This document shows, piece after piece, positions 1 through 64,000 of a stretch of 64,000 bases of DNA. The stretch's first letter is position 1. Every line of letters begins with the position of its first letter. Made by a program: the position numbers and the translations under genes. The notes under the pieces are model-generated. The model was not told the DNA's origin and did no database searches. It worked only from the letters and a program-made list of their open reading frames with translations. Source of the stretch: Corynebacterium hindlerae (GTDB lineage Bacteria; Actinomycetota; Actinomycetes; Mycobacteriales; Mycobacteriaceae); contig NZ_CP059833.1 in assembly GCF_014117265.1 (NCBI RefSeq), positions 2,015,069 through 2,079,068 of the forward strand. The letters are read 5' to 3'.

Positions 1-345
1 CTGTTTGCCCCGCCTCGCTGGCGACTGTCTGCGGGGACTCTCCAGGTCCTCCCGGAATTCGGGTTCACGCTCGTTTCCTCCACGCGGGGAATTCACAATC
101 TGGACAGCGGGGACTTCACCCAGACCCGAAACCTGTCCTTCGGTGAAGGCTACGGCGCGGCGAAGTGGTGGCGGCGAAACATCATCCGCGCGGTGGAGCG
201 TGGGGCGGCGCAGGGCAGGACGGTCCGCTTGTCAATCTCGGCGCGCAATCTCTCGGATAAAAAGACGGCCCGGGATTTTCTGGAGGGCGTCGATAAGGCG
301 CTGCGTCTCGGCCTCACCCCGCGCGACTACCGTGACTTCCGCTAG
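1..345 (+). CDS. 3' part of a DUF2334 / polysaccharide-deacetylase-like protein
   Basis: The window opens inside a gene read in frame 1 that ends with TAG at 343-345, leaving 114 residues. The visible part includes APPRW near the start, then FGFTLVSSTRGIHNL, and a basic end with LTPRDYRDF. The pattern resembles the C-terminal half of DUF2334 proteins, which are related to polysaccharide deacetylases and act on cell-surface sugars. I recognise the family only by resemblance; the catalytic N-terminal half is outside the window. The stop codon TAG forms the first three bases of the likely -10 box of the next gene. Confidence 0.6.
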   Translation: MFAPPRWRLSAGTLQVLPEFGFTLVSSTRGIHNLDSGDFTQTRNLSFGEGYGAAKWWRRNIIRAVERGAAQGRTVRLSISARNLSDKKTARDFLEGVDKALRLGLTPRDYRDFR

Positions 346-348
346 CCT
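343..348 (+). promoter_or_regulatory. -10 box for leaderless glutathione peroxidase mRNA
   Basis: TAGCCT fits the actinobacterial -10 pattern TANNNT and ends exactly 7 nt before the ATG at 356, so transcription would begin at the start codon. It overlaps the stop codon of the upstream gene. Confidence 0.5.
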
Positions 349-355
349 GGGCGGC

Positions 356-844
356 ATGAGCATCTATGACACCCCAGTAACCCTGTTGGACGGCACCGAA
401 ACCACCTTCAAAGATTGGGAAGGGCACCTGGTGCTGCTGGTCAATACCGCCAGCGAGTGCGGCCTGACCGGGCAATATGAGGGTTTGCAGCGACTTTTCG
501 ACGACTATATGATGCGAGGCCTTTTCGTCATTGGAATGCCCTGCAACCAATTCGGGGCGCAGGAGCCTGGCAGTGCTGAGGAGATTCAACAATTCTGCCA
601 GGCAAACTACGGGGTGACGTTCCCGATGCTGGCCAAGGCGGACGTCAATGGCGAGAATGCGCATCAGCTTTACCAGATCGTCAAAGAGACTCCTGATGCG
701 AAGGGGGAGGCCGGGGACGTGCAGTGGAACTTTGAAAAGTTTGTGATCTCGCCGTCAGGTGAGGTCATTGCTCGGTTCCGACCCAAGACCGACCCGGAAG
801 ATGATGAGGTTATTGATCTGATTGAGGAGAATTTGCCGATCTAA
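356..844 (+). CDS. Glutathione peroxidase family protein (thioredoxin/mycothiol-type peroxidase)
   Basis: 162 residues, normal for the single-domain family. It reduces hydrogen peroxide and organic peroxides in the cytoplasm. The active-site motif NTASECGLT puts the peroxidatic cysteine at residue 35; Gln65 (MPCNQFG) and Trp124 (VQWNFEKF) complete the catalytic set. Cys81 in FCQANYGVTFP is the usual resolving cysteine, so the partner is probably thioredoxin or mycoredoxin, not glutathione, which corynebacteria lack. The reading frame is open further upstream, but the ATG at 356 is chosen because homologous sequence starts at MSIYDTPVTLLDG and a TANNNT box lies 7 nt before it. It precedes the pilus locus and does not appear to be part of it. 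Confidence 0.9.
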   Translation: MSIYDTPVTLLDGTETTFKDWEGHLVLLVNTASECGLTGQYEGLQRLFDDYMMRGLFVIGMPCNQFGAQEPGSAEEIQQFCQANYGVTFPMLAKADVNGENAHQLYQIVKETPDAKGEAGDVQWNFEKFVISPSGEVIARFRPKTDPEDDEVIDLIEENLPI

Positions 845-1028
845 AAGAAAAGTCCGGTTGAGGGAAATAGAAGCTAAACAAAAGCATAGCTAAGACTGTA
901 AAAATAATAAGTTGATAAGATGGATATCTATTGCATTGATTGTGCAGCTAAAGTGTTGATAGGTCATGCTCTTTATCGCCCATTCAAAGGTAAGGAGCAG
1001 TACTAACCGTTCCTACAGTGGGGTAAAG
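845..1028 (+). promoter_or_regulatory. AT-rich region upstream of the pilus operon
   Basis: This stretch, especially 845-965, is strikingly AT-rich (runs such as GTAAAAATAATAAGTTGATAA) compared with both flanks. It must hold the promoter of the pilin cluster. I see several TA-rich -10 candidates but cannot choose one. No gene is visible in it. Confidence 0.45.
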
Positions 1029-2528
1029 ATGTCAACCTTTTCACAGCGCATCGCCGCCGTCATTGCGGCCGGTGCCTTAGCTTTCGGCGGTACCTTCGCC
1101 GCTATGCCTAGTGCCGGGGCACAAGCCGGTACCGAAACAACTCCGGCTCCAGCGCCGGCCGCCCCGACCGGCGAAATCGATCCCAAAGCTCAAGTAACCC
1201 TGACGATTAAGAAGTACTTGGGTGAAATTGGCGATACGAGCAACGGCCTCGATGGGGCCCAATTCAAGATCGAAAAGCTCAACGATGTTGACCTGACCAC
1301 CCAAGCAGGGTGGGAAAAGCTGGCGGGTCTGACCGCAGCGACCGCTAACGACGTCACGGAGATCAAGACCGTGACCACAGCAAACGGTGGTACCGCGACC
1401 GTATCCACGGCGGATACCCCTAACTTTACGGTCGGTGCCTACAAGATCACGGAACTTAACCGTGCTGGCTACACCACCGCCGCACCATTCCTCATCACCC
1501 TCCCCTACAACGATGCGCAATCCGGTAATTGGAATTACACGCGGGAGGTTGCCCCTAAGAACCAGAATGTTCAGCCGAACAAGCAGGTGGACGATTCCAA
1601 GGGCGCACTCGGCGGAACCCTGACCTACACCGTGAATGCCCCTGTTCCTGCTGGGGCAATGGATCGCTTCATCATCACAGATAAGCTGGTTGACAACCTG
1701 CAGCTGACCTCTCAGTCAATTGTTGTCGGCACCACCGGCAAGTCGACTGTGGCGCTCGCTTCTCCGGGGGATTACACCCTCTCTGAGGACAACAACACCG
1801 TCACCGTTACCTTCACCCGCGAAGGTATGAACAAGCTCCAGGAAGCGCGTAAGGATGATCCGACTCTGCAGGTCACTGTGAAGTTCGACGCCAAGGTAGT
1901 GAGCATCCCCACCGACGGCAAGATCAACAACACCGCCACCATCTCTCTTCCTAATGGTGCGGAAGTAACCACGGACGTTCCGGCGGATACTGATCCGAAC
2001 ACTCCCGATGGCCCTACCTCCACCACCTTCGGTGACCTGACCATCACCAAGACCGGTAGCGACAACAAGGCAGAACTCGACGGGGCAACCTTCCAGATCT
2101 ACCAGTGCCAAAAGCAAGAGGATTCGACTTGGCAGCTGCTGGGTCAGCCCCTCACGGTATCCCGAGATCAGCAAGCCTCAGACCTGAAGGACACCATTGA
2201 AACCACTGGTGGCACTGCCGAAGCAAAGGCATACGGTCTTCCTGCATCCTCCTTCTCCGGTGGCGCTACGGGTGTAGTAGCAAACCAGTACTGTGTGCTG
2301 GAAACCAAGGCACCAAAGGGGTACGTCCGTAACCCAGACCCACAGCCTGTCAACTATGAACCGACTAGCCGTGCTTTCACCGCCACGGTGAACAACGCGA
2401 AAGACTCCATCATCGGTCAGCTCCCAGCCACCGGTGCCTGGGGAATTGTGTTGGTGTTCTTGGTCGGTATCGCGCTGCTTGCCCGCGGCCTGTACACCTC
2501 CTACAAAGACAACAAGCAGTCTGCGTAA
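1029..2528 (+). CDS. Spa-type major (backbone) pilin with LPATG sorting signal
   Basis: 499 residues. Order: signal peptide (about 1-32, ending AGAQA), immunoglobulin-like pilin domains, then cell-wall sorting signal LPATG (465-469), hydrophobic segment and positive tail. The pilin motif WNYTREVAPK puts the cross-linking lysine at 177, in the same spacing as WxxxVxVYPK of C. diphtheriae SpaA. The E-box YCVLETKAPKGY has its glutamate at 425. Cys360 and Cys422 are spaced like the disulfide of SpaA's third domain. Together these mark the shaft subunit polymerised by a class C sortase through lysine 177. The ATG at 1029 is preferred over an upstream in-frame start at 966 because the signal peptide begins there. 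It is first in a tightly packed five-gene pilus operon. Which of the SpaA/SpaD/SpaH types it is closest to cannot be settled by eye. Confidence 0.9.
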   Translation: MSTFSQRIAAVIAAGALAFGGTFAAMPSAGAQAGTETTPAPAPAAPTGEIDPKAQVTLTIKKYLGEIGDTSNGLDGAQFKIEKLNDVDLTTQAGWEKLAGLTAATANDVTEIKTVTTANGGTATVSTADTPNFTVGAYKITELNRAGYTTAAPFLITLPYNDAQSGNWNYTREVAPKNQNVQPNKQVDDSKGALGGTLTYTVNAPVPAGAMDRFIITDKLVDNLQLTSQSIVVGTTGKSTVALASPGDYTLSEDNNTVTVTFTREGMNKLQEARKDDPTLQVTVKFDAKVVSIPTDGKINNTATISLPNGAEVTTDVPADTDPNTPDGPTSTTFGDLTITKTGSDNKAELDGATFQIYQCQKQEDSTWQLLGQPLTVSRDQQASDLKDTIETTGGTAEAKAYGLPASSFSGGATGVVANQYCVLETKAPKGYVRNPDPQPVNYEPTSRAFTATVNNAKDSIIGQLPATGAWGIVLVFLVGIALLARGLYTSYKDNKQSA

Positions 2529-2589
2529 GTTGACCTAACTGGGGACCGAAGTGTTCCCAAAAAGGGTCCTGGAAAAAGAATGGATAGCA

Positions 2590-3489
2590 ATGAGTAGCCA
2601 CAGCAGGTCGAAAACCCCTGTGGTTACTTTGCACTCATCTCAAGGTGGGGTGAAAAAACGTCGCAACCCGCGTTCGATTATCTACTTGCTCCTCGCGGTG
2701 ATCGTGTTGCTTTCCCCCGTCGTGCTCACGCACTGGAAGAACGTAGAGCAACACCGCATCGCGGAGCAGTACTCAAAGCACGTTACCGAGCTTTCGTCAC
2801 AGGAACGCGACGCGATGTTGGCCGCTGCGCATGATTACAACCGGAGCCTTCCCCCGTTCGGGTCCCCGGACCCGTGGGTCAACGGCGTGGACAAAACCAC
2901 CCCTGGATACCAAGACTACGAACAGCAGCTGAATGTCGGCGGCATTCTCGCGCGCATCAGGATTCCCGCGGTAGGTATTGACCTGCCCGTTTATCACGGC
3001 ACGGATAACTCGACACTGTCACACGGCGTCGGGCACCTATATGGAACGGCTCTCCCCGTCGGTGGCGAAGGGACCCATGCGGTGCTCACCGGACACACAG
3101 GTCTGGCGACGCTCACCATGTTCGACAACCTCACCCACATGAAGATGCACGACACCTTCCTTGTGGAAGTGGCAGGGGAGACCCTCGCCTATGAGGTGGA
3201 CCAGATTTCCGTCGTTCTGCCAGCAGACGTAGAAAACATCAAGCCGGAAGCCGATAAGGACCTTGTCACACTCATCACCTGTACTCCCTATGGCATTAAC
3301 TCCCACAGGTTATTAGTACGGGGACACCGGACCGCAGTGCCGTCAGCGGAATTGAAGCAAGAATATCGCAGCCCATGGCAACCGTGGATGATCGCAGCGA
3401 TCATTATTTCGCTGCTGGTACTGCTGTACCTCCTCTGGCTGATGTGGATGTTGCGCCGTCGTAAGAAGCGTCAGGAACAAAACCAATGA
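2590..3489 (+). CDS. Class C pilus-assembly sortase
   Basis: 299 residues with an N-terminal membrane segment (about 29-47) and a second at the C terminus (about 266-287), the usual layout of pilin polymerases. Catalytic residues are visible: His169 (LTGHTG), Cys231 (TLITCTPYG) and Arg240 (SHRLLVRGHR). A DPW motif at 94-96 is the class C lid that covers the active site. It should cut the pilin sorting signal between Thr and Gly and join it to the pilin-motif lysine of the next subunit. A GTG at 2551 is a possible longer start; ATG 2590 gives a more usual cytoplasmic tail. Its stop overlaps the next gene (ATGA), suggesting translational coupling with the base pilin. Confidence 0.9.
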   Translation: MSSHSRSKTPVVTLHSSQGGVKKRRNPRSIIYLLLAVIVLLSPVVLTHWKNVEQHRIAEQYSKHVTELSSQERDAMLAAAHDYNRSLPPFGSPDPWVNGVDKTTPGYQDYEQQLNVGGILARIRIPAVGIDLPVYHGTDNSTLSHGVGHLYGTALPVGGEGTHAVLTGHTGLATLTMFDNLTHMKMHDTFLVEVAGETLAYEVDQISVVLPADVENIKPEADKDLVTLITCTPYGINSHRLLVRGHRTAVPSAELKQEYRSPWQPWMIAAIIISLLVLLYLLWLMWMLRRRKKRQEQNQ

Positions 3490-4820
3490 GTCGTCGATTA
3501 GCGTGCTTCTTTGCGTTGGTCTTTGCGTTGCTTGGGGCAGCCCCCGCCATCGCGCAGGGAAACTACACCCTGACCGTCGTGAAAACGGACGGCATCGGCC
3601 AAGAGTACGGCGCCCCGGTATCAGGCGTGCCTTTTCAGATTAACCAGCTGCTCGACATGCCGCCGACACAGCAGGCACAGCTGGCGGAGATGGCGCAACA
3701 GAACATTGCCGTGCTTACCGACGACTCCCCCCACCCTATGGGGCCAGCCACAACTGTAGTTACTAACTCCGAGGGCGTGGCCCGCTTCGTTGGCCTGGCA
3801 CCAGGTGTTTATCTGGTGCGGGAGCAACCATATCGGGTGGGAAACGTTGACTATATCGAAGCCACCCCGTTTTTGGTATCTGTCCCCGCGATTGGGGAGC
3901 GGGCAACCAACGACGTGGTCATTCGGCCGAAGAATCAACCATTGCCGGTATACAAAGAAACTGACAAATTCTGCGTCACCGAGAATGATCCCGCACGATT
4001 GCAGGTAGTAACTGGTGTTCCGGCACCAGATCGGGATGGAGTGCTGCACCAGTACGCAATCGTGGACCCTATTGATCCGCGGATGAAGTACCTCGGCAAC
4101 CTGGAAGTGAAGATCCAAGGTCAGCAAGATCTTCTACTTGTAGTAGACACTGATTACTCCTTTGCCTTCGATGACACAACTAACTCAGTCCTCGTCCAGT
4201 TCACCGAGGCCGGTTTGGCTAAGCTCGCAGCGGCCCGCAGTGACCACCCGGAAACCCGAGTGATCACTAGCTTTGACGCCACAGTGCACGATTGGGTGGC
4301 CGTAGGGGAAGTCGTCCCCAACACCGCCTACCTAATCCCCGACGGATGGGGATTTGACCTTAAGCCTCAGGCGTTTCGGCCGATTTGGTGGGTGACACCT
4401 ACCGAAACCGCCCCGGTTCGGCCGACCTTGACCTTCCAGCAAGCGCTGTTCCCACTGCCGGATAAGAAGGTGGATAGCCTCTCTGGCCTGGACAGCGTGG
4501 CCATTCCTTCCAACCCCGTAGCAATTTGTAAATGCCTCCCAGGCCAAGTACCGCCGCCGTTCCCTGGCATTCCCGGCGGGCCCGCACTGCCGATTACTCC
4601 ACGCCCCGCCGAGCCGGGTAGTTCCGTCGCACAGCCACCTGCCACCACTCCTTCCCAGGCTGACCGGCAGCCACTTTTGCCACGCCTAGGCCTGGCATTG
4701 ACAGGAGCCAATGTGCTGTGGGCAATCGTCAGTGCGGCCCTGTTAGCAATCGCCGGTTGGGCGCTATTCCTACTGGGGAAACGCAAAAGAGAACGTAGCG
4801 ACGCGGAGGAACGTTCATGA
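3486..4820 (+). CDS. Spa-type minor/base pilin with LALTG sorting signal
   Basis: 444 residues: signal peptide (1-23, cut near AIAQ), pilin-like Ig domains, a proline-rich stalk (about 354-390), the sorting signal LALTG (403-407), a transmembrane helix and a basic tail. LAFTG/LALTG variants are typical of C. diphtheriae base pilins (SpaB, SpaE, SpaG), which end polymerisation and are handed to the housekeeping sortase for wall anchoring. An E-box-like YLVREQPY lies around residue 113. It overlaps the upstream sortase and the downstream tip gene by 4 bp each (ATGA), so the three are almost certainly co-translated. The proline-rich stretch probably spans the cell wall. Confidence 0.85.
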   Translation: MSRRLACFFALVFALLGAAPAIAQGNYTLTVVKTDGIGQEYGAPVSGVPFQINQLLDMPPTQQAQLAEMAQQNIAVLTDDSPHPMGPATTVVTNSEGVARFVGLAPGVYLVREQPYRVGNVDYIEATPFLVSVPAIGERATNDVVIRPKNQPLPVYKETDKFCVTENDPARLQVVTGVPAPDRDGVLHQYAIVDPIDPRMKYLGNLEVKIQGQQDLLLVVDTDYSFAFDDTTNSVLVQFTEAGLAKLAAARSDHPETRVITSFDATVHDWVAVGEVVPNTAYLIPDGWGFDLKPQAFRPIWWVTPTETAPVRPTLTFQQALFPLPDKKVDSLSGLDSVAIPSNPVAICKCLPGQVPPPFPGIPGGPALPITPRPAEPGSSVAQPPATTPSQADRQPLLPRLGLALTGANVLWAIVSAALLAIAGWALFLLGKRKRERSDAEERS

Positions 4821-4858
4821 CCACCAGAGCAACACGGACACAGCAGAAAGGAAAGACC

Positions 4859-7800
4859 ATGACCACACGCACTCGGATCAACGCCTTCCTCGCAATAGTG
4901 CTGTGTACCTTGGCCATGGCTGGTTTCCCCGTCGTAGCGGACCGCCTACCACAAGCGGAAGCCGTGACACCGGCAACTCCGCCGAGCAATCAAAGCTGGA
5001 GCAGCTCAGCATGGAAATACAAAGATTGTTCCTTCCGCAAGTCCGCAGGAGATGCGACAGCAGAAGCATTTTCAGATGAACTGTGCTGGATTGATCAAAA
5101 GGAAGCACTTGGCTTGGGTTCTACGCCCAAGCAGGTCACCAAGGATCTGGGGCGTTACACGCTGACCTACATGCTCTCGCAAGTGGGGGAGCAGCCTGCT
5201 TCCCAAACTGGCCGAATTGCTGTGGGAACCACGGCAAGTACGGCATTGGCGCCTGGAGTGACCACGGGTTTTGCCTATGTGGACGATTCTTCACTGTTCG
5301 GAAACACCATCAACGGTGTGAGCTACTTTGTGCCAGAATCAGGTGATAGCAACCGTCCGGTGATCAAAACCAATCATGACGCGACATGGTCCCGCAAGTT
5401 CCGTTTTGTGTACGACCAGATTAAGCTCATTGACAAAGCTACGGGACAGCAGGTTCCCAACCCTAGATTCATGGTTGCTGATGCGCAGCAAACCGCCCGT
5501 GGTACTGGTTCAGAAGTTTTGACCGTCCACGAACCGAGTGAGGAAGTGTTTGCAGGCCCGGTAGCACGCTTTACTCCAGCATTAAAAAACTATTCGCCTG
5601 CGTGTTCCGTAGAAACCAATCAGGAAAACACCTTTGGGCCAGTTCCAGATCCGAAGTGGTATGCCCGGCACAATATCGGCCCGGCAGATTTTGGCTGCCT
5701 GGAATGGAGCGGCCTGGTGCTGTCGAGCAATTCCCAGAAAGCCGGCATGTATCTGGTGTCAGTGCCGAACGCGACGCGCATCGAAGTGTCAACCTACTCC
5801 TGGTCCACGCAGGCTTTTGCCCTGGCATTGGATTTTGGCCGCATGCGCGGCAACGTTGCGGCGGATACCCAGCAGGAGAAACTGGCAACGGGTCAGGAAA
5901 CCAGCTTTGATTTCACCATGGGAGTGCGTGCCGGAAACGCCACTATCCCGGCGCCATGGCAGGGGCCGGATACCTACACTCAGGTCACCCGGTCGTTAAA
6001 CATGGATGCCAAAAATGGCTTGAGTTCGCTCGACCCGCAGGTGTTTGCTTCTACCGCTTCTGGTTCCCAGGCTGACCAGGTTTTCAACCGCTACGACACG
6101 GTGTGGACGTGTACCATCCCGGGGCGCACTGACACCATTAAAACCGGTTCAGTTCCAGCTGGATACAAACTCACCAATGATCCGGCGACTAAGAAATCGG
6201 AATTAATAGCTGATAACCCGGACAACAAGCCGATCACCTGTACTGTGAACTGGACTCCAAAGTTTATTCCGGCAACGCTTACTTTGGGGAAGATCCGCGA
6301 AGGATCAGCTTCTTCGTATAACGAGTTTGTAGACAAAACTTTCGAGATTTCCTACAGCTGTGTTCCGCCCCATCATGGATCTAAAACCGATCAACAGGCT
6401 AGTGATGAATTCACCAAGGCCTATCCCACTGTCAAACTGACGGATACTAAAAAGTTGAAGTCCGGTGACACCGTCGATATTGCTGGATTGCCGTCGGGAG
6501 CTATTTGTAACATCACGGAGGCGGAGTCCGCGAAACCCGCCCCAGATTCTGGTGTCGATCACGCCTTGTCCTGGGCTGGTGGCTCCGAGCTCGCCCCATC
6601 TGCCGGTGCTACGCTACCTGCACGAACCGTCACCTTGGTCCCGCTAGGCACAGGGGCCACAAGTAATTCTGTTCGGGCTACAAACAAGTACACTGCCCAC
6701 ACTGGCACGGTCAATTTGTCTAAGACGGTGTTGGGAGATCCAGTTGGTTCTGTTATCATCGGGCCACGGACCTACAATTTTGACATTAACTGTCCGGATG
6801 CCAATTTCAGGAAGACCGTTGAACTCACCCTGAATGGGACGAATTCACTAAGCGGAACGACGACACTTAACGGGGTGCCAACGGGGCGCAATTGCACAAT
6901 CACCCCGTTGACAGGTTTGAGCGATAAAGAACGGCAAACCGTAAAGTTTGACAAGCGCGTCCTCAACGTGGGAGCGAACGCCGATGTCCAACCAAACTCT
7001 TTCGATGCATATCCATTTACAATCCCGGATTACCCATCCGGAGGTGCCCCGACGAGTATCAACATTGACATCACTACGACTTATTCGTGGAAGACTGTTC
7101 CGCTGACGGTGTCGAAGCATGTTACCGGTCCGGCTGCTGAAAAAGCCACCGGAGAATACCCCGCGTTTTCCGTCAACTATGAGTGCGCTGTGCCCGGAGA
7201 TGCCAGCTCGAACAAGTCCGGAGTGGTGGAGCTTCCAGCGGACGGAACTGCGGTGACAATCCCAGAGATTCGTGTCGGCGCTGAATGCCGAGTGTGGGAA
7301 CCTCCCCTTGCTGCTGGACAGCAGGTCGATTTGAGCAAAACCAGAGTTGCTGGTTCCAAACTGGATGGCACAGAAACCGTCCTGGATAACGCGGAAGCTC
7401 AAAGCACGGCAGTTATCACGGCCGTTGATTCTGCTGACCCGAACCAAAACAAGGTTGTGGTTACTAACGCGTTCCGGAACAAGCTGGGGACCGTAGATGT
7501 AACTAAAATAGTAAACGCAGCGGGACTCACTACGGAGCTGCCTGCTAGCTACGACCTCGGTTTTGACTGTGGTGCGCGTTCTGTAGAGGTCGCGGGCAAC
7601 GTGCGTTCTGTTGCGCTGCGTGGCACGGTGAATGTCTCGCCTAATGGAACCCGCACGCTCTCCTTTAAGGACTCGGATGCCGAACTTGCCAAAGCTGTCA
7701 ACGACGCCGCTGGAAATATGCAGGTGCCGTATGGAAATACTTGCACCTTTAGTGAGACACGGCCGGAACTGACCACCACCGGCATTCTCTGGAGCACCGA

Positions 7801-10800
7801 CGTCAATTCAGTGAAAGTTACGGTCTCGGGCCCTACTCAAACCGCGACTGTCACGAACACCTACACCGCATCAGGTGATGGCTTGACAATCACGCGCGTT
7901 GTGGCGGCGAACCCGCAGATGGCCGGGACGTTGAGCTACCAGCTGAGCTGCACCAACAACGGTCAGCCACTGGTGCTTCCTGGTGACGGCGCATTCCAGC
8001 TTGCCGACGGCGAAAACAAGCAATTCTCAGCCACAGACATTCCTGCTGGTTCTGAATGCTCGTTGAAGGCAGATACATACATGCCCGCGGACAAGACGCG
8101 GACCGTGGACGGGGTAACCTTCCCAATTCGATGGACGTGGGAGGCAACCTTCCCGGAAAATGCTTTAGGAACAGAAGCTACTCTCTCGGGTGATAGTGAC
8201 TCTACTTCTCTTTCGGTGCCGTCGATCGTGGTTGGGGATAAGTCGGTAGTGACAATTACCAGTTCGTATGACTACGTGTGGACCACATATTCTGCAGAGA
8301 AACAGGTGGCGTTTCCTGGACCGTCGTTGATTTCAGAAGAACGCCAGCGTGTGGCTAAAGACCGTGAATTCGTCGTTCATTTCCCGTGCGTAGCACCGTA
8401 TGGGGAAACTGGCAATCGCGCTGCGACCCTGGTGGATGGCAAAGTGACCTTCACTTCCCGTGGAATACCGGTTGGTTCAAAATGTACTGCATACGAAGAA
8501 ACAGCCTTCACGCCTGCTGGCGTTGATCTGACACAAGAGGTCTCGTTTAATGGTTCGCCGTATGTTTCTGCATTGGATCAGAAGGCTACCTACATCATTA
8601 AGGATAGTGCTGCGAACAATAAGTTCACTTTCCGTAATTCCTACAAGCGTCGCACAACCAGTGTTGAGCTGAACAAGATCGCTAACACCCCGATCGACCT
8701 CAAGGCATACGAGAATCAATTCCACACCCACGCGTTCACGATGACCTGTGTGGATCCTCTGGTGGAATCGCGTCCAGCGCTGACAACCTTTAATGGCTCA
8801 ATTCAAGGCGAGGGCCAGTGGGTAGTGGAAGGCGTGCCCGTGGGCGCGGAGTGCCAAATCACCGGCGATAACTTCGGCCGTCTTGATTTGAAAGAGACCT
8901 CGGATGGTCGTGATTTGCAGACGCATCTTCGTCCAAACAGCGTGGACTGGGACTTAACGCGCAACGACGCTACGTCGCTTCACGACGACAAGCTGCCCAA
9001 TGACACAACCACCTCAATGTTCTTCGCCACTGAGGATGGAAGTAACGTAGTTAATCTGACCAATAACTACGAGATCATCCCGGCCAAGCTCGATTTCTCC
9101 AAGAAGATCACCGCCGCAAACCAGGCTGAGCTTGATGAGGTCACCAAGGGTGGCGCCGTGGAGTTTTCCTACCGATGTGAGGGAGTGGGATACACCAAGG
9201 GCGTGATCGGCCCGAAGCTGGGAAGCAACCTTGATGTGATGTTGCCAAACAAGATCACGGTGGATCAGTTCACGGAAACGGTGAGCAATCCAGACGGTAC
9301 GGTGTCCAAGGTTTACCGCCCGAACTTTGACTTGGTGGTGTCTTCCGGTGCACTTTGTACGTTTACGGAAGTAGGCGCGAGCACCGATGCCGTTGGGTTC
9401 ACCAAAGCTGTTTCCATCAATGGCGAGCAGGGAACGTCGCTGGAACAGCGGATTGTGGAAAACTCTGATCAACTGCAAGCTTTCAATTTCGACAACAACT
9501 ATTCCCGAAAGATGGTGCCAGTCCGTTTGGTTGCCCTGAAAGAGGGTTTCCTTGATGGAGTTTCTCCTGAGGGATACCACCTGAACGTCAAGTGCGATGA
9601 TGGTCGGCAGACGACGGCAGAAGTGGTGCAAACATTGAATCAAGCGCAAACGACGGTATCGGTTACTGACGCGACACCACCTGTTGCTGGTCAGATCGTT
9701 AATCTTCCCGCGGGTTCTTCCTGTTCCTTGACGGTTTCCGGAGCGTCGTTAGCGGCGCTGCCCACGCTAGAAGTGACCCAGGGAACTCGTACCCCGTTCA
9801 TTCAGTTTGGTGATTGGGTAGGTCATAAAAAGTCAGATACCAACCCAACGGTGAGCAACCCTAATATTGCTCCTGCTGATGTCACAGCAGCCATGAAACA
9901 GTACGAGCACAAGTTCGTCGTGCCTTCTGATGCTGTCACTACCGCTGATGGCGAAGTGATGACGGTCGCTGCGGATGTTTATTACCCGCAAGACACCGTG
10001 GATGTGACGTTCACCAAGGAGATGGCTGGTTCGCCCGAGGGAACTCCTTCCTTCGAATTCTCCACAAACTGTATTGCTGGCAACAGCTTTACTCTCAGCG
10101 CTGGTAACTCGGTCAAGCTGCCCAATGTTCCGGTAACTAAGACCTGCTCCTTCACTGAAATCAATGACTCGCTGGACAACGCGCAGCCGATCCTGGAGGT
10201 GACTTCTCATGGGGACAGGTTGGGCAATATTCAGGTGAGTAACGCCTTTACCGAACAGGACACCGCGGAACTACACAGTGTTTCTGCGGCGGTGCTGCCG
10301 GTAACTTCTGCCACCGACACCTCCTCCGGTGGGGCGCCATGGTCCTTGGTTGCAACTAACAAGTACCCTGCGCTAAAGATCACCAAGCGTATCGCTGGCG
10401 CGCCGATCAGCTCGGTGACGGGTGCAGTTGCCGATATGGCCTTGATCCCGCACACGCAGGATTCCATGGAATTCACCTACACTGTGGAAAATAAGGGTGC
10501 GATCGACCTAACTAAGCTCAGTTTCGTCGAACCTGGGCTAGCCGGGCGTACCGTGATCCAGCCTGACGGCACGGAGGTCACCATTGACGCCGAAGGCAAC
10601 ATTCCGTCTGAGGTGTGTACGCTGAGTGGCACTGACCTCAACTCCGGTGCAACAGCTACCTGTACCTTCACGGTGAAGATCACGGAGCCTCATGACCAAA
10701 ACTTCACCTACAAGCCGTCCGATGGAAAAGTCACCGTCACTGGCACTGCTTCTGCCGGGGTGATAACAGCTTCCGATTCATTCGGTGCGTTCCGCCCAAT

Positions 10801-10930
10801 GGATTCCCTTGCCTGGGCACTGCCGGAAACCGGTGTGCAAACGCTGGTGTGGGTGTTGATACTGGGACTGCTCATCCTTGGCTACGGCGTGTACCGTTGG
10901 CGACGTGATCGCGAGGAGGAGGACAGTTAG
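4859..10930 (+). CDS. Giant pilus tip adhesin with ten DUF5979-like repeats and LPETG anchor
   Basis: 2023 residues: signal peptide (about 1-37), a unique N-terminal region of about 420 residues, ten tandem modules (about 6260-10360 in DNA), one further cysteine-containing module, LPETG at 1988-1992, a membrane helix and an acidic tail. Each module starts with a lysine strand such as GTVNLSKTV and carries one cysteine near its start (for example YSCVPP, INCPDA, YECAVP) and a second about 50-60 residues later (CNITEAE, CTFSETRP, CSFTEIN), as in DUF5979 domains. The N-terminal region has CWIDQKEA and may be related to CshA-type adhesin heads; I see no clear von Willebrand A metal site. The ATG at 4859 follows a strong site (AGAAAGGA); an upstream ATG at 4817 overlaps the base pilin stop. 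Position and size suggest the tip subunit that binds host tissue; the ligand is unknown. Confidence 0.85.
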   Translation: MTTRTRINAFLAIVLCTLAMAGFPVVADRLPQAEAVTPATPPSNQSWSSSAWKYKDCSFRKSAGDATAEAFSDELCWIDQKEALGLGSTPKQVTKDLGRYTLTYMLSQVGEQPASQTGRIAVGTTASTALAPGVTTGFAYVDDSSLFGNTINGVSYFVPESGDSNRPVIKTNHDATWSRKFRFVYDQIKLIDKATGQQVPNPRFMVADAQQTARGTGSEVLTVHEPSEEVFAGPVARFTPALKNYSPACSVETNQENTFGPVPDPKWYARHNIGPADFGCLEWSGLVLSSNSQKAGMYLVSVPNATRIEVSTYSWSTQAFALALDFGRMRGNVAADTQQEKLATGQETSFDFTMGVRAGNATIPAPWQGPDTYTQVTRSLNMDAKNGLSSLDPQVFASTASGSQADQVFNRYDTVWTCTIPGRTDTIKTGSVPAGYKLTNDPATKKSELIADNPDNKPITCTVNWTPKFIPATLTLGKIREGSASSYNEFVDKTFEISYSCVPPHHGSKTDQQASDEFTKAYPTVKLTDTKKLKSGDTVDIAGLPSGAICNITEAESAKPAPDSGVDHALSWAGGSELAPSAGATLPARTVTLVPLGTGATSNSVRATNKYTAHTGTVNLSKTVLGDPVGSVIIGPRTYNFDINCPDANFRKTVELTLNGTNSLSGTTTLNGVPTGRNCTITPLTGLSDKERQTVKFDKRVLNVGANADVQPNSFDAYPFTIPDYPSGGAPTSINIDITTTYSWKTVPLTVSKHVTGPAAEKATGEYPAFSVNYECAVPGDASSNKSGVVELPADGTAVTIPEIRVGAECRVWEPPLAAGQQVDLSKTRVAGSKLDGTETVLDNAEAQSTAVITAVDSADPNQNKVVVTNAFRNKLGTVDVTKIVNAAGLTTELPASYDLGFDCGARSVEVAGNVRSVALRGTVNVSPNGTRTLSFKDSDAELAKAVNDAAGNMQVPYGNTCTFSETRPELTTTGILWSTDVNSVKVTVSGPTQTATVTNTYTASGDGLTITRVVAANPQMAGTLSYQLSCTNNGQPLVLPGDGAFQLADGENKQFSATDIPAGSECSLKADTYMPADKTRTVDGVTFPIRWTWEATFPENALGTEATLSGDSDSTSLSVPSIVVGDKSVVTITSSYDYVWTTYSAEKQVAFPGPSLISEERQRVAKDREFVVHFPCVAPYGETGNRAATLVDGKVTFTSRGIPVGSKCTAYEETAFTPAGVDLTQEVSFNGSPYVSALDQKATYIIKDSAANNKFTFRNSYKRRTTSVELNKIANTPIDLKAYENQFHTHAFTMTCVDPLVESRPALTTFNGSIQGEGQWVVEGVPVGAECQITGDNFGRLDLKETSDGRDLQTHLRPNSVDWDLTRNDATSLHDDKLPNDTTTSMFFATEDGSNVVNLTNNYEIIPAKLDFSKKITAANQAELDEVTKGGAVEFSYRCEGVGYTKGVIGPKLGSNLDVMLPNKITVDQFTETVSNPDGTVSKVYRPNFDLVVSSGALCTFTEVGASTDAVGFTKAVSINGEQGTSLEQRIVENSDQLQAFNFDNNYSRKMVPVRLVALKEGFLDGVSPEGYHLNVKCDDGRQTTAEVVQTLNQAQTTVSVTDATPPVAGQIVNLPAGSSCSLTVSGASLAALPTLEVTQGTRTPFIQFGDWVGHKKSDTNPTVSNPNIAPADVTAAMKQYEHKFVVPSDAVTTADGEVMTVAADVYYPQDTVDVTFTKEMAGSPEGTPSFEFSTNCIAGNSFTLSAGNSVKLPNVPVTKTCSFTEINDSLDNAQPILEVTSHGDRLGNIQVSNAFTEQDTAELHSVSAAVLPVTSATDTSSGGAPWSLVATNKYPALKITKRIAGAPISSVTGAVADMALIPHTQDSMEFTYTVENKGAIDLTKLSFVEPGLAGRTVIQPDGTEVTIDAEGNIPSEVCTLSGTDLNSGATATCTFTVKITEPHDQNFTYKPSDGKVTVTGTASAGVITASDSFGAFRPMDSLAWALPETGVQTLVWVLILGLLILGYGVYRWRRDREEEDS

Positions 10931-11825
10931 CGGGCAGCGGGCGTCGAAAAGCAAGCAGCGTAAACGACGCTCCTGGTTGTGGATCGTGCTGGGCGCGCTG
11001 CTGCTGCTTTACCCGATCGTTGCGACGCTGTGGAACGATCACCTGTTGCAGCAGCAAGCCCGGGAATACAGCACGAATGTCGAAAGGATTGAGCCTCGGG
11101 AAGAGATTCAGCGCCTGCGCCGCGAAGCCGAAGAATACAACGCGTGGCTGGAAACTGAGGGGCACCACGCAATGCCCCCAGAGGACAGCTCCCCAGGTTT
11201 CGACCGGTACATGGCAACGCTCAACCCGCCGGAAACCCAAGGCACGCTCGGGCGCATCTCGATTGAATCCATCAACGTGGACCTGCCGATTGCCCACACC
11301 TCGCGCCCCGCGGTGCTGTACCACGGGGCGGGGCACATGTTCGGATCCGATTTGCCCATTGGCGGGCTAGGGAACAACGTAGTGATCACCGCCCACACCG
11401 GGATGGTGAACGCGTCAATGTTTGACCAGCTCCCGACCCTGAAAAACGGGGCAATCGTGAAAGTGGAAGTGCTCGACGAAACGCTGTATTACCAGGTCAC
11501 AGGGCGAAAAATTGTGAAACCTGATGATTGGCGAGACATCACCTACGAACCCAACCGAGACAAACTCACCCTCGTCACATGCACCCCATACGGCATCAAC
11601 TCAGATCGCTTACTCGTCGAAGCTGACAGAGTGGACCCATCCAGCCTGGACGCGGGAGCGAAGTGGAAACTGCCACTGTCGTGGTGGATGATCCTGGACC
11701 TGCTGATTCTGTTAATTGTCTTCCTGATCCTGCTCATCGGGGAACGGCGACGGCGCAAGAGGAAGCAAGCGCGGGGCATGGATAGGGATTTGTCCCGGAA
11801 AACAAATCGCTATCAACACCCCTAA
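10905..11825 (+). CDS. Second class C-like pilus sortase, without a visible DPW lid
   Basis: 306 residues from GTG 10905, with membrane helices at about 23-43 and 259-279. Catalytic His164 (ITAHTG), Cys226 (TLVTCTPYG) and Arg235 (NSDRLLVEA) are present. In the lid region, where the first sortase has DPW, this protein reads PPEDSSPGF. It may therefore be regulated differently or have a distinct job, such as adding the base or tip pilin. The start is uncertain: the frame opens inside the tip gene, there is a purine-rich site (GAGGAGGAGG at 10912-10921) but no standard start codon just after it, and TTG 10878 or GTG 10905 are the options. Its stop overlaps the convergent thioesterase stop by 3 bp, marking the right edge of the pilus locus. 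Confidence 0.82.
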   Translation: MIARRRTVSGQRASKSKQRKRRSWLWIVLGALLLLYPIVATLWNDHLLQQQAREYSTNVERIEPREEIQRLRREAEEYNAWLETEGHHAMPPEDSSPGFDRYMATLNPPETQGTLGRISIESINVDLPIAHTSRPAVLYHGAGHMFGSDLPIGGLGNNVVITAHTGMVNASMFDQLPTLKNGAIVKVEVLDETLYYQVTGRKIVKPDDWRDITYEPNRDKLTLVTCTPYGINSDRLLVEADRVDPSSLDAGAKWKLPLSWWMILDLLILLIVFLILLIGERRRRKRKQARGMDRDLSRKTNRYQHP

Positions 11826-12808
11826 TCCGTCAACCGCACTTGCCGTTGCGCAACTAGTGGCCGTGGCGAGTACTGGGAGCGCAGTTCGCGGAGGGTTGCT
11901 GCGTGTTCGAAGAGGCGCTTGTCTTCCTCGGTGACCGGCGTGAACTGGCGGGCGGGTAGTGGGTTGCCGTCGATGTCCACAGCAACGTAGGACACAGTCG
12001 CATGAATGGCGGTTTCCAGGTGGGAGCGGCCGCCACGCGGTGCACCGGAGCGGACGTGGATGGACGTTTGCATCCCTCGTGCGTCGGTGCGGATGAGGCG
12101 GGCGTCTACCTCGATGAGGTCGCCGATCTGGATGGGGCGGTAGAAGCGGATGCCACCAGCGTAAACAGCGACGGTGTGTTCGCCGGACCATTCCATGGTG
12201 CAGGCGGCGCCGGCTTCGTCGATCCACTCCATTGCGGTGCCACCGTGGACCTTGCCGCCCCAGTTCACGTCAGTCGGTTTGGCCAGGAAGCGGGTGATGA
12301 GGCGCGGGGCGTCGGAAGGGCCGTCGTAGGTTTGCTTTTCCATTTCAGCCTCGATGGCCTGGCGCAGCTCAATGCGGGAGAGGGCGGCTTCGTAGACGCG
12401 TCGTTCTTCGTCGGTGGTGGGTTCGTAGGTGGGTACTGCCACGGATTTTCCGGTGGCGGTGTCCTTCGCCACGAAGATGACCAGACAATCGCAGGCACGG
12501 GTGAAGACACCTTCGCGAGGGTCTGCGGAGAACACCTCGTTGATGATGTGCATGGAGGAGCGCCCCGTCATAGCGATTCGGGAACGCACCTCCACCATGT
12601 GTCCAGAGGGGATCGGACGGAAGAAGTGAATGTGACCCACGTAAGCTGTGACGCAGTAAGTCCCGGACCACGATGTGGCGCACGCGTATGCCGCCTTGTC
12701 GATCCATTCCAGCACGCGTCCACCATTGATGCCGTGGTTGCCAGCCATGAGCACATCCGTCGGTGCGGCCAGGAAACGAAGAGTGATGGCAGGGGAGCGG
12801 TCCGGCAT
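11822..12808 (-). CDS. Acyl-CoA thioesterase, double hotdog
   Basis: 328 residues made of two hotdog domains. The first has NHGINGGRVLEWIDKAAYACA (split here for reference as GINGG then LEWID), the second KVHGGTAMEWIDEAGAA; both show the YciA/BFIT-type pattern in which an Asp near the start of the helix activates water. It hydrolyses fatty acyl-CoA to free acid and CoA in the cytoplasm. The start at 12808 (MPDRSPAITLRF) matches the usual N terminus and has GAAAG 7 nt upstream; a GTG at 12853 would add 15 unlikely residues. It is divergent from the SCP-like gene and shares an AT-rich promoter region with it. The same neighbour order before purF is common in corynebacteria, so this is core chromosome. 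Confidence 0.88.
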   Translation of the reverse strand: MPDRSPAITLRFLAAPTDVLMAGNHGINGGRVLEWIDKAAYACATSWSGTYCVTAYVGHIHFFRPIPSGHMVEVRSRIAMTGRSSMHIINEVFSADPREGVFTRACDCLVIFVAKDTATGKSVAVPTYEPTTDEERRVYEAALSRIELRQAIEAEMEKQTYDGPSDAPRLITRFLAKPTDVNWGGKVHGGTAMEWIDEAGAACTMEWSGEHTVAVYAGGIRFYRPIQIGDLIEVDARLIRTDARGMQTSIHVRSGAPRGGRSHLETAIHATVSYVAVDIDGNPLPARQFTPVTEEDKRLFEHAATLRELRSQYSPRPLVAQRQVRLTD

Positions 12809-12849
12809 AAGATGACTTTCAGATCGAGTAACTACATGAACGTAAGAAT

Positions 12850-12868
12850 TCACTATATATTCTTGTCA
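12850..12868. promoter_or_regulatory. Divergent AT-rich promoter between thioesterase and SCP-like genes
   Basis: CACTATATATTCT gives a -10-like sequence on both strands. It fits a start just upstream of the plus-strand gene and a roughly 40-nt leader for the minus-strand thioesterase. Confidence 0.4.
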
Positions 12869-12893
12869 CCTCAGCAACATGGAAGCCGAGCCT

Positions 12894-13274
12894 ATGCCTA
12901 CCCCCAAGAAAGTGGATCCCGCCGAAACCCGCGCGGCTGTCCTCGCCATCGCCGATTGGATTAGGGACGAGGATTGCGGGCAACGGCCGTCGAGAAGCCA
13001 GCTTGCCGACGCCACCCGCCTCACCGCCCGGACCCTAGCGCAGACCGCGCCGGGGCAGAGCGTGGAGCTGCGTGTGCCGCCGTTCGTGGCTGTGCAATGC
13101 ATTCAGGGGCCACGGCATACCAGGGGGACGCCACCGAATGTGGTGGAGATGTCGCCGCGCGAGTGGCTTCGAGTAGCAACGGGCATGGAAGCTTTCGCGA
13201 CAGCAAAAAAAGACTGCTCAGGCACCCGCGCGGGTGAGATAGAGCATTGGCTACCCATACTAAACCTAGGCTAA
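12894..13274 (+). CDS. Sterol-carrier-family (SCP-like) small protein
   Basis: 126 residues. The pattern (AVLAIADWIRDE, then RTLAQTAPGQSVELRVPPFVAVQ) matches the small actinobacterial proteins annotated as sterol carrier family, found next to purF in corynebacteria. The biochemical role is not established; a lipid- or maleylpyruvate-isomerase-like fold is assumed from the family. Two in-frame ATGs exist at 12879 and 12894; the second is chosen because GGAAG lies 8 nt upstream and the likely transcription start lies just before 12879. No membrane segment or signal peptide is seen. Confidence 0.7.
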   Translation: MPTPKKVDPAETRAAVLAIADWIRDEDCGQRPSRSQLADATRLTARTLAQTAPGQSVELRVPPFVAVQCIQGPRHTRGTPPNVVEMSPREWLRVATGMEAFATAKKDCSGTRAGEIEHWLPILNLG

Positions 13275-13351
13275 ACTTCGTTGTGACCTGCGGAAATAGT
13301 GGTTAGCATTATGGATTAGTAACGCCTGATATGTGTAAGGGAGCGTCCATC

Positions 13352-14068
13352 ATGACCGGCCACGACCAAGAATTTTTTGAACCACACGCAACGGGCGTGA
13401 ACTCTAAACTCAACTGGCTGCGCGCCGGGGTGTTGGGTGCGAATGACGGCATCGTCTCAGTCGCAGGCCTGCTGATGGGTGTGGCCGCCGCCGGTGCCGG
13501 TTCCAAAGAACTCATGACGGCAGGCATCGCATCCGTCGCCTCCGGCGCTGTCTCCATGGCGCTCGGCGAATACGTCTCCGTCTCCGCACAACGAGACACC
13601 GAACGACAGCTCGTGGCTAAAGAAAAGTGGGAGCTGGAGCATTTCCCAGACCATGAACATGCTGAGCTGGTCGGGATATTAAAAGAAAAGGGCATGTCGG
13701 CGGAAACGGCAGAGATTGCCGCCACTGAGATGGAGAACAGTAATGCTCTAGCTGCTCATCTCGATATGGAGCTGGGTATGGACGCGGAAGAGCTGACCAA
13801 CCCATGGGTGGCTGCGGGGTCTAGTGCCGTGTCCTTTGTAGTTGGTGCGATGATTCCGTTCCTGTGCGCGATTTTCGCACCAGTCCAGGCGCGGGTGTGG
13901 GTGATCCTGCTGGGTACGGTGGTGGCGCTCACCCTTACCGGTGGGTTGTCCGCGAAGTTCTCTGACTCTAGCAAGGGGCGCTCGGTTACCCGCCTCGTTG
14001 TTGGTGGCGCACTCGCGCTTGGGGTGACATACCTGATCGGTTGGCTTTTCGGGGTGTCGGTGACCTAA
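13352..14068 (+). CDS. VIT1/CCC1-family Fe2+/Mn2+ transporter
   Basis: 238 residues with about five membrane helices. The first helix contains the hallmark RAGVLGANDGIVSVAGLLMGVAAA, and the second GIASVASGAVSMALGEYVSVSAQRD is also diagnostic. A cytoplasmic acidic helical segment (about 84-145) with many Glu and His residues is the usual metal-binding domain. The protein probably exports or sequesters ferrous iron or manganese. AAGGGAG precedes the ATG at 13352 by 8 nt. Its 3' end is followed after about 30 bp by the purF promoter; it is not obviously linked to purine synthesis. Confidence 0.88.
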   Translation: MTGHDQEFFEPHATGVNSKLNWLRAGVLGANDGIVSVAGLLMGVAAAGAGSKELMTAGIASVASGAVSMALGEYVSVSAQRDTERQLVAKEKWELEHFPDHEHAELVGILKEKGMSAETAEIAATEMENSNALAAHLDMELGMDAEELTNPWVAAGSSAVSFVVGAMIPFLCAIFAPVQARVWVILLGTVVALTLTGGLSAKFSDSSKGRSVTRLVVGGALALGVTYLIGWLFGVSVT

Positions 14069-14099
14069 CCGGAATGTGGTGGTTGAGACCTAGACCGGC

Positions 14100-14105
14100 T
14101 ACGAT
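14100..14105 (+). promoter_or_regulatory. -10 box of purF, leaderless
   Basis: TACGAT ends 7 nt before GTG 14113. This arrangement favours GTG as the real purF start over the ATG at 14104, which lies inside the -10 box. Confidence 0.5.
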
Positions 14106-14112
14106 GAACACT

Positions 14113-15603
14113 GTGGTAGACGACCGTACTTTTAAGCGCCCGGATTTGGATGACCACGGTGAAAATGCCCCTCGTGAAGAGTGTGGTGTTTTCGGTGTGT
14201 GGGCCCCGGGTGAAGACGTTGCAAAACTTACCTACTACGGCCTATACGCTCTGCAGCACCGCGGGCAAGAAGCCGCAGGCATCGCGGTAGGCGATGGTGA
14301 TTCAATCGTCGTATTCAAAGACTTGGGCCTAGTCTCCCAAGTCTTTGACGAGCAATCCTTGGGTGCCCTTAAAGGCGACCTTGCAGTGGGGCATACTCGC
14401 TACTCCACCGCAGGTGGTGTCTCCTGGGAAAACTCCCAACCTATGTTCCGGGTTACCCCAGACGATATTGACGTGGCACTCGGACACAATGGCAACCTCG
14501 TTAACTACGTAGAACTGTTGGAAGAAGCCACAGCTCTGGGGCTGGTGAGCAAGGACTCCCACCCGTCTGACTCCGACATCATGACAGCGCTGCTGGCGAA
14601 CAATGCCCGTGACGGCAAGACGATCTTCCAATCTGCCCAGGAACTCCTTCCTCGTATCAAGGGAGCGTTCTGTCTCACCTTCATGGACGGCAAAAGCCTC
14701 TACGCTGCTCGCGACCCGCACGGCGTCCGGCCACTGTCCATCGGCCGTCTCGATTCCGGCTGGGTTGTTGCCTCGGAGACCTGTGCGCTCGATATCGTGG
14801 GCGCGTCTTTCGTTCGCGACGTAGAACCGGGCGAGCTGCTGCGTATCGACGCTTCCGGTATCCACAGCGTCCGCTTCGCGGAACCAACCCGCAAACTGTG
14901 CGTGTTCGAGCACGTCTACCTCGCACGCCCAGACTCCGTCATCTCCGGACATTCGGTCCATGCCAGCCGCGTGGAAATCGGTCGTCGACTGGCGAAGGAA
15001 TGGCCGGCAGACGCTGACATGGTGATGCCAACCCCAGATTCAGGCACACCAGCCGCAGTGGGCTACGCGCAAGGCTCCGGTATCCCATTTGGCCTCGGCC
15101 TAGTGAAGAACGCTTACGTGGGCCGTACCTTCATTCAGCCAACGCAGACTATTCGCCAGCTCGGTATCCGCCTCAAGCTCAACCCGCTCAAGGGGGAGAT
15201 CGCTGGTAAAAAGCTCGTAGTGGTGGATGATTCCATCGTCCGTGGCAATACTCAGCGTGCCTTGATCCGAATGCTGCGCGAGGCCGGCGCCGCGGAAGTA
15301 CACGTCCGTATTGCTTCGCCACCAGTGAAGTGGCCCTGCTTCTACGGCATTGATTTCGCGTCCCCAGGTGAGCTGATCGCGAACAACGTGGATGACTCAA
15401 ATGAGGCAGCCATGGTGGAGTCGGTTCGCGTGGCGTTGGGGGCGGACTCCCTCGGCTACGTCTCCGTGGACGGCATGGTCGCTGCCACCGGAGAACAGCG
15501 CGAGAACTTGTGCTGCGCATGCTTCGACGGCAAGTACCCACTCGGGCTGCCGGAGGGCAACGCCAATGCGGAGCTCGTGAAGACCATGCAGGCAGAAAAC
15601 TAA
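14113..15603 (+). CDS. purF: Amidophosphoribosyltransferase
   Basis: 496 residues; first committed step of purine synthesis, PRPP plus glutamine to phosphoribosylamine. A short propeptide precedes EECGVFGVW, whose cysteine (24 from this start) becomes the N-terminal nucleophile of the class II glutaminase after cleavage. The phosphoribosyltransferase PRPP-binding motif VVVDDSIVRGNT is near residue 365. Cysteines near the C-terminal end (NLCCACFDG) fit the iron-sulfur type of PurF. An in-frame ATG at 14104 is the alternative start, but it falls inside the predicted -10 box. purM follows after 22 bp, so the two form an operon. Confidence 0.95.
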   Translation: MVDDRTFKRPDLDDHGENAPREECGVFGVWAPGEDVAKLTYYGLYALQHRGQEAAGIAVGDGDSIVVFKDLGLVSQVFDEQSLGALKGDLAVGHTRYSTAGGVSWENSQPMFRVTPDDIDVALGHNGNLVNYVELLEEATALGLVSKDSHPSDSDIMTALLANNARDGKTIFQSAQELLPRIKGAFCLTFMDGKSLYAARDPHGVRPLSIGRLDSGWVVASETCALDIVGASFVRDVEPGELLRIDASGIHSVRFAEPTRKLCVFEHVYLARPDSVISGHSVHASRVEIGRRLAKEWPADADMVMPTPDSGTPAAVGYAQGSGIPFGLGLVKNAYVGRTFIQPTQTIRQLGIRLKLNPLKGEIAGKKLVVVDDSIVRGNTQRALIRMLREAGAAEVHVRIASPPVKWPCFYGIDFASPGELIANNVDDSNEAAMVESVRVALGADSLGYVSVDGMVAATGEQRENLCCACFDGKYPLGLPEGNANAELVKTMQAEN

Positions 15604-15625
15604 CCCAGGAGAAGTGAACACACCG

Positions 15626-16696
15626 ATGACTGACAACAACGAACAAGTGACCTCGTACGCTGCCGCTGGCGTGGACATTGAAGCTGGCGACCGCGCGGTG
15701 GAACTGTTCGCACCACACGCCAAGCGCGCTACCCGACCTGAGGTTCGCGGTAGCCTCGGTGGCTTTGCTGGACTGTTTGCCCTGGGCAAGTACAAGGAGC
15801 CACTGCTCGCTGCCGGATCCGACGGCGTGGGAACTAAGCTGGCCGTGGCTCAGGCTATGGACAAGCACGACACCATCGGCATCGACCTGGTGGCAATGTG
15901 CGTTGATGACCTGGTCGTCTGTGGCGCGGAACCACTGTTCCTGCAGGACTACATCGCCATTGGCAAGGTTGTTCCAGAGCACGTGGCTCAGATCGTTGCG
16001 GGTATCGCAGAAGGCTGCGTCCAGGCAGGTTGCGCGCTCCTGGGCGGCGAAACCGCGGAACACCCCGGCGTGATGGAACCCGACCACTACGACGTATCCG
16101 CTACCGCAGTGGGCGTTGTGGAAGCTGAGGAGCTCCTCGGCCCCGACCGCGTGCGCACCGGCGACGTACTGATCGCGATGAAGTCCTCCGGTCTGCACTC
16201 CAACGGCTACTCCTTGGCCCGCCACGTCCTGCTGGAAAAGGCTGCACTGCCACTGGATACCCACATGGATGAGCTTGGCCGCACCCTCGGTGAAGAACTC
16301 CTCGAACCAACCCGCATCTACGCCAAAGACTGCCTCGCGCTGGCCAACGAATGCGAAGTCCACACCTTCTGCCACGTTACCGGTGGCGGACTAGTGGGCA
16401 ACATGGTTCGTATCATCCCAGAAGGCATGGTCGCTGAGATGTCCCGTGCGACCTGGACCCCAGGCCCAATCTTCCGCACCATCGAACGCCTGGGCAAGGT
16501 GCCACAGGAAGAGATGGAGAAGACCTTCAACATGGGCATCGGCATGGTCGCCGTCGTTGCCGCCGAAGACCGCGACCGCGCGCTCGCCATGCTCACCGCA
16601 CGGCATATCGACGCCTGGGAGCTCGGAACCGTCCGCTCTGCCGCAGATGGGGAGAGCGACCGCGCCATCCTCAAGGGTGCACACCCGGACGCCTAA
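15626..16696 (+). CDS. purM: Phosphoribosylformylglycinamidine cyclo-ligase (AIR synthetase)
   Basis: 356 residues, normal length. It closes FGAM to aminoimidazole ribonucleotide using ATP, the fifth step of purine synthesis. Typical motifs are seen: YAAAGVDIEAGDRAV at the N terminus, AAGSDGVGTKLAVA for ATP/phosphate binding, GIDLVAMCVDDL and the glycine-rich GGETAEHPG. The ATG at 15626 is 12 nt after AGGAGAA; the GTG at 15614 directly abuts that site and is less likely. It lies just downstream of purF and is followed by a strong terminator, so the operon ends here. Confidence 0.95.
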   Translation: MTDNNEQVTSYAAAGVDIEAGDRAVELFAPHAKRATRPEVRGSLGGFAGLFALGKYKEPLLAAGSDGVGTKLAVAQAMDKHDTIGIDLVAMCVDDLVVCGAEPLFLQDYIAIGKVVPEHVAQIVAGIAEGCVQAGCALLGGETAEHPGVMEPDHYDVSATAVGVVEAEELLGPDRVRTGDVLIAMKSSGLHSNGYSLARHVLLEKAALPLDTHMDELGRTLGEELLEPTRIYAKDCLALANECEVHTFCHVTGGGLVGNMVRIIPEGMVAEMSRATWTPGPIFRTIERLGKVPQEEMEKTFNMGIGMVAVVAAEDRDRALAMLTARHIDAWELGTVRSAADGESDRAILKGAHPDA

Positions 16697-16712
16697 AAAA
16701 ATCTGCTTCATA

Positions 16713-16741
16713 AGCCGGGCCCGTTGAGAGGCCCGGCTTTG
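16713..16741 (+). terminator. Rho-independent terminator of purF-purM
   Basis: AGCCGGGCC and GGCCCGGCT pair around an 8-nt loop, followed by a short T run. Confidence 0.85.
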
Positions 16742-16789
16742 CATTAGTTCCTATGCTTGCGGGGCACCACACAAGCTGAACGCGAGACG

Positions 16790-16865
16790 TGGAATTCGAG
16801 TCTCGGTGAATATAACCCCATTTTTGTGCTGCACATTTGCTATTTCATCCGAGACTCGAATTCCA
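16790..16865. repeat. 76-bp inverted repeat, 17-bp perfect arms
   Basis: TGGAATTCGAGTCTCGG at 16790-16806 is exactly complementary to 16849-16865, around a 42-nt loop. Outside the perfect arms GCGAGA and GACTCGC continue the pairing imperfectly. There is no T tract, so it is not a simple terminator. The geometry (long arms, loop of about 42 nt) resembles the elements at 31.5 and 38.2 kb although the arm sequence differs. Confidence 0.7.
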
Positions 16866-16932
16866 GGACTCGCATTTTTGGTGGCGTGGCCCCTAGATCG
16901 GCACCTGCCCTAGGTCACCACGGGCACGGCAA

Positions 16933-16964
16933 AGCGAGGTAAGAGAATGTTCTCTTACCTCGCT
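16933..16964. terminator. Palindromic bidirectional terminator
   Basis: AGCGAGGTAAGAGAA and its exact complement flank a 2-nt centre (15-bp arms). On the minus strand it follows the DUF3073 stop and reads into TTTGCCG. It separates the purM and DUF3073 units. Confidence 0.65.
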
Positions 16965-16987
16965 AGAGCTTTGGGTTGGAGCAGGAG

Positions 16988-17200
16988 TTAGCGCTTGCCC
17001 GCTTCAGGAGCCTCGTCCCAGTCGTCTTCAACCCATTCCGCATATGGATCTTCGTAGTCGTTGGACTCGTCGTAGGAGGAGTCTGCTTGAGACTTTCCTG
17101 CGAGCTCGCGCTGGAGCGAGTCCAAATCCATATCCGGCGTGTTGTACTTCAACTGACGAGCAACCTTGGCTTGCTTTGCCTTGGCACGGCCGCGACCCAT
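16988..17200 (-). CDS. DUF3073 small basic/acidic protein
   Basis: 70 residues, with a basic N terminus (MGRGRAKAKQAKVARQLKY) and a very acidic, Tyr/Trp-containing C-terminal half (YEDPYAEWVEDDWDE). This is the conserved actinobacterial DUF3073 family, regularly found beside purM. Function unknown. The charge split suggests nucleic-acid contact by the front half, but that is only inference. The ATG at 17200 has a purine-rich AAGGGGG upstream. A palindromic terminator follows the stop. Confidence 0.88.
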   Translation of the reverse strand: MGRGRAKAKQAKVARQLKYNTPDMDLDSLQRELAGKSQADSSYDESNDYEDPYAEWVEDDWDEAPEAGKR

Positions 17201-17428
17201 GGCCTGACCCCCTTGGAGTAAACGGGGCGAACGGAAGACCGTCGCCCCAGGGCTTGATTTCTAAATAAGTGTATTCCTGTAAGACACAATAGCGGGTAGT
17301 GACGAAAAATGCTCAAACGGGGCTACGATTTTTGGGTTCGCGTCGCGAAAAATCTGAGGACCACACCACGGATAGCGCTGTTACCTGCGAAGATAGTGAA
17401 GTTAGGGCAAATGTGGTGTTACCCCGTG
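17201..17428. other. Intergenic region, no gene recognised
   Basis: Between the DUF3073 start and the ygfZ stop. It should carry the DUF3073 promoter. Short plus-strand open frames here have no start site or family resemblance. Confidence 0.5.
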
Positions 17429-18457
17429 TTAGAGCCCGCGGAGTCGATCGATGGCGGCTCGGCCCGGTCGTGGTGTCGAATCGTCAGGGATTGAATCTGG
17501 ATCGACCGCCAATGCGGTGTCGCCAGCTACCAGCGTGGCGGACATAGCGCTGCGTTTGACTAATCCAAGGGCGATAGGACCCAGCTCGTGGTCATGCACC
17601 ACGGTCCCCAACCTACCGACGGTGCGTCCTCCGGAAGTTATCGGGGTTCCGGGGGCGGGTTGGGTTGGTGCAGAACCATCGAGGTGCAGGAGGACGAGGG
17701 CGCGAGGGGAACGTCCGAGGTTATGCACCCGGCTGACGGTTTCTTGTCCGCGGTAGCAACCCTTGTCCAGATGGACTGCGCGGCGCAGGAGCTCTGTGGA
17801 TTCGTGAGGGATGGATTTTGCGTCCAGGTCTGCTGCGAGTTCCGGCTCGCGGGCGTTGACCCTCGCGGCGGTGAAGGTCATAAGACCGGCGAGTTGCCCT
17901 CCGGCGGACTCGAGTTGAGCGGTTGTGGCGTCGATAAGCGTGCGTTCCACAAACAGGTCGGTCCTGGGCGGTCCGGCCCAATCGACGATGCGGGCGAGGC
18001 AGCCTTCGGGGAGGGGGAGCGTGCCGAAGAGGGTGAGGATTCCAAGGTTGGTGACGTCAATGGTGACATCGGACCAGAACACCATTTTGCGGAGGTAGTC
18101 CAGGAGCGAATCGGCCTGGAGGTGGGGAACGTCCAGGTAGAAGGTATCTTCCTGGCGTGTGACGTCCATGTGGTGGAGGATGTGGCCTTGGGCGTCGAGG
18201 TCGAGTGCGGCGGCGCTGAAACCGTCAGGAGCGTCATCGAGCTTTTGGCTCACTAGGTTGTTGAGGAACGCCGGGGCGTCGGGGCCGGACACAGCAATCA
18301 CCACTCGATGGGAGCGGTCAATAATGGCGGATGTGAATCGTTGTTCGCCCAACGGGTCGCCGTAGTGCCAGGCCACGCCGTGGTGGTCGATGAGTGTGTC
18401 GTCGGTCAGTGGCGCTGCGCCTGCTCGGGAGAGCAGCGGGGAAACGTAGTCAGTCAC
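17429..18457 (-). CDS. ygfZ: YgfZ/GcvT-fold folate-binding protein
   Basis: 342 residues. The signature KGCYRGQETVSRVHNLG near residues 235-251 is the conserved K-x-C-Y-x-G-Q-E loop of the YgfZ/Caf17 family. These tetrahydrofolate-binding proteins help assemble or repair certain iron-sulfur enzymes. They resemble the glycine-cleavage T protein but lack its partners, and none is present here. The GTG at 18457 starts 7 nt after TAACAT on the minus strand, so the mRNA is probably leaderless. It is divergent from pabC, another folate-linked gene. Confidence 0.9.
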   Translation of the reverse strand: MTDYVSPLLSRAGAAPLTDDTLIDHHGVAWHYGDPLGEQRFTSAIIDRSHRVVIAVSGPDAPAFLNNLVSQKLDDAPDGFSAAALDLDAQGHILHHMDVTRQEDTFYLDVPHLQADSLLDYLRKMVFWSDVTIDVTNLGILTLFGTLPLPEGCLARIVDWAGPPRTDLFVERTLIDATTAQLESAGGQLAGLMTFTAARVNAREPELAADLDAKSIPHESTELLRRAVHLDKGCYRGQETVSRVHNLGRSPRALVLLHLDGSAPTQPAPGTPITSGGRTVGRLGTVVHDHELGPIALGLVKRSAMSATLVAGDTALAVDPDSIPDDSTPRPGRAAIDRLRGL

Positions 18458-18464
18458 AAAACCG

Positions 18465-18470
18465 ATGTTA
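18465..18470 (-). promoter_or_regulatory. -10 box of ygfZ, leaderless
   Basis: TAACAT on the minus strand ends 7 nt before the ygfZ GTG. The pabC -10 box starts only 6 bp away on the other strand, so both promoters are packed into 31 bp between the two start codons. Confidence 0.5.
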
Positions 18471-18475
18471 GCGCG

Positions 18476-18481
18476 TAGCCT
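18476..18481 (+). promoter_or_regulatory. -10 box of pabC, leaderless
   Basis: TAGCCT ends 7 nt before the pabC ATG at 18489. Confidence 0.5.
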
Positions 18482-18488
18482 AGAGGGT

Positions 18489-19340
18489 ATGAGCCCACTG
18501 ATCTATATCCTTGAGCCATTCGGCGGTTCCACTCGGGAACACAGCCCTGCGTTGCCCATGCTCTTCTGGGACGATGCTGCCGTAACCCGTGGCGACGGGG
18601 TATTTGAATCCATTCGCATTGTGGCGGGCACGCCGGTCAACCTGGACCGCCACCTGGCCCGTTTCATTCGTTCTGCCACTTTGCTGGGGCTGCCAGCGCC
18701 GAACCCGGACCATTGGGCTACCGCGACCCGGGAAGCAGCTGAGAAGTGGGCATCGCTGCACGGGGACGGGGAAGCCGCCTGTACCTGGACGATGTCGCGG
18801 GGCAGGGCCTCCCGACCAGACATTCCGAGCACGTGGCTTGTGGTCAAGCCCCTGAGCGAGGAAATCCTTCGGCAGCACGCTGAGGGAGTGAAAGTGCTCA
18901 CCGGACCGCGGGGCTATCAGCTCACCAAACCTGCGCCGTGGAGTATCACTGGCGCGAAGACTCTGGCATATGCGGAGAACATGGCCGCGTTGCGTTACGC
19001 CCGCAGTCGGGGCTTTGACGATGTTATCTTCACCGACGGTGAACAGGTCCTCGAAGGGGCAACCTCCACGATCATTACTGTGCGTGGCAACAAAATTCGC
19101 ACCCCACAGCCGGGCGCCGAGGTCCTCGCCGGCACCACCCAAGCGCTCTTATTCAAGCGCGCACTGAAAGCGGGCTGGAACTGCCGAGAAAAGCCGATGT
19201 ATTACGGCGACTTGCTCAAGGCAGACCAGGTGTGGCTGGTGTCGTCGACGCGGGGCGCGGTGCGGGTCACGCAGCTTGACGACGCCCCCCTGAAGTCCCG
19301 CGGCGACTTGGATACCGTTCGAGAGCTGCTGGGGCGCTAG
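18489..19340 (+). CDS. pabC: 4-amino-4-deoxychorismate lyase (class IV aminotransferase fold)
   Basis: 283 residues. It converts aminodeoxychorismate to p-aminobenzoate and pyruvate in folate synthesis. The pyridoxal-phosphate lysine is probably Lys157 in TGAKTLAYAENM; VTRGDGVFESIR near the N terminus and EQVLEGATSTII are family motifs. A branched-chain aminotransferase-like role cannot be excluded by eye, but size and position beside ygfZ fit PabC. The ATG at 18489 lies 7 nt after TAGCCT; an upstream in-frame start at 18465 would add residues before this promoter. Confidence 0.85.
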   Translation: MSPLIYILEPFGGSTREHSPALPMLFWDDAAVTRGDGVFESIRIVAGTPVNLDRHLARFIRSATLLGLPAPNPDHWATATREAAEKWASLHGDGEAACTWTMSRGRASRPDIPSTWLVVKPLSEEILRQHAEGVKVLTGPRGYQLTKPAPWSITGAKTLAYAENMAALRYARSRGFDDVIFTDGEQVLEGATSTIITVRGNKIRTPQPGAEVLAGTTQALLFKRALKAGWNCREKPMYYGDLLKADQVWLVSSTRGAVRVTQLDDAPLKSRGDLDTVRELLGR

Positions 19341-19960
19341 CCGATCACGCGCTTGAGTTGGGCGGACATTCTAGGTCGCATTTCGCCCGCCACGAGGCGC
19401 TCGTCCACCCAGCCCAGCTCATTGGTGGGTAGGAGGCCGTAGAGGCGTTTACCGGGGCCTAGAGCAGCAGGCCCAGAGGATGTGACCATGGTGGATGCCG
19501 ATTCCAGCTGCCAGGCGCGCTCGTTGAGCGGGTTGCCGTAGAAAATTTCTACGACACCGGTGGAGTGGCAGAGGATGAACTCGATCTCGTCTTTGAGGTC
19601 GATGCGGATGAACCCGGTTTCGCGCAGGTCGGCGCCGGTTGGGTTGCCTTCTTCGTCGAGTTTCCAGAAGCGGGAATTGTAGGCGATGTAGTTCTCGCCG
19701 TCGTGGGCGAAGGTGATTTCCTGGCCGAAGTTGTACTGGCCGTCCACCGCGGTGTCGGCCTGGCCCTCGCCGCGCCACACGCCGATCAAAGGAAGCAGCG
19801 CCAGGAGGCCATCGTGCAGACTGGGGCCTTGGCGGAGGTTTGCGGTGTCATCAGGAATGGGAAGTTCACCTAGGCCTGGGATGTTGCGGTCAGCGGTATG
19901 TTTCGCTTGCTCTGCTGCCAGGTTGACGGCTTCGGAGCCGCTTAGGGAGTTGTCATTCAT
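19337..19960 (-). CDS. Nitrobindin-like beta-barrel protein lacking the haem histidine
   Basis: 207 residues, a ten-strand lipocalin-like barrel of the FABP/nitrobindin family. The hallmark GVWRGEG is at about residue 61-67. Nitrobindins bind ferric haem through a histidine close to the C terminus (DHLAAVLHR in the M. tuberculosis protein); the matching place here is RMSAQLKR, with Met198 instead of His. The protein therefore probably does not bind haem in the standard way. An N-terminal extension of about 55 residues with no predicted structure precedes the barrel. The start follows TAGGCT by 7 nt. It overlaps the convergent pabC stop by 4 bp. Confidence 0.82.
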   Translation of the reverse strand: MNDNSLSGSEAVNLAAEQAKHTADRNIPGLGELPIPDDTANLRQGPSLHDGLLALLPLIGVWRGEGQADTAVDGQYNFGQEITFAHDGENYIAYNSRFWKLDEEGNPTGADLRETGFIRIDLKDEIEFILCHSTGVVEIFYGNPLNERAWQLESASTMVTSSGPAALGPGKRLYGLLPTNELGWVDERLVAGEMRPRMSAQLKRVIG

Positions 19961-19967
19961 GGCCTCT

Positions 19968-19973
19968 AGCCTA
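19968..19973 (-). promoter_or_regulatory. -10 box of the nitrobindin-like gene, leaderless
   Basis: TAGGCT on the minus strand ends 7 nt before the ATG at 19960. Confidence 0.5.
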
Positions 19974-19977
19974 GCGG

Positions 19978-20739
19978 TTAGTCTTTCTCGTCCTCCAACT
20001 TGGAGATGGGAGACAGGTTGCTGGCGTCGACGGTGGTACTGCGTTGTTCGGCTTCAAAGTAGATGGATCCGCCGGCGCAGTACACCCGGTTGACCGGTGC
20101 AGGCAGGGGAAGGGAACGGCTGTCAATAGTCCAAGTGAAGGCGTCTTTTGCTTCTCGTTCACGGTCTTCGGGAACGTCGATGTAGCGATCCGGGGTCATG
20201 GTGATGCTCGTGCCGTTGATCCGGAGTTTGGCGACAACAGTCACGGGCTTGTCAAAGCCTTGTGGGGTGCCGGTCAGTTGTACCTCAGATGCAGGCCCGC
20301 CGGAGGGGGAGATGTCGTAGGGATTGGAAATATCGAGGTCTGTAATGTCTAACTGGGCGCCCAAGGCCACGCCGTCGAGACGCAGGTTGCGCGTGACAAG
20401 TTTGGCGGGTGCTTCGCTGAGCCTTCCGGTGAGGATTTCAGTGCGATCAAGGGTGAGGTCGGTGACCTCGGTGCGGGCGTTCATCATGCCGAATCCGGGC
20501 ACATCCACATCAAGCATTTCTGCGCTGAGCGAAGGTGTGGTTGTGCGCCACAGATTAGCGAGGTAAGGAAACCCCCCAAGGTGGATGCGTGGTGCCACGC
20601 TGAGCCGGGAATAGTGCTGGACATCGGCGGCGAGAGTGCGTTCGGCTCGCGCTGCAACGACGCTGTCCACAAGCCAACTGAGAATCAGAACGAGTCCCAG
20701 CAGTAGTGCGGTGATTCGAAGACGGGGAGATTTCTGCAC
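19978..20739 (-). CDS. DUF2993 / LmeA-like envelope protein
   Basis: 253 residues. One N-terminal membrane or signal segment (LRITALLLGLVLILSWLV, about 7-24) is followed by a beta-rich domain with repeated pairs such as VTDLTLDRTEI and LDITDLDISNP. This fits DUF2993, the family of mycobacterial LmeA, a phospholipid-binding envelope protein involved in lipomannan maturation. Location is likely the outer face of the membrane. The start is a GTG at 20739; an AGAGG lies too near to serve as a normal ribosome site. It is divergent from mshD, with 37 bp between start codons. Confidence 0.78.
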   Translation of the reverse strand: MQKSPRLRITALLLGLVLILSWLVDSVVAARAERTLAADVQHYSRLSVAPRIHLGGFPYLANLWRTTTPSLSAEMLDVDVPGFGMMNARTEVTDLTLDRTEILTGRLSEAPAKLVTRNLRLDGVALGAQLDITDLDISNPYDISPSGGPASEVQLTGTPQGFDKPVTVVAKLRINGTSITMTPDRYIDVPEDREREAKDAFTWTIDSRSLPLPAPVNRVYCAGGSIYFEAEQRSTTVDASNLSPISKLEDEKD

Positions 20740-20762
20740 ACCTCTATTCTTACTCGATCAAC

Positions 20763-20768
20763 TAGCCT
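20763..20768 (+). promoter_or_regulatory. -10 box of mshD
   Basis: TAGCCT ends 8 nt before the mshD ATG, consistent with a leaderless or near-leaderless transcript. Confidence 0.4.
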
Positions 20769-20776
20769 CGGTTGCT

Positions 20777-21676
20777 ATGACTACCTTTGACATCCAGTCC
20801 GACCAGGCGCCGCTGCCCCCTGACGTCCACGCACTCATCGAACGAGCAGCGTCCACAGACGGTTGCGACCCGTTCTCGGAGCAGTTTTTGCTAGGCCTTA
20901 GCGACCCCCGACTCGGCCACACACACCTCATCGCTAAGTCCGGGGAGAATATTGTCGGAGTGCTCGCCCATGATGGCGCAACGGCGGAGCTTGTGGTGGA
21001 CCCAGGTTGGCGTCGGCAAGGCATTGCGAGCGCGCTTATCGACGCCCACGGGCCTGGCGACGTGTGGGCGCACGGCGACCTCGCGCCAGCACAACACCTG
21101 GCAGCCCAGTTGGCAGCCACAAAAACACGCGAATTGCTGGTCATGCGGTTGACTGAGCCGGCCCCACAGGCGGAATTCCCCGCTGGATACGAAGTTATGA
21201 GCTTGGCAGCTGCCCGCAAGCTATGGGGAGAGAAAGCCGATGCTGAGCTGTTGCGGGTGAACAATGAGGCATTTAGCTGGCACCCGGAGCAGGGAGGGTG
21301 GGATATGCAGCGCTGGGAACGTGCCCAGGAAGCGCCCTGGTTTGATCCGGAAGGGGTGCTGCTGCTGTGGGAAGCACCTTCCGGGGGTGAGCCGACCACA
21401 CTGGCAGGGTTCCATTGGACAAAGTGCCAAAGATCACAGGAGGTGGCCGGTGGGGAAAACACCGGTGAAGTGTACGTGGTGGGATTGTCCAGTACTTCGC
21501 GGGGGAAGGGGCTGGGGAAACCTATTACCTTGCTGGGGGTCAACTTCATGCAAAAGCATGGATATCCGCAGGTAATTCTATATGTAGAAGCTGATAATGA
21601 GCCGGCAGTGGCAACGTATGAAAGCTTGGGGTTCGCTGTCATAGAACGGCACAGTTTGTATCGAATAAGTAGGTAA
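20777..21676 (+). CDS. mshD: Mycothiol synthase
   Basis: 299 residues with two GNAT domains. It acetylates the cysteine of Cys-GlcN-Ins, the last step of mycothiol synthesis. The N-terminal domain shows LVVDPGWRRQGIASALI, and the C-terminal domain VYVVGLSSTSRGKGLGKPITLLGV, an acetyl-CoA pyrophosphate loop, then LYVEADNEPAVATYESLGF. Both are characteristic of MshD. The ATG at 20777 is chosen over an upstream frame that overlaps the divergent gene. Upstream of pst, it sits in its usual corynebacterial place. Confidence 0.92.
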   Translation: MTTFDIQSDQAPLPPDVHALIERAASTDGCDPFSEQFLLGLSDPRLGHTHLIAKSGENIVGVLAHDGATAELVVDPGWRRQGIASALIDAHGPGDVWAHGDLAPAQHLAAQLAATKTRELLVMRLTEPAPQAEFPAGYEVMSLAAARKLWGEKADAELLRVNNEAFSWHPEQGGWDMQRWERAQEAPWFDPEGVLLLWEAPSGGEPTTLAGFHWTKCQRSQEVAGGENTGEVYVVGLSSTSRGKGLGKPITLLGVNFMQKHGYPQVILYVEADNEPAVATYESLGFAVIERHSLYRISR

Positions 21677-21699
21677 AATCCGAGCGTTTTGCAGCATTG

Positions 21700-21844
21700 G
21701 TTCCGGGAAAGTTGTGGAAATTCATCAAAAGTTAACCTTATGGGCCCCTTTTGGAAATCTGTACCCCCTAGGTTGCTTAGCGAAGCAACACCATGTGGTT
21801 GTTGCCCGAATACCCATAACTTTTACTGCACCGGAGGAAATCCT
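21700..21844 (+). promoter_or_regulatory. pstS upstream region: candidate Pho-type repeats and leader hairpin
   Basis: AAAGTT occurs at 21708-21713 and 21728-21733, 20 bp apart, about two helical turns, which would suit a response regulator such as PhoR. Downstream, GTTGCTTAGCGAAGCAAC (21772-21789) forms a 7-bp hairpin. GGAGGA lies 6-11 nt before the GTG. Regulator identity is inferred only from the gene. Confidence 0.35.
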
Positions 21845-22945
21845 GTGATTCGCAACTTCAAGCGCACTGTCGCTGTCCTGGGCGCTGTCGCCGCTGGTTC
21901 CATTGCTTTGACTGCCTGCTCTGAAACCTCCGAGAATGGTTCCGACGGCACTACCAAGGTCGAGGGTCTGTCCAACACCACCGGCCAGCTGGTGGCCGAA
22001 GGCGCCTCCTCTCAGCAGAAGGCTGTAGACCTGTTCGGTATTAAGTACTCCGAGGCCGTCCCAGGTGCTACCTTCTCCTACACCGCTTCCGGATCCGGGT
22101 CCGGCCAGAAGCAGTTCATCGCTGGTCAGGTTGCTTTCGGTGGCTCTGACTCCCCACTGAAGGACGATCAGGTCGAAGCCGCAAAGCAGCGCTGTGAAGG
22201 CAACGAAGCATGGCACCTGCCAATGGTGATCGGCCCCGTTGCTGTTGCATACAACATTCCTGGTGTTGACAGCGTCGTGCTGACTCCTGAGGTCACCGCC
22301 AAGATCTTCAAGGGCGAAATCACCAAGTGGAACGCTCCTGAGATTGTAGAGCTGAACAAGGACGCTAAGCTCCCTGAGCTTGATATCAAGGTTGTGTACC
22401 GTTCTGAGGAATCCGGCACCACCGATAACTTCCAGAAGTTCCTGAAGGCTACCTCTAACGGTGTCTGGGAAGGCTCTGGCAAGTCCTTCCCAGCTGCAGT
22501 CGGTGCTGGCGCTAACGGCTCCACCGGCGTTGTTGGCGAAGTAGAGAAGACCGAAGGTGGCATCACCTACGTTGAGGCTGGCTTTGCTAAGGACGCTGGC
22601 CTGGGCGTGGCAAAGATCGACTTCGGTTCCGGTGCAGTGGAGCTGAGCAACGAGTCTGTGAACAAGGCTCTGGCTAACCTCTCTTACAAGGGCGAGGGCC
22701 ACAACATGGTTGTTGACTCCACCAAGCTCTTCGAAATGAAGGAAGCCGGCGCATACCCACTCGTTCTCACCACCTACGAGATCGTGTGCTCCGCTGGTTA
22801 CGACGCTGAGACCTCCGGCCGCGTGAAGGACTTCCTGAAGGTAGCACTTGCTAACCAGGGCTCCGACCTCGAGGAACTGGGCTACATCCCAGTCGAAGGT
22901 GAGTTCAAGGACAAGCTGACCGCCGCCGTCGACGCCATCAAGTAA
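21845..22945 (+). CDS. pstS: Phosphate ABC transporter, substrate-binding lipoprotein
   Basis: 366 residues. A lipoprotein signal peptide ends in the lipobox IALTAC with the acylated Cys25. The mature part has typical PstS motifs: GASSQQKAVDLF, TASGSGSGQKQFIAGQVAFGGSD (phosphate-loop region) and EESGTTDNFQKF. It captures phosphate outside the membrane for PstCA. The start is GTG 21845, set by the strong GGAGGA just upstream. Codon use looks highly optimised, as expected for an abundant binding protein. Three hairpins separate it from pstC. Confidence 0.95.
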   Translation: MIRNFKRTVAVLGAVAAGSIALTACSETSENGSDGTTKVEGLSNTTGQLVAEGASSQQKAVDLFGIKYSEAVPGATFSYTASGSGSGQKQFIAGQVAFGGSDSPLKDDQVEAAKQRCEGNEAWHLPMVIGPVAVAYNIPGVDSVVLTPEVTAKIFKGEITKWNAPEIVELNKDAKLPELDIKVVYRSEESGTTDNFQKFLKATSNGVWEGSGKSFPAAVGAGANGSTGVVGEVEKTEGGITYVEAGFAKDAGLGVAKIDFGSGAVELSNESVNKALANLSYKGEGHNMVVDSTKLFEMKEAGAYPLVLTTYEIVCSAGYDAETSGRVKDFLKVALANQGSDLEELGYIPVEGEFKDKLTAAVDAIK

Positions 22946-22960
22946 ATCTTGATTGCCCGG

Positions 22961-23071
22961 AGTGAGGATAGCCCTGAGGGCTGCGCCTCACTTTCCGTTA
23001 AACTTTTTCGCTTTGCTTGAAAGCGAAAACCTATGCCCTCGTTGAGCATCAAAACTCAACGAGGGTGCTTT
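22961..23071 (+). terminator. Three consecutive hairpins between pstS and pstC
   Basis: Hairpin 1: AGTGAGG with CCTCACT (22961-22992), containing AGCCC/GGGCT inside. Hairpin 2: TTTTCGCTTT with AAAGCGAAAA (23005-23029). Hairpin 3: CCCTCGTTGAG with CTCAACGAGGG (23036-23065) followed by TGCTTT. Together they probably act as a partial terminator and mRNA stabiliser, keeping pstS above pstCAB. Confidence 0.75.
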
Positions 23072-23189
23072 GGTTGGGAAAATAAATTCTCATGGATCAG
23101 GCGTCGGAAGCAAACAGGATAACGCCGTCACATTGTGAGAGACGACCAGCCACACTTCGTACAACTGCAAGCTTTAAGGACTTTTCCGA

Positions 23190-24251
23190 ATGGCTGAAAA
23201 ACTCGCCGGCCAGGGCGCAGACCTTCTCGGTGAGGAGCGCGCTGACGACGTCATCGCTACTTCCACCGGTGCAAGCGTTGCTAAGCCCCCTGCACTCGTT
23301 GCAACAAATGTCGGGTCAGTAAAACGACCAGGTGACCGCGTTTTCGAATTCCTCTCCACGTCTTCTGCAGTGACGATCTCCGTCATCATCGCAGCCGTTG
23401 GTGCGTTCCTGCTCTGGCGTGCTGTACCGTCGCTCATGAACAACGCCGAAGGTTTGGGCGGGTTCTTCACCTACACCGGGGACTGGAACACCGCTGATAC
23501 CGAAGCAATGTACTTCGGTATCCCGAACCTGCTTGCTGTGACCTTCACTGTGTCCATCGTCGCGCTGATCATCGCTATGCCTGTGGCACTTGGTATCGCG
23601 ATCTTCCTCTCCAACTATGCGCCTAAGCGTTTGGTCAAACCACTGGGTTTCCTGGTGGACCTGCTGGCTGCTGTGCCGTCCATCGTGTACGGCCTGTGGG
23701 GTGCTAAGGTTCTCGGCCCAGCTCTGTCTGGTTTCTTCGAATGGATCAACAGCTGGGGCAATGGTTTCTTCCTTTTCGCCCACTACTCCAACTCTCCTTC
23801 TTTCGCTACCTCGCGAAATATGCTCACTGGTGGCATCGTGCTCGCGGTCATGATCCTGCCGATTATTGCCGCAACCGCGCGTGAGGTTTTTGTCCAGACT
23901 CCAAAGGGACATATTGAATCCGCTCTCGCTCTCGGCGCTACCCGCTGGGAAGTGGTGAAGCTGACCGTGCTGCCATTCGGCATGTCCGGCTACATCTCCG
24001 GTGGCATGCTGGGACTCGGCCGTGCGCTCGGTGAAACGATGGCGCTCTACCTGGTGGTGTCTCCTTCCTCCGCGTTCCGCGCATCCCTGTTCGACGGTGG
24101 TACCACCTTCGCAACTGTGATTGCTAACGCTGCTCCAGAATTCAACAACGACATAAAGGCCGGCGCCTACATTGCCGCAGGTCTGGTGCTGTTCTTCCTG
24201 ACGTTCCTTGTGAACGCTGCAGCGCGTGCCGTCGTGAACAAGAAGAAGTAG
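23190..24251 (+). CDS. pstC: Phosphate ABC transporter permease PstC
   Basis: 353 residues. A cytoplasmic N-terminal stretch of about 60 residues is followed by six or seven membrane helices. The permease loop that docks on the ATPase is ALALGATRWEVVKLTVLPFGMSGYISG, close to the end of the protein. It forms the channel with PstA. AAGGA lies about 9 nt before the ATG. The N-terminal extension is longer than in enterobacterial PstC but usual for actinobacteria. pstA follows after 10 bp. Confidence 0.95.
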   Translation: MAEKLAGQGADLLGEERADDVIATSTGASVAKPPALVATNVGSVKRPGDRVFEFLSTSSAVTISVIIAAVGAFLLWRAVPSLMNNAEGLGGFFTYTGDWNTADTEAMYFGIPNLLAVTFTVSIVALIIAMPVALGIAIFLSNYAPKRLVKPLGFLVDLLAAVPSIVYGLWGAKVLGPALSGFFEWINSWGNGFFLFAHYSNSPSFATSRNMLTGGIVLAVMILPIIAATAREVFVQTPKGHIESALALGATRWEVVKLTVLPFGMSGYISGGMLGLGRALGETMALYLVVSPSSAFRASLFDGGTTFATVIANAAPEFNNDIKAGAYIAAGLVLFFLTFLVNAAARAVVNKKK

Positions 24252-24261
24252 GTAGATCGAC

Positions 24262-25185
24262 ATGACACAAGCTGTAGACAACATGAACACTGATCAGCTG
24301 ATCAAGAAGCAGTCAGCGTTCACTGACATTTCTGCTGGGCGTAAGACCGCCGACGCTGTGGCAACCGGCATCATTTACTTCGCCATGTTCCTCGCGTTCA
24401 TTCCATTGGTGTGGGTACTTTACGAAGTCATCTCCAAGGGTCTGGGTCCGACGTTGTCTGCTGACTGGTGGGCAAAGTCCCAGAAGGGCGTGCTGTACAC
24501 CCTGCCAGGTGGCGGCGCGGCCCACGCTATCATCGGCACTTTTGTGCAGGCCGGGATCACATCTCTGATCTCTATCCCAATCGGTATCTTCACCGCTATC
24601 TACCTGGTGGAATACTCCAACGGCAACCGGCTCGGCCGCATCACCACATTCATGGTGGACATCCTCACCGGTGTGCCATCGATCGTCTCCGCGCTGTTCA
24701 TCTACTCGGTGTGGATCGTGCTGTTCGGTTTCCAGCGTTCCGGTATTGCAGTGGCACTGGCCCTGGTGTTGCTTATGGTCCCGGTTATCGTCCGTAACAC
24801 CGAGGAAATGTTGCGCGTGGTGCCACAGGATCTGCGCGAAGCGTCGTACGCCCTGGGCGTGCCGAAGTGGAAGACCATTGCCAAGATCGTTCTTCCTACC
24901 GCTCTCTCTGGCATCGTCACCGGCGTTATGCTGGCCATCGCCCGTGTGATGGGCGAGTCTGCTCCGGTCCTGATCCTGGTGGGCTCCACGCAGGCCATCA
25001 ACTGGAACCCCTTCGCGGCTCCGCAGTCTTCGCTGCCATTGATGATGCTGGATATGTACAAGGCCGGCTCCACTCCGGCTGTGCTGGACAAGATGTGGGG
25101 TGCCGCTTTCACCCTCGTTTTCATCATCGCTGTGCTCAACATCGGTGCACGAATCATTTCCGCGAAGTTCTCGATTAAGCAGTAA
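24262..25185 (+). CDS. pstA: Phosphate ABC transporter permease PstA
   Basis: 307 residues with six membrane helices. The coupling loop [29 protein letters not shown] is clear. It pairs with PstC in the inner-membrane phosphate uptake complex. Start at ATG 24262; an internal ATG at 24286 is possible but less well placed. It is 46 bp before pstB. Confidence 0.94.
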
Positions 25186-25231
25186 CTTCCTCGTTCACCT
25201 ACATTCACACTTTTCATCAAAGGAGACACCG

Positions 25232-26008
25232 ATGGCTAAGAGCCTCGATCTGAAAAACGTCAACATTTACTACGGTGACTTCCATGCCGTACAGGACGTT
25301 AACTTGCACGTGCCACCAAGGTCTGTGACCGCCTTCATTGGTCCATCCGGCTGTGGCAAGTCCACGGTGCTGCGCACCCTGAACCGTATGCATGAAGTTA
25401 CCCCAGGCGCTACCGTCAAGGGGCAGATCCTGCTGGACGGCGAAGACATCTACGGCCCAAAGGTTGACCCAGTAGCAGTCCGCAACACCATCGGCATGGT
25501 ATTCCAGAAGGCTAACCCTTTCCCAACTATGTCCATCGAGGATAACGTTGTCGCCGGTTTGAAGCTCGCCGGTGAGAAGAACAAGAAGAAGCTCGCCGAG
25601 GTTGCAGAACGTTCCCTGCGTGGCGCGAACCTATGGGAAGAGGTCAAGGACCGCCTCGACAAGCCAGGCGGTGGCCTTTCCGGTGGACAGCAGCAGCGTC
25701 TCTGCATCGCCCGCGCTATTGCCGTCGAGCCTGAGGTTCTCCTCATGGACGAGCCTTGCTCCGCTCTGGATCCAATCTCCACCCTTGCCGTTGAGGACCT
25801 GATCCACGAACTGAAGGAAGACTTCACCATCGTGATCGTGACCCACAACATGCAGCAGGCAGCCCGTGTGTCCGACCAGACCGCGTTCTACTCCCTGGAA
25901 GCCACCGGCAAGCCAGGTCGCTTGGTTGAAGTTGGCCCTACTACCAAGATCTTCGAAAATCCAGATAAGAAGGAAACCGAAGACTACATCTCTGGCCGCT
26001 TCGGATAA
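25232..26008 (+). CDS. pstB: Phosphate ABC transporter ATPase
   Basis: 258 residues. Walker [10 protein letters not shown] is at 37-45, the signature [17 protein letters not shown] near 150, Walker [14 protein letters not shown], and the switch histidine in VIVTHNM. It powers uptake by PstCA. AAAGGAGA sits 8 nt before the ATG at 25232. The gene ends the pstSCAB operon; a hairpin follows. Confidence 0.96.
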
Positions 26009-26020
26009 TTATTAGAACTC

Positions 26021-26049
26021 AAATGGGTCAGCTTCGGCTGGCCCATTTT
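26021..26049. terminator. Shared terminator of pstB and the MFS gene
   Basis: AAATGGGTCAGC and GCTGGCCCATTT pair with one mismatch around TTCG. The MFS stop codon (26028) lies inside the hairpin, so it serves both converging genes. Confidence 0.7.
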
Positions 26050-27170
26050 GCGTATCCGGCGCCGGCCAAAGCTGCAAAAATGGTCCCGCAGCCAGCAATA
26101 GCAAGTGCGTGAGAGGGGCCGGAAGCGTCGATAAGCGGCGTTGCCCCCACAGTGCCTACCAGCATCGCACCGGAATTGATAGACCCCACCGAACTGAGCG
26201 CCTTCGGCAGCAACGGTCCCGCCTCGGCCGCGATAACCAAGCGCAACGCAGCCACTTGCACAGAGTTCGCGACGCCGGAAACGAAGAACCCGAGCCCGAC
26301 CAGGAAGACCGCTGTGGAGATCCCCGCCACCACTAGCCCTGACCCCATGGCTAAGCTGGATGCAATGAGCGTTGGCAATGCAGCACTGATCCGGGAGCCC
26401 AGACGCGCGCCGATGATCCTCCCGACAACGAAACACTGAATAATCACTGCGTACCCGACGCCGGTTAACCCGAGCAGGTCGCGGGCAATGAAAATATTGG
26501 CCACAGAATAGACAGCAGTAAAAGCTACGCTCGGCGTAAGAACGAGGAGCGCGGTGCGAGTCGACGGATCGGTAATAAGAAAACGAGGCGCTGCAAGAAT
26601 GCGAGCTCGCCAGGATTTCTCACGGGGGATTTGAGTGGGCGGAGTCGCCATGAGAAACAGCACTGTCGCACCGAAAAGCAGTGCCAGAGCCTCCAAAACA
26701 ATGGGGACTCTATATCCTGAAAGGTCAAACAGCAGACCACCTAATGCTGGCCCCACCAATAATCCCAGCGTTCTGGCGGTATCCATCTTGGAAAAGGACA
26801 CGGCAGCGGTGGTTTCTGCTTCTGAGGCTAGCGTCAGCAAGATGGGACTGGTCAGGCAGCTCAGGACACCCACCGCTAGGACGTAGCCCAACAGCAGGGG
26901 AGGAGTGTCCAGCAACACGATAACGATAGCCGCCACAGCTTCAAGCCCGAGGGCCGCGGCACCGAGGCGGTTCAACGGAAGCGAATCCATGAGCGGTGCC
27001 ACTAGCGGTGCCACGATGAGCGACGGGAGGAGATTAGCAAGAACAGCCCACGTGATCACCCACGTACCCCACCCCAATTCGACCAACTGCAAAGAAACCG
27101 CAATACCGCTGGCAGACCCCAAAATGGCGATTAACAACTGCAGAGCGGGAAGGCTACGCAGGTAAGCCAC
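26028..27170 (-). CDS. MFS transporter
   Basis: 380 residues with about 12 hydrophobic helices, typical of the major facilitator superfamily (drug or metabolite exporter type). Helix 1 begins PALQLLIAILGSASGIAVSLQ; small-residue-rich helices follow throughout. The substrate cannot be read from sequence. The start is GTG 27170, 1 nt after the stop of the upstream small gene, so the two are probably translationally coupled. The end lies within the pst terminator hairpin. Confidence 0.8.
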   Translation of the reverse strand: MAYLRSLPALQLLIAILGSASGIAVSLQLVELGWGTWVITWAVLANLLPSLIVAPLVAPLMDSLPLNRLGAAALGLEAVAAIVIVLLDTPPLLLGYVLAVGVLSCLTSPILLTLASEAETTAAVSFSKMDTARTLGLLVGPALGGLLFDLSGYRVPIVLEALALLFGATVLFLMATPPTQIPREKSWRARILAAPRFLITDPSTRTALLVLTPSVAFTAVYSVANIFIARDLLGLTGVGYAVIIQCFVVGRIIGARLGSRISAALPTLIASSLAMGSGLVVAGISTAVFLVGLGFFVSGVANSVQVAALRLVIAAEAGPLLPKALSSVGSINSGAMLVGTVGATPLIDASGPSHALAIAGCGTIFAALAGAGYAKWASRS

Positions 27171-27171
27171 A

Positions 27172-27558
27172 CTAGGCTACTTTCTCCCAGTGGCTGACTA
27201 TTACTTCAGAGGGATCGATTCCAAAAGATGCGAAAAGTTCACGGTGCTCGTTGCCGAAAAAAACATCTCGCTTTTCTCGGTAAAACTCGGAATCATACCA
27301 AGCGACGCCAAATCGGATGATAAAGCTACCGTCGGAGAGCGCTTCTTCGGATACTGCCTGCCAATCGTAACCACCCGTCTTCGGACCCATTGCCAGACGC
27401 CGGTCAGAAGAATCTAACGCTGCCAAACAGCGGTCTTTAGTTTCTGAATTAGGAAAAGAAATTTCCACCTTTGATTCAGCTACTGCGGTTCTATTGCCAA
27501 TTCGTTCGGGAGTACTCCCCCCCCATGTGACGATTCTGCGTTTTGTTACCTCAGGCAT
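27172..27558 (-). CDS. Hypothetical protein
   Basis: 128 residues, not recognised. The protein is soluble, without signal peptide or membrane segment. It contains RRIVTWGGSTPERIGNR at the start and RFGVAWYDSEFYREKRDVFFGNEHRELF in the second half. The ATG at 27558 is selected by GGAAGGAG just upstream; an earlier in-frame start at 27609 would lack such a site. Coupled to the MFS gene downstream, it may be a partner or regulator of it, but nothing in the sequence proves that. Confidence 0.65.
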   Translation of the reverse strand: MPEVTKRRIVTWGGSTPERIGNRTAVAESKVEISFPNSETKDRCLAALDSSDRRLAMGPKTGGYDWQAVSEEALSDGSFIIRFGVAWYDSEFYREKRDVFFGNEHRELFASFGIDPSEVIVSHWEKVA

Positions 27559-27687
27559 ATCGCTCCTTCCAAGAACAAAGATGATCGGTGTGTCTTGTGA
27601 CACAAACAATCTTTACACGAGCACGCCGTTTTGGTGGCCGATTTGGAAATTTTTCTAACGGGCGTCCCTAAGCCAGATCCGTCGTAC

Positions 27688-28419
27688 CTACTGCTCGCTA
27701 AACCGCGCCTCTAGCTCAGCGAAGCGCTTGGCCCAGTCGGCTTCTTCGCGTTCTTCGTTGCGACGTTCTTGGTATTCGTGTGGCGTGAGCCCGGTGGCGA
27801 GGTACACGATTCGGGCAGCGACGTTCACGGCGTGGTCAGCGAAGCGTTCAAGGAAGCGAGAAAGGAGAGTGACGTCCACTGCTGCGACGGTGCCGTGAGG
27901 CCAGTCGCGCCGGGTGAGCATCATCATGAGATGCTCGTGGATGTCGTCGACGAGGTCGTCGTCGGTCACAAGGACCATGGCGACATCAGCGTTGGCGTTG
28001 CTGAGCAGGTGCCGAATCTTGTCCACCATTTCCAGGTTGAGGCGCGCCACCTCAGCAAAGTAGGGCACCACTGGCTCCGGTACAGCGCACGCGGGATGGC
28101 GCCGTCGCGCAGATTTCGCGACATGCTGCGCGAGCATGCCCATGCGGGCGAGGTCGTCGACAATGTAAATCGAGGAAATCACCTGGCGCAGATCACGTGC
28201 TAGTGGACCTTCCGTTGCTAGCAATTCGACGGCGCGCTGTTCGCAACGCCGTTTAATTTCCGGTAATTCTTCCGCCAGGGTGAGAGCGTCTTCCGCCTCC
28301 TGCAGATCTGCCTCTAGCAGGGCTGTCAGGGATTTTTGCGCGACGGAGCGTACCGTGTCGCATAAAACGATGACATCGTCAGCGAAGGCATTCAAACTGT
28401 CCCTAAAGGCGGTACGCAT
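27688..28419 (-). CDS. phoU: PhoU phosphate-transport regulator
   Basis: 243 residues, all-helical, with the two repeated three-helix bundles of PhoU. Metal-binding positions are in the DDLARMGMLAQHVAKSA and FLERFADHAVNVAAR stretches. PhoU restrains the Pst transporter and the phosphate two-component system. It lies on the opposite strand from pstSCAB, 1.7 kb away with two unrelated genes between. The ATG at 28419 follows TAAGCT by 7 nt, indicating its own leaderless promoter. Confidence 0.93.
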   Translation of the reverse strand: MRTAFRDSLNAFADDVIVLCDTVRSVAQKSLTALLEADLQEAEDALTLAEELPEIKRRCEQRAVELLATEGPLARDLRQVISSIYIVDDLARMGMLAQHVAKSARRRHPACAVPEPVVPYFAEVARLNLEMVDKIRHLLSNANADVAMVLVTDDDLVDDIHEHLMMMLTRRDWPHGTVAAVDVTLLSRFLERFADHAVNVAARIVYLATGLTPHEYQERRNEEREEADWAKRFAELEARFSEQ

Positions 28420-28426
28420 GTTAAAC

Positions 28427-28432
28427 AGCTTA
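28427..28432 (-). promoter_or_regulatory. -10 box of phoU, leaderless
   Basis: TAAGCT on the minus strand ends 7 nt before the phoU ATG. Confidence 0.5.
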
Positions 28433-28467
28433 GATGTTATAAGTTGTTTTGTCGCGTTGGCGTGCAG

Positions 28468-29613
28468 CTATCCGCCGGAGTGCATAATATCTGCGCCCTC
28501 TGGCACGGTGTCGTCTTCAGGGTCATCCAGCCAGCCCTCGGGAAGGACAACTTTGCCTGGTGAGCCCTGTCTTCCGCGGGGTCCTTCGGAGTCGTCAGCC
28601 AGGGCCTCGGAATCGGAAAATGGCTTCAGAATTTCGGCCAATTCTGCCAGCGAGGAAATTTGCGATAACGCGGCCCGCATTTCACCCCCGACCGGGAACC
28701 CCCGCATGTACCATCCCATGTGCTTGCGCATGTCGCGCAGGCCATGCTCCTCACCGCTGTGCTCTGCGAGCAACTCAGCGTGGCGATAGATAATACGGGT
28801 CACCTCGCCCAGCGTCGGAGGCGCAGGCTTATCGACGCCCTGGAGCTCCGCTGCGAGTTCTGCAAAGAGCCACGGCCTGCCCAAACACCCACGGCCGATG
28901 ACCACACCATCGCAGCCTGTTTCGGCCAGCATTCGGGATGCGTCGGAGGCAGCGAAGATATCTCCGTTGCCGAGCACGGGGATCCGAGTGTGTGCGAGAT
29001 GTTCCTTCAATCGGCGGATCTCCTGGTAGTCGGCGGTTCCCGAATAGCGCTGTGCGGCGGTGCGACCATGCAAGGCCACGGCGGCGGCGCCTTCCTCCAC
29101 TGCGATGCGGCCGGCGTCGAGATGCGTGTGGTGGGCGTCGTCAATGCCAATGCGCATTTTTACTGTCACCGGAATGCTCGTACCCTCGGTGGCTTTGACG
29201 GCGGCGGCGACGATGTTGCCGAATAGACGTCGCTTGTAGGGGAGTGCTGAACCTCCGCCGCGCCGGGTGACTTTGGGGACGGGGCAGCCGAAGTTCATGT
29301 CGATGTGGTCCGCAAGGTCCTCGTCGACGATCATCTTTGCGGCCTTGTAGGTGTACTCCGGGTCTGTGGTGTACAGCTGCAAGGAGCGTGGCGTTTCCAC
29401 GGGCGCGAAGGTGGTCATGTGGAGGGTTTTGTCGTTGCGCTCCACTAGTGCGCGGGCAGTGACCATTTCACACACATAGAGCCCGGATACGGTGCCCATT
29501 TTCTCCATTTCCTGTTCGCGACAGAGCACGCGAAACGGCATGTTGGTCACGCCGGCCATGGGGGCAAGCACGACGGGGGAGTTCAGAGTGAGAGATCCGA
29601 TCTGTAAAGGCAC
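28468..29613 (-). CDS. dusB: tRNA-dihydrouridine synthase, DusB type
   Basis: 381 residues. It reduces uridines in the tRNA D-loop using FMN. APMAGVTNMPFR at the start is the FMN site and MNFGCPVPKV contains the catalytic cysteine Cys110; NGDIF and GVVIGRGCLGRPW are the phosphate-binding loops. The C-terminal helical domain carries HMGWYMRGFP. The GTG at 29613 is favoured because AGGA lies 9 nt upstream and homologous sequence starts at PLQIGSLTLNSPV; the frame stays open much further upstream without family resemblance. The last 50 residues are acidic and variable. Confidence 0.92.
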   Translation of the reverse strand: MPLQIGSLTLNSPVVLAPMAGVTNMPFRVLCREQEMEKMGTVSGLYVCEMVTARALVERNDKTLHMTTFAPVETPRSLQLYTTDPEYTYKAAKMIVDEDLADHIDMNFGCPVPKVTRRGGGSALPYKRRLFGNIVAAAVKATEGTSIPVTVKMRIGIDDAHHTHLDAGRIAVEEGAAAVALHGRTAAQRYSGTADYQEIRRLKEHLAHTRIPVLGNGDIFAASDASRMLAETGCDGVVIGRGCLGRPWLFAELAAELQGVDKPAPPTLGEVTRIIYRHAELLAEHSGEEHGLRDMRKHMGWYMRGFPVGGEMRAALSQISSLAELAEILKPFSDSEALADDSEGPRGRQGSPGKVVLPEGWLDDPEDDTVPEGADIMHSGG

Positions 29614-29731
29614 AGCTTCATTGTCCTGGTTTTGGCGAAGTACATCAAACTCCCTTGTGAGGCGGGAAATGCGCCGACTACCCAAAAAAGGGTGAGAAAT
29701 TACCGCAATGGCGCCAGGAACTTGTTTATTG

Positions 29732-29754
29732 TGGGGGTGATCTTTGCAAATATC
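29732..29754 (+). promoter_or_regulatory. Candidate RamA and RamB sites upstream of the CoA-transferase gene
   Basis: TGGGGGTG (29732-29739) fits the RamA-type G-run motif, and ATCTTTGCAAATAT (29740-29753) contains TTTGCAAA, the core of RamB sites. In C. glutamicum these two regulators oppose each other on acetate genes. A likely -10 (TACATT) follows near 29783. Confidence 0.5.
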
Positions 29755-29879
29755 AGTTAATGTGTAATGGACATCTATGGTGTACATTGTGTATCCATGG
29801 TCACAGCCACGTGCGATGTGAGTCACCCGTGGACTGTTCGATAAATCTCTGGGTCCGCCCAGGTTACTAGGAGGAATGA

Positions 29880-31391
29880 ATGTCTGATCGTATTGCAAAT
29901 GCTCAGCTGCGTGGCAAGGTTATGTCCGCTGCTGAAGCAGCCCAGTTTGTCAACCACGGCGACAAGGTTGGCATCTCCGGCTTTACCGGTGCTGGCTACC
30001 CAAAGGCGCTGCCTACCGCTATTGCCGAGCGCGCTAAGGAAGCACACGCAAAGGGCGAAGAGTACATGATCGACCTCTTCACTGGCGCTTCCACCGCTCC
30101 TGACTGTGACGGCGTGCTGGCTGAGGCGGATGCACTGCGCTTCCGTACCCCATACCAGTCCGATCCGATCCTGCGTAAGAAGATTAACGACGGCACCACC
30201 CTCTACGCGGACTACCACCTTTCCGAGTCCGGCATGTACGTGGAGCAGGGCTTCTTTGGTCAGATGAACGTGGCCATCGTTGAAGCTGTGCGTATTACCG
30301 AAGACGGCAGCATCGTTCCATCCTCCTCCGTCGGTAACTCCGTTGAGTACCTGGACAACGCAGAGAAGATCATCATCGAGGTCAACTCTTGGCAGTCCGA
30401 GGAACTCGAGGGCATGCACGACATCTACCGCATCAACCGCCTGCCTCACCGCCAGCCAATCCCGATCACGGCTCCTGAGCAGCGTGTTGGCTCCACCTCT
30501 ATCGACATTGACATCAACAAGGTTGTCGCCGTTGTCGAAACCGACGCTCCAGACCGCAATGCGCCATTCTCCCCAGTGGATGAGATCTCCCAGCAGATCG
30601 CAGGTCACTTCCTGGACTTCCTCGAGGGCGAAGTTGCTGCAGGTCGCCTGACCTACGACGGCTACATCATGCAGTCCGGCGTCGGTAACGTGCCAAATGC
30701 TGTGATGGCTGGTCTGCTCGACTCCAAGTTCGAGAACATCAAGGCCTACACCGAGGTTATCCAGGACGGCATGGTCGACCTGATCGATGCCGGCAAGATG
30801 ACCGTCGCCTCCGCGACCTCCTTCTCCCTGTCCCCTGAGTACGCAGAGAAGATGAACGCGGAAGCAGCTAACTACCGCAAGACCATCATCCTGCGTCCAC
30901 AGCAGATCTCCAACCACCCAGAGGTCGTCCGTCGCCTCGGCCTGATCGCTACCAACGGCCTGATCGAAGCCGATATCTACGGCAACGTTAACTCCACCAA
31001 CGTGTCCGGCTCCCGCATGATGAACGGCGTCGGTGGCTCCGCGGACTTCACCCGCAACGGCTTCATCTCTTCCTTCATCACCCCATCCGTGGCCAAGGGC
31101 GGCGCCATCTCCGCGATCGTTCCATTCGCCTCCCACATCGACCACACCGAGCAGGACGTCAAGGTCATCATCACCGAGTACGGCTACGCCGACCTGCGTG
31201 GCCTGGCTCCACGTCAGCGCGTTGAGAAGATCATCGCCCTGGCTCACCCTGACTACCGCCCACTGCTGGAGGAGTACTACGACCGTGCTCTGTCCATGGC
31301 TAAGGAAAAGAGCATCCTGCAGACGCCACACGACCTGGTAACTGCATTCGACTTCCACAAGCGTTTCCTTGAGACCGGTTCCATGAAGTAA
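29880..31391 (+). CDS. Acetyl-CoA hydrolase / succinyl-CoA:acetate CoA-transferase
   Basis: 503 residues. It moves CoA between succinyl-CoA or propionyl-CoA and acetate in central metabolism. The catalytic glutamate is Glu292 in KAYTEVIQDG, matching Glu294 of Acetobacter AarC; the glycine-rich GNVNSTNVSG and GGSADFTRN bind CoA. AGGAGGA lies 6 nt before the ATG. Very biased codon use points to strong expression. It is the corynebacterial enzyme called CoaT/Cat. A perfect terminator follows. The upstream RamA/RamB-like sites fit acetate-responsive control. Confidence 0.93.
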   Translation: MSDRIANAQLRGKVMSAAEAAQFVNHGDKVGISGFTGAGYPKALPTAIAERAKEAHAKGEEYMIDLFTGASTAPDCDGVLAEADALRFRTPYQSDPILRKKINDGTTLYADYHLSESGMYVEQGFFGQMNVAIVEAVRITEDGSIVPSSSVGNSVEYLDNAEKIIIEVNSWQSEELEGMHDIYRINRLPHRQPIPITAPEQRVGSTSIDIDINKVVAVVETDAPDRNAPFSPVDEISQQIAGHFLDFLEGEVAAGRLTYDGYIMQSGVGNVPNAVMAGLLDSKFENIKAYTEVIQDGMVDLIDAGKMTVASATSFSLSPEYAEKMNAEAANYRKTIILRPQQISNHPEVVRRLGLIATNGLIEADIYGNVNSTNVSGSRMMNGVGGSADFTRNGFISSFITPSVAKGGAISAIVPFASHIDHTEQDVKVIITEYGYADLRGLAPRQRVEKIIALAHPDYRPLLEEYYDRALSMAKEKSILQTPHDLVTAFDFHKRFLETGSMK

Positions 31392-31403
31392 AACTTCAAC
31401 ACC

Positions 31404-31434
31404 AAGCCCCCGGGTTTTTCTCCGGGGGCTTTAG
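31404..31434 (+). terminator. Terminator of the CoA-transferase gene
   Basis: AAGCCCCCGG pairs with CCGGGGGCTT around GTTTTTCT, with T-rich sequence after it. Confidence 0.88.
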
Positions 31435-31513
31435 TGTTTTTTGGGGTTTCCATAGGTTCAGGGGCCTAGGTTCAGGGGCCGGGGATTCCAGCGAGATTTC
31501 CAGTGTGCGGGCT

Positions 31514-31606
31514 GGAATGACGATATTGAATTGACGATGACTGCTCGTTGTCACTTGTTTTCGATAGCGCGACCTAGGATTATCGTCAATTCAATATCGT
31601 CATTCC
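31514..31606. repeat. 93-bp inverted-repeat element, copy 1
   Basis: Perfect 25-bp arms at 31514-31538 and 31582-31606 enclose a 43-nt loop. Arm core: CGATATTGAATTGACGAT. The same core and a loop matching at 37 of 43 positions occur at 38230-38320. The outer seven bases (GGAATGA with TCATTCC) differ from copy 2 but remain complementary. It lies just after the cydC stop on the minus strand. Confidence 0.85.
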
Positions 31607-31733
31607 GCCTGCTGAGCCCCATTCCGCCTGCTGAGCCCCATTCCGCCTGCTGAGCCCCATTCCGCCTGCTGAGCCCCATTCCGCCTGCTGAGCCCCATTC
31701 CACCTGCTGAGCCCCATTCCACCTGCTGAGCCC
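31601..31733. repeat. Seven 19-bp tandem repeats
   Basis: Seven uninterrupted copies of CATTCCGCCTGCTGAGCCC; the last two read CATTCCACC. The first unit shares its opening CATTCC with the right arm tip of the adjacent inverted-repeat element. The array ends 9 bp before the cydC stop. A 63-codon minus-strand frame through it merely cycles the repeat and is not called. Confidence 0.95.
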
Positions 31734-31742
31734 ACCCCTCAC

Positions 31743-33305
31743 TCAGTTCACCCGGCCACCCGCCTCCGCGTGCGTCACTACGATCACGGTGCGTTCAGCC
31801 CGCGCGCCGGGCAGGGGTTCGTGTTGGAGCAGGTGGAGGTAATAGCCCGCGTCCTCGTGGGACATGTGCTCGGTGGGCTCATCCAGCAGGAGGATCTCTG
31901 CATCGGAGCATAAGGCCCGGGCGAGGAGCAGTCGGCGGCGTTGACCGCTGGAGAGGGAATCGGCTCCGTTGCCGAGGAGCTGATCCAAGGAGAAATCTGT
32001 CAGGCCTACGAAGTCGAGCACCTCTTGGAGCATAGCGTCTTGGGTGTCAGGTGCTGCCACGAGGAGGTTTTCTCGAATGGTGGTGGCAAAGATCCATTCG
32101 TCTTCAGTGTGGGCGCGTACGTGGGTTCGTAGCCAGGCTGGGTCGATCTCTGAGACTGGCACTCCTCCGATGGTGCAGTGCCCGGACTTGGCGGGAATCA
32201 GTCCGGCGAGGGTCAGTAGGAAACTGGTTTTGCCGAGACCGCTTGGTCCGGTGATGATGTGTCTGGTGCCTTGCGGGGCATCGATGTTCCAGGTGGCTGT
32301 GCCTCGTTCGAGCTGTAGGGATTGGGCGGTGAGGTGGAGGGAGTCCGGGATACGCTGAGCTGTGTGTGGCTGATCAGCGCAGAGCTTGCGGAGGCGTCGG
32401 GCAGCCCGGTGGGCGTCGACGGCGTGCATTGCGCAAGTCGCCAGGGGGCCGTGCGATTCGAACGCAGCGAGGGGAAGAAGCACGAGCATACCGAGCCAGG
32501 CCGGGTCCCCGGAGTACCAGTGCAGACCCACTGCCAGGAGCACCACGATGGCGAAACCGCTTCCGAGCCTATCCAGCATTGCTACCAGCGCCAATGGGCG
32601 TTCCGACTGTGCCTGCGCTGCGCTGTTCGCCTTCGATGCGGCGATGGTGCGGTCGATACGAGGTTGGGTAAGACCTGCGACGGCGAATTCTGCGCGGTGC
32701 AGCAGCTGGTCATCGAGGGCATGAAGCAGTGCATCCGACGTGGCGACGGCTTGCGCGTGTCGGTGGGCAGCAGCCACCAGAGCAGGCGTAACGACGCCCG
32801 TCACCACGAATCCCAACCCCAACGCAAGGCCAGCTAATGGTTGTAACAGTGTGGCCCCTAAGACAGCGGTTACGGACACGACCAGCGCAATCCCCGCGGG
32901 GATGACGCAGCGGACGATGTAGTCGGCAAACCTGTCCACATCTGCGCCCAAGTGGGCGAGGGCGCGGCCTCGTCCGAGGGTGTGCGCGGTGCCCCGAGGA
33001 TCGGAGACGATGGCGTCGAAAAGCGCAGGGCGGAGGCGGGTAGTGGCGGCCAGGGCGACGCGGTGGCTGATGAGGCGGTCGATGTAGCGGAAGCCAGCGC
33101 GGGTGATGCCGAGTGCACGTACCGCCGTGATCGCGACAGCAAGGTCGAGGATCGGAGGTCTCTCCCAAGCTCGGGTGATGAGCCAACCGGAGAGGACCGT
33201 CAGGCTCAACGCCGCCAGGAGCGTGATGGAGCCTGCCAGGACAGCGAGGGCTATGTCGCGGCGCCGTACCCCTGCGAGGCGGAACAGGAATCGAGTATCG
33301 GTCAT
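31743..33305 (-). CDS. cydC: Thiol/haem exporter subunit CydC (ABC transporter)
   Basis: 520 residues: six membrane helices, then an ATPase with Walker A GPSGLGKTS (about 365), signature LSSGQRRRLLLARAL, Walker B ILLLDEPTEHM and VVTHAE. With CydD it exports cysteine/glutathione-like thiols or haem needed to assemble cytochrome bd; in this organism the thiol partner is uncertain. It overlaps cydD by 4 bp (ATGA). Last gene of cydABDC; the inverted-repeat element and tandem repeats come directly after. Confidence 0.92.
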   Translation of the reverse strand: MTDTRFLFRLAGVRRRDIALAVLAGSITLLAALSLTVLSGWLITRAWERPPILDLAVAITAVRALGITRAGFRYIDRLISHRVALAATTRLRPALFDAIVSDPRGTAHTLGRGRALAHLGADVDRFADYIVRCVIPAGIALVVSVTAVLGATLLQPLAGLALGLGFVVTGVVTPALVAAAHRHAQAVATSDALLHALDDQLLHRAEFAVAGLTQPRIDRTIAASKANSAAQAQSERPLALVAMLDRLGSGFAIVVLLAVGLHWYSGDPAWLGMLVLLPLAAFESHGPLATCAMHAVDAHRAARRLRKLCADQPHTAQRIPDSLHLTAQSLQLERGTATWNIDAPQGTRHIITGPSGLGKTSFLLTLAGLIPAKSGHCTIGGVPVSEIDPAWLRTHVRAHTEDEWIFATTIRENLLVAAPDTQDAMLQEVLDFVGLTDFSLDQLLGNGADSLSSGQRRRLLLARALCSDAEILLLDEPTEHMSHEDAGYYLHLLQHEPLPGARAERTVIVVTHAEAGGRVN

Positions 33306-34861
33306 AGGTCAATCACCTGATCTGCAAGGGAAACAACCCGCGGATCATGGCTACTGATCACGATTGTTCGGCCCTCTTCTGCGAGATCCTGTAGCTGTGC
33401 GGTGAGCCGGGAGACAAGTTCGGGGCTGAGGTGTGCGCTTGGCTCATCTAGCAGCAGGGTGGTGCGTTCCGAGTTTGCGATGACGCGTGCGAGCGCCAAG
33501 CGCTGTCCTTGACCAGCGGAGATGCCGGTTCCGGAGGCGCCCACGGGATGCGTTGCAGGCACATCGAGGCCAACTCGTTCGGCGGCGATGGAAAGTTCGT
33601 GGGCGCGGGCACCCAGCAACGCGAGATTGCTGGACACGGTACCCGGTTCGAATGCCGGATGCGCAGGGAGATAGGAGATAAGTGACAGGGGTGGGGCGAT
33701 GATCTCACCGTCGACCACATCGTCTGGCAGCAGCCCCAAGATTGCGAGCAGTGCGGTGGATTTGCCGGAACCATTGGCGCCACGCAGCACCGTGATCGTG
33801 CCGGGCCTGGCGGTAAAAGACAGGTTGTTAGGGCGGATGCCGTCGCGGCCGGTGACGCTGAGCTGGCGCACATCGATCCGGTTTCCTGCGCGCCGGTAGG
33901 ACGCTGTGAGGGCGCGGGACTCAGAGACAAGCTCGAACACCCGTTGTGCGGCGGTAATACCGTCAACAGCTGCGTGGAAGCTGGAGCCAACGCGCCGGAG
34001 TGGGGTGTAGACCTCGGGTGCGATGATGAGCGCTACCAGGCCGGCAAGGAGCGTCATGTCACCGGCGACGAGGCGGAGGCCGATGCTCACCGCGATGAGC
34101 GCCACAGACAGCGTGGCCAGGAATTCCAGCGCAAACGCGGACAGGAATGCCAGGCGCAGCACCGACATGGTCGCTGTCGCATGGGACGAGCCGGTACGCA
34201 CGAGTTGCGCGTGTGGCGTCTCAGTGACGCCGAATGCTCGCAGGGTGGCGGAGCCTTGCAAGAGGTCGCTGAGCTGTCCGCTGAGCTTCCCCGCCACCTG
34301 CAGTCGCTTCTCGGTATGCGAGCGGGTCAGGGTGCCGATCAGCACCATAAACAGGGGGATCAGGGGGAGGGTAGTGGTGGCAAGCAGGCCGGAGGTGAGA
34401 TCGAAGTACAGCATGACTGCGAGGGCAATGGGCGTCGATAAGCAGGCTGCTATCAGGGCGGGTACGTAGTCGCTGAGGTACGGTCGCACGCCCGCCAGCC
34501 CCGCCGTCAGCGTTTCGCGCCACTGCGCCGCGTCCTCCTCGACGTCACGCGGGTCACGGTGCGCTAAGGCTACCAGGGCGGCCTCGCGAAGTTCGTCCAC
34601 CGCCTCACCAATGCTTAACGACGCCCACCTGCGCGCAACCCACGCCACCCCAGACTGCGCGACCACCACAGCCACCAACCAGGCCACCAAATCCCACCGC
34701 GTCACCTGCTGCTCGACCAGTGACGCCACAGCAACACCAATGAGCACCGCACGCGCCACAGTGAGCGCGGTATCCACCGCCTGCGCCAGCCCCGTCACAA
34801 TGATGTGTCTCCTGGCGGCAGGAGCTGCAACCAGGAGACGACGATCAAGCGGAGACGCCAT
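33302..34861 (-). CDS. cydD: Thiol/haem exporter subunit CydD (ABC transporter)
   Basis: 519 residues with an N-terminal six-helix membrane domain and a C-terminal ATPase: Walker A GANGSGKST at 361-369, a slightly degenerate signature ISAGQGQRLALARV, Walker B TLLLDEPSAHL and the switch ISSHD. Partner of CydC in cytochrome bd assembly. It begins 1 nt after the cydB stop, so translation is coupled. The four-gene order cydA-B-D-C is the usual actinobacterial arrangement. Confidence 0.92.
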   Translation of the reverse strand: MASPLDRRLLVAAPAARRHIIVTGLAQAVDTALTVARAVLIGVAVASLVEQQVTRWDLVAWLVAVVVAQSGVAWVARRWASLSIGEAVDELREAALVALAHRDPRDVEEDAAQWRETLTAGLAGVRPYLSDYVPALIAACLSTPIALAVMLYFDLTSGLLATTTLPLIPLFMVLIGTLTRSHTEKRLQVAGKLSGQLSDLLQGSATLRAFGVTETPHAQLVRTGSSHATATMSVLRLAFLSAFALEFLATLSVALIAVSIGLRLVAGDMTLLAGLVALIIAPEVYTPLRRVGSSFHAAVDGITAAQRVFELVSESRALTASYRRAGNRIDVRQLSVTGRDGIRPNNLSFTARPGTITVLRGANGSGKSTALLAILGLLPDDVVDGEIIAPPLSLISYLPAHPAFEPGTVSSNLALLGARAHELSIAAERVGLDVPATHPVGASGTGISAGQGQRLALARVIANSERTTLLLDEPSAHLSPELVSRLTAQLQDLAEEGRTIVISSHDPRVVSLADQVIDL

Positions 34862-35845
34862 CTAGACGCTAACCCGCTTACGGAACACCCAATACGTCCA
34901 CCCCTGGTACAGCAGCACCACCGGCGTCAAAAGCACCGCAGCCCACGTCATAATCGTGAGCGTGTACTGGCTACTCGACGCATTGTAGATATCCAAAGAC
35001 ACACCATCAGCCAGGGTGGTTGGCATCAGGTTCGGAAAGAGGCTACCGAACAGCTGCGCAGCACAGAGCAGGATGACCCCAGCCCAGGCGGCAAATGCCC
35101 AACCGTCCCTGCCCCTAAACAGCGCCACAGCGGCAGCAAGAGCGCACAACACCAGGGCGACGAGCAGAATCCATGTTGCCACACGACCGTGCTGGAGTTG
35201 CGTCCACACCAGGAACACCGCTGCCACAGCAATCACCGGGATGATGAGCTTTCGCGCAATCTCATGCGCACGACCACGCAGCGGCTCCTCAGATTTCAGC
35301 CCCAGGAACAGCAAGCCATGGATCAGGAAGGCCCCCAGGAACGTGACACCACCCAGCAGGCCGTACGGGTTCAACAGGGCGATAAAACCGTCGAAGCCGG
35401 ACTCGATCTGACGGTTGCCGTCGATAGCAACGCCCCGCACGATGTTGCCGAAGGCCACACCCCACAAAATCGCCGCCACCCAACTGCCGAACATAATGCC
35501 GAGGTCGCACCGATCCCGCCACTGCTCGGTATCGACTTTGCCACGCCATTCCAACCCCACGCCACGCAGAATCAGTCCGAGCAAGATCAGGAACAGTGGC
35601 AAATAGAAACCCGAGAACAACGTGGCGTACCACTCCGGGAACGCCGCGAACAGCGCGCCACCAGCGGTGATAAGCCACACCTCGTTGCCGTCCCACACCG
35701 GACCGATCGTCTTAATAGCGGCCGTGCGTTCCTCTTTCTTTAGCCACGGCAACACCATGCCGACACCAAAGTCAAAGCCCTCCAGGACGAAGTAACCAGC
35801 AAACAAAACAGCGACCAGAATGAACCAAACCGTTTGCAAATCCAT
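34862..35845 (-). CDS. cydB: Cytochrome bd oxidase subunit II
   Basis: 327 residues with about eight membrane helices. Conserved GFDFGVGMVLPW at residues 24-35 and GPVWDGNEVWLITAGGALFAAFP near 50-70 are signatures of subunit II. It holds the oxygen-reducing bd quinol oxidase together with CydA in the membrane. The gene shares one base with the cydA stop. Confidence 0.95.
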   Translation of the reverse strand: MDLQTVWFILVAVLFAGYFVLEGFDFGVGMVLPWLKKEERTAAIKTIGPVWDGNEVWLITAGGALFAAFPEWYATLFSGFYLPLFLILLGLILRGVGLEWRGKVDTEQWRDRCDLGIMFGSWVAAILWGVAFGNIVRGVAIDGNRQIESGFDGFIALLNPYGLLGGVTFLGAFLIHGLLFLGLKSEEPLRGRAHEIARKLIIPVIAVAAVFLVWTQLQHGRVATWILLVALVLCALAAAVALFRGRDGWAFAAWAGVILLCAAQLFGSLFPNLMPTTLADGVSLDIYNASSSQYTLTIMTWAAVLLTPVVLLYQGWTYWVFRKRVSV

Positions 35846-37341
35846 TAGTTTCGCACTCCTTCAGCACCGAAACGAAGCGGTTCGACAGGGGCGTCAGGCG
35901 GCCCATATCCATCAGCAGCGTGATCGCTAGCCCCAAGCGGAAGTGGTCCTTCCAACACCTTCTTGCGGATCAGCCAGAACCACACCAGCGCGAGCAAACC
36001 GTAGACCAGCGTAAACCCGATCAACGACACCCACACCACCCACGGCGCATGGTTAGACACACCGAAGTCAACAATCAAATGAATCTGGTCCTCACCGTTG
36101 GGGCTCCCCGGAGCGAATGCCGGATTTGGATGCACAATCCATGGCTGGCGCCCCATCTCCGTGAACACCCAGCCCGCAGAGTTAGCGACAAACGGGAACG
36201 GCGTAGCCCACAATGCCAGGGTGCCGAACCACTTCTTGTCTGGAAGCGCGCCCTTCCTAGAGAACCAAAAGCCCAGGACACACAGGATGAGGGAGCCGAC
36301 GATCAGGCCGATCATCATGCGGAACGACCAATACGTGACGAACAGGTTTGGTGTGTAATTTCCCGGACCGTACAGTGCCTCGTACTTATCCTGCAGCTGA
36401 TTCACACCCTGCAAGGTCACACCCGAGAACTTGGTTTCAGACAGGAAACTCAAGACCCACGGAACCTCAATCAAGTGTTTGACGGACTCACAGTTGTTGT
36501 GGGTACCCACGGTCAACACGGAGAAATGCGGATCCATTTGGGTTTCACAGAGTGATTCTGCAGACGCCATCTTCATCGGCTGCTGGATGAACATCAATTT
36601 AGCCTGAATATCGCCGGTAATACCGAGCAATACCGAAGAGATAGCGGTGACCCATAAACCGAGGCGCATTGTAGGGCGCCACAAAATGCTGGCCCGATCC
36701 TTGTGAGCCAAGCGATCACGCACGATCCACCATGCCGAAATACCGGCCATGAAGGTGCCCGCCGTCAACAACGACCCAGAGAACGTATGAGGCCAGGCCG
36801 CAAGCGCAGTGGGGTTGCTCAGCAGCGCACCAATATCTGTCAGCTCAGCACGACCCGTCTCTGGGTTGAACACCGCACCCACCGGGTGCTGCATAAACGA
36901 GTTCGCCACGATGATGAAGTAAGCGGACAGGTTAACCGCAAACGCAACCAACCAGATCGAAGCCAAGTGCGCCCACTTAGGCAACCGGCCCCAACCAAAA
37001 ATCCACAGTCCGAGGAAGGTGGATTCAATGAAGAAAGCAGCGAGTCCCTCTAGCGCCAGCGGGGCGCCGAAAACATCGCCCACAAAGCGCGAGTATTCAC
37101 TCCAGTTCATACCGAACTGAAACTCTTGCACAATGCCGGTTACCACGCCCATGGCGAAGTTAACCAGGAACAATGTGCCAAAGAACCGAGTAGCGCGATA
37201 CCAGTGATCTTTGCCGGTGACGTGCCATGCGGTCTGCAGCATAGCCACTAGCGGGGCAAGGCCGATAGTTAAAGGAACGAAAATAAAGTGATAAACGGTG
37301 GTAATCCCAAATTGCCACCTTGAGACATCCACTATGTCCAT
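35845..37341 (-). CDS. cydA: Cytochrome bd oxidase subunit I
   Basis: 498 residues. It carries the quinol site and all three haems of the high-affinity oxidase. Ligands visible: His18 (VYHFIFVPL), His185 (WPHTFSG) and Met396 (TEMGRQPW). The Q-loop is of the short actinobacterial type (about 250-330). The ATG at 37341 is preferred since GGAGG lies 8 nt upstream; the in-frame GTG at 37350 is too close to it. First gene of cydABDC, giving respiration at low oxygen. Confidence 0.95.
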   Translation of the reverse strand: MDIVDVSRWQFGITTVYHFIFVPLTIGLAPLVAMLQTAWHVTGKDHWYRATRFFGTLFLVNFAMGVVTGIVQEFQFGMNWSEYSRFVGDVFGAPLALEGLAAFFIESTFLGLWIFGWGRLPKWAHLASIWLVAFAVNLSAYFIIVANSFMQHPVGAVFNPETGRAELTDIGALLSNPTALAAWPHTFSGSLLTAGTFMAGISAWWIVRDRLAHKDRASILWRPTMRLGLWVTAISSVLLGITGDIQAKLMFIQQPMKMASAESLCETQMDPHFSVLTVGTHNNCESVKHLIEVPWVLSFLSETKFSGVTLQGVNQLQDKYEALYGPGNYTPNLFVTYWSFRMMIGLIVGSLILCVLGFWFSRKGALPDKKWFGTLALWATPFPFVANSAGWVFTEMGRQPWIVHPNPAFAPGSPNGEDQIHLIVDFGVSNHAPWVVWVSLIGFTLVYGLLALVWFWLIRKKVLEGPLPLGASDHAADGYGPPDAPVEPLRFGAEGVRN

Positions 37342-37599
37342 ACGTGACACCTCCAGGTGTGAAAAGCGCCCTCAAATACAAGCATGCTCCCTAAGTAGTC
37401 GGGTACACCAGAGATAAAGTTTCCAATCACATAGCACTTGGCCCTTTTCGGGGCTATTTACCCCCACCGTTTTTGTTCCGGCAGGATTATCAAGCGCTGG
37501 AGTGTGGTTTTGGGTGATTCCGTGACCCGATTTTGTGATCCAAAAATCAAGGGTCTAAAGTAGTTCTCTAGCGACACTCTCTAACGAGCGTTGCTGGTC
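37342..37599. promoter_or_regulatory. cydA / tRNA-Lys divergent upstream region
   Basis: Holds the promoter of the cyd operon on the minus strand and of tRNA-Lys on the plus strand. I could not assign a regulator site with confidence. Confidence 0.4.
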
Positions 37600-37672
37600 G
37601 GGCCTTTAGCTCAGTTGGTAGAGCTACGGACTTTTAATCCGCAGGTCGCGGGTTCGAGCCCCGCAGGGCCCA
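37600..37672 (+). tRNA. tRNA-Lys (TTT)
   Basis: Full cloverleaf: acceptor GGGCCTT with AGGGCCC, anticodon loop CTTTTAA, T-arm GGTTCGAGCC. No encoded CCA. Confidence 0.95.
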
Positions 37673-37675
37673 CAG

Positions 37676-37716
37676 TAAAAAGCCCGCCCACTTTTCGAAG
37701 TGGGCGGGCTTTTTAT
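37676..37716 (+). terminator. Terminator of tRNA-Lys
   Basis: AAAAAGCCCGCCCACTT pairs with AAGTGGGCGGGCTTTTT around TTCG. Confidence 0.9.
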
Positions 37717-37856
37717 TGCGGGCTGTTGGGGTGGATTCTTTAGTGCATTGTGTGCGATTTAAAGCTTCCGTTTGCGCACGTCAGGGGCGGATTTTGTACT
37801 CGGGGAAAATTCACGTATATTAAACGTCTGTCGCAAGGGAAACCCCTTGAAGGCTC

Positions 37857-37929
<73 letters not shown>

Positions 37930-37966
37930 CAAAGGTCCGCTTCGGCGGGCCTTATTAACTAAATAT

Positions 37967-38040
37967 GGCCCTGTGGCGCAGTTGGTTAGCGCGCCGCCCT
38001 GTCACGGCGGAGGTCGCGGGTTCAAGTCCCGTCAGGGTCG
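37967..38040 (+). tRNA. tRNA-Asp (GTC), copy 1
   Basis: Anticodon loop CTGTCAC, T-arm GGTTCAAGTCC, 74 nt. Identical in sequence to the copy at 38545. Follows tRNA-Glu closely and probably shares its transcript. Confidence 0.95.
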
Positions 38041-38049
38041 CATTTGGGT

Positions 38050-38086
38050 AAAAATCCCTACTCCAGGCAATGGGGTAGGGATTTTT
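38050..38086 (+). terminator. Terminator after the Glu-Asp tRNA pair
   Basis: AAAATCCCTAC pairs with GTAGGGATTTT, followed by more T residues. Confidence 0.85.
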
Positions 38087-38229
38087 TCGGGTTAAGGGAC
38101 AAAACGTGTGTCCATGTGGGGTGGGGCCGTTGTTATTGCACCGTCTTTGGTGGATGGGGCTCCTTGGTCGCCGATACAGGTAAACAGAACCTGCAAGCAC
38201 AGGCGGAGTAGTTTCCGACGTGTGGGCAG
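38087..38229. other. Intergenic spacer between tRNA-Asp copies
   Basis: No gene recognised. Leads into inverted-repeat copy 2; the remaining 38321-38544 should hold the promoter of the second tRNA-Asp. Confidence 0.5.
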
Positions 38230-38320
38230 GAAAGCCGATATTGAATTGACGATAACTCCTCGTTGTCACTTGTTTTCGCTAGCGTGACCTAGGGTCATCG
38301 TCAATTCAATATCGGCTTTC
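38230..38320. repeat. 91-bp inverted-repeat element, copy 2
   Basis: Perfect 24-bp arms at 38230-38253 and 38297-38320 around a 43-nt loop. Inner core CGATATTGAATTGACGAT is shared with copy 1 at 31514; the outer tip is GAAAGC with GCTTTC. The loop also contains GTCAC pairing with GTGAC. Confidence 0.85.
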
Positions 38321-38544
38321 GACTGCTGGACTCACCCGACCCGCCTGCCTAAGGTTTAGTGCTCGATTCGAATACCCAATCCCTACCACCACAACCGCTT
38401 AACTTGAGTTAACCGCCTAGGTATGGGGTGAGCGGCATTTGGGGTTGAAACTCACGAATTATCTAATCTGACCTGCAGATTTGTTTAGAGCTGGCACTTC
38501 TGTGTAAAGTTTTACCTCGTGCGAGAGAGTAACTCTTTCGACAC

Positions 38545-38618
38545 GGCCCTGTGGCGCAGTTGGTTAGCGCGCCGCCCTGTCACGGCGGAGGTCGCGGGTT
38601 CAAGTCCCGTCAGGGTCG
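38545..38618 (+). tRNA. tRNA-Asp (GTC), copy 2
   Basis: Same 74-nt sequence as the first copy. Followed 26 bp later by tRNA-Phe. Confidence 0.95.
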
Positions 38619-38644
38619 CAGGTTTATCCTTGTGGTAAGCCAAC

Positions 38645-38717
38645 GGCCAGATAGCTCAGTCGGTAGAGCACACGCCTGAAAAGTGTGGGGTCGCCAGTTC
38701 GATCCTGGCTCTGGCCA
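38645..38717 (+). tRNA. tRNA-Phe (GAA)
   Basis: Acceptor GGCCAGA with TCTGGCC; anticodon loop CTGAAAA; T-arm AGTTCGATCCT. No encoded CCA. Confidence 0.95.
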
Positions 38718-38724
38718 CATGTTT

Positions 38725-38754
38725 AGCCCCTTGTCGAAAGGCAAGGGGCTTTCT
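38725..38754 (+). terminator. Terminator of the Asp-Phe tRNA unit
   Basis: AGCCCCTTG pairs with CAAGGGGCT, followed by TTCTT. Confidence 0.85.
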
Positions 38755-38791
38755 TGTGTGCTGACTCACTTTTTCTGGCACACTGGTGCCC

Positions 38792-39076
38792 ATGACTGAA
38801 GTACGGCACGAGAAAGACACTAACCGCTACGTTATCGAGGTCGATGGTGAGGTCGCTGGCTACGCTGCGTACACGCTGGACGGCGAAACACGCGTCTTTG
38901 ACCACACTGTTGTTAAAGATAAGTTCCAAGGGCAAGGCCTGTCGCAGCCACTGATCAAGGCTGCCCTAGACGACACGAGGACCGCGAACATTCCTTATAC
39001 GGCTACCTGCTCAGCTGTCGTGCGATTCATTGAAAAGAACCCCGAATACGCGTTAGGCCCGCCGGAGCGGGCCTGA
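38792..39076 (+). CDS. Small GNAT-like N-acetyltransferase (YjdJ/GATS type)
   Basis: 94 residues, the size of the minimal acetyltransferase family. The acetyl-CoA loop is DKFQGQGLSQPLIKAALDD, and the C-terminal TCSAVVRFIEKNPEY is the family signature. The substrate is unknown. ATG 38792 is chosen over GTG 38786, because no ribosome site precedes either and CACACT lies 7 nt before the ATG, a weak leaderless layout. It ends 8 bp before the convergent cysE stop. Confidence 0.82.
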   Translation: MTEVRHEKDTNRYVIEVDGEVAGYAAYTLDGETRVFDHTVVKDKFQGQGLSQPLIKAALDDTRTANIPYTATCSAVVRFIEKNPEYALGPPERA

Positions 39077-39084
39077 CAAAAGAA

Positions 39085-39681
39085 CTAGATGCTGTAGTTA
39101 GCGGGGAAGCCGCCTGTAACGTAGGCGTCAGGGTCGACGAGTTTGATGCACTCATCGGGGTTGCGTGGGCGATTCTTCGCCGGAATCCCCACGGCAATAT
39201 GGTTGGCAGGGACATCTTTGGTTACTACCGCGTTCGCACCGATGGCGCTTCCTTCACCAATGGTGATGGGGCCGAGCACCTTCGCTCCGGCACCCACGGT
39301 GACACCATCGCAGAGCGTTGGGTGGCGTTTCGTTTGGGTTAGCACCTGGCCACCGAGCGTGACTCCGTGGTAGAGCATGACGCCGTCGCCGATTTCGGCA
39401 GTTTCACCGATGACGATCCCCATGCCGTGGTCGATGAAAAAACGGCGACCAATGGTTGCGCCGGGGTGGATTTCAATCCCCGTAAAGAACCGGGTGACCT
39501 GTGCCAAAATGCGAGCAGGCCCCTTGAGCCCTCTGGTCCACAGCGCGTGACTCACGCGATGCGCCCAAATGGCATGGAGGCCTGAGTACACAATGGCGTT
39601 CTCGACATCACCGCGGGCTGCGGGATCATGTTCGCGGGCATTCTGGAGATCTTCGCGGATCATGCGAACTAGCTGATACAT
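39085..39681 (-). CDS. cysE: Serine O-acetyltransferase
   Basis: 198 residues, the short form. Makes O-acetylserine for cysteine synthesis. The left-handed beta-helix begins at [32 protein letters not shown], where the catalytic Asp-His pair is DHGMG. It is followed by TLGGQ and hexapeptide repeats. The C-terminal tail ends in NYSI, an Ile end that can insert into CysK to form the cysteine synthase complex. It lies 55 bp downstream of cysK but also has TAACAT 7 nt before its ATG, so it can be made independently. Confidence 0.95.
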
Positions 39682-39688
39682 AGCGACG

Positions 39689-39694
39689 ATGTTA
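39689..39694 (-). promoter_or_regulatory. -10 box of cysE, leaderless
   Basis: TAACAT on the minus strand ends 7 nt before the cysE ATG; the same GCTAACATCG context precedes ygfZ. Confidence 0.5.
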
Positions 39695-39736
39695 GCAGCG
39701 TCTCGCCACTCGTGGAGAACCTACGGCGTCGTCAAG

Positions 39737-40672
39737 CTAGTCGCGAATGTCTTCGTACAAAATAGTGGAGACGTAGCGCTCGCCGAAGTCTGGGGCGAGA
39801 GTGACGATGGTCTTGCCTTTGAACTCTGGCCGGGAAGCGATCTCGAGGGCTGCTTTCACATTAGCGCCAGCGGAAATACCGCCCAGGATGCCTTCCTTCG
39901 CGCCCATCGCGCGCGACATTGCCACGGCATCCTCGTTGGTGACGGTGAGAACCTCATCAAGGATCTTGAGGTCGAGTACTTCCGGGATGAAGTTCGCGCC
40001 CAAGCCCTGAATCTTGTGCGGGCCAGCCTTGCCGGTGGTCAGTAGTGGGGAATCGGCTGGCTCGACGCCAATGATGGTGATGTCTGAGTTGTGGTCTTTA
40101 AGCACCGTGCCGACGCCCGTCACCGTGCCACCCGTACCAATGCCAGCGACAAAAGCATCGATTTTGCCGTTGGTATCCTCCCAGATCTCAACCGCGGTGG
40201 TTTCCTTGTGGCGTTGAGGGTTGGCTTTGTTGGCGAACTGTCGGGCTAAGATCGAACCAGGGCGCTCCGCGACGATCTCGTTTGCCTTGTCTACCGCGCC
40301 CTGCATACCGGCTGCGCCCGGGGTGAGAACAATCTCTGCGCCATAGGCGCGCAACATGACGCGACGCTCTGCCGACATTGTTTCTGGCATGGTCAGGACC
40401 ACTCGATATCCGCGTGCTGCACCGACCATGGCGAGGGCGATACCGGTGTTTCCGGAGGTTGCTTCCACGATGGTGCCGCCCGGGGTGAGCTCGCCGGAAG
40501 CCTCGGCGGCGTCGATAATTGCAGCTCCGATGCGATCTTTCACGCTGTTGGCTGGGTTGTAGAACTCGAGCTTGACTAATACTTCAGCTTCGAGGCCTTC
40601 GACGAGGCGGTTGAGGCGTACTAGCGGGGTACGTCCGATAGTTTCCGTGACGTTGTTGTAGACGTTGGACAT
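39737..40672 (-). CDS. cysK: Cysteine synthase A (O-acetylserine sulfhydrylase)
   Basis: 311 residues. Forms cysteine from O-acetylserine and sulfide with pyridoxal phosphate on Lys45 (PANSVKDR). TSGNTG (about 71-76) is the substrate loop and GTGGT (about 176-180) binds the cofactor phosphate. AGAGGAAA precedes the ATG. It is the first gene of cysK-cysE and carries a perfect McbR-type operator upstream. Confidence 0.96.
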   Translation of the reverse strand: MSNVYNNVTETIGRTPLVRLNRLVEGLEAEVLVKLEFYNPANSVKDRIGAAIIDAAEASGELTPGGTIVEATSGNTGIALAMVGAARGYRVVLTMPETMSAERRVMLRAYGAEIVLTPGAAGMQGAVDKANEIVAERPGSILARQFANKANPQRHKETTAVEIWEDTNGKIDAFVAGIGTGGTVTGVGTVLKDHNSDITIIGVEPADSPLLTTGKAGPHKIQGLGANFIPEVLDLKILDEVLTVTNEDAVAMSRAMGAKEGILGGISAGANVKAALEIASRPEFKGKTIVTLAPDFGERYVSTILYEDIRD

Positions 40673-40756
40673 GTTTTCCTCTCGGTTGTTTTCACTGATG
40701 AGGGGAAGTCTACGCCTCTTCTGACGAAAAAACTAGTCTATATAGTTTAGATTAGG

Positions 40757-40772
40757 TAGACTGCATTGTCTA
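40757..40772. promoter_or_regulatory. McbR-type operator upstream of cysK
   Basis: TAGAC-TGCATT-GTCTA is an exact match to the TAGAC-N6-GTCTA site known for the C. glutamicum sulfur repressor McbR. It lies about 15 bp upstream of a plausible -10 (TATAGACT on the minus strand), where bound repressor would block the promoter. Confidence 0.75.
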
Positions 40773-41137
40773 GCTGTGTGTAAATTGTTGAACATTGTTG
40801 GATAATTTCGCCCCAAAATTGTGACATTTAACTTGGACTTTTGGCTTGAATCTTGGGGGCAAATCTGAATACCCCTTCATGAATGGATAGAAAATAGCCG
40901 CTTCGGGGGTGGCTTATTTTGTTATAAACGCAGGTGAAAACGTTTTCGTAGCAGCTTTAGCCATCAAAGGCAGGGGTATCTAACTTGGTTGAACAACGCA
41001 TACTATGCACATCATTAAGTGCCTTGTGAATAAATTGCGCTTTGGTTCACCCCCGCTTTGTGGATATACTCCACATTAATGTGCGAATCGCACACCGACG
41101 GGTGTACCTGCTCGGGTGGAGTTTTAGAGGAGTTTCA
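40773..41137 (+). promoter_or_regulatory. Long ramA upstream region with multiple RamA-like G/C runs
   Basis: About 365 bp without a gene. Runs of four or five G or C, the RamA-type motif, lie at 40811, 40855, 40872, 40905, 40973 and 41050. RamA controls its own gene in C. glutamicum. AGAGGAG lies 7 nt before the ATG. Confidence 0.45.
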
Positions 41138-41983
41138 ATGGTGGAAACGCAATCAATCAAGGACGATGACGACGCGATCCGCGCCGCCCTCACCTCACTG
41201 AAGACTGCGACGGGAATTCCGGTCACCATGTATGCAACGGTGTTTGGGGAAAACAAATTGCAGATCAGCGCTTGGGTTGGCCTGCGTACCCCTGCCTTGC
41301 AAAACATCATTATTGACGCAGGGTCCGGCGTCGGTGGCCGAGTGCTGGCTACCAAACGCCCAGTGGGAGTCTCCGACTACACCCGCGCTAGCGTCATTTC
41401 CCACGAATACGACAAAGCCATCCAGGACGAAGGCCTGCATTCGATCGTGGCCGTCCCTGTTATCGTGCACCGCGATGTAGTCGGCGTCCTGTATGTGGGC
41501 GTTCACTCGTCGCTCCGCCTGGGTGACAAGGTCATTGAAGAGGTGACGATGACCGCCCGCGCACTCGAGCAGGACCTGGCCATCAACGCAGCTTTCCGAC
41601 GCTCCGATGGTCCTCGGGGCGGCGCAGTCAAATCTGGCCGCGTGATGAACGGTGCTGAGTGGGAGCAGATTCGCTCCACGCACTCCAAGCTCCGAATGCT
41701 TGCTAACCGCGTGGGTGATGACTCGCTGCGCAAAGAAATTGAAGAACTGTGCGACCAGATGGTCACGCCAGTTCGCATGAAGCAAACCACTAAGCTCTCT
41801 GCCCGTGAACTGGATGTTCTCGCTTGCGTTGCCTTGGGGCATACCAACGTAGAAGCCGCCGAAGAAATGGGTATCGGTGCTGAAACAGTGAAGAGCTACC
41901 TGCGTTCTGTGATGCGTAAACTGGGCGCGCACACTCGATACGAGGCCGTCAACGCGGCGCGTCGTATCGGAGCGCTGCCTTAA
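41138..41983 (+). CDS. ramA: LuxR-type regulator of acetate metabolism RamA
   Basis: 281 residues, one short of the C. glutamicum protein. N-terminal GAF-like sensor domain (about 20-165, including GSGVGGRVLATKRPVGVSDY), a linker, and a C-terminal LuxR helix-turn-helix (LSARELDVLACVALGHTN then AEEMGIGAETVKSYLRSVMRKL, about 215-265). It activates acetate, glyoxylate-cycle and resuscitation genes. ATG 41138 is set by AGAGGAG; an upstream in-frame start at 41042 is not used. Located next to cysK as in other corynebacteria. Confidence 0.92.
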   Translation: MVETQSIKDDDDAIRAALTSLKTATGIPVTMYATVFGENKLQISAWVGLRTPALQNIIIDAGSGVGGRVLATKRPVGVSDYTRASVISHEYDKAIQDEGLHSIVAVPVIVHRDVVGVLYVGVHSSLRLGDKVIEEVTMTARALEQDLAINAAFRRSDGPRGGAVKSGRVMNGAEWEQIRSTHSKLRMLANRVGDDSLRKEIEELCDQMVTPVRMKQTTKLSARELDVLACVALGHTNVEAAEEMGIGAETVKSYLRSVMRKLGAHTRYEAVNAARRIGALP

Positions 41984-41995
41984 AGAAACAGATAA

Positions 41996-42568
41996 TTAGC
42001 GAGATCCGCCGGGAACCCATTTAGTGTCGTTTCCGGCGTTTTCAATTCGACCGAGGATAAACAACAGGTCGCTCAAGCGATTGAGGTACTGTGCTGGCAG
42101 CTTGGACGTAGTTTCGGGGAACGCCTCGTATGCTGCCCAGGCTGCCCGTTCCGCGCGTCGGGTAATCGTACGTGCGGTATGAATAAGCGCTGCAGTTGGT
42201 GTACCACCCGGAAGGATAAAGGAATCCAGCGGGGCGAGTTCCTCATTGAAGCGGTCGCATTCTTCCTCTAACCGGTCAATGTAGGACTGCTCAATCCGAA
42301 GTGGTGGGTACTTGGGGTTATCTTCGATGGGCGTCGCAAGGTCGGCACCGGCGTCGAAAAGCTCGTTCTGCACGCGCCGCAACGTCGCTGCGATGTCCTC
42401 GCGAGGCGACCCCAACGCCAGCACCTCGCCGAGCGCGGCGTTCGCCTCCTCCGTGTCCGCGTAAGCGTGGAGTCGAGCGTCGTTCTTGGAGACACGCTCA
42501 AAATTGGACAAACCGGTCGTGCCTTCGTCGCCGGTACGGGTATAAATCTTGGTCAAGTGAACAGCCAT
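41996..42568 (-). CDS. Cob(I)alamin adenosyltransferase, PduO/MMAB type
   Basis: 190 residues. Transfers adenosyl from ATP to cobalamin. N-terminal [14 protein letters not shown] is the ATP-binding loop; [25 protein letters not shown] and [13 protein letters not shown] are cobalamin-site helices. This gives coenzyme B12 for enzymes such as methylmalonyl-CoA mutase. ATG 42568 follows TACCGT by 7 nt, so it is probably leaderless; three codons earlier another ATG exists. Divergent from murA. Confidence 0.92.
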
Positions 42569-42575
42569 GAACTCC

Positions 42576-42623
42576 ACGGTAGTAGAAACCGCCCCAGACA
42601 GCCGGGCATTTTGCGTTTAGACT
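42576..42623. promoter_or_regulatory. Divergent leaderless promoters of the adenosyltransferase and murA
   Basis: Minus strand: TACCGT (42576-42581) ends 7 nt before ATG 42568. Plus strand: TAGACT (42618-42623) ends 8 nt before GTG 42632. Confidence 0.45.
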
Positions 42624-42631
42624 TGGGGGCT

Positions 42632-43891
42632 GTGAAAGAAACATTTTTGGTCACTGGTGGGGTGCGCCTCAAGGGCACGGTTAAAGTAGTCGGCGCGAAA
42701 AACAGCGTGTTAAAGCTGATGGCAGCAGCACTGCTCGCCGAAGGCACAACGACGCTCACCAACTGCCCAGAGATCCTCGACGTTCCACTGATGAAAGACG
42801 TTCTGGAAGGGCTTGGCTGCCAGGTAGAAATCGAGCGCGACAACGTGCGGATTACCACCCCAGCGCAGCTCAAGAGCGACGCCGACTTCGACGCGGTGCG
42901 CCAATTCCGCGCCTCAGTATGTGTGCTTGGACCACTGACTTCGCGGTGCGGTCGCGCCGTTGTCGCACTACCGGGCGGTGACGCCATCGGCTCCCGACCG
43001 CTGGACATGCACCAAACTGGCTTGGAAAAGCTCGGCGCCACCACCCAAATTCGCCACGGCGCGGTTGTCGCCACCGCAGAAAAGCTCCGTGGTGCGCACA
43101 TCTCGCTCGACTTCCCCTCAGTGGGCGCTACGGAAAACATCCTCACCGCCGCAGTGCTTGCCGACGGTGTGACCGTCCTCGACAACGCAGCCCGCGAACC
43201 CGAAATTGTTGATCTCTGCGACATGCTCAATGAAATGGGGGCGAAGGTCGAAGGTGGTGGCACTTCCACCATCACCATTGAAGGCGTTGAAAAACTGCAT
43301 CCCACCACCCACGAGGTTGTGGGAGACCGGATCGTTGCGGGCACCTGGGCGTATGCAGCAGCGATGACCGGTGGTGACATCACCGTCGGGGGCATCGCGC
43401 CTGTTCATCTGCATCTGCCACTCCAGAAGCTCCGCTTGGCCGGCGCCGAAGTGGAAACGTACGCCACCGGTTTCCGAGTTTCCATGCCGGCCCGAGCACA
43501 AGCTGTTGACTACCAGACCCTGCCGTTCCCAGGCTTCCCGACAGACCTCCAACCAATGGCGATCGGTCTCGCTGCAGTGTCTGAAGGTGTATCCGTCATT
43601 ACAGAGAACGTATTCGAATCACGATTCCGGTTCGTTGACGAAATGCAGCGCCTGGGGGCTGATGCCACCGTCGACGGACACCACGTAGTGGTCCGAGGAA
43701 TGGAGGAGCTGTCGTCCACCGCGGTATGGAGCTCAGATATCCGCGCAGGTGCTGGCCTCGTGCTCGCGGCGCTCTGTGCCGACGGGGTAACGGAAATCCA
43801 TGACGTTTTCCACATCGATCGCGGCTATCCGCAGTTTGTGGATTCACTCCAACAGCTTGGTGCCACAATCGAGCGGGTAACCAAGCCGTAA
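42632..43891 (+). CDS. murA: UDP-N-acetylglucosamine 1-carboxyvinyltransferase, fosfomycin-insensitive type
   Basis: 419 residues. Joins enolpyruvate to UDP-GlcNAc, the first committed step of peptidoglycan synthesis. [13 protein letters not shown] near residue 23 contains the catalytic Lys-Asn. The active-site loop reads [14 protein letters not shown]: Asp117 sits where most bacteria have the fosfomycin-reactive cysteine. M. tuberculosis MurA has the same change. The GTG start follows TAGACT by 8 nt; no ribosome site is visible, so it is probably leaderless. The rRNA operon promoter region follows. Confidence 0.95.
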
Positions 43892-44304
43892 ACCCCTTTT
43901 TTACCTGCGGGTTTGTATTGTTGGTTGGGTGTGTGTAACTTTATGTGAGTCAGCGCGACCGACAACGCCCCGCTTGAGTGTGTGTGGCGGTAGGAAAACG
44001 AGTCGCTGATGGACAAGCCTTCTTTCTTTCGCTGGTTTTGCTGGTGTGGGTTGGTTGTGCGTGTGTTGTTTGAGAACTCAATAGTGTGCCAAGTACTTTT
44101 ATTTTTTGTTTTTTGGTTGTGTGTTGGTGCCGGCAGGCCAGGAGTGGTCTGTGTAAGCGCTTTAATACTCAATTTTTTGTGGTTTTTGGTGTCTTCCTCG
44201 TCGGATGTACCAGGAACTGTTTTTTGGACAATCATCATTATTTTTGTGCTGGTTGTTTGTTTTGCTAGGTTTTTGGCTTTTCATATGGCTGATTATCGAA
44301 TGGT
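43892..44304 (+). promoter_or_regulatory. rRNA operon promoter and leader
   Basis: T/G-rich leader with no gene. TGTTGTTTGAGAACTCAATA (about 44063-44082) followed by GTGTG is the actinobacterial antitermination box region. A related box occurs before the 23S gene. The promoters themselves are upstream of it and cannot be placed securely. Confidence 0.65.
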
Positions 44305-49241
<4,937 letters not shown>

Positions 49242-49351
49242 TGCCTTTGGGTGCACATGTAGTGCTAAACGTTGGGTGGAAATTAAGTGTTGTTCGTGTT
49301 CATTGTGCAGTGTCTGACGCAGCACACGGTGTGTGTGTTTGTGTTGTTGGT

Positions 49352-49471
49352 TGTGTCGGTGGTTGTTAGCGTGAGGGAAACGCCCGGTCCCATTCCGAAC
49401 CCGGAAGCTAAGCCTTGCTGCGCCGATGGTACTGCACCTGGGAGGGTGTGGGAGAGTAGGTCACTGCCGGC
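49352..49471 (+). rRNA. rrf: 5S ribosomal RNA
   Basis: Contains CCCGGTCCCATTCCGAACCC and GATGGTACTGCACCTGGGAG. Ends estimated from pairing of GTCGGTGG with CACTGCCGGC. Confidence 0.92.
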
Positions 49472-49488
49472 CTAAAAACTTCAAACAT

Positions 49489-49536
49489 GAAAAGCGGTGT
49501 GTGTAGGATGTGAAGTCCTAGACACACCGCTTTTCG
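49489..49536 (+). terminator. rRNA operon terminator
   Basis: GAAAAGCGGTGTGTGTAGGA pairs with TCCTAGACACACCGCTTTTC (one mismatch) around a 7-nt loop. Confidence 0.88.
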
Positions 49537-49592
49537 TCATCTAGTTAATAAATATTGGCTCAAGTACGGCTCTGAAAACCACAGAACTCGGT

Positions 49593-49598
49593 TATAAT
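49593..49598 (+). promoter_or_regulatory. -10 box upstream of gntK
   Basis: TATAAT, a consensus -10. It leaves a leader of about 90 nt that contains a small hairpin (GGTTTTGGAAAACC, 49626-49639). Confidence 0.5.
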
Positions 49599-49693
49599 GT
49601 TTGCTTTTATTGAACATATCCAGCGGTTTTGGAAAACCCTACTAATCGGGTGGAAAATAAAGGCGTTCGATTACATTCCCACAGGAGGCGTTG

Positions 49694-50212
49694 ATGGCTC
49701 ATCAACCTATGCACGTGGTTCTCATGGGTGTCAGTGGCTGCGGAAAAACGTCGGTAGCCAGCGCTATTAGTAACAAACTCGGCTGGCCGTACGCTGAAGC
49801 CGATGACTTCCATCCAGAAGCCAACAAAACAAAAATGGCGGCTGGCATTGCTCTGACCGATGAAGATCGTTGGCCATGGTTAGACAGTCTTAAAGACTGG
49901 ATGACACACCATGCAGCTGCCGGCAACAGCACCGTCGTCACGTGCTCGGCTTTGAAAAGGTCCTATCGTGACTTGTTAACACAGGCTAAGGGGGAGGTGC
50001 TCTTTGTCCACCTCGATGGTCCACAAGAGCTCATCGCTGAGCGTATGACGAAACGTGTGGGGCACTTTATGCCGACGACGCTTCTCCCTTCGCAGTTCGC
50101 GACCCTCGAACGACTCGACGAGTCTGAAAACGGGATCACCGTCGATATCACTCCCGCAATTCCCGATCTCGTCGAGAAAGTTCTGGGCGAGATCTCCCTG
50201 CGCCAAGGATAA
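49694..50212 (+). CDS. gntK: Gluconokinase
   Basis: 172 residues, the usual size. Phosphorylates gluconate to 6-phosphogluconate for the pentose phosphate pathway. Walker A GVSGCGKT at about residues 12-19; EADDFHP and the arginine-rich LKRSYRDLL are family motifs. AGGAGG lies upstream of TTG 49691 and ATG 49694; the ATG is preferred. The permease gene starts 5 bp after the stop, so both serve gluconate use. Confidence 0.95.
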   Translation: MAHQPMHVVLMGVSGCGKTSVASAISNKLGWPYAEADDFHPEANKTKMAAGIALTDEDRWPWLDSLKDWMTHHAAAGNSTVVTCSALKRSYRDLLTQAKGEVLFVHLDGPQELIAERMTKRVGHFMPTTLLPSQFATLERLDESENGITVDITPAIPDLVEKVLGEISLRQG

Positions 50213-50217
50213 GAACA

Positions 50218-51600
50218 ATGATGACGCTTCTCGCAGCGGACACCGAGCCGCTGACTCATGCTTCGAGTTCTCAACTCGCCTTGGCGGCGTGCTTGGGCAT
50301 CGCCGCAATTATCCTGCTCATCACCTGGGCTAAAATTCACCCCTTCCTCTCGCTGATGCTTGGATCCGCGGTGCTGGCGCTCAGCGCTGGAATTCCGCTG
50401 GCTAAGACTTTCACCTCATTTAGCACCGGGCTGGGGTCAACAGTCGGTAGCGTAGGCGTGCTGATCGCGCTCGGTGCCATGATCGGTGCGCTGCTGGTGA
50501 GCTCGGGTGGAGCTGACCAGATTGTGGACACGTTCTTGGATCGAACGACCGTCGGCAAGCTGCCTTGGGTGATGGCTGCACTCGCGTTTATCATCGGTAT
50601 TCCGCTGTTCTTCGAAGTCGGTCTGGTCTTGCTGATTCCAGTGGTTATGCTCGTTGCGCGGCGCTCCAAGATTCCGGTTATTCTACTTGGTATCCCTGCG
50701 CTTGCTGGTTTGTCGGCGCTGCATGGTTTGGTGCCGCCGCACCCTGGGCCACTGATCGCAATTGATGCGCTCAAGGCAAACTTGGGGCTCACGCTCGGCT
50801 TCGGTCTGTTGGTTGCCATTCCCACTGTGGTTATTTCCGGCCCAGTGGCTGCCAAAATGATGGTGAAGTGGGTTCCTATCCAGGCACCGGACACCTTTGA
50901 TACGGAAACACCAATTGCTCGGGAGCTGCGCCCTAGTTTCTTCGTCGCGTTGTCGGTGATCTTAATGCCAGTGGTATTGATGCTGGCGAACACCGTTGCA
51001 GAAACTGCTGGCGTCGACGGGAAGTCTGCGCTCGGTACCGCCTTCGGCTTCTTTGGTAGCCCACTGGTGGCCTTGCTGATCACTGCCTTGTACGCCATGG
51101 TGATGCTCGGCCTGCGGTCCGGCAAAAACCTCAAAGAAGTATCTGACGTCGTTGGTGGTTCCTTCGCACCTATCGCGGGCATTCTGCTGATTGTTGGTGC
51201 TGGCGGCGGTTTCAAACAGACGCTCGTGGACTCGGGCGTTGCCAAAGTGATTGGTGCATGGATTGAGGGCGCACCGCTGTCGCCGTTGGTTGCCGGCTGG
51301 TTGGTTGCCGTGGCTGTCCGCTTGGCGACGGGCTCAGCAACCGTATCCACTATCACTACAGCAGGCATTATGGCGCCGGTCGCGGCGGCTGGAATGTCCG
51401 ACACCCACATTGCACTGCTCGTGTTGGCTATTGGTGCCGGTTCAGTGTTCCTGTCCCATGTTAACGATGCTGGCTTCTGGTTGGTCAAGGAGTACTTCGG
51501 TATGACGGTGGGTCAAACCTTTAAGACCTGGTCTTTGATGGAAACCATTCTGTCGGTGGTTGGTCTGTTGTCGGTCCTGCTGCTGAGCTTGGTCGTTTGA
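50218..51600 (+). CDS. gntP: Gluconate permease, GntP family
   Basis: 460 residues, about 12 membrane helices. Shows GntP features such as LIALGAMIGALLVSSGGADQI and LHGLVPPHPGPLIAIDAL and SHVNDAGFWLVKEYFGM near the end. Imports gluconate with protons. ATG 50218 and ATG 50221 are adjacent alternatives. It forms an operon with gntK and ends at a strong terminator shared with crcB. Confidence 0.94.
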   Translation: MMTLLAADTEPLTHASSSQLALAACLGIAAIILLITWAKIHPFLSLMLGSAVLALSAGIPLAKTFTSFSTGLGSTVGSVGVLIALGAMIGALLVSSGGADQIVDTFLDRTTVGKLPWVMAALAFIIGIPLFFEVGLVLLIPVVMLVARRSKIPVILLGIPALAGLSALHGLVPPHPGPLIAIDALKANLGLTLGFGLLVAIPTVVISGPVAAKMMVKWVPIQAPDTFDTETPIARELRPSFFVALSVILMPVVLMLANTVAETAGVDGKSALGTAFGFFGSPLVALLITALYAMVMLGLRSGKNLKEVSDVVGGSFAPIAGILLIVGAGGGFKQTLVDSGVAKVIGAWIEGAPLSPLVAGWLVAVAVRLATGSATVSTITTAGIMAPVAAAGMSDTHIALLVLAIGAGSVFLSHVNDAGFWLVKEYFGMTVGQTFKTWSLMETILSVVGLLSVLLLSLVV

Positions 51601-51614
51601 CATTGTGCTCAGGG

Positions 51615-51649
51615 AGGCTCCTTTCTAAGGAAAGAAAGGAGCCTTTTTC
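51615..51649. terminator. Bidirectional terminator between gntP and crcB
   Basis: AGGCTCCTTTCT pairs with AGAAAGGAGCCT around 6 nt, with TTTTT after it. Confidence 0.88.
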
Positions 51650-51948
51650 TATGCAAAAATCGATACCACGCCAGTGCCACAAGCAACCGTGGCGGTGAGA
51701 TAGCCGATACTGACTTTGTACGGAAGACTTCCCACTTCTTTGGCAAGTGTCGACCAGGTAGAGAGCGCTCCTGCGACTCCGACACCCCAGAAGATAGGGG
51801 AGAAGTCATGGGAATAGACCCAAGCGAGTAACGCGCAGGCAATCATATTCGCGGTGAACGTACCCCACAGCGGTGGCAGGCTGCGGGCACAAAGGAGTCG
51901 AATCATGCCACCCATGACTCCACCGATAAAGACGAGCAGGACGATCAT
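51649..51948 (-). CDS. crcB: Fluoride channel subunit CrcB/Fluc (second copy)
   Basis: 99 residues with four membrane helices. The pore segment reads GALSTWSTLAKE, which departs from the usual GFTTFSTF pattern found in its partner. GGVMGGMIRLL near the start is the conserved glycine-arginine motif. Overlaps the upstream crcB stop by 4 bp (ATGA). Paired genes in actinobacteria probably form a heterodimer that expels fluoride. Confidence 0.88.
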   Translation of the reverse strand: MIVLLVFIGGVMGGMIRLLCARSLPPLWGTFTANMIACALLAWVYSHDFSPIFWGVGVAGALSTWSTLAKEVGSLPYKVSIGYLTATVACGTGVVSIFA

Positions 51949-52241
51949 GACGTGGGCCGTTTCGCCAGTGCGTTGCCGACCTGCCACGCTGCCACGCATC
52001 CGATAACCGTGATAGCCATCGCGAGAGGATCTCGTGAGAAAGCGAAAGCGCTGAAGGTAGTGAAGCCACCGAGCACTCCTGTTCCCCAAAAAAGACCGGG
52101 GCGAAGCCGTCCCATGAGGAAACATCCCAGCAGGTTGATCGCTATCGTCACCCACACCACCGGACCGAGGACCTGGGTTAACGCAAAGCGGGCCACAGCG
52201 CCTATGCCGGCACCGCAGCCCACTTTCAGATAATCCATCAC
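51945..52241 (-). CDS. crcB: Fluoride channel subunit CrcB/Fluc (first copy)
   Basis: 98 residues, four membrane helices. Conserved GAGIGAVARFAL, the asparagine in INLLGCF and the pore motif GGFTTFSAFAF are all present. Works as a dimer with dual topology to export fluoride. Start ATG 52241, or the next codon, also ATG. No fluoride riboswitch was recognised upstream. Confidence 0.9.
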   Translation of the reverse strand: MMDYLKVGCGAGIGAVARFALTQVLGPVVWVTIAINLLGCFLMGRLRPGLFWGTGVLGGFTTFSAFAFSRDPLAMAITVIGCVAAWQVGNALAKRPTS

Positions 52242-52256
52242 GGAAGGTAAGTTTAG

Positions 52257-53675
52257 CTACTTCCAGTCGCTACCTTGCTCCTGCAGGAACTTTTCTACGT
52301 CTGTAGGAGAGGCCTTCAGCTTAGGATCGAACTTCAGGTAGGCGTGAGTTTCCTTTGCAATGAAGCCGGAAAGCAGAATCAGACCGATCAGGTTTGGAAG
52401 CGCCATCAAACCATTGGCCAGGTCTGCAAGCGTCCAGACCGTCTCCAGCTCCGTGATCGCACCGAAGAACACCACCACGGTGAAAATCATGCGGTAGGGC
52501 AGCGCGCCGTGGCGGCCGACGAGACGTTCCACACAGCGCTCACCGTAGTAAGACCAGCCGATGATGGTGGAGAAGGCGAAGAACACCAGAGACACGGAGA
52601 CGATAGTGCCACCCCAGTGGCCAGGGAGTCCGGCAGAGAATGCGTCAGCGGTCATCGTGCCTGCATTATCCTTACCGTTGGTCCAGGTGCCTGTGGAAAT
52701 AATGACCAGGCCAGTGAACGTAACCACGACGATGGTGTCGATGAAGGTCTGTGTCATGGACACCAGGCCCTGGCGGACAGGGTGAGTGGTTTTCGCAGCG
52801 GCAGCCGCGATCGAGGCGGAACCCATACCGGACTCGTTGGAGAAGATACCGCGAGCAACACCCATTTGGAGAGCGAGGATGATGCCAGAGCCCAGGAAGC
52901 CACCAGTGGCTGCCGTGCCGCTAAATGCGTCACTAAAGATGAGAGCGAATGCTCCGGGGATCTGCTCAGCGTTGATCACCAGAACAGTAATCGCGCCCGT
53001 GATATAAATCAGGATCATCAGAGGTACGAAAGCGGACGTGACCCTACCGATCGCCTGGATGCCACCCAAGAGGACCGCACCGAGGCAGACGAACATGATA
53101 ATGCCGGAGACATTAGGGGCAATGCCAAAAGCATCTTCCAGGCCGGTGGCCACAGCATTCGCCTGGGTCAGGTTGCCGATGCCGAAGCTCGCGACAATCG
53201 CGAACAAGGTGAATGCAATACCCAGGATCTTGCCTAGTGGCCCCTTAATGCCGCGCTCGAGGTAGTACTGCGGGCCACCGGATTGTTCGCCGGCGGAGTC
53301 GGTGGTACGGAAGCGAATGCCGAGAAACGCCTCGGAGTACTTGGACGCCATACCGACCAAGCCGGTTACCCACATCCAGAACAATGCGCCGGGTCCACCG
53401 ACAGCGATTGCCGTGGCTACACCCACGATGTTGCCCACGCCGACAGTCGCGGCGAGTGCCGTGGTGAGGGCCTGGTAGTTCGTAATGTCGCCCTCACCGG
53501 TTTCGTCGTTAGGATCGATCAGCCCGTGCCGTAAGGCAACAAACAGCGTACGGAACTGAATGCCACGAAGCTGAATAGTGAGGATGAGACCAGTGCCCAA
53601 AAGAAGAGGGATCAGGAAGAAAGGTCCCCAAACGAAAGTATCGATATCACCCAAAAGGGTGTTGAAATCAGACAT
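52257..53675 (-). CDS. Alanine/glycine:cation symporter (AGCS family)
   Basis: 472 residues, about 11 membrane helices. Hallmarks: GVGNIVGVATAIAVGGPGALFWMW near 90-115, KYSEAFLGIRFR, GGPQYYLERG and FSNESGMGSASIAAAA. It takes up alanine or glycine with sodium. ATG 53675 is preceded by GCGGAG 7-8 nt away; an upstream in-frame start at 53714 has no such site. It stands alone between crcB and pgm. Confidence 0.92.
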   Translation of the reverse strand: MSDFNTLLGDIDTFVWGPFFLIPLLLGTGLILTIQLRGIQFRTLFVALRHGLIDPNDETGEGDITNYQALTTALAATVGVGNIVGVATAIAVGGPGALFWMWVTGLVGMASKYSEAFLGIRFRTTDSAGEQSGGPQYYLERGIKGPLGKILGIAFTLFAIVASFGIGNLTQANAVATGLEDAFGIAPNVSGIIMFVCLGAVLLGGIQAIGRVTSAFVPLMILIYITGAITVLVINAEQIPGAFALIFSDAFSGTAATGGFLGSGIILALQMGVARGIFSNESGMGSASIAAAAAKTTHPVRQGLVSMTQTFIDTIVVVTFTGLVIISTGTWTNGKDNAGTMTADAFSAGLPGHWGGTIVSVSLVFFAFSTIIGWSYYGERCVERLVGRHGALPYRMIFTVVVFFGAITELETVWTLADLANGLMALPNLIGLILLSGFIAKETHAYLKFDPKLKASPTDVEKFLQEQGSDWK

Positions 53676-53947
53676 GGTTGTCTCCGCTAATTCTTGAGCT
53701 ATGGTTTGCACCAACGTGGATAGACGAAGGTGATATGGATAACATTCTGCACTGTGAGGTGGGGTTTTGAAAAGCTTTCAAGGAAAAACCGGGTAATTTT
53801 ATGCACTAAAGTATCGCTAGTGTGCTGGTGAGCGGTGGAAAACACCCTTCTTCGGAGCGGGGGTAGTGGAGGCTGTCCTGCAGCGCTTGGAAAAGACGGG
53901 AAAGATGGAAGGGGTACCCACGACTTTTTCGTCCAAAGGAGTAAAAC

Positions 53948-55609
53948 ATGGCACACGAGCGCGCTGGCCAACGGGCAACGTCAGCAGATCTTATTGACAT
54001 CGCGGCGTTGGTGGCCGCCTACTACACCTTGGAACCTGACGTCACTATTCCGGATCAGCAAGTGGCGTTCGGCACCTCGGGCCACCGCGGTTCTGCCTTC
54101 GACACAGCCTTCAACGAGAACCACATCCTTGCTATCACCCAGGCGATCGTAGAGTACCGTGCCTCCCAAGGTATTGAGGGGCCACTGTTTATAGGTCGCG
54201 ATACTCACGCGCTGTCGGAGCCGGCCATGCTGTCAGCGTTGGAGGTGCTGCTCGCCACCGACATTGAAGTGCTTGTCGACGACCGTGGCCGCTACACCCC
54301 AACCCCAGCGGTATCTCATGCCATTTTGTCCCACAACGCCAAGTTGGAAGGTGGCGTCCTTGGCACATCCCCGCAGCGCGCAGATGGCATCGTTATCACG
54401 CCATCGCACAATCCGCCGCGTGACGGTGGTTTCAAGTACAACCCACCGCATGGCGGACCTGCGGACACTGACGCCACGGACTGGATCGCTAAGCGGGCCA
54501 ACGAGCTGCTGGAAAACGAGCTTGAGGGCATCGAGCTAACCCGTGTGGACGGCGTGTTGGACGAGCGTGCTACCCGCTACAACTACATGGACAACTATGT
54601 CAATGACCTGCCAAATGTGATCGACATTGAGGCTATTAAGAAGGCTGGCGTGCGCATTGGAGCTGACCCAATGGGCGGCGCTTCCGTGGACTACTGGGGG
54701 CGCATCGCTGAAGTTCACGGCCTGGATTTGACCGTCGTGAACCCTGAGGTAGACGCTACCTGGCGCTTCATGACCCTCGATACCGACGGCAAGATCCGGA
54801 TGGACTGCTCCTCCCCGAATGCGATGGCATCGCTGATCGACAACCGAGACAAGTTCGACATTGCTACCGGCAACGATGCCGACGCTGATCGCCATGGAAT
54901 CGTCACCCCAGATGCGGGGCTGATGAACCCGAACCACTACCTGGCTGTCGCAATTGATTACCTGTTCGCTCACCGTCCAGGGTGGGGAGAGCACACCGCC
55001 GTCGGTAAGACGCTTGTTTCCTCCTCCATGATTGACCGCGTCGTGGCGGCGCTGGGCCGTGACCTTGTGGAGGTTCCGGTCGGCTTTAAGTGGTTTGTGC
55101 CAGGGCTTGTCGACGGCTCCGTCGGCTTCGGTGGCGAGGAGTCTGCTGGTGCGTCCTTCCTGCGTCACGACGGCACCGTGTGGTCGACCGATAAAGATGG
55201 CATCATTCTCGACCTGTTGGCCGCAGAAATCATCGCGGTAACCGGTAAGACTCCGTCTCAGCGCTACGCCGAGCTTGCCGACGAGTATGGCGCGCCTGCT
55301 TATGCTCGCACGGACGCCGAGGCTAATCGCGAGCAAAAGGCTGTACTCAAGAAGCTGTCCCCGGAGCAGGTGACTGCCACTGAGCTGGCGGGGGAGCCGA
55401 TTGTCGCGAAGATGACCGAAGCTCCAGGCAATGGCGCCGCAATCGGTGGTCTTAAGGTCACCACCGAGAATGCGTGGTTTGCAGCCCGGCCATCCGGCAC
55501 GGAAGATAAGTACAAGATTTACGCTGAGTCCTTCAAGGGGGAAGAACACCTCAAGCAGGTTCAGCAGGAAGCCCAGGCGCTGGTTTCGGAAGTGCTGGGT
55601 AATTCCTAG
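53948..55609 (+). CDS. pgm: Phosphoglucomutase (alpha-D-glucose-specific)
   Basis: 553 residues. Interconverts glucose 1-phosphate and 6-phosphate, linking glycolysis with glycogen and cell-wall sugar precursors. Phosphoserine Ser153 is in [12 protein letters not shown]; Mg-binding [10 protein letters not shown]; sugar loop [11 protein letters not shown]; phosphate-binding [12 protein letters not shown] at the end. AAAGGAG precedes the ATG by 6 nt. Codon use suggests good expression. MauE/DoxX and DsbA-like genes follow on the same strand. Confidence 0.95.
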
Positions 55610-55643
55610 TTAATTGCCAGCCACTACGCGGAAAGTTGTATAT

Positions 55644-56099
55644 ATGTCAACTAATATAAGGGGTCGGACTGTGTTCACAGTGCTCAGCATCGTGGCGCGG
55701 TTCGGGCTGGCGCTGGTGTGGCTGGTCTCGGGCTATCAAAAGATGGCCAATCCCATGGGTTTTCGACAGTCGATTCAGGCATATGAGCTGTTTTCGCCGG
55801 GGCTAGTGGAGGTTATTGCACTCACACTTCCTCCTGTGGAAATAGTGCTGGGACTTTTCCTCCTGTGTGGGCTGTTCTTGCGGCCCGCCGCAATGGTTAC
55901 AGCAGTGATCATGGTCGGGTTCATCGCAGGGATCAGCTCCGCGGCGATCCGTGGCCTGGAAATCGATTGTGGCTGCTTCTCCTCGGGGTCTGGGGAGTCA
56001 GGCTCCTTGGGGTGGGCGATCGCCCGTGACGTGCTGTTTTTAGCGATGGCTGTGTGGGCAGTGAAGTTCCCATTTCGGAAACTGGCACTTCACCCCTAA
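55644..56099 (+). CDS. DoxX/MauE-family membrane protein
   Basis: 151 residues with four membrane helices (FGLALVWLVSGYQKMANP is helix 1). A CGC motif in EIDCGCFSSGSGESG lies in the loop before the last helix, typical of MauE-like proteins that handle disulfides. The DsbA-like gene follows 43 bp later, so the protein may recycle its electrons, in place of DsbB or VKOR. That is inference. The ATG 55644 has GGAAAG about 10 nt upstream. Confidence 0.85.
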   Translation: MSTNIRGRTVFTVLSIVARFGLALVWLVSGYQKMANPMGFRQSIQAYELFSPGLVEVIALTLPPVEIVLGLFLLCGLFLRPAAMVTAVIMVGFIAGISSAAIRGLEIDCGCFSSGSGESGSLGWAIARDVLFLAMAVWAVKFPFRKLALHP

Positions 56100-56142
56100 A
56101 GTGAGAGATAACAGCAGGAAAACAAGTAAAGGTTGACTTCAC

Positions 56143-56868
56143 GTGAGTAATAAAATCAAGAGCCCAAATGAGAAGAGCAATGGCTTCCTCTGGGCATTGG
56201 TGGCTGTCCTCGTAATTGCCGTAGCTGTGGTTGGCTACATCTTCGTCAGTGGCAAAGGCGCCAAGATTGAAAAAATCACCGAAGGGTTCGAGAAAACTGA
56301 GGCCACCTTCGACTTGTCCATGAAAGACAACGCCTACCAGCTCAAGTCGGACAAGGCTACTAACTCAACTCCACAGGTAGACCTGTATGAAGACTTCTCT
56401 TGCCCGCACTGCTCAGACCTGGCCATTGCAACGGACAAGGACATGCTGGCCGCTGTCGATGCCGGTGAGCTGATCGTCAATATCCGCACTCTGCACTTCC
56501 TGGATCGTGGCAACAACGACGGCCACTCCACCCGCGCCGGTGATGCCCTCCGCGTCGTCGCTCAAACTGGCGACGCAAGTGCGTATTGGAACTTCCGTGA
56601 CCTCCTTATGCAGAAGCAGCAGGAGATCTACAGCAAGTGGACCATGCAGGACTTCGCCGACGCTGCGAAGCAGGTCGGTGCCAGCGACGAAGCCGTCAAG
56701 CAGATTGCTGAACTTCCGGCAGATCACGCAGAAGCCGTGAAGGTTTTTGAGGCTAATGCTGAGAAGCTTCAGGAAGAAACCGGCAAGGTATCTTCCCCTC
56801 GCGTGATTAAGGATGGCAAGGACATCGAAGATTTGCAGAACTGGGTGGCAGTGGCCAAGCAGTCCTAG
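56143..56868 (+). CDS. MdbA/DsbA-like extracytoplasmic thiol-disulfide oxidoreductase
   Basis: 241 residues: N-terminal membrane anchor (about 15-36) and a thioredoxin domain with the CPHC active site at 87-90 (DFSCPHCSD), helical insertion, then cis-proline in VSSPRVIKD near 205. C. diphtheriae MdbA has the same CPHC motif and anchor and is needed to fold pilins. Here the pilus subunits have many paired cysteines, making them probable clients. Starts with GTG 56143, with AAAGG about 9 nt upstream. Forms a likely unit with the MauE-like gene. Confidence 0.88.
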   Translation: MSNKIKSPNEKSNGFLWALVAVLVIAVAVVGYIFVSGKGAKIEKITEGFEKTEATFDLSMKDNAYQLKSDKATNSTPQVDLYEDFSCPHCSDLAIATDKDMLAAVDAGELIVNIRTLHFLDRGNNDGHSTRAGDALRVVAQTGDASAYWNFRDLLMQKQQEIYSKWTMQDFADAAKQVGASDEAVKQIAELPADHAEAVKVFEANAEKLQEETGKVSSPRVIKDGKDIEDLQNWVAVAKQS

Positions 56869-56885
56869 TTCCGCACCCCTCTTCT

Positions 56886-56917
56886 GCGCCCCGCTTCTTT
56901 AAAGTGGGGCGCTTTTT
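56886..56917 (+). terminator. Terminator of the DsbA-like gene
   Basis: GCGCCCC pairs with GGGGCGC and TTTTT follows. Confidence 0.85.
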
Positions 56918-57231
56918 ACGTTGGGCTATCGGTTCAGGAGTAGGTAAAGAAGAGTGTGCCGTCTAGTGACTGGTGCCGTAGGTCTTGCCTTTGGCCTGGT
57001 GGTTGCGGTAACGAACAAGATTTGTGCGCCTATATGACCCGGACCTTGTTGTACATGCTCTGGCTTGTCTTTACCACGGAATCTAAGCGCCAAATCGAGC
57101 GTACGCTTGGGATTTTTCGAGCGTTTTTCGTCCCATCGGAACGCTTGATTCACGTGACTTCGGCGAGGGGATACTAACCCCGGGGGCATTCTGCGGTGTA
57201 AGCATTTTATACTTATACGCGCATAGCAGAC
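56918..57231. other. Intergenic region without a supported gene
   Basis: About 310 bp. Short frames exist on both strands but none has a start site or a recognisable product. A short hydrophobic fragment (VGLAFGLVVAVTNKIC) is read from about 56970 and then stopped; it may be gene debris. Confidence 0.4.
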
Positions 57232-57237
57232 TACGCT
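57232..57237 (+). promoter_or_regulatory. -10 box of the antiporter gene, leaderless
   Basis: TACGCT ends 8 nt before the ATG at 57246. Confidence 0.45.
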
Positions 57238-57245
57238 GTCTACTC

Positions 57246-58598
57246 ATGAACGCAGTACTAATTGCCGTACTTATCATGCTTTTCCTCGCGGTTTCTCGCG
57301 TGCATGTCGTACTTTCGTTGTTTGTTGGGGCGGTTGTGGGTGGGCTCGTTGCCGGGCTTGGTCTTGACGGAACCATGGTCGCTTTTGAAGAAGGGCTTTC
57401 CGGTGGTGCGAAGCTAGCTCTGAGCTACGCCCTTCTTGGTGCTTTCGCGATGGCGGTGGCCAGTGCGGGATTGCCTAAGCTGCTCGCGAACAAACTGATC
57501 GGTGCGTTGAAGGTTGAGAGTGAGTCGGCTAAGAAAAACGCCGAAGCTGCCACCAAGTGGGGCATTGTCGTCGGTATTCTCGCGATGGCCGTTATGAGTC
57601 AGAACCTGATTCCGGTCCACATTGCATTCATTCCACTGATCGTCCCTCCGCTGCTCAAGGTCTTTAACCATCTGCGGCTGGATCGTCGCGCTGTGGCCTG
57701 CATTATCACCGGTGGCATGATCACCACGTACATGTGGGTGCCGCTGGGCTTCGGTTCCATCTATCTCAACGATATTCTCCTCGGCAACATCGATAAGGCG
57801 GGTATGTCCACCGAAGGCATCAATGTCATGTCTGCCATGGCGATTCCTGCCGTAGGTATGATCGCTGGTCTGCTCATTGCTGTGTTGTTCAGCTACCGGA
57901 AACCGCGCACCTACCAAGACTTGCCTATTCAAGGGACCGTCGACAAGGATGAGCCGGTGTCTCGGTATAAAATTATCGTATCGGTGATCGCGATCATTGC
58001 TACCTTCACGGTGCAGGTAGCAATGCAAGCACTCGACTTGGAGGCAGATTCCCTGCTGGTCGGCGCGCTGATTGGCCTGGCGATTTTCCTTGGTACGGGC
58101 GCCGTGAATTGGCGTGAAGCTGACGACGTGTTCACTGCAGGCATGAAAATGATGGCGCTCATCGGCTTCATCATGATCACCGCTCAAGGGTTTGCTGCTG
58201 TCATGTCTGCCACCGGCCACGTGGAAACCCTCGTGGATTCCTCCGCCGCGCTGTTCCAAGGTAATAAAACCGCAGCTGCGGGGGCGATGCTTGTGGTTGG
58301 TTTGATTGTGACCATGGGCATTGGGTCCAGCTTTTCGACGTTGCCGATCATCGCCACGATTTACGTGCCGCTATGCATGTCCATGGGATTCTCCCCGCTA
58401 GCAACGGTCGCGCTCGTCGGTACGGCAGGCGCGTTGGGCGACGCCGGTTCCCCGGCATCGGATTCCACCCTGGGGCCGACATCGGGTCTTAACGCTGATG
58501 GACAGCACGATCACATCCGGGACTCGGTCATCCCGACGTTCCTGCACTTCAACTTGCCGTTGCTGGTGGCGGGTTGGGTTGCTGCCATGGTTCTCTAG
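57246..58598 (+). CDS. Na+/H+ antiporter-family permease (YuiF/NhaC-like)
   Basis: 450 residues with about 12 membrane helices. The N-terminal part (AVSRVHVVLSLFVGAVVGGLVAGLG) and C-terminal part (GDAGSPASDSTLGPTSGLNADGQHDHIRDSVIPTFLHFN, conserved polar motif) match the Na_H_antiporter family. B. subtilis YuiF of this family has been linked with histidine uptake, so the ligand may be an amino acid and not only sodium. TACGCT lies 8 nt before the ATG. It is monocistronic; tRNA-Ala follows. Confidence 0.82.
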   Translation: MNAVLIAVLIMLFLAVSRVHVVLSLFVGAVVGGLVAGLGLDGTMVAFEEGLSGGAKLALSYALLGAFAMAVASAGLPKLLANKLIGALKVESESAKKNAEAATKWGIVVGILAMAVMSQNLIPVHIAFIPLIVPPLLKVFNHLRLDRRAVACIITGGMITTYMWVPLGFGSIYLNDILLGNIDKAGMSTEGINVMSAMAIPAVGMIAGLLIAVLFSYRKPRTYQDLPIQGTVDKDEPVSRYKIIVSVIAIIATFTVQVAMQALDLEADSLLVGALIGLAIFLGTGAVNWREADDVFTAGMKMMALIGFIMITAQGFAAVMSATGHVETLVDSSAALFQGNKTAAAGAMLVVGLIVTMGIGSSFSTLPIIATIYVPLCMSMGFSPLATVALVGTAGALGDAGSPASDSTLGPTSGLNADGQHDHIRDSVIPTFLHFNLPLLVAGWVAAMVL

Positions 58599-58739
58599 TC
58601 GCCGGGGGAGGCTTCATGATCCTCCCCGTTGACATCCGCTTTGACCTGCGGATTTGGTTAATCTTTCGCGGGTCATGTACTTTAAACAGGCATTCACTTT
58701 TAGCCGGAGGTTTAAATCTGGCTGTGAAGTGTTACGTGC

Positions 58740-58815
58740 GGGGCTATGGCGCAGCTGGTAGCGCACCACACTGGCAGTGTGGGGGTCACGGGTTCGAGTC
58801 CCGTTAGCTCCACCA
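58740..58815 (+). tRNA. tRNA-Ala (GGC) with encoded CCA
   Basis: Acceptor GGGGCTA pairs with TAGCTCC; anticodon loop CTGGCAG; T-arm GGGTTCGAGTCCC; CCA at 58813-58815 is encoded, unlike the five other tRNAs in the window. Confidence 0.94.
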
Positions 58816-58820
58816 CTATT

Positions 58821-58858
58821 AAGCACCTCGGTTTCAGGGAACTGACCGAGGTGCTTTT
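58821..58858 (+). terminator. Terminator of tRNA-Ala
   Basis: AAGCACCTCGGT pairs with ACCGAGGTGCTT and is followed by TT. Confidence 0.85.
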
Positions 58859-58879
58859 GTCGCTTAACCCCGGAAGCTC

Positions 58880-58957
58880 GACCCCGACATTACGCCCCCG
58901 AGGTCGCTCCAAAAATGCCTCCGCGAGCCCGAACTTCGGGAGGGTAATGTCGGGGTC
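58880..58957. repeat. 78-bp inverted repeat downstream of tRNA-Ala
   Basis: GACCCCGACATTAC (58880-58893) is exactly complementary to 58944-58957. Inside, CCCGAA/TTCGGG (58928-58940) forms a second hairpin. No T tract follows. Confidence 0.65.
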
Positions 58958-59240
58958 AACGCATAAACAGCCCGACGGGTTTTAAAGCCTTGATAGGGCA
59001 AACCGCACCGCTCTGCTCGAAGGTGAGCGCTATTTGCAACAGCAGGGAAACATTCCTGGTTTACTTTTTGAAGCCACCGGGTTTTTATTGTCTACCAATC
59101 GGCCCGCCTCTTAAATGGAAAGCCCGGCTGTCTAGTGATATGCTTACCGGACTCATATTTTGTCCCTTAAGCGTCGTCACATTACCCCCGTATTGTGAGG
59201 GGAGAGTCAGGAACTGTCGGATGGTGGCACAATAAGAGCT
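58958..59240. other. Intergenic region, no gene recognised
   Basis: Leads to the FMN-barrel gene. A plus-strand open frame at 58990-59235 shows no family resemblance or start site. Confidence 0.4.
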
Positions 59241-59660
59241 ATGACTGAAAATTCCCCTATCACTGTCCTTGACCGCGAAGCATCTTTCGCAAAGCTGGGA
59301 ACGCAGCAGCTCGGCCGGTTGGTTGTCCGCCGCAAAGAAGAGTTCGATATTTTCCCGGTGAATTATGTCCTCGACGGTGAAGACATCTACTTCCGCTCCG
59401 CGGAAGGTTCAAAGCTGTTTACTGTGGCATTGAATAGCGAAGTGTTGTTTGAGGCTGATGAGGTTTCCGAGGGCCACGCGTGGTCTGTGGTGGTTCGTGG
59501 TGAGGCACACCTGCTGACCTCGAATAAAGAGATCCAGCATGCGGATTCGTTGCCGTTGAAGCCGTGGATTCCAACATTGAAGTACAACTTTGTCAAGATC
59601 GTGGCACACGATATTTCGGGCCGAGAGTTCGATCTCGGTGAAGAACCAGAGCGTTACTAG
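59241..59660 (+). CDS. Pyridoxamine 5'-phosphate oxidase-like FMN/F420 split-barrel protein
   Basis: 139 residues, the size of the small split-barrel family. LGRLVVRRKEEFDIFPVNYVLDGEDIYFRSAEGSK forms the barrel's first strands, and EGHAWSVVVRGEAHLL the cofactor side. Such proteins bind FMN or F420 and reduce various substrates; the real one is unknown. The ATG at 59241 lies 7 nt after CACAAT, perhaps a weak leaderless promoter. A terminator follows. Confidence 0.82.
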   Translation: MTENSPITVLDREASFAKLGTQQLGRLVVRRKEEFDIFPVNYVLDGEDIYFRSAEGSKLFTVALNSEVLFEADEVSEGHAWSVVVRGEAHLLTSNKEIQHADSLPLKPWIPTLKYNFVKIVAHDISGREFDLGEEPERY

Positions 59661-59667
59661 CTCACGG

Positions 59668-59704
59668 TGCCTCCCTCCCGGTGACGGGGTGGGAGGCTCT
59701 TTTG
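59668..59704. terminator. Terminator between the FMN-barrel gene and nadE
   Basis: GCCTCCC pairs with GGGAGGC around a G/C-rich loop, with CTTTT after it. Confidence 0.75.
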
Positions 59705-59707
59705 GTT

Positions 59708-60535
59708 TTAGTCGCGCCACCAGGAGTCTTGGGGAGTGACCGGGGTGGTGCGCTTATGGCGCCCGATGCGCCATAGATGCTCAATGCGCTGGGCTGCTGC
59801 TACTGGAACATTAGCGGTGCCTTCGACGTAGTCGTCGATGTCGGCGTATGAGACCCCTAGGGCGATTTCGTCGGGTTGCATCGGTTTGTCGTCTTCGAGG
59901 TCAGCAGTAGGTATTTTTTTCCACGTGGATTCCGGCGCCCCGAGCGTCGATAAGAGCGCTGCCCCTTGGCGCTTTGACAGTCCGAAGAGGGGCAGAACGT
60001 CTGCGCCGCCGTCGCCAAACTTGGTGAAAAACCCGGTGACGTTCTCTGCCGCGTGGTCGCTGCCAATGACAAGAAGACCTTTTTCGCCGGCGAGTGCGTA
60101 TTGCGCGATCATTCGTTGGCGAGCTTTGACGTTGCCGCGGTTGAAATCGCCAAGGTTCTCCTGCCCGAGCGCCTGGGCGACCGCTGCTTCCATAGCCGCC
60201 GTGGCGGGTTTGATGTTGACTGTTACCTCGTGGTCGGCGCGAATGAATTCTAGAGCGATACGTGCGTCCTCCTCATCGGCCTGCACGCCGTGAGGCAGGC
60301 GCATCGCCCAAAATTCAGCGTCGTAGCCTTCTGTGCGCAGCTTTTCGACGGCTAACTGCGCCAATCGACCTGCCACCGTAGAATCCTGACCGCCGGAAAT
60401 CCCCAACACATAACCCCGCAGCCCCGTGCTGCGCAGGTAATCTGCGAGGAATTGGACGCGGGAATTGATCTCCTCCTGGGGGTCGATCGTTGGGCGGGTG
60501 TGCAATGCTGCGACGATTTCGCTTCTCACTGACAT
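59708..60535 (-). CDS. nadE: NH3-dependent NAD+ synthetase
   Basis: 275 residues, the short ammonia-using form without a glutaminase domain. Adenylates and amidates nicotinate adenine dinucleotide to NAD+. P-loop [10 protein letters not shown] near residue 45-54; [22 protein letters not shown] and a C-terminal [13 protein letters not shown] complete the signature. ATG 60535 follows TATGCT by 7 nt; the in-frame ATG at 60547 lies within that box and is rejected. Divergent from the sugar transporter gene. Confidence 0.94.
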
Positions 60536-60542
60536 GACATAC

Positions 60543-60548
60543 AGCATA
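60543..60548 (-). promoter_or_regulatory. -10 box of nadE, leaderless
   Basis: TATGCT on the minus strand ends 7 nt before the nadE ATG at 60535. Confidence 0.5.
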
Positions 60549-60553
60549 GTGAA

Positions 60554-61939
60554 GTGGCAGGGTTATTAGACGTGAATGTTCAGACTCAAGTACCCGGCTA
60601 TGCCCGGCTCGTTGCCCTTATTGCTGCGCTGGGCGGTGTCCTGTTTGGATACGACACCGGTGTGATGTCCGGGGCGCTGCTCTATATCGGTAAGGACTAC
60701 CAGCTCACGCCCGCGACGGAAGGTTCCATCACTTCGATGCTGCTCGTCGGGGCAGCACTAGGGGCGTTGCTCGGCGGACGAGTCGCTGACGCCCTCGGCC
60801 GTAAGCTCACCTTGATCCTCGGCGGAGTGGTGTTCGTAGTGGGATCCCTTGCCTGTGCGGTCGCGACCTCCGTGCCGATGCTGGGGGCCGCCCGCACTCT
60901 GCTCGGCTTCGCCGTTGGCCTGGTCTCGATCGTGGTGCCGATGTACATCTCCGAAATGGTCCCACCTGCGGTGCGCGGCTCGCTCGTTTCCCTCAACACC
61001 CTCATGATTGTGGTGGGGCAGTTACTCGCCTTTCTCACTAACTCGGCGCTAGCCCACACTGGAAACTGGCGACTCATGCTGGGGCTGGCCGCCATCCCCG
61101 GAGCCATCCTGGCCGTGGGCATGATGTTCATGACAGACTCCCCAACCTGGCTGTACCGCAAAGGTAAAACAGCGGAGGCTGACGCTGTGGCGCAGCGGGT
61201 GGCGTTGAAAGAATCCGGGTCTGCTGATCCACGATCCGCGAAGCAAACCCGACGAGAAGAAAAAGAAGCACTGAAAATCCGGTGGGTGCGAACCACCGTG
61301 ATCATTGCCGTCCTCGTAGGCATCACGCAGCAAATAACCGGCGTAAACGCAATTGTGTACTTTGCGCCGAAGATGATGAATATGGTGGGGATTTCCACTG
61401 AAAATGCGGTCTATACGTCCATTGTGATCGGTAGCGTCAGCGTTATCGCGTGCTGGGTCGGCATGATGCTGGTGGACAAGGTGGGGCGGCGTCGCCTGCT
61501 GACGATTGGCCTGAGCGGAACGACGACATCCCTCATCCTGCTCGCGGTCGCCTACAACTTTGCTGAAACAAACGCCAGCATCTCCTGGGCCGTATTGATC
61601 CTCATGGCACTGTTTATCGCGTTCCAACAAGCGGCGGTGTCTCTGACAACCTGGCTCCTACTCAGTGAACTGGTGCCACAACAAGCACGTGGTCTTGGCA
61701 TGGGCATTGCCGGACTTGGCCTGTGGACAGCAAACTGGGCAGTAGCCCAGGGATTCCTGCCCATGGTCAGCGCCATCGGCGGCCCAGCCTCCTTCATTGT
61801 CTTCGCAGTGCTAGGTGGATCTGCGCTAGTGTTCGTGCTTCGCTATGTTCCCGAAACCGCCGGCCGGAGTCTGACGGAAATTTCCGAGGACATGCGGGCA
61901 CGTCACTCCCGTTTTGGTAAAAGCGCCACTGTCGGTTAA
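60554..61939 (+). CDS. Sugar porter family MFS transporter
   Basis: 461 residues, 12 membrane helices. Family signatures: [20 protein letters not shown] in helix 1, [11 protein letters not shown] after helix 2, the central loop after helix 6, [13 protein letters not shown] in helix 7 and [11 protein letters not shown] at the end. It carries a hexose, pentose or inositol with protons; the exact sugar is not readable, although it resembles corynebacterial IolT-like proteins. GTG 60554 is taken as start; GTG 60572 with AGGG 9 nt upstream is a real alternative. Confidence 0.9.
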
Positions 61940-62044
61940 CATAGATGTTCGTGTCATGGCTGGCACCGTTGTCAGCCGTCGAGAGTCGCCGCATTCCCGC
62001 GCGTGGCTCCATTCTCATCGCGCATTAAAGAAAGGAGCGCCCGA

Positions 62045-62167
62045 ATGAAGGTCCGTAAATCCCTTCGGTCGCTGAAGAACAAGCCGGGCGCCCAGGTTGT
62101 GCGTCGCCGTGGCAAGGTCTACGTCATCAACAAGAAAGAGCCACGCTTCAAGGCTCGCCAGGGCTAA
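62045..62167 (+). CDS. rpmJ: 50S ribosomal protein L36 (cysteine-free form)
   Basis: 40 residues: begins [13 protein letters not shown] and ends EPRFKARQG. It is the C-minus form of L36, without the zinc-binding cysteines. AAAGGAG precedes the ATG by about 8 nt. It is outside the main ribosomal protein clusters, standing alone with its own terminator. In several bacteria the zinc-free form replaces the zinc form when zinc is scarce; I found no Zur-like site upstream to support that here. Confidence 0.93.
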
Positions 62168-62181
62168 TCCCTGAGTATAAG

Positions 62182-62216
62182 CGCCCGTGCCGGTTTCGGC
62201 ACGGGCGTTTTGTTTT
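62182..62216 (+). terminator. Terminator of rpmJ
   Basis: CGCCCGTGCC pairs with GGCACGGGCG around GGTTTC; TTTTGTTTT follows. Confidence 0.88.
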
Positions 62217-62237
62217 GTCCCTGAACCCCCTTTGCGT

Positions 62238-62550
62238 TTAGCCGAGGGGCCCTTTTCGTATGCCGATGTTGTGTTGATACTCGGTGGGGATAGCGTTGTC
62301 GCAAGAGAGCTGGTCGGCCTGTTTCTTGGTTTGCTTGGCTTTCGTTTGGTTGGGGCAAGACAATTACTTTGGCGAGTGCGTCGTGACCGAAGCGTTGCTG
62401 CCTGGCGATTTCTAGTGGATCGTCAGGCAGTTGCGTTTTCGAGTGAAGCCACCACTCGATCATTCTTCGTTGTCTTTCCCCGCCCCTGCCTCGGTGCAGG
62501 CGTGCGAGGAGTTTTAGTTGTGCGTTGATTCCTCCTTCTAACCTCAAGCA
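62238..62550 (-). pseudogene. Degenerate C-terminal fragment of an IS1249/IS256-like transposase
   Basis: On the minus strand one frame reads RLEGGINAQLKLLARLHRG then RRMIEWWLHSKTQLPDDP, the pattern near the end of IS1249-type transposases (EGG-N...LRHHRG...EWW). A second frame then reads PTEYQHNIGIRKGPLG and stops at 62238, fitting the typical end (GIRKG). Reading therefore needs at least one frameshift, around 62300-62390. No N-terminal or catalytic part remains and no terminal repeats were found, so this is an old remnant. Family assignment is by memory of the pattern and should be checked by alignment. Confidence 0.55.
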
Positions 62551-62890
62551 ATATAAAACATGCATTTGCATACCTTGACCAGGACCTATCGCGTACAACA
62601 GACACACTTTCTGCTACTTACCCCCCTTTCTCTGTAAAACCCGTGAAGCGTTTCCCGGGTTTCGGTAGGTTTTCTTGCTGCAGACCTGCTATTTCTGTGT
62701 TTTGGTCCCGAGATCCGGGGAATGCCTCCCGGGTTTTAGTGCTCGAGGGAGAGTCGGGATAGCAAGTGGCTACCGGTGAGCTTTCTAGCAAGGCCAAATA
62801 TAACAATTCGGTAACGAGGGGAGGGGGCGAGCTGGGGAAATGTCATGAGTGTAAGTCGGGAAGGTACAACGATGTAATTTGCAGCGAGTG
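62551..62890. other. Intergenic region between transposase remnant and nrdH regulatory region
   Basis: No gene recognised. Base composition is mixed and short frames have no start sites. Confidence 0.4.
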
Positions 62891-62897
62891 GGAAGCG

Positions 62898-62996
62898 CAA
62901 CATGTAGTGTCGCCGTTTGGCTGGATCCTGCAAATACTCACGTTGTAACTACTACATCTAGTATCCTTTGCACTTTTTGGCCACAACGTATAGTGT
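62898..62996 (+). promoter_or_regulatory. Candidate NrdR boxes upstream of nrdH
   Basis: Three NrdR-like sequences: CAACATGTAGTGTC (62898-62911), ACTACATCTAGTAT (62951-62964) and ACAACGTATAGTGT (62983-62996). The last two are spaced by 32 bp, about three helical turns, as NrdR pairs usually are. NrdR represses class I ribonucleotide reductase genes when dATP is high. Confidence 0.65.
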
Positions 62997-63131
62997 CTTT
63001 TCTTGTCACCGAAACACAAGACACTGGCTCAACGGCCCGGTGGAAAAGCTTCGGTTAGTTCGTTAGTTTTCGGAATCTTCCTCTCTCTGTATCGCTAGAT
63101 GCAGGAGCTAGTCTCTTAAGGATCGATCAAC

Positions 63132-63365
63132 ATGGCAATCACCGTTTACAGCAAGCCAGCTTGTGTCCAGTGCGTAGCAACCAAGAAGGCCCTCGATCGT
63201 GCTGGTCTCGAGTACAACTTGGTTGATATCAGCATGGACGATGATGCTCGTGACTATGTCATGGCACTTGGCTACCTGCAGGCGCCTGTCGTGGAAGCTA
63301 ACGGCGAGCACTGGTCGGGTTTCCGTCCAGAGCGCATCCGCAGCCTCGCTGCTGAGGTTGCTTAA
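63132..63365 (+). CDS. nrdH: Glutaredoxin-like protein NrdH
   Basis: 77 residues. Supplies electrons from thioredoxin reductase to the class Ib ribonucleotide reductase. Redox motif CVQC at residues 11-14 (SKPACVQCVATKKAL), TVYSKP front and WSGFRPERIRSL near the C terminus are NrdH signatures. AAGGAT lies about 8 nt before the ATG. First gene of the nrdH-nrdI(-nrdE) group. Confidence 0.95.
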   Translation: MAITVYSKPACVQCVATKKALDRAGLEYNLVDISMDDDARDYVMALGYLQAPVVEANGEHWSGFRPERIRSLAAEVA

Positions 63366-63379
63366 GTACTAACCGTTCG

Positions 63380-63485
63380 GTCCCTGTAGATCCGCAAGAG
63401 ACCGGATCGCTGTCAAGAGATTCCACAGGGACATCAATTAAAATGCCCGCCCTCTACATGTAGATTGAGGGCGGCCTTTGTTTTG
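63380..63485 (+). terminator. Structured spacer and terminator-like hairpin between nrdH and nrdI
   Basis: GTCCCTGT (63380-63387) pairs with ACAGGGAC (63425-63432), enclosing GATCCG/CGGATC. Next, CCGCCCTC (63447-63454) pairs with GAGGGCGG (63467-63474), followed by CCTTTGTTTTG, a terminator. It probably lowers expression of nrdI and nrdE relative to nrdH. Confidence 0.65.
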
Positions 63486-63510
63486 TATCCCCCGCATTGC
63501 AGAGAACACC

Positions 63511-63939
63511 ATGCTCATCGTCTATTTTTCTTCCGCCACAGGAAACACCCACCGGTTCGTCGAAAAGCTCGGCTTTCCTAGTGCCCGAATTCCGATGCAC
63601 AAGAGTGACGAACCACTGGTCGTCGATGAGCCTTATGTGCTGATCTGTCCAACGTATGGGGGAGGGGCGTCCATTACTGGGGTGAACTCCAAACCTGTCC
63701 CAGTGCAGGTCATTCGATTCCTCAACAATGAGCACAATCGTAGCCTGATCCGAGCCGTGATCGCAGGAGGGAACTCCAACTTCGGCACGGATTTCGGGGT
63801 GGCGGGCGATGTGATCTCGAAGAAATGCGGCGTGCCCTATGTTTATCGCTTTGAGTTGATGGGCAATGAAGAAGACGTCCGCATTGTTCGTGGCGGGCTC
63901 CTCGATAATGCCACTCAACTCGGTTTGACGGCAGCGTAA
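63511..63939 (+). CDS. nrdI: Ribonucleotide reductase flavodoxin-like stimulatory protein NrdI
   Basis: 142 residues. FMN-binding protein that generates oxidant for the dimanganese-tyrosyl cofactor of Nrd[17 protein letters not shown] is the phosphate loop; PTYGGG and [11 protein letters not shown] are the flavin loops. ATG 63511 gives the standard N terminus (MLIVYFSS); an upstream in-frame start at 63478 lies in the terminator. A ribosome site AGAGGA near the window edge (63985) suggests nrdE starts right after 63998. Confidence 0.93.
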
Positions 63940-64000
63940 GCTGCGCGAACAACGTACTCTAGAATCCGAAACTCCAACTACGTAAGAGGAAACCTGACGT

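Follow-up and report, generated by a model that had tools for sequence, protein, structure and literature searches.

Two copies of an inverted repeat in the window

Two copies of a long inverted repeat lie in the window, the whole 64,000-nucleotide stretch of Corynebacterium hindlerae DNA that was analysed. The features are as follows.

31514..31606, + strand: copy 1 of the repeat, with perfect 25-bp arms and a 43-nt loop; the loop motif TTTTC is on the + strand
31518..31524, + strand: outer 5' box of copy 1, TGACGAT (four-box scan, 0 disagreements)
31532..31538, + strand: inner 5' box of copy 1, TGACGAT, offset by 14 bp from the outer box (four-box scan)
31582..31588, - strand: inner 3' box of copy 1, TGACGAT on the - strand (four-box scan)
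31596..31602, - strand: outer 3' box of copy 1, TGACGAT on the - strand (four-box scan)
31601..31733, no strand assigned: 19-bp tandem repeat, seven copies of CATTCCGCCTGCTGAGCCC, starting within copy 1, in its right tip
38230..38320, + strand: copy 2 of the repeat, with perfect 24-bp arms and a 43-nt loop, flanked by two tRNA-Asp genes
38233..38239, + strand: outer 5' box of copy 2, with the diverged sequence AGCCGAT (sequence and box tally)
38247..38253, + strand: inner 5' box of copy 2, TGACGAT (sequence)
38297..38303, - strand: inner 3' box of copy 2, TGACGAT on the - strand (sequence)
38311..38317, - strand: outer 3' box of copy 2, AGCCGAT on the - strand, a change matching that of its 5' partner (sequence and box tally)

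An earlier note had described this pair as an undescribed REP- or MITE-like element selected for structure. Its coordinates, the perfect arms and both loops were recovered. The 18-bp arm core reported as shared was found without mismatch at 4/4 places; with up to three mismatches allowed, the window gave 4 matches versus 0.05 expected, and 0 of 100 shuffles reached 4. The 79-nt cores of the two copies differ at 6 positions, all within the loop, which corresponds to the 37 of 43 loop positions said to agree. As described, the outer tips are unlike between the copies and paired in each, and the inner G-U pair is present in the minus-strand fold of copy 1 (GUCGC/GUGAC). Model R1 scored 94.0 bits on copy 1 (31514-31605) and 89.6 bits on copy 2 (38229-38320), values obtained by construction as both copies are part of the model. 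The statement that no transposase is nearby held for the scanned protein neighbours of both copies (an acetyl-CoA hydrolase, two ABC transporter subunits, cytochrome bd subunit I, a GNAT protein and a hexapeptide transferase).

A dispersed family with a four-box plan

Copies 1 and 2 are members of a family of 22 copies dispersed over 14 sites of this genome, with one further decayed copy at C1:2210897; the proposal of a multi-copy, REP- or MITE-like element is thereby borne out. The plan of the family is a 7-bp box, TGACGAT, used four times: one side carries a direct pair with a spacing of 14 bp, the other two inverted boxes. The element measures 85 bp from outermost box to outermost box, and inverted arm pairs are present in all 22 copies. 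Every copy is intergenic by ORF calling, overlapping ORFs being taken as spurious, and the neighbouring genes are found in divergent, convergent, co-directional and opposed arrangements. A short ORF in the loop was considered and abandoned because several copies showed, by eye, early stops or no ATG. Recounted in one frame, the distances are 28, 30, 51 and 53 bp, which weakens any argument from helical phase.

Among copies at different sites, the two window copies are the most alike, with 92.4% identity, followed by a pair at 88.6%; there is therefore no sign of recent movement. Two distant copies are 77% identical over 176 bp. At three sites, tandem partners are 96–97.5% identical inside the element, and the BLAST match between partners barely passes its edge (84, 103 and 107 bp).

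Constraint on the boxes and their spacing

The alignment of the 22 copies contains a single inner gap, confined to one copy. Over the other 21 aligned copies, parsimony required 158 substitutions and no indel, so that the length of the element is fixed, whereas one spacer pair outside the element (n = 1) gave 18 substitutions and 2 indels. Inner boxes changed least, with 0.25 and 0.50 substitutions per site, followed by the outer boxes (0.83 and 1.0), the loop (2.37) and the arm spacers, which are the fastest of all parts (3.33 and 3.17). Under selection for a hairpin, these spacers would be expected to pair. The rate of change per site is about four times lower in the boxes than in the rest of the element. 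In this genome, 41 of 42 inner boxes are exact, versus 20 of 42 outer boxes (12/21 on the 5' side, 8/21 on the 3' side), and the 3' outer box reads TGCTGAT in 9 of 21 copies. The element conserves its box sequences and the distances between them.

Boxes and spacing that are kept while the arm spacers drift would also be found in a multi-copy site for a host protein, such as a nucleoid organiser, a replication or segregation factor, or a global regulator, with the boxes as operator and the copies retained for their function. The near identity of tandem partners, hardly extending beyond the element, is consistent with this explanation too. It is nevertheless considered unlikely. The position relative to genes is inconsistent, all four neighbour orientations occurring, and 237 of the 241 other genomes of the genus gave no match at the sensitivity used, a patchiness that is unexpected of a housekeeping site.

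Arm pairing and folding

Across the 22 copies, 80.0% of the cells of the 25 arm pairs are formed. Column-preserving shuffles gave 79.7%, with 219 of the 500 at least as high as the observed value, and pairs with a double change number 7 versus 8.2 in shuffles. Arm pairing is thus no higher than column composition predicts, and the argument from compensatory changes, drawn from the two window copies, fails for the family as a whole. Further copies lose arm pairing outside the boxes, which the earlier note had named as counting against selection for structure. In seven aligned copies from another genome of the genus (G144, below), arm pairing was 76.4% versus 74.8% in shuffles (122/500 as high). 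Double-change pairs were 9 versus 6.5 (48/500), the one mildly raised value out of five measures and a hint of covariation at most.

A structured RNA under selection for its fold (terminator, attenuator or small RNA), as first proposed, is accordingly regarded as improbable. All 22 copies do fold better than 60 shuffles on their better strand (z from -2.1 to -14.8), copies 1 and 2 are perfect hairpins, and a terminator-like site lies within copy 1 (31532-31553). With no covariation above shuffles in this genome or in G144, the folding can be explained by the invariant boxes alone. The number of terminator-like sites in the region is at the level of chance (7 versus 6.4 in shuffled sequence), and a scan of the window with Rfam 15 at gathering scores returned rRNA and tRNA only, with no match at the element. 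Moreover, template-switch correction of quasipalindromes can yield perfect arms in single copies, and is another source from which such arms could arise.

Comparison with known repeat systems

The element resembles REP/REPIN repeats in its palindromic form and fixed length, its position between genes (by ORF calling), its local clusters and its restriction to few species; the enzyme moving it would then be a RAYT (IS200-like Y1) that acts on hairpins. The element differs from these repeats by its direct box pairs and few copies, and by the GC-rich hairpin on the REP side. A Y1 transposase appears to be absent from the genome, with 0 matches to PF01797 while 5 of 14 control genomes were positive. 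REPs are defined with a GT(A/G)G head before the palindrome, are given as usually exceeding 100 copies per genome, and are said to co-evolve with RAYTs (PMC2817692). No conserved head of this kind was found in the 12-nt flanks of the 22 copies, a number well short of that figure, and pairing is lost outside the boxes. A REP/REPIN-type origin is therefore held to have a small probability.

The ERIC or RU-1 repeats of enterobacteria are intergenic units that form long imperfect palindromes of about 100–130 bp. They share this character with the element and have, to our knowledge, no known enzyme; their sequence is unlike that of the element, and we know of no four-box plan in ERIC. Integron attC sites share with the element two boxes per arm, a poorly paired spacer between these, and a loop of variable length. 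The R and L boxes within each attC arm are inverted and face each other, whereas those of the element are direct and 14 bp apart; no gene cassettes were recognised with the element. Arrays of heptamer direct repeats such as TAACTGA, located mostly upstream of start codons (PMC4679880), also consist of a short intergenic word that recurs at a spacing divisible by 7. Those described there are direct, while the element has four boxes in two inverted pairs.

Related elements in other genomes of the genus

The search for further copies, suggested with the original observation, was productive beyond this genome: of 241 other genomes of the genus, four gave related elements, at 13, 3, 3 and 1 places. 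This patchy count is a lower bound, since searches over more than 40 genomes were run with stricter filters that lose weak matches. G144 has 13 places (the half element L305 being left out), of which 12 were read; the boxes are exactly TGACGA in 41 of 48 cases, and 9 of 12 copies measure 64 bp. In G178, copy a has GGCCAT at all four box places, with a loop that can still be aligned to that of this genome; it is the only one of three copies with four like boxes. The single place in G230 has TGGTGA at all four. The three copies of G236 have mixed boxes and follow the plan only roughly. The arrangement box-N7/8-box-loop-box'-N7/8-box', with like boxes, is thus present in this genome, in G144, in copy a of G178 and in G230.

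The change of one word in all four boxes, seen in single copies of two species (G178 copy a and G230), points to recognition of the boxes by one trans-acting factor. Box changes are not always joint, as the loose outer boxes of this genome indicate. It can be proposed, tentatively, that a class of sites exists at the level of the genus, in which a word of 6–7 bp, used four times at fixed spacing, would be swapped jointly between species in step with a putative enzyme or host protein reading a pair of direct boxes, spaced by 14 bp, on either side of the loop.

Other searches added little. A four-box scan allowing up to two disagreements found nothing in 780 kb of G008 and G014, which is weak evidence of absence since the scan passes only 8 of the 22 copies of this genome. 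The pattern TTGACGAT..ATCGTCAA matched 4 of 201 genus genomes, namely this one and three others, in which the 62-nt stretch is alike in all three and was taken as coding. A loop-only search (CCTGG..TTTTC..GACCTG) matched 30 of 242 genomes; among 30 inspected loci, a subset of the places, family arms were found only at this genome's own locus, and the known G178 copy was matched by the search outside those 30. Arm scores were middling for loop matches L293 (z 4.5), L278 (4.2), L265 (3.6) and L294 (3.4); these four were discarded by eye, as were weak R2 matches in G138, G209, G049, G006, G267, G114 and G280, and matches L323-L327. G006 and G267 have GACGA/TCGTC four times, 14 bp apart on one side and 12 on the other, in a stretch that is alike in both and was taken as coding. 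The count of four genomes excludes the discarded R2 matches, these two included, and L323-L327.

A scan of a genome collection with TTGACGAT-N38-48-ATCGTCAA-N6-ATC returned at least 120 stretches. Among the matches listed, many of 80 were, by eye, arrays of inverted 7-bp units (GATTGAC/GATTTAC), in hosts that included Acidobacteria, Chloroflexi, Planctomycetota and Desulfobacterales MAGs. The element could then belong to a wide, cross-phylum class of palindromic heptad arrays with GATTGAC units, growing and spreading by some process. This is very improbable: the query contained the word itself and was run without a control word, palindromes of GATTGACGAT in viral contigs numbered 9 versus 12 and 6 for two control words, and the arm spacers are, by eye, unlike such heptads.

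Evidence bearing on mobility

Like MITEs, the element is short and non-coding, has inverted ends, and is dispersed between genes in several to tens of copies: terminal inverted repeats are found in all 22 copies, which are multiple, dispersed and non-coding at their 14 sites. It differs from MITEs by having two direct boxes per end, and neither a target duplication nor a parent insertion sequence was found. The check for target-site duplications, advised at the outset, gave no excess, the longest direct repeat in the flanks of the copies having a mean length of 1.8 nt versus 1.6 nt in mismatched flanks; such duplications could have been lost from old copies. A search of this genome for a longer element with the same ends gave 39 arm-like places with up to three mismatches, of which 38 belong to copies already counted and the remaining one stands alone. 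The nearest relatives gave matches of about 80% identity, located in a coding stretch, and thus too distant to reveal an empty site.

No element-associated protein was found in a Pfam scan of 39 neighbouring proteins (9, 10, 10 and 10). The one mobile-element enzyme among them, an rve transposase adjoining the G230 copy and presumably IS481-like, was judged unrelated because its own ends, of the TGTCTCGAGACATCG type, are unlike the boxes. There was no match in plasmid records with copy 1 as query, none in phage records with one copy of the 919-kb site, and none in viral contigs with one strict pattern. No published description was found in the literature searched, and the claim that the element is undescribed is not contradicted.

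Discussion

The family probably consists of small relics of mobile DNA read by a putative protein, rather than of RNA hairpins kept for their fold. The preferred reading, an old, non-autonomous, MITE-like mobile DNA element whose four-box word is read by a putative protein, is given a probability of about one half. Its working parts would be one 7-bp word used four times, as a direct pair 14 bp apart at each end with the ends inverted. The paired boxes would be bound as double-stranded DNA by a putative transposase, recombinase or partner protein, which may once have moved the element into intergenic sites; copies may also have multiplied locally, 146–259 bp apart. We infer from the sequences the binding by one protein, the double-stranded DNA target, the mobility, and an enzyme lost or unrecognised here.

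Perfect arms in two copies are no proof of selection for a fold before the whole family is examined. As the arms of 22 copies pair no better than column composition, caution is advised when two perfect hairpins are read as selected. The hairpin pair is recast as a problem of recognition. Four matching boxes in a fixed arrangement, together with the words naturally exchanged in other species, may serve as a specificity code in the search for a protein that recognises the boxes.

Two copies of the repeat in the window

The element follows the plan box-N7-box-N43-box'-N7-box', in which the 7-bp word TGACGAT occurs twice per arm, 14 bp apart, and is reversed in the other arm. The window contains two copies, with the arms and loops described for them in the earlier note:
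window 31514-31606, copy 1, perfect 25-bp arms and a 43-nt loop
window 38230-38320, copy 2, perfect 24-bp arms and a 43-nt loop

The window has the 18-bp core at four places (chance expectation 0.05), and allowing three mismatches adds no further one. Neither copy matched Rfam at the gathering score. A 19-bp tandem repeat (window 31601-31733, seven copies, 99% matches) begins within the right tip of copy 1, as though the end of this copy had seeded the array. Copy 2 is flanked by two tRNA-Asp genes (window 37967-38619) that have an identical 76-bp stretch in common, and by its sequence context looks to sit inside a local tRNA duplication. Two more palindromes, at window 16788-16867 and 58878-58959, have arms of 18-19 bp and loops of 42-46 nt; no box pattern was seen in them.

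A dispersed family in the C. hindlerae genome

In the whole genome (2.68 Mb; positions in it are denoted C1), DNA and pattern searches revealed many further copies, and a covariance model (R1) was built on an alignment of 22 copies. It retrieved these 22 copies, by construction, and one decayed copy (C1:2210897-2210988). The 22 copies are distributed over 14 sites, seven of which carry tandem pairs or triples spaced by 146 to 259 bp. The cores have a median pairwise identity of about 75%, one copy out of register included. The most identical pairs, mainly tandem neighbours, do not exceed 97.5%.

By ORF calling the copies are intergenic, and the short ORFs that alone overlap them are taken as spurious. 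Neighbouring genes include those for lepA, a carboxyl transferase, phosphoglucose isomerase, asparaginase, a subtilase, biotin ligase, mraZ, a PP-loop protein, tex, acetyl-CoA hydrolase and an ABC transporter pair. Their orientations follow no rule, as divergent, convergent, parallel and opposed arrangements all occur. A predicted ORF in each of two genomes terminates at the TGA of the element's first box (C1:2211307-2211975 in locus L069, and L300:665-1504), and the element may supply stop codons. By eye, one strand of the loop can be read in several copies (for example at loci L016, L005 and L026) as about 11 codons, with an ATG at the inner box and a closing TGA. This reading frame is probably due to chance, because other copies have early stops.

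Conservation of boxes and spacing rather than of pairing

The alignment of the 22 copies has a single inner gap column, due to one copy; in each of the other 21 the arm ends are 79 nt apart. Parsimony over these 21 copies requires 158 substitutions and no indel. For reference, two spacers between members of the triple cluster, 81-83 bases long and outside the element, are separated by 18 substitutions and 2 indels. Within the element, the inner boxes underwent 6 substitutions in 16 positions and the outer boxes 11 in 12, against 39 in the 12 positions of the arm spacers and 102 in the 43 positions of the loop. Exact boxes are found at 41 of 42 inner and 20 of 42 outer places, the commonest alternative outer box on the 3' side being TGCTGAT.

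Selection on the hairpin should keep the arm spacers paired. Over the 25-pair helix of the 22 copies, 80.0% of the cells are paired, versus 79.7% when the 3' letters are redealt, and pairs with a double change number 7 versus 8.2 in the shuffles. Selection for structure, as proposed in the earlier note, is therefore not upheld by pairing across the family. In the relative G144, seven copies gave 76.4% versus 74.8% in shuffles. Their 9 double-change pairs, versus 6.5 (48 of 500 shuffles were as high), are the sole measure leaning towards structure. The folding energy of every copy lies below that of shuffles on its better strand, which can follow from the invariant boxes. Template-switch correction of quasipalindromes can yield perfect arms; single copies with such arms, including both window copies, may be products of this process and not of selection.

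Related elements in the genus

R1 matched none of 100 relatives at E 0.001, and two of 241 other genomes of the genus, G144 and G178, at E 0.1. The loop in G178 is recognisably alike (CCTGG, TTTTC, GCGACCTGC), and its copy a has GGCCAT instead of GACGAT at all four places. Two further copies in G178 are rearranged, one with unlike boxes on its two sides. G144 has the element at 13 places, 12 of them readable, with exactly TGACGA in 41 of 48 boxes, a box-to-box length of 64 bp in 9 of 12 copies, and a loop shorter than that of C. hindlerae and of different sequence.

A second model (R2), from seven G144 copies, was run over 242 genomes at E 0.05 and had matches in 10, the C. hindlerae genome not being among them. 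The matches were G144, G230, G236 and seven others, which were set aside by eye. G230 has one copy with TGGTGA four times and fully paired spacers. G236 has three copies with mixed TGACGA, TGTCGA and TGGCGA boxes, one of them irregular. Related elements were thus seen in at least four of the 241 other genomes. No copy turned up when 780 kb of two relatives were scanned for the four boxes, a scan that passes only 8 of the 22 C. hindlerae copies. One copy used as query matched no plasmid record, another matched no phage record, and one strict pattern matched no viral contig.

Likeness to other repeats

A description of the element was not found in literature on Corynebacterium REP, MITE, palindromic or interspersed repeats, in a search that took in few subscription papers, nor in searches for heptamer repeats and for the word itself. 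A literature search for REPIN/RAYT in Actinobacteria found none. A table row in PMC2267715 gives stem-loop counts for C. diphtheriae; PMC2817692, PMC10969869, PMC4679880 and PMC4696348 were also consulted.

A genome-collection scan for the word pair returned at least 120 stretches; among 80 of them inspected by eye, many are inverted arrays with 7-bp units of the GATTGAC kind. In 789 kb of the 120 loci, away from the matches, arrays of the GATTGAC class are the most frequent of the 7-bp arrays (16 of 151). This likeness is only a lead, because the genomes were chosen by the word itself and control words do as well in viral contigs. Loci L071-L190, from MAGs belonging to several phyla, show inverted arrays of the 7-bp units GATTGAC and GATTTAC. 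Of 6 such arrays in two Chloroflexi MAGs, 4 share an inner box-to-box length of 54 bp and seem to contain an inner hairpin.

Origin and possible recognition of the boxes

A mobile origin is favoured by the patchy occurrence of the element, by its dispersed and tandem copies and by a larger unit that some copies share. Two distant copies (C1:1021871 and 1195022) have 176 bp in common at 77%, and some copies may travel in such a larger unit. The motif GTGGAGCCTTTCAC recurs at three sites (C1:919685-919874, 1195022 and 2458232-2458491), each time no more than 400 bp from a copy, and 1021871 has a stretch resembling it. The biotin ligase and carboxyl transferase genes, with two copies between them here, have starts 504 bp apart; of 9 relatives, 5 yielded both genes, at distances of 150, 240, 249, 402 and 443 bp. 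These sizes fit insertion but are no proof of it. G230 has an rve transposase gene, presumably IS481-like, after a tRNA-like end (L307:40-1460); at its right end GGAACGATG..GAGACA is repeated several times, and CTGCTGGGGGCGCTTTGTGTT lies on both outer sides. This transposase is judged unrelated to the element, as its ends differ from the boxes.

Counting against a mobile origin are the looseness of the outer boxes and the failure to find a target duplication, a parent element in the C. hindlerae genome, or near-identical copies at different sites. A host function, which ranks second to mobile origin, could account for boxes that are constrained without recent movement.

The distance between the inner boxes, taken from one start of the 6-bp word to the next, is 28 bp in G230, 30 bp in G144, 51 bp in C. 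hindlerae and 53 bp in G178 copy a. The values fall into two groups that differ by 21 to 25 bp, roughly two turns of the helix; being only four, they give no more than a hint that the DNA is bound as a double strand. Outer boxes in C. hindlerae are often unlike the inner ones. In single copies of two genomes, all four boxes carry the same changed word, even the pair that stands in direct orientation within one arm. Pairing alone is insufficient to explain this, which speaks for a word that would be recognised by one factor.
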